Shown in pieces: positions 1-10,778 of a stretch of 10,778 nt of DNA (position 1 is the stretch's first letter; the number at the start of each line of letters is the position of its first letter). The position numbers and the translations under genes are program-made. The notes beneath the pieces are model-generated. The model did no database searches and was not told the DNA's origin. It was given only the letters and a program-made list of their open reading frames with translations. Source of the stretch: Thermoproteota archaeon (GTDB taxonomy: Archaea > Korarchaeota > Korarchaeia > B14-G2); contig QMWA01000043.1 in the NCBI GenBank assembly GCA_003661385.1, positions 1-10,778 of the forward strand, read 5' to 3'.

Positions 1-630
1 ATTTGTGACCACGCAAATAGGCATGTAGCAGAGCCCCAGCTCCCTAGCTAGTGTAGCCTCAGTTGCCATGGTCATCCCAACTAGATCTCCCCCAACTGCT
101 TTCATTGCCCTGATCTCAGCTGGCGTCTCAAACCTACTTCCCTCAGTGCAGCAGTAAACCCCTCCCTCTCTGATGCTCTCACCGGCTTCTTCTGCGGCTT
201 TAGCAGCGGCAGCTCTCAGCTCAGGGCAGAAAATATATGGTGTGCATGTAGCATGTCTGACCCAGCGACCAAGCTCCTTAAGAGGGACTTTTCCATCAAA
301 GTACGTGGGTATCCTTTTTTTAGTGCAGTCTATCATGTCTGATGGGAGAACTATATCTCCAACCTTTAGCTCTGTGTTTATCGCTCCAACGGCGTTTGTG
401 GCGATTATTCTCTCAACTCCTAGCCTGAAGAGAGCTAACATATTGCCCTCATAGTTAACTCTAAATGGGGGTACTTCATGTCTAGCTCCATGCCTGCTTA
501 TGAAGTAAACCTCCCTCCCCTTATGCTCCACTACCCTGACCCTGACAGCCCCGTACTCTGTTATTACAGCGATGCTTCTTCCGCCTAGCAGCTTGTAAAA
601 GCCACTTCCTCCTATAACACCTATCTTCAA
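1..630 (-). CDS. MTAP/PNP-family nucleoside phosphorylase, 3' end cut by window edge
   Basis: The visible 210 residues are a family 2 purine nucleoside phosphorylase, which cleaves methylthioadenosine, methylthioinosine or inosine with phosphate. Seen: phosphate-binding GGSGFY at residues 7-12, SRHG near 45, NAVGAI near 79, CTEGSRFETPAEIR near 161 and an LARELGL helix near 194. The reading runs off the left edge at a VVTN motif; family members are usually about 250-270 residues, so some 50 are missing. The TTG start at 630 is chosen because it gives the family N-terminus (KIGVIGGSG) and follows a GGTG site at 636-639 by 5 nt; an in-frame GTG at 634-636 is the alternative. It begins 9 nt after the GAPDH stop, so the two are probably cotranscribed. 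Asn replaces the Asp of adenine-specific enzymes in the base pocket, which favours 6-oxopurine substrates. The usual Pro of GMTxxPE is Thr (GMTMATE). Family certain, substrate inferred. Confidence 0.92.
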   Translation of the reverse strand, partial: MKIGVIGGSGFYKLLGGRSIAVITEYGAVRVRVVEHKGREVYFISRHGARHEVPPFRVNYEGNMLALFRLGVERIIATNAVGAINTELKVGDIVLPSDMIDCTKKRIPTYFDGKVPLKELGRWVRHATCTPYIFCPELRAAAAKAAEEAGESIREGGVYCCTEGSRFETPAEIRAMKAVGGDLVGMTMATEATLARELGLCYMPICVVTN

Positions 631-639
631 GGGCACACC

Positions 640-1708
<1,069 letters not shown>

Positions 1709-1754
1709 CCATCCCACTAGAGCACGCCAGCTCTTCTCATCTACACTCGACAAG

Positions 1755-1762
1755 TTTATTAA
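1755..1762 (+). promoter_or_regulatory. Candidate TATA box of the thermosome gene
   Basis: TTTATTAA is the best TATA-like element in the 185-nt divergent region on the plus strand. Usual archaeal spacing predicts transcription start near 1783-1788, giving a leader of about 60 nt. The predicted start falls within or beside the inverted repeat at 1764-1796. Confidence 0.45.
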
Positions 1763-1763
1763 C

Positions 1764-1796
1764 TACATCAAGCATACCATACCTAGACTTGATGTA
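1764..1796. repeat. Perfect 9-bp inverted repeat, possible operator
   Basis: TACATCAAG (1764-1772) and its exact reverse complement CTTGATGTA (1788-1796) are separated by 15 nt. The arms start just after the TATA-like box and bracket the predicted thermosome transcription start. Arm centres are 24 bp apart, between two and two and a half DNA turns, which would suit a dimeric repressor; an RNA stem-loop in the leader is also possible. Regulatory function is inferred from position. Confidence 0.5.
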
Positions 1797-1836
1797 AGCA
1801 CCTTACCTACCTTCAAGCTCATCCTAACCAGCTATT

Positions 1837-1843
1837 GGGGGGG
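1837..1843 (+). promoter_or_regulatory. Poly-G ribosome binding site of the thermosome gene
   Basis: Seven consecutive G residues end 4 nt before the ATG at 1848. Part of the run can pair with the CCUCC of 16S rRNA, though it is not the GGTGA form used by several other genes here. It supports the ATG at 1848. Confidence 0.5.
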
Positions 1844-1847
1844 TAAC

Positions 1848-3506
1848 ATGGCTCTTGCAACCCTAGGAGGCCAGCCTGTCCTAATTCTTAAGGAGGGTAC
1901 ACAGAGAACTAGAGGCGAGGAAGCGAGGCGACTGAATATAATGGCCGCCAGAGCAGTAGCTGAAGCCATAAGAACAACCCTAGGCCCTAAGGGAATGGAC
2001 AAGATGATCGTAGACACCCTAGGTGACATAACGATATCCAATGACGGCGCTACCATATTAGATGAGATGGAAGTAAGACATCCTGCAGCAAAGATGATGG
2101 TGGACCTAGCTAAGGCACAGGACCATGAAGTTGGTGACGGCACAACGACCACAGTGGTCATAGCAGGAGCACTACTAGCTGAAGCAGATAGGCTGCTAAG
2201 AAAAGACGTGCACCCGATGGTCATAGTAAATGGGTTCAAGAGGGGAGTAGAGGAGGCAAAAAGGGTCCTAGATGAGATATCCGAGAAAATCGACGTCAAA
2301 AATGATGAGATACTGGTAAGAGCGGCGGAAACAGCCATGAGAAGCAAGGCAATAGCAGGTGAGCGAAGGTACCTAGCTGAGATAGCAGTCAAAGCAGTCA
2401 AGAGGGTGGCAGAGGAAAGAGACGGAAAGTACTTCATAGACATAGACAGGGTTAAGATACTGAAGAAGCAGGGCAAAAGCCTAAGGGAGACAGAGTACGT
2501 AGAGGGCATAGTGATAGACAAGGAAGTAGTCCACAGCGGGATGCCAAAGAGGATAAAGGAAGCCAAGATAGCCTTGCTAGGGTGCCCGCTAGAGATAGAG
2601 AAGACGGAGTTTAGTGCTGAAGTAAGGATAACAGACCCAGAGCAGATGATGAGGTTCATAGAAGAGGAAACTAACATCCTAAAGGACATGGTTGACAAGA
2701 TTAGGTCGGTTGGAGCAAATGTGGTCTTCTGCCAGAAAGGCATAGACGAGATAGCACAGCACTTTCTAGCGAAGTACGGCATACTAGCAGTAAGGAGAAT
2801 CAGCAGCAAGGATATGGAGAAGCTAGCCAAAGCAACAGGCGGCAGGATAGTCACAAGCCTAGAGGATCTCAAGCCAGAAAGCCTAGGATATGCAGAGCTT
2901 GTAGAAGAGAGGAAGATAGGAGAGGATAAAATGGTTTACGTAGAGGGCTGCAAGGATCCAAGAGCAGTCACAGTAGTCCTGAGAGGAGGAGCTGAGCTCC
3001 TGGTAGAAGAGGCTGAAAGAGGTTTTCACGACGCCCTATGTGTAGCCAAGACCCTCCTAGAGGATCCAAGGATAGTCTACGGTGGAGGAGCAGTCGAGAT
3101 GAAGGTTGCGACAGCCGTAAGGGAGTATGCTGCAAAAATGGGCGGTAAGGAAAGGCTTGCAGTAGAGGCTTTTGCAGACGCAATCGAGAGCATACCAAGT
3201 GCACTAGCTCAGAACGCTGGAATGGATCCAGTAGAAACCATACTGGATCTCAGAGCAAAGCACGAGAAAGAAGGTGGATGGTGGGGAGTCAACGTACTAG
3301 AGAGCAAGATATCAGATATGAAGGAGCTGAATGTAATAGAGCCGACCAAAGTGAAGCTGAACGCCATAGTAGCAGCAGCTGAAACAGCACAGACGATAAT
3401 AAGGATAGACGATGTGATAGCAGCCAAACCATTCGAGAAAGAGGAGAAGAAGGAGGGCAAAGAAGAGGAGGAGAAGCCTGAAAGCGAGTTCAGCAGCGAG
3501 TTCTAG
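1848..3506 (+). CDS. ths: Thermosome subunit (group II chaperonin)
   Basis: This is a subunit of the double-ring ATP-driven chaperonin that folds cytosolic proteins in archaea. The 552-residue length is typical. Equatorial ATP-binding motifs are clear: TLGPKG (44-49), DGATIL (66-71), GDGTTTTVV (96-104) and GGGAVE (412-417). The apical domain with its built-in helical lid lies between, roughly residues 210-370. The C-terminal tail is about 25 residues rich in Glu and Lys and ends FSSEF; many archaeal subunits instead end in Gly/Met repeats. The ATG follows a poly-G site, and the N-terminal GGQPVLILKEG matches the family. A TATA-like box and an inverted repeat upstream suggest regulated transcription. 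The next gene starts 8 nt after the stop. Whether it is the alpha, beta or another paralogue cannot be decided from one window. Confidence 0.98.
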   Translation: MALATLGGQPVLILKEGTQRTRGEEARRLNIMAARAVAEAIRTTLGPKGMDKMIVDTLGDITISNDGATILDEMEVRHPAAKMMVDLAKAQDHEVGDGTTTTVVIAGALLAEADRLLRKDVHPMVIVNGFKRGVEEAKRVLDEISEKIDVKNDEILVRAAETAMRSKAIAGERRYLAEIAVKAVKRVAEERDGKYFIDIDRVKILKKQGKSLRETEYVEGIVIDKEVVHSGMPKRIKEAKIALLGCPLEIEKTEFSAEVRITDPEQMMRFIEEETNILKDMVDKIRSVGANVVFCQKGIDEIAQHFLAKYGILAVRRISSKDMEKLAKATGGRIVTSLEDLKPESLGYAELVEERKIGEDKMVYVEGCKDPRAVTVVLRGGAELLVEEAERGFHDALCVAKTLLEDPRIVYGGGAVEMKVATAVREYAAKMGGKERLAVEAFADAIESIPSALAQNAGMDPVETILDLRAKHEKEGGWWGVNVLESKISDMKELNVIEPTKVKLNAIVAAAETAQTIIRIDDVIAAKPFEKEEKKEGKEEEEKPESEFSSEF

Positions 3507-3514
3507 GGTTACGC

Positions 3515-4354
3515 TTGAAGAAACCTAACATAGTTGACATCATAATCCTACTCTTCGTCCTTTCCCTACCAATTTTTATCTTAGCTAGAAAGTACTCCCC
3601 GCGAGAGGAGGCTCGTGAGTTCTCTGGGCTCGACATAATCAGGGTCTGTGAGGAGTACAACAGGATATCTGCAAAGGGATATGTTGTAGTAGCGAGAGTA
3701 GAAGGGAAGTGGACCTTCAACTCGACACCAGTTACCATAGAGGGTGTCGTAGTAAAAGCCGACAAGGCAAGGCTTTACATCGCTAAGAACAGCCTCCTGC
3801 TGTCGATAGGAGGTCCGATGGCAGATGTAGAGCACATAGCAGCATCCAAAATAACACTGCTTCCTCAGTCAAGGTCAGTCATAGTATTAAGGACAAAGCC
3901 GCTTAAAGCTAGTAGCTTAGAGGAATTTTCCTCAATAGTCTACAGTATAGCAGAGTCTGCAGCAGGAGAATATGGTGTAGCAACCATAAGAGTAGCTGGT
4001 AGACTGCTCCTGAGATGCAATATGTCACGAGGAAGCCCGGTATTCCAGAAGATCTGGCTTGACACCATATCTAGAATCAAGTTCGGGATAGTGTACCTCA
4101 TATTAGAAGAAGGCTATCTTGAACTTAGCCTATATGGAGCGGGCTGGAGGCCTGAGGACCTCTCAGTCTTCACCTCGATACTCTCACAGAACGGAGTTGC
4201 TGTTGATGCAGTCATAACACCATCTCTAACCATAATGGTTGGAACTGAAAGGAGCTTAGCTGAGCCAGGCGCAGAGAAGTCTGTGAAGGCAAACTTAGCA
4301 AAGCTAGTACACTTGATTGAAACTGAGAAAGTAACAATATCCCCCTATCCATAG
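3515..4354 (+). CDS. Single-anchor membrane protein with extracellular domain, function unknown
   Basis: I do not recognise this 279-residue protein. A hydrophobic segment at residues 7-24, preceded by two Lys and followed by Arg/Lys, looks like an uncleaved signal anchor, placing residues from about 26 outside the membrane. The remainder alternates short hydrophobic strands with polar residues, including a Val-rich stretch (VEGKWTFNSTPVTIEGVVVKADKARLYI, split here as strands near residues 66-93), suggesting a beta-rich fold; it has no metal-binding or catalytic motif I can name. The only early in-frame start is TTG at 3515, with a weak AGGGT site overlapping the thermosome stop. It lies 8 nt after the thermosome and 10 nt before the polymerase-like gene, so the three are probably one transcript. 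With one anchor rather than two, it is not a typical Wzz chain-length regulator. It may assist its membrane neighbour, but that rests on position alone. Confidence 0.75.
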   Translation: MKKPNIVDIIILLFVLSLPIFILARKYSPREEAREFSGLDIIRVCEEYNRISAKGYVVVARVEGKWTFNSTPVTIEGVVVKADKARLYIAKNSLLLSIGGPMADVEHIAASKITLLPQSRSVIVLRTKPLKASSLEEFSSIVYSIAESAAGEYGVATIRVAGRLLLRCNMSRGSPVFQKIWLDTISRIKFGIVYLILEEGYLELSLYGAGWRPEDLSVFTSILSQNGVAVDAVITPSLTIMVGTERSLAEPGAEKSVKANLAKLVHLIETEKVTISPYP

Positions 4355-4364
4355 GTGTCCGTGG

Positions 4365-5726
4365 TTGTGGGCTTATTTGTCAAGGAAGTACAGAAGCAGC
4401 CTAACCAGAAGGCTAGCTGATAGGGCATCTACTGCGATAAAGAGGGCTGTAAGGGGGAGCCTTATAGTAAACTCAGCTCTCCGCATGAAGCTGCCTACAC
4501 CAGCTCTCGGCTTGAGCAGCTCTAAGACGATCCAGCTTGCCAGCAAGTTAAGCGCTTCTGTCTGGTTAAGGCTTGATTCTCGTCTACTTGCCTTAGGTAG
4601 GCGCCTAGATAGCATCTTAGACGATTCTATGGCGTTTAAGGCCATAATTAGGTCCCCAGCCATACTCCTGATGCTCCTCTTCCTGTACTTTGCCTCATCA
4701 AGAGCGGTGGTTTCAGCTAGAACTCTAGTAGTTCTCCTAACCTCAATGCTTGCATATCTAGTTGGTGTTATAGCTGGTAGGCTAGAGTGCTCCAAGTCTA
4801 AGATCACTGTTGCAGAGAGCTCTGCTCCACTATACGTCGGTGGTGTAATGTACTTGCTTGGAGTAGTTTTTCTTGCTAAGCAGCTCACCTCCATTGGCGG
4901 CCTTCCTATTCTAAGTGAAGAGCTGCGTAGGAAGCTCGTTTGCTCCCTGACGTATGTAGCATGGAGCATAGCTCCTGCCTCAGTTATCATATCTCCATGG
5001 ATACATTCTGGGAGGTCTAGCGTAGACAGGCTGAAGTTCCTTGTCTTCTCATCTATATCCGTTGCTATGGTGGCTTTACTGGGGTATAGGACGAGTACAA
5101 TAGCTGCAATACTGGGTTTAGCCCTATATGCCTTCTACACGAGGCTAGCTACCTCACTTGACCTTCTGCTGACTTTCATAGCTGTATTAGGAGCTTACAT
5201 TGGGATTGGTGTTGTGAGATATGAGCTGAGAGGGTTGATAGACCCATTTTACACGGCCCTTTCAAGACCAACTTTGACTGTGAGCAATTTTGACATTCTT
5301 ATGCAGAAATACGGTTTTGCTCCTCTCTCACATGGCTTCATACACATCTCAGCCTTCACCTCTGCACTCCCTTTCCTACCTGGCTCCAAGATAGGACCTA
5401 GGAGGATAATAGGGTCTCTAGTTGGTGTGAGGGGAGAGGTCTCGACTACAGCTACAGTATTCGCGCCTCTTATCCTGGACTTCGGCCTTCTGGGCTGCAT
5501 TCTAGCTTCACTGCTATGTGGATTTGTGATTTCACTGCTATTCTACTCAAGGAGTGAAAGCGAGCTTGCTGACAGAGTCAAATACAGCCTCTATTGTGTG
5601 CTCATAATGTACCTGGCGCCCTCGATTGAAAGTGGTCTACTAGACTTCAATGTCTATGTCTACATGGGGATAGCTTTAATGCTGTACTTTCTCATCTCAC
5701 AGCCTTCTCAGAGCTCCACTCTTTAA
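4365..5726 (+). CDS. Polytopic membrane protein, probable oligosaccharide repeat unit polymerase (Wzy-like)
   Basis: The 453-residue protein has an Arg-rich soluble N-terminus of about 95 residues, then about ten hydrophobic segments, near 97-112, 119-138, 155-171, 192-210, 225-240, 244-258, 264-284, 365-393, 405-420 and 428-445. Between segments seven and eight lies a long loop. GYRTS (240-244), the GPRRIIG loop near 344-350 and FAPLILDFGLLG (366-377) resemble oligosaccharide repeat unit polymerases, which join lipid-linked sugar units on the outer membrane face. No flippase or glycosyltransferase gene is nearby, so the pathway is unsupported by context. The TTG at 4365 follows AGGTG (4353-4357) with 7 nt spacing, overlapping the previous stop. 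The Arg-rich N-terminal extension is unusual for the family. Its last 30 bp overlap the convergent mvhD gene. Another multi-pass membrane family is possible. Confidence 0.65.
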   Translation: MWAYLSRKYRSSLTRRLADRASTAIKRAVRGSLIVNSALRMKLPTPALGLSSSKTIQLASKLSASVWLRLDSRLLALGRRLDSILDDSMAFKAIIRSPAILLMLLFLYFASSRAVVSARTLVVLLTSMLAYLVGVIAGRLECSKSKITVAESSAPLYVGGVMYLLGVVFLAKQLTSIGGLPILSEELRRKLVCSLTYVAWSIAPASVIISPWIHSGRSSVDRLKFLVFSSISVAMVALLGYRTSTIAAILGLALYAFYTRLATSLDLLLTFIAVLGAYIGIGVVRYELRGLIDPFYTALSRPTLTVSNFDILMQKYGFAPLSHGFIHISAFTSALPFLPGSKIGPRRIIGSLVGVRGEVSTTATVFAPLILDFGLLGCILASLLCGFVISLLFYSRSESELADRVKYSLYCVLIMYLAPSIESGLLDFNVYVYMGIALMLYFLISQPSQSSTL

Positions 5727-6125
5727 TGGGCTAGGCCCAAGCTTCCTTATCTGCTCAGTGAACTCCTTGACTATCTCGGCGAATCTCCCCCCCTCTGCTG
5801 CTGAAATCCACTCAAGTCTGAGTCTCTCTGGCTCAATGCCCATCTCCCTCAGCAGCCTTCTCAAGAGCAGGAATCTCCTAAGAGCCATGTAGTTCCCACG
5901 CAAGTAGTGGCAGTCTCCCGGGTGGCAGCCACCGATGAGTACTCCATCAGCCCCATTCTTAAATGCCTCCAATATGAACTCTGGACTCACCCTTCCACTG
6001 CACATCACTCTTATCAGCCTAATAGAAGGTGGATATTGTACTCTACTGGTTCCAGCTAGATCTGCTCCTGCATAGGTACACCAGTTACATGTGAAGCCTA
6101 TTATCAGAGGCTTAAACTCCTTCAT
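5697..6125 (-). CDS. mvhD: MvhD-family [2Fe-2S] subunit (F420-non-reducing hydrogenase delta subunit-like)
   Basis: MvhD is a small iron-sulfur protein that passes electrons between a partner such as hydrogenase or formate dehydrogenase and the heterodisulfide reductase flavoprotein HdrA. The 142 residues show the family cysteines C13 and C16 (FTCNWCTY), C42 (MCSGR), and C67 and C72 (GGCHPGDCHY), which include the [2Fe-2S] ligands. Length is typical. The ATG is one nucleotide after the hdrA stop, and its AGGTGG binding site (6130-6135) lies in the last hdrA codons, so translation is probably coupled. No MvhA or MvhG hydrogenase gene is in view, so the electron donor is unknown. The 3' end overlaps the convergent membrane gene by 30 bp. 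Confidence 0.93.
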   Translation of the reverse strand: MKEFKPLIIGFTCNWCTYAGADLAGTSRVQYPPSIRLIRVMCSGRVSPEFILEAFKNGADGVLIGGCHPGDCHYLRGNYMALRRFLLLRRLLREMGIEPERLRLEWISAAEGGRFAEIVKEFTEQIRKLGPSPLKSGALRRL

Positions 6126-6126
6126 T

Positions 6127-8115
6127 TTACCACCTTCCCACTGTTAGCGCTCTTATCTGAGCTAGTATCTGAGTGTCGGTAAAGTGCTTCATTGTTATGG
6201 CACCAGATGGGCAAGCTCCGCTACAGGCACCACACCCCTGGCATATGGCCTCATGTACCCTGGCTTTAGCTCCCCTCTCGGTTTCAACGACCGCTATAGC
6301 CCCATACGCGCATATGCTCTCACATATCCTGCAGCCGCCACAGAGCTCTTCGTTCACCTGGGCAGTTATAGGCTCCACCACTACTTTCCCTGCTGACAGT
6401 GGTATGGAGGCCTGCGCTGCTGCTGCGCTAGCTTGAGCAACCGTATCTGGTATGTCCTTAGGCCCTTGTGCTGTCCCACACAGGTATATCCCTGGGACAT
6501 GTGTTTCAACAGGTCTAAGCTTAGGGTGGGCTTCCAGGAAGAAGCCATCCGGGCTCCTAGATATCTTTAGCGCTTTCTGCAGGTGTTCAGCATCTGATGG
6601 CGGAGTTAGCCCTGCAGCTAACACAACCATGTCAAATTCCATCTCAACTATCTCTCCTGAAAGAGTATCCTCACACCTAACCACCAGGTTGTGTGTATCT
6701 GGGTTCTCAAGTACCTTAGAGACTCTCCCTCTTATGAATCGGACCCCCTCCTCCTGAACTCTCCTATAGAACTCCTCATATCCCTTACCAAAGCTCCTCA
6801 AATCCATGTAGAACACTACAACCTCAGTACTCGGAGACTTCTCCTTAAGCTGATGTGCATGCTTTAGGGTAGCCATGCAGCATATCCTAGAGCAGTACTC
6901 CCTGGCGCTCACATTCCTAGACCCTACACACTGTATGAAGGCAACTCTCCTCGGAGGCCTACCGTCAGACGGCCTCAGGACTACTCCACCAGTTGGACCT
7001 GCTGCGTTAACAAGCCGCTCGAACTCAAGGTTTGTTATTACGTTTGGGTATCTTCCGTATCCGTATTCTCTTGCTTTTGTTGGGTCGTATAGGTCGAATC
7101 CTGTTGCTACTATTATGGCACCTACATCGAGCTCAACCTCCTCAGGCTTCATATTGAAGTCGATAGCATCCCTACCCTGCTCCCTACAAGCCTCAACACA
7201 GCTCTCACACTCAATACAGCTATCCTTGTCTATGAGAAATACGGATGGTACAGCCTGTGGAAACGGGCGGTATATTGCTTTTCTTACTCCTAGTCCCATG
7301 TCCCATTCGTTTGGTACTTCTACTGGGCATACTTCTGTGCATGCTCCGCATGCGTTGCATTCTTCTTCTTTGACATACCTCGGCTTCTTCAGGACCTTCA
7401 CTTTGAAGTTCCCTATGAACCCATCTACACTAGTAACCTCACTATAGCTCAGCAGCTCAATATTAGGATGCCTAGCAACATCAACCATCTTAGGGCCTAG
7501 AATGCATATTGAGCAGTCTAGTGTTGGGAATGTTTTGTCTAGTAGTGCCATTTTTCCTCCTATTGTGGGGGACTTCTCAACCATGTACACCTTAAAGCCC
7601 ATATCAGCTAGGTCTAGAGCTGCCTGTATCCCTGCTACACCCCCTCCTATCACCATGGCTTTAGGAGTGACTGGAACCTCTATGGTTTCTAGAGGCTGAA
7701 GCCTGCGGGCCTTCTCCACCGCCATCCGAACCATGTCTATAGCTTTCTCGTTAGCAGCCTCACGCTGATGTGTGTGACACCAGCTACACATCTCTCTTAT
7801 GTTAGCCATCTCGAACAGGTAGGGATTGAGTCCTGCTTCAGCAATGCACTTCCTGAAGGTAGGCTCATGCATCCTAGGGGAGCAAGCTGCGACGACAACT
7901 CTGTTTAGATTGTACTTTCTTATGTCCTCTTTGATGAGCTCTTGCCCTGGATCTGAGCACATGTACCTGTAGTCCTTGGAGACAACGACACCAGGGTAGT
8001 CCTTAAACGCCTCAGCAACCTTCTCACAATCGATAACACCAGCGATATTCAGCCCACAGTGACAGATGTAGACTCCTATGCGAGGGGAGTCCTCGTGATT
8101 AGTGCCCTGAGCCAA
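6127..8115 (-). CDS. hdrA: HdrA-like flavoprotein with iron-sulfur clusters (heterodisulfide reductase subunit A family)
   Basis: HdrA carries the FAD at which electrons are bifurcated or confurcated in Hdr complexes. This 662-residue protein is full length. In order: an N-terminal domain with CHCG (18-21), C53, C78 and CSWCH (110-114); the FAD dinucleotide motif [18 protein letters not shown] (157-174); the HdrA-specific [13 protein letters not shown] (198-210); an inserted ferredoxin domain (C253, C256, C259, C263, then C300, C303, C306, C310); a second cysteine set at 396-413; a C-terminal FAD motif near 544-560; and a final ferredoxin (C592-C602 and C625-C635). TTG at 8115 is chosen because GAGGTGA (8120-8126) precedes it by 4 nt. 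mvhD follows one nucleotide later. HdrB and HdrC are absent from the window, so the acceptor is unknown; methanogenesis is not implied. Codon usage is mosaic across residues 184-362. Confidence 0.96.
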
Positions 8116-8119
8116 ACCA

Positions 8120-8126
8120 TCACCTC
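8120..8126 (-). promoter_or_regulatory. Ribosome binding site that decides the hdrA TTG start
   Basis: GAGGTGA on the minus strand matches the archaeal 16S 3' end and sits 4 nt before the TTG at 8115. An ATG at 8118-8120 overlaps it but is out of frame with hdrA. Confidence 0.75.
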
Positions 8127-8142
8127 ACTTGGCTGTGATCAG

Positions 8143-8160
8143 AGCCACCAGCAGGTGGCT
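8143..8160. repeat. Perfect 7-bp inverted repeat upstream of hdrA, possible operator
   Basis: AGCCACC (8143-8149) and GGTGGCT (8154-8160) are exact reverse complements around the 4-nt spacer AGCA. The repeat lies 28-45 nt before the hdrA start and near the transcription start predicted from the AT-rich box at 8164-8180. It could be a repressor site or a leader hairpin. On the plus strand it is followed by an AT-rich run and looks like a terminator, but no plus-strand gene ends here. Confidence 0.5.
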
Positions 8161-8163
8161 ATT

Positions 8164-8180
8164 TCAAAATTTTTACATAT
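8164..8180 (-). promoter_or_regulatory. Candidate TATA region for hdrA-mvhD
   Basis: On the minus strand this reads GAAATATGTAAAAATTTT, the only strongly AT-rich stretch in the 92-nt gap between the nitrilase gene and hdrA. Normal spacing predicts transcription start around 8145-8151, on the palindrome, leaving a 30-36 nt leader. The gap gives hdrA-mvhD its own promoter, separate from the nitrilase operon. Confidence 0.45.
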
Positions 8181-8207
8181 TTCGTAAGAGAGCAGAGTTA
8201 GAGCGGG

Positions 8208-9029
8208 TCACCTCAACACGATTTGGGTATAGAACTGTGGCCTTCTGTCATCAAATATGTCATTTAGCTCTGTTATCTTCTTGTCTCTAGCTAGGGACAG
8301 GTCTATCTCGACGATCTTCACGTCTTCAGCGTCTCTAGGCGAGGAGGCCAAAACCTCCATCTTAGGTGAGACTACCTGGCTCATGCCAGTGAACTCTAGC
8401 CTCAGCCCGCCCCGGTCTTCCACACCTATTCTATTTGCAGTGATCGTGAACACCCTGTTCTCTATGCTTCTGGCGAGCATAGCTCTCTGAGCGTATGGGA
8501 GGATAAGGTTAGCAGGGTGGCATATTACCTCAGCTCCCCTGAGTGCTAGAACACGACAAGCTTCTGGAAACACCCAGTCATAGCATATGATTACACCGAG
8601 CTTAAGCTTGCCTACCTCAAATACTGGGAACCCAAGGTCTCCTGGAGTAAAGTAGAGCTTTTCCCTGTAGAAGAGGTGGACCTTCCTATAGACTGCAGTC
8701 TGCCCGTCGGGCATGCAAACTGCTGCAGAGTTATACACCTTCCCTCCATCAGCTAGCTCTGCAAATCCGGCTATGACCGTAGCTCCCTGTTCCTCAGCAG
8801 CTTTGAGCCATTCCCTCACTGAAGGGCCCTCGTAGAGTGGTTCTGCGAGCTTCAGAACCTCATCCATGCTGGTGAAGTTATAGCCTGTGTTTGAGAGCTC
8901 TGGCAGAACTATCACATCAGGTTCTCTTGCAGACCTTATCATCTCCACTGTTTTCTCTACATTTCTCTCTTTTTCGCCAAACTTAGGGTAGAACTGTACG
9001 TATCCAACTCTAACTTTACTGCTACCCAT
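8208..9029 (-). CDS. Nitrilase-superfamily carbon-nitrogen hydrolase
   Basis: Members hydrolyse nitriles, amides or N-carbamoyl compounds through a Glu-Lys-Cys triad. All three are present: Glu44 in LPELSNTGY, Lys116 in YRKVHLF and Cys149 in IICYDWVFPE, at near-standard spacing. The 273-residue length is normal for a single-domain cytosolic enzyme. The region after the catalytic Cys (RVLALRGAEVICHPANL) and the C-terminal NDIFDDRR closely resemble the Pyrococcus enzyme studied as an aliphatic dinitrilase, but the natural substrate of that group is not established and I do not assign one. The ATG at 9029 overlaps the end of the COG2403 gene by 8 bp, with GAGG 10 nt upstream, implying coupled translation and possibly linked function. 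The gene ends 92 nt before the hdrA start. Confidence 0.92.
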   Translation of the reverse strand: MGSSKVRVGYVQFYPKFGEKERNVEKTVEMIRSAREPDVIVLPELSNTGYNFTSMDEVLKLAEPLYEGPSVREWLKAAEEQGATVIAGFAELADGGKVYNSAAVCMPDGQTAVYRKVHLFYREKLYFTPGDLGFPVFEVGKLKLGVIICYDWVFPEACRVLALRGAEVICHPANLILPYAQRAMLARSIENRVFTITANRIGVEDRGGLRLEFTGMSQVVSPKMEVLASSPRDAEDVKIVEIDLSLARDKKITELNDIFDDRRPQFYTQIVLR

Positions 9030-10371
9030 GATGCATCTTCCTCAAGAAGTCAGCTATGACATCCTCTAGCGTCGGCTCACCTATCTCCTGGAGCTCATAT
9101 CTGACCCTCACTATGGGTTTATCAAGCTTAACGAGTCTAGCTAGGTCTATCGGCGTCCCTGAGACCACGGTGTCGCATGGAACCCTTTTGATGGTCTCTA
9201 TGAACTCAGCTAGCTGAGACTTCCCGTACCCCAGTGCAGGCAGCACATTCGACATGTGAGTGTACTTCTCGAAGGCCTCCCTAATAGAGCCTATAGCATA
9301 TGGCCTGGGGTCAACAATTTCAGCAGCTCCATACCTTATTGCAGCAATGTACCCTATGCTGTATGGTAGCCCTCCGTGGGTTACTGTCGGCCCGTCCTCT
9401 ACAACAAGCACCTTCTTACCCCTTATCAAGGATGGGTTCTCAACCTTAGGCGGAGAGGCGGCCTCTATCAGGACCGCATTCGGGTTAGCTCTTCTTACAT
9501 TCTCTCTTACAGTCATCAGATCCTTCGGGTTTGCTGAAACAACCTTGTTTACAACCACTACATCAGCCATCCTCAGGTTTATCTCACCTGGATATGAAGA
9601 CAGCTCGTGACCTGGCCTAAGCGGATCTACTACCACTATATGGAGGTCTGGCTTGAAGAATGGCAGGTCGTTGTTGCCTCCATCCCATACTATAATGTCT
9701 CCATGCTTCTCAGCCTCTCTTAGGACTACCTCATAATCTACTCCAGCGAACACAGTATACCCTCTCTCGATGTGCGGCTCAAACTCCTCTCTCTCTTCTA
9801 TAGTGCACTCGTACCTATCCAGATCCTTGTAGGTCTCAAACTTCATACATACCTGCTTGGAAAGGTCTCCATAGGGCATTGGGTGTCTCACAACAACAGG
9901 CTTTAGGCCTCTTTTCACGAGAATATCACATACTCTCCGAGTGACAGTGCTCTTTCCAGCTCCAGTCCTGACGGCGCACACGGATATCACCGGCTTACTG
10001 CACTCGAGCATAGTGTCCTTCGGGCCTACCAACATGAAGCTAGCGCCCTCAGCCATCGCCTTGGATGCAAGCCTCATGACCTCACTGTAGAGTAAATCGC
10101 TATAGGATAGGACAACTAAGTCTATATCGAGCTTTCTGATGAGCTCGGTCATCTCGCTCTCGGGGTATATGGGTATCCCATCAGGATAGAGGCTTCCAGC
10201 AAGCTCAGGAGGGTATATCCTGTTGGCTATATTCGGGAGCTGACCGGCTGTGAACGCAACAACCTCGTATCTTGGGTTATCCCTGAAGCACATGTTGAAG
10301 TTGTGGAAGTCCCTGCCAGCAGCACCGAGGATTAAAACACGTATCTTCTCCCTTCGCATGCTATCCGACAC
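9022..10371 (-). CDS. COG2403 P-loop NTPase, cyclic 2,3-diphosphoglycerate synthetase-related
   Basis: The protein (449 residues from the GTG at 10371) has a Rossmann-like N-terminal domain starting LILGAAGRDFHNFN (13-26), a Walker A sequence TGAGKST (136-142), a DGGNND motif near residue 235, a VVVNK motif near 267 and a C-terminal domain with THGG and GSIREAFEKYTH. This matches the COG2403 family, often annotated as cyclic 2,3-diphosphoglycerate synthetase or a predicted GTPase. The characterised synthetase from Methanothermus begins, as I recall it, with a different N-terminal domain, so that activity should not be assumed. A second start, ATG at 10359, gives the usual family N-terminus and fits the predicted transcription start better. 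The 3' end overlaps the nitrilase gene by 8 bp. Function unknown beyond likely nucleotide-dependent ligase or kinase chemistry. Confidence 0.88.
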   Translation of the reverse strand: MSDSMRREKIRVLILGAAGRDFHNFNMCFRDNPRYEVVAFTAGQLPNIANRIYPPELAGSLYPDGIPIYPESEMTELIRKLDIDLVVLSYSDLLYSEVMRLASKAMAEGASFMLVGPKDTMLECSKPVISVCAVRTGAGKSTVTRRVCDILVKRGLKPVVVRHPMPYGDLSKQVCMKFETYKDLDRYECTIEEREEFEPHIERGYTVFAGVDYEVVLREAEKHGDIIVWDGGNNDLPFFKPDLHIVVVDPLRPGHELSSYPGEINLRMADVVVVNKVVSANPKDLMTVRENVRRANPNAVLIEAASPPKVENPSLIRGKKVLVVEDGPTVTHGGLPYSIGYIAAIRYGAAEIVDPRPYAIGSIREAFEKYTHMSNVLPALGYGKSQLAEFIETIKRVPCDTVVSGTPIDLARLVKLDKPIVRVRYELQEIGEPTLEDVIADFLRKMHHG

Positions 10372-10385
10372 CTTACCTCAAGCAA

Positions 10386-10393
10386 CTTAAAAA
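10386..10393. promoter_or_regulatory. Shared bidirectional TATA-like box
   Basis: CTTAAAAA on the plus strand (TTTTTAAG on the minus) is the only TATA-like element between two divergent genes. Archaeal spacing of about 24-27 nt predicts a plus-strand start near 10412-10417, on the ATG at 10414, and a minus-strand start near 10362, just before the ATG at 10359. Both transcripts could therefore be leaderless or nearly so. Confidence 0.5.
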
Positions 10394-10413
10394 GGGTGAG
10401 CAATAAGGTACTG

Positions 10414-10778
10414 ATGACCAGGAAAACAGCTGGGTCTGCAGACGAGGCCAAGATAAGGGCACTTAACCTGATATCCAGCTCGCTCAAGCTCCTAGTTGGC
10501 GTCCTAGTGGTGAGGGTAGCAGGAAAGATCCTGGGAGACATCGTGCTGTTCGAAATAGGAGAGTACTCGCTGTCCACAAGGATTACCCTAAACCTGTTGA
10601 ACTTCGCAGTGATAATATACTTCGGCTACAGGGTGCTGGTTAACCTGACTTACTTCCTCGATAGAGCGTCAGAGCTCATAGTCAGGAGATTTGGGACAGA
10701 AGAGAAGGATCCCAGGAGAATAGCTCATGACATAACGTATGTGATTATTATAGTACTGGCATGGGAGGCAGTAAACCC
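10414..10778 (+). CDS. Membrane protein of unknown family, 3' end cut by window edge
   Basis: About 121 codons are visible before the right edge. The protein starts MTRKTAGSADEAK and has hydrophobic segments near residues 20-46, 58-82 and 105-118, separated by charged stretches (RASELIVRRFGTEEKDPRR near 84-102), so it is a multi-pass membrane protein. I recognise no family motif. The ATG at 10414 coincides with the transcription start predicted from the TATA-like box at 10386-10393, suggesting a leaderless mRNA. An in-frame GTG at 10396-10398 would add six residues. It is divergent from the COG2403 gene, and the full product cannot be judged from this fragment. Confidence 0.75.
   Translation, partial: MTRKTAGSADEAKIRALNLISSSLKLLVGVLVVRVAGKILGDIVLFEIGEYSLSTRITLNLLNFAVIIYFGYRVLVNLTYFLDRASELIVRRFGTEEKDPRRIAHDITYVIIIVLAWEAVN

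Follow-up and report, generated by a model that had tools for sequence, protein, structure and literature searches.

Strand-polarised patterns in DNA have been described at different scales. In yeast, single strands that become exposed when DNA recombines or breaks are mended gather strand-coordinated mutations that switch at breaks (PMC6786661; PMC3521656). The strand-coordinated and strand-switching clusters of yeast and cancer have been linked to recombination intermediates (PMC6786661; PMC3521656). Replication-type asymmetry, i.e., GC, AT and keto skew, acts over replichores. Paralogue gene conversion leaves as its hallmark a near-identical tract in two copies with diverged flanks. No description was found in the open-access literature of an intragenic alternation of codon sets of the kind described here for an archaeal hdrA gene.

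The gene lies in a stretch of 10,778 nucleotides, referred to as the window, which is contig 43 (C43) of an archaeal MAG of 1.74 Mb that is fragmented into 206 contigs and contains many hdrA copies. From this genome, a sample of ~0.89 Mb of contig stretches was analysed, partly picked for A/C runs. The best NCBIfam match of the window HdrA is HdrA2 (NF040770; E 2e-301). Its score of 1002 bits is under the curated cut-off of 1100 bits, because the MvhD domain sits in a separate gene. On the other strand, positions 4365-5726 (+) are predicted to encode an O-antigen-polymerase-like membrane protein (PF01901), with a TrmB-regulator-like ORF on one side and the hdrA operon on the other. The coordinates of all features are listed in Table 1.

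Table 1. Features of the window and comparable tracts on other contigs and in another genome.
Feature	Location	Strand	Remarks
hdrA (HdrA2-like heterodisulfide reductase subunit A)	6127..8115	-	TTG start, 662 aa
Block 1, residues 184-204	7504..7566	-	A/C-ending one-codon rule
G/T-ending stretch, residues 205-247	7375..7503	-	separates blocks 1 and 2; strongest at 7429-7494
Block 2, residues 249-282	7270..7371	-	A/C-ending one-codon rule; first ferredoxin motif
G/T-ending stretch, residues 300-328	7132..7218	-	second ferredoxin motif
Block 3, residues 334-362	7030..7116	-	A/C-ending one-codon rule
Junction of ancestries in the assembled gene	7030..7033		residues to 361 group with L047-type, downstream with L107-type hdrA
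Tract 99.4% identical to C193 (paralogous hdrA, same genome)	7033..7376	-	ends at block 3
Tract ~97% identical to C188 (same genome)	7511..7613	-	C188 ends here
MvhD-like iron-sulphur subunit, separate gene	5697..6125	-	arrangement as in L107/L054-type loci
Kilobase A/C-strand-bias patches	L218 (C76) 800-2000, 6500-7900; L216 (C50) 3600-4860; L237 (C119) 2681-5300; L241 (C177)		independent of gene direction
Methylmalonyl-CoA mutase block mosaic, A/C and G/T	L215 (C12 end) 1549-2589; L147 (C21) 1-336		flip at one codon border, GAC to GAG
Genes of G038 with almost only G/T-ending codons	L259 9417-10769; L260 9825-10262		thioredoxin, helix-turn-helix protein, ferritin-like gene

Codon blocks in hdrA

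A first-pass annotation had described three segments of hdrA that use almost only A- or C-ending codons. This is borne out, and the pattern is stronger than claimed: in blocks 1-3, a single codon per amino acid is used in all 80 testable codons, following the rule of A wherever possible and C elsewhere (the A/C rule). With the genome's own codon usage as null, the log10 P of such adherence is -35, i.e., ~1e-35. At the silent sites of these blocks, four-fold sites are A in 38/38 cases, two-fold Y sites are C in 22/22 and two-fold R sites are A in 15/15. The pure A/C-ending runs extend over 23, 36 and 30 codons, and A/C-ending codons make up 42% outside of them. In 5000 synonymous shuffles of hdrA, the longest A/C run was 25 codons, with a mean of 9. 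The codon counts given at first pass were exact (GAA 6/6 and TGC 4/4 in residues 249-282; GAG 7/7 and TGT 4/4 in residues 300-328), and the opposite codon set that was said to separate blocks 2 and 3 is real. A second such stretch, residues 205-247, had not been named. Both stretches use the mirror set, i.e., T wherever possible and G elsewhere (the G/T rule), but with a lower purity than the A/C blocks.

It had been proposed to check orthologous hdrA genes for the same pattern arising by chance. In a shuffle test, extreme codon runs occurred in 2 of 113 hdrA genes, which are the window hdrA and the copy on contig C193; the codon-block pattern is absent from the 111 other homologues, which rules out a family-wide hdrA signature. 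A back-translation artefact was also considered, as the A/C rule equals the choice of the alphabetically first codon. It was rejected, since Ser occurs with two codons, TCA and AGC, and no alphabetical rule holds in the G/T blocks.

Conserved FAD and Fe-S motifs fall within blocks 1 and 2, as would be expected if A/C-ending codons were chosen in catalytic motifs because they match tRNAs exactly. Such translational selection is very improbable and already largely refuted: the second ferredoxin motif has the opposite codon set, the thermosome and GAPDH genes of this genome favour GAG/AAG, the other hdrA homologues lack the pattern and the bias spans both gene directions as well as intergenic DNA. 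The complementary composition of the blocks would in principle allow mRNA duplexes between A/C and G/U blocks. However, the duplex energies are no better than those of codon shuffles (z -1.8 to +0.6), and a role of RNA structure has next to no credibility.

Silent-site bias as a property of the local DNA strand

The first-pass annotation dismissed strand bias as an explanation of the switch. This is contradicted by the genome, where silent-site bias behaves as a local property of the DNA strand, independent of gene direction. Plus-strand polarity agrees between adjacent genes that are encoded on opposite strands (r 0.46 overall, and 0.36 when this key correlation was redone on contigs not picked for A/C runs; permutation p < 0.001). 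Intergenic DNA tracks the silent-site polarity as well (r 0.57), and noncoding DNA that shares the bias is exemplified by positions 2341-2600 of contig C142, with an A+C of 0.16-0.29.

The bias additionally forms patches of kilobase size, which are often located at contig ends, extend into intergenic DNA and contain genes including an AbiEi-type antitoxin regulator and the archaeal ATP synthase A/B subunits. As the ATP synthase A gene in such a patch is single-copy, the patches look native and not like contamination. In these patches, four-fold A is approximately equal to C, unlike the pure A of the short blocks, so patches and blocks may have different causes.

The mosaic in methylmalonyl-CoA mutase and malic enzyme

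The gene of methylmalonyl-CoA mutase (MCM), divided over contigs C12 and C21, contains the same mosaic. A pure A/C-rule run of 50 codons switches at 158/159 into 62 mostly G/T-ending codons. Four-fold sites in the A/C block are A in 35/35 cases, and the adjoining blocks are the T-rich mirror image. Taking the A/C blocks of hdrA and MCM together, the ratio of four-fold A to C amounts to 73:0. Codon positions 1 and 2 of MCM shift in A+C by +0.125 in the A/C block and by -0.20 and -0.23 in the G/T blocks; in hdrA, the amino-acid shift matching strand polarity is weak (circular-shift p 0.11). The start of the MCM gene is 98% identical in contig C95, where it has a different context. MCM orthologues of the phylum contain no such codon blocks.

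The malic enzyme gene on C142 also switches from A/C to G/T within the gene, with a mosaic that is weaker than those of hdrA and MCM. At ~1.4 kb on this contig (L242 1-3000), still within the gene, the strand polarity is inverted, and it weakens over a distance of kilobases. The inversion resembles a very local replication-origin skew.

Shared tracts and a lineage junction in the assembled gene

Over positions 7376-7033, the window and the paralogue on C193 differ at 2 of 344 bases, after which identity drops to ~70% past the end of block 3. The near-identical 344 bp with a diverged flank correspond to the hallmark of gene conversion, the simplest explanation according to the first-pass annotation. 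Exchange or mis-joining with a paralogue is indeed supported by the 99.4% tract and by the trees described below. As a cause of the codon switch, however, conversion falls short, since the tract shared with C193 covers A/C and G/T blocks alike and conversion thus copies the pattern without creating it. The C193 paralogue has the same codon mosaic across blocks 2 and 3, and block 1 recurs on C188. That the C193 copy has the same switches argues against conversion or misassembly as their origin. Both contigs terminate inside the shared tract. Comparing the borders of codon blocks and shared tract, only the end of block 3 (7030/7033) coincides, while the others fall inside the tract.

In phylogenetic trees, window residues 12-202 group with the Bathyarchaeota sequences L047/L048/L051/L052, with an unsupported inner node and a support of 0.90 for a wider 14-member clade. 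Residues 248-361 and C193 join this set as well (0.93), whereas residues 363-640 group with L107 (0.98). The 3' half of C193 belongs with the L047 set (0.95), and the 5' half of C188 with L107/L108 (0.86). The gene order agrees with the trees, as L047 and C193 have hdrA-hdrC-hdrB and L107, L054 and the window have hdrA followed by a separate mvhD. The assembled hdrA thus consists of a 5' part and core from one lineage (X) and a 3' part from another (Y). For the gene as assembled, a joining of two hdrA lineages at the end of block 3 (~7033) could be shown. This junction may be a real genomic crossover, but given four flanks around one shared core it is no less probable that the assembler switched phase here. 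Since the two parts of the window HdrA may stem from different genes, it is unsuitable for use as a natural protein. Neither identities nor trees detect a change in protein ancestry at 7116, 7270, 7371 or 7504. Of the six borders suggested at first pass (7030, 7116, 7270, 7371, 7504 and 7566), only 7030 is a border of ancestry.

Chimeric assembly, the main alternative in the first-pass annotation, would mean that reads from several hdrA genes or species were mixed. Contigs C188, C193, C21, C12 and C95 break inside blocks, and the joining of two paralogue lineages at block 3 points in the same direction. In addition, the assembly graph is tangled: many contig pairs have exactly 123 bp in common at their ends (e.g., L152/L161, L153/L164 and L158/L227), which points to an assembly graph of fixed k-mer, and other contig overlaps at ~97% are a sign of strain variation. 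Mixing may explain the ~7033 junction, but not the pure codon blocks within one lineage. Moreover, the blocks are seen again on other contigs (2 to 4 differences), like blocks occur in MCM and malic enzyme, and a closed genome contains pure G/T-rule tracts. An artefact is therefore a poor candidate for the origin of the blocks.

Comparable tracts in other genomes

The closed genome, G038, belongs to another archaeal phylum and has a GC content of 36-39%. It contains a tract of 1.35 kb composed of 41% T, 40% G, 13% A and 6% C, and its thioredoxin gene has a pure G/T-rule run of 45 codons. The actin gene of G038 also has strong G/T-type codon usage. In the hdrA gene of L018, AC3 ranges from 0.67 to 0.89 by region. 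An A/C-coded motif, EIDCIA...IEVKAGKPH(R)K, occurs in three species of the phylum (G000 C107:3303, G026 C3:2314 and G028 C120:10244).

Strongly A/C- or G/T-coded genes and genomes, such as L018 hdrA and the actin, thioredoxin and ferritin-like genes of G038, could in theory have served as donors. Short tracts from A/C-coded and G/T-coded hdrA, either from other species or from paralogues in polarised regions, would then have recombined into a neutral gene, which is in line with the sharp block borders and with hdrA and MCM being multi-copy families. Recombination with donors is nevertheless unlikely. It needs two donors of opposite type. No donor was found in ~570 genomes or in viral contigs, and none with block-level identity in the phylum itself, two other phyla (151 and 392 genomes) or 80 GTDB loci. 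Furthermore, protein ancestry is, as far as detectable, unchanged at the four inner borders mentioned above.

A possible mechanism

The best account, which is put forward tentatively and with less than even confidence, is strand-polarised mutation in a recombination-prone hdrA core, combined with a joining of paralogues X and Y. There would be two hdrA paralogues with a nearly identical central region: X, with an hdrA-hdrC-hdrB operon, lies close to Bathyarchaeota L047, and Y, with a separate mvhD, lies close to L107. The codon blocks would represent a strand signature at the DNA level, in which silent sites are depleted of G and T on one strand and of A and C on the other, with the polarised strand alternating block by block. 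The likely cause would be that single strands exposed in recombination or when replication restarts were damaged again and again (C to T, A to G and G to T), while selection would preserve the protein. The damaged strand would reach T as its end state (four-fold T, Y-site T, R-site G) and the partner strand A (four-fold A, Y-site C, R-site A), and these end states match the two observed codon sets exactly. Conversion between the paralogues may afterwards keep or copy the blocks.

The mosaic is common to gene copies, i.e., hdrA on C43, C193 and C188 and MCM on C21 and C95. The location of the hdrA and MCM blocks where gene copies have near-identical DNA suggests that the strands became exposed through recombination. 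Deamination by itself (C to T, A to G) was rejected, as it predicts similar numbers of four-fold A and C, in contrast to the observed 73:0.

Several observations count against strand mutation. The amino-acid shift in hdrA is weak, and the A:C ratio of the kilobase patches, which differs from that of the blocks, remains unexplained. The five switches in 600 bp exceed the prediction from a single break and resection, and likewise remain unexplained. The sharp switches from A/C to G/T (block 1 to the next stretch, and MCM at 158/159) run opposite to one-break resection. The expectation for a bidirectional-resection cluster, a single switch with the damaged top strand 5', failed in hdrA, which has several switches in both directions. 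A broader generalisation appears rather doubtful: in some thermophilic archaea, recombination between copies of a gene might repeatedly expose defined single strands of 60-250 bp, where strand-specific damage would fix silent sites so that codon choice records the exposed strand.

If the blocks do record single-strand exposure, ordinary genome sequence would reveal recombination sites in unculturable archaea. As a caution, sharp intragenic switches in codon usage need not signal foreign DNA.

Comparison with known systems

The window HdrA resembles HdrA2 in its best match and its neighbouring MvhD-like gene, and differs by a score under the cut-off and by the two lineages joined at residue 362. 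Similar to paralogue gene conversion, two hdrA copies share a near-identical tract with diverged flanks. Replication-type asymmetry likewise yields G/T-rich and A/C-rich strands in genes and intergenic DNA alike, but here polarity changes within one gene or a few kilobases. As in the strand-coordinated clusters of yeast and cancer (PMC6786661; PMC3521656), mutations would follow one strand per tract and may switch at a point. While those clusters are fresh and mostly at C, the silent sites of hdrA are saturated, changes concern all four bases, the protein is preserved and the polarity switches every 60-110 bp.
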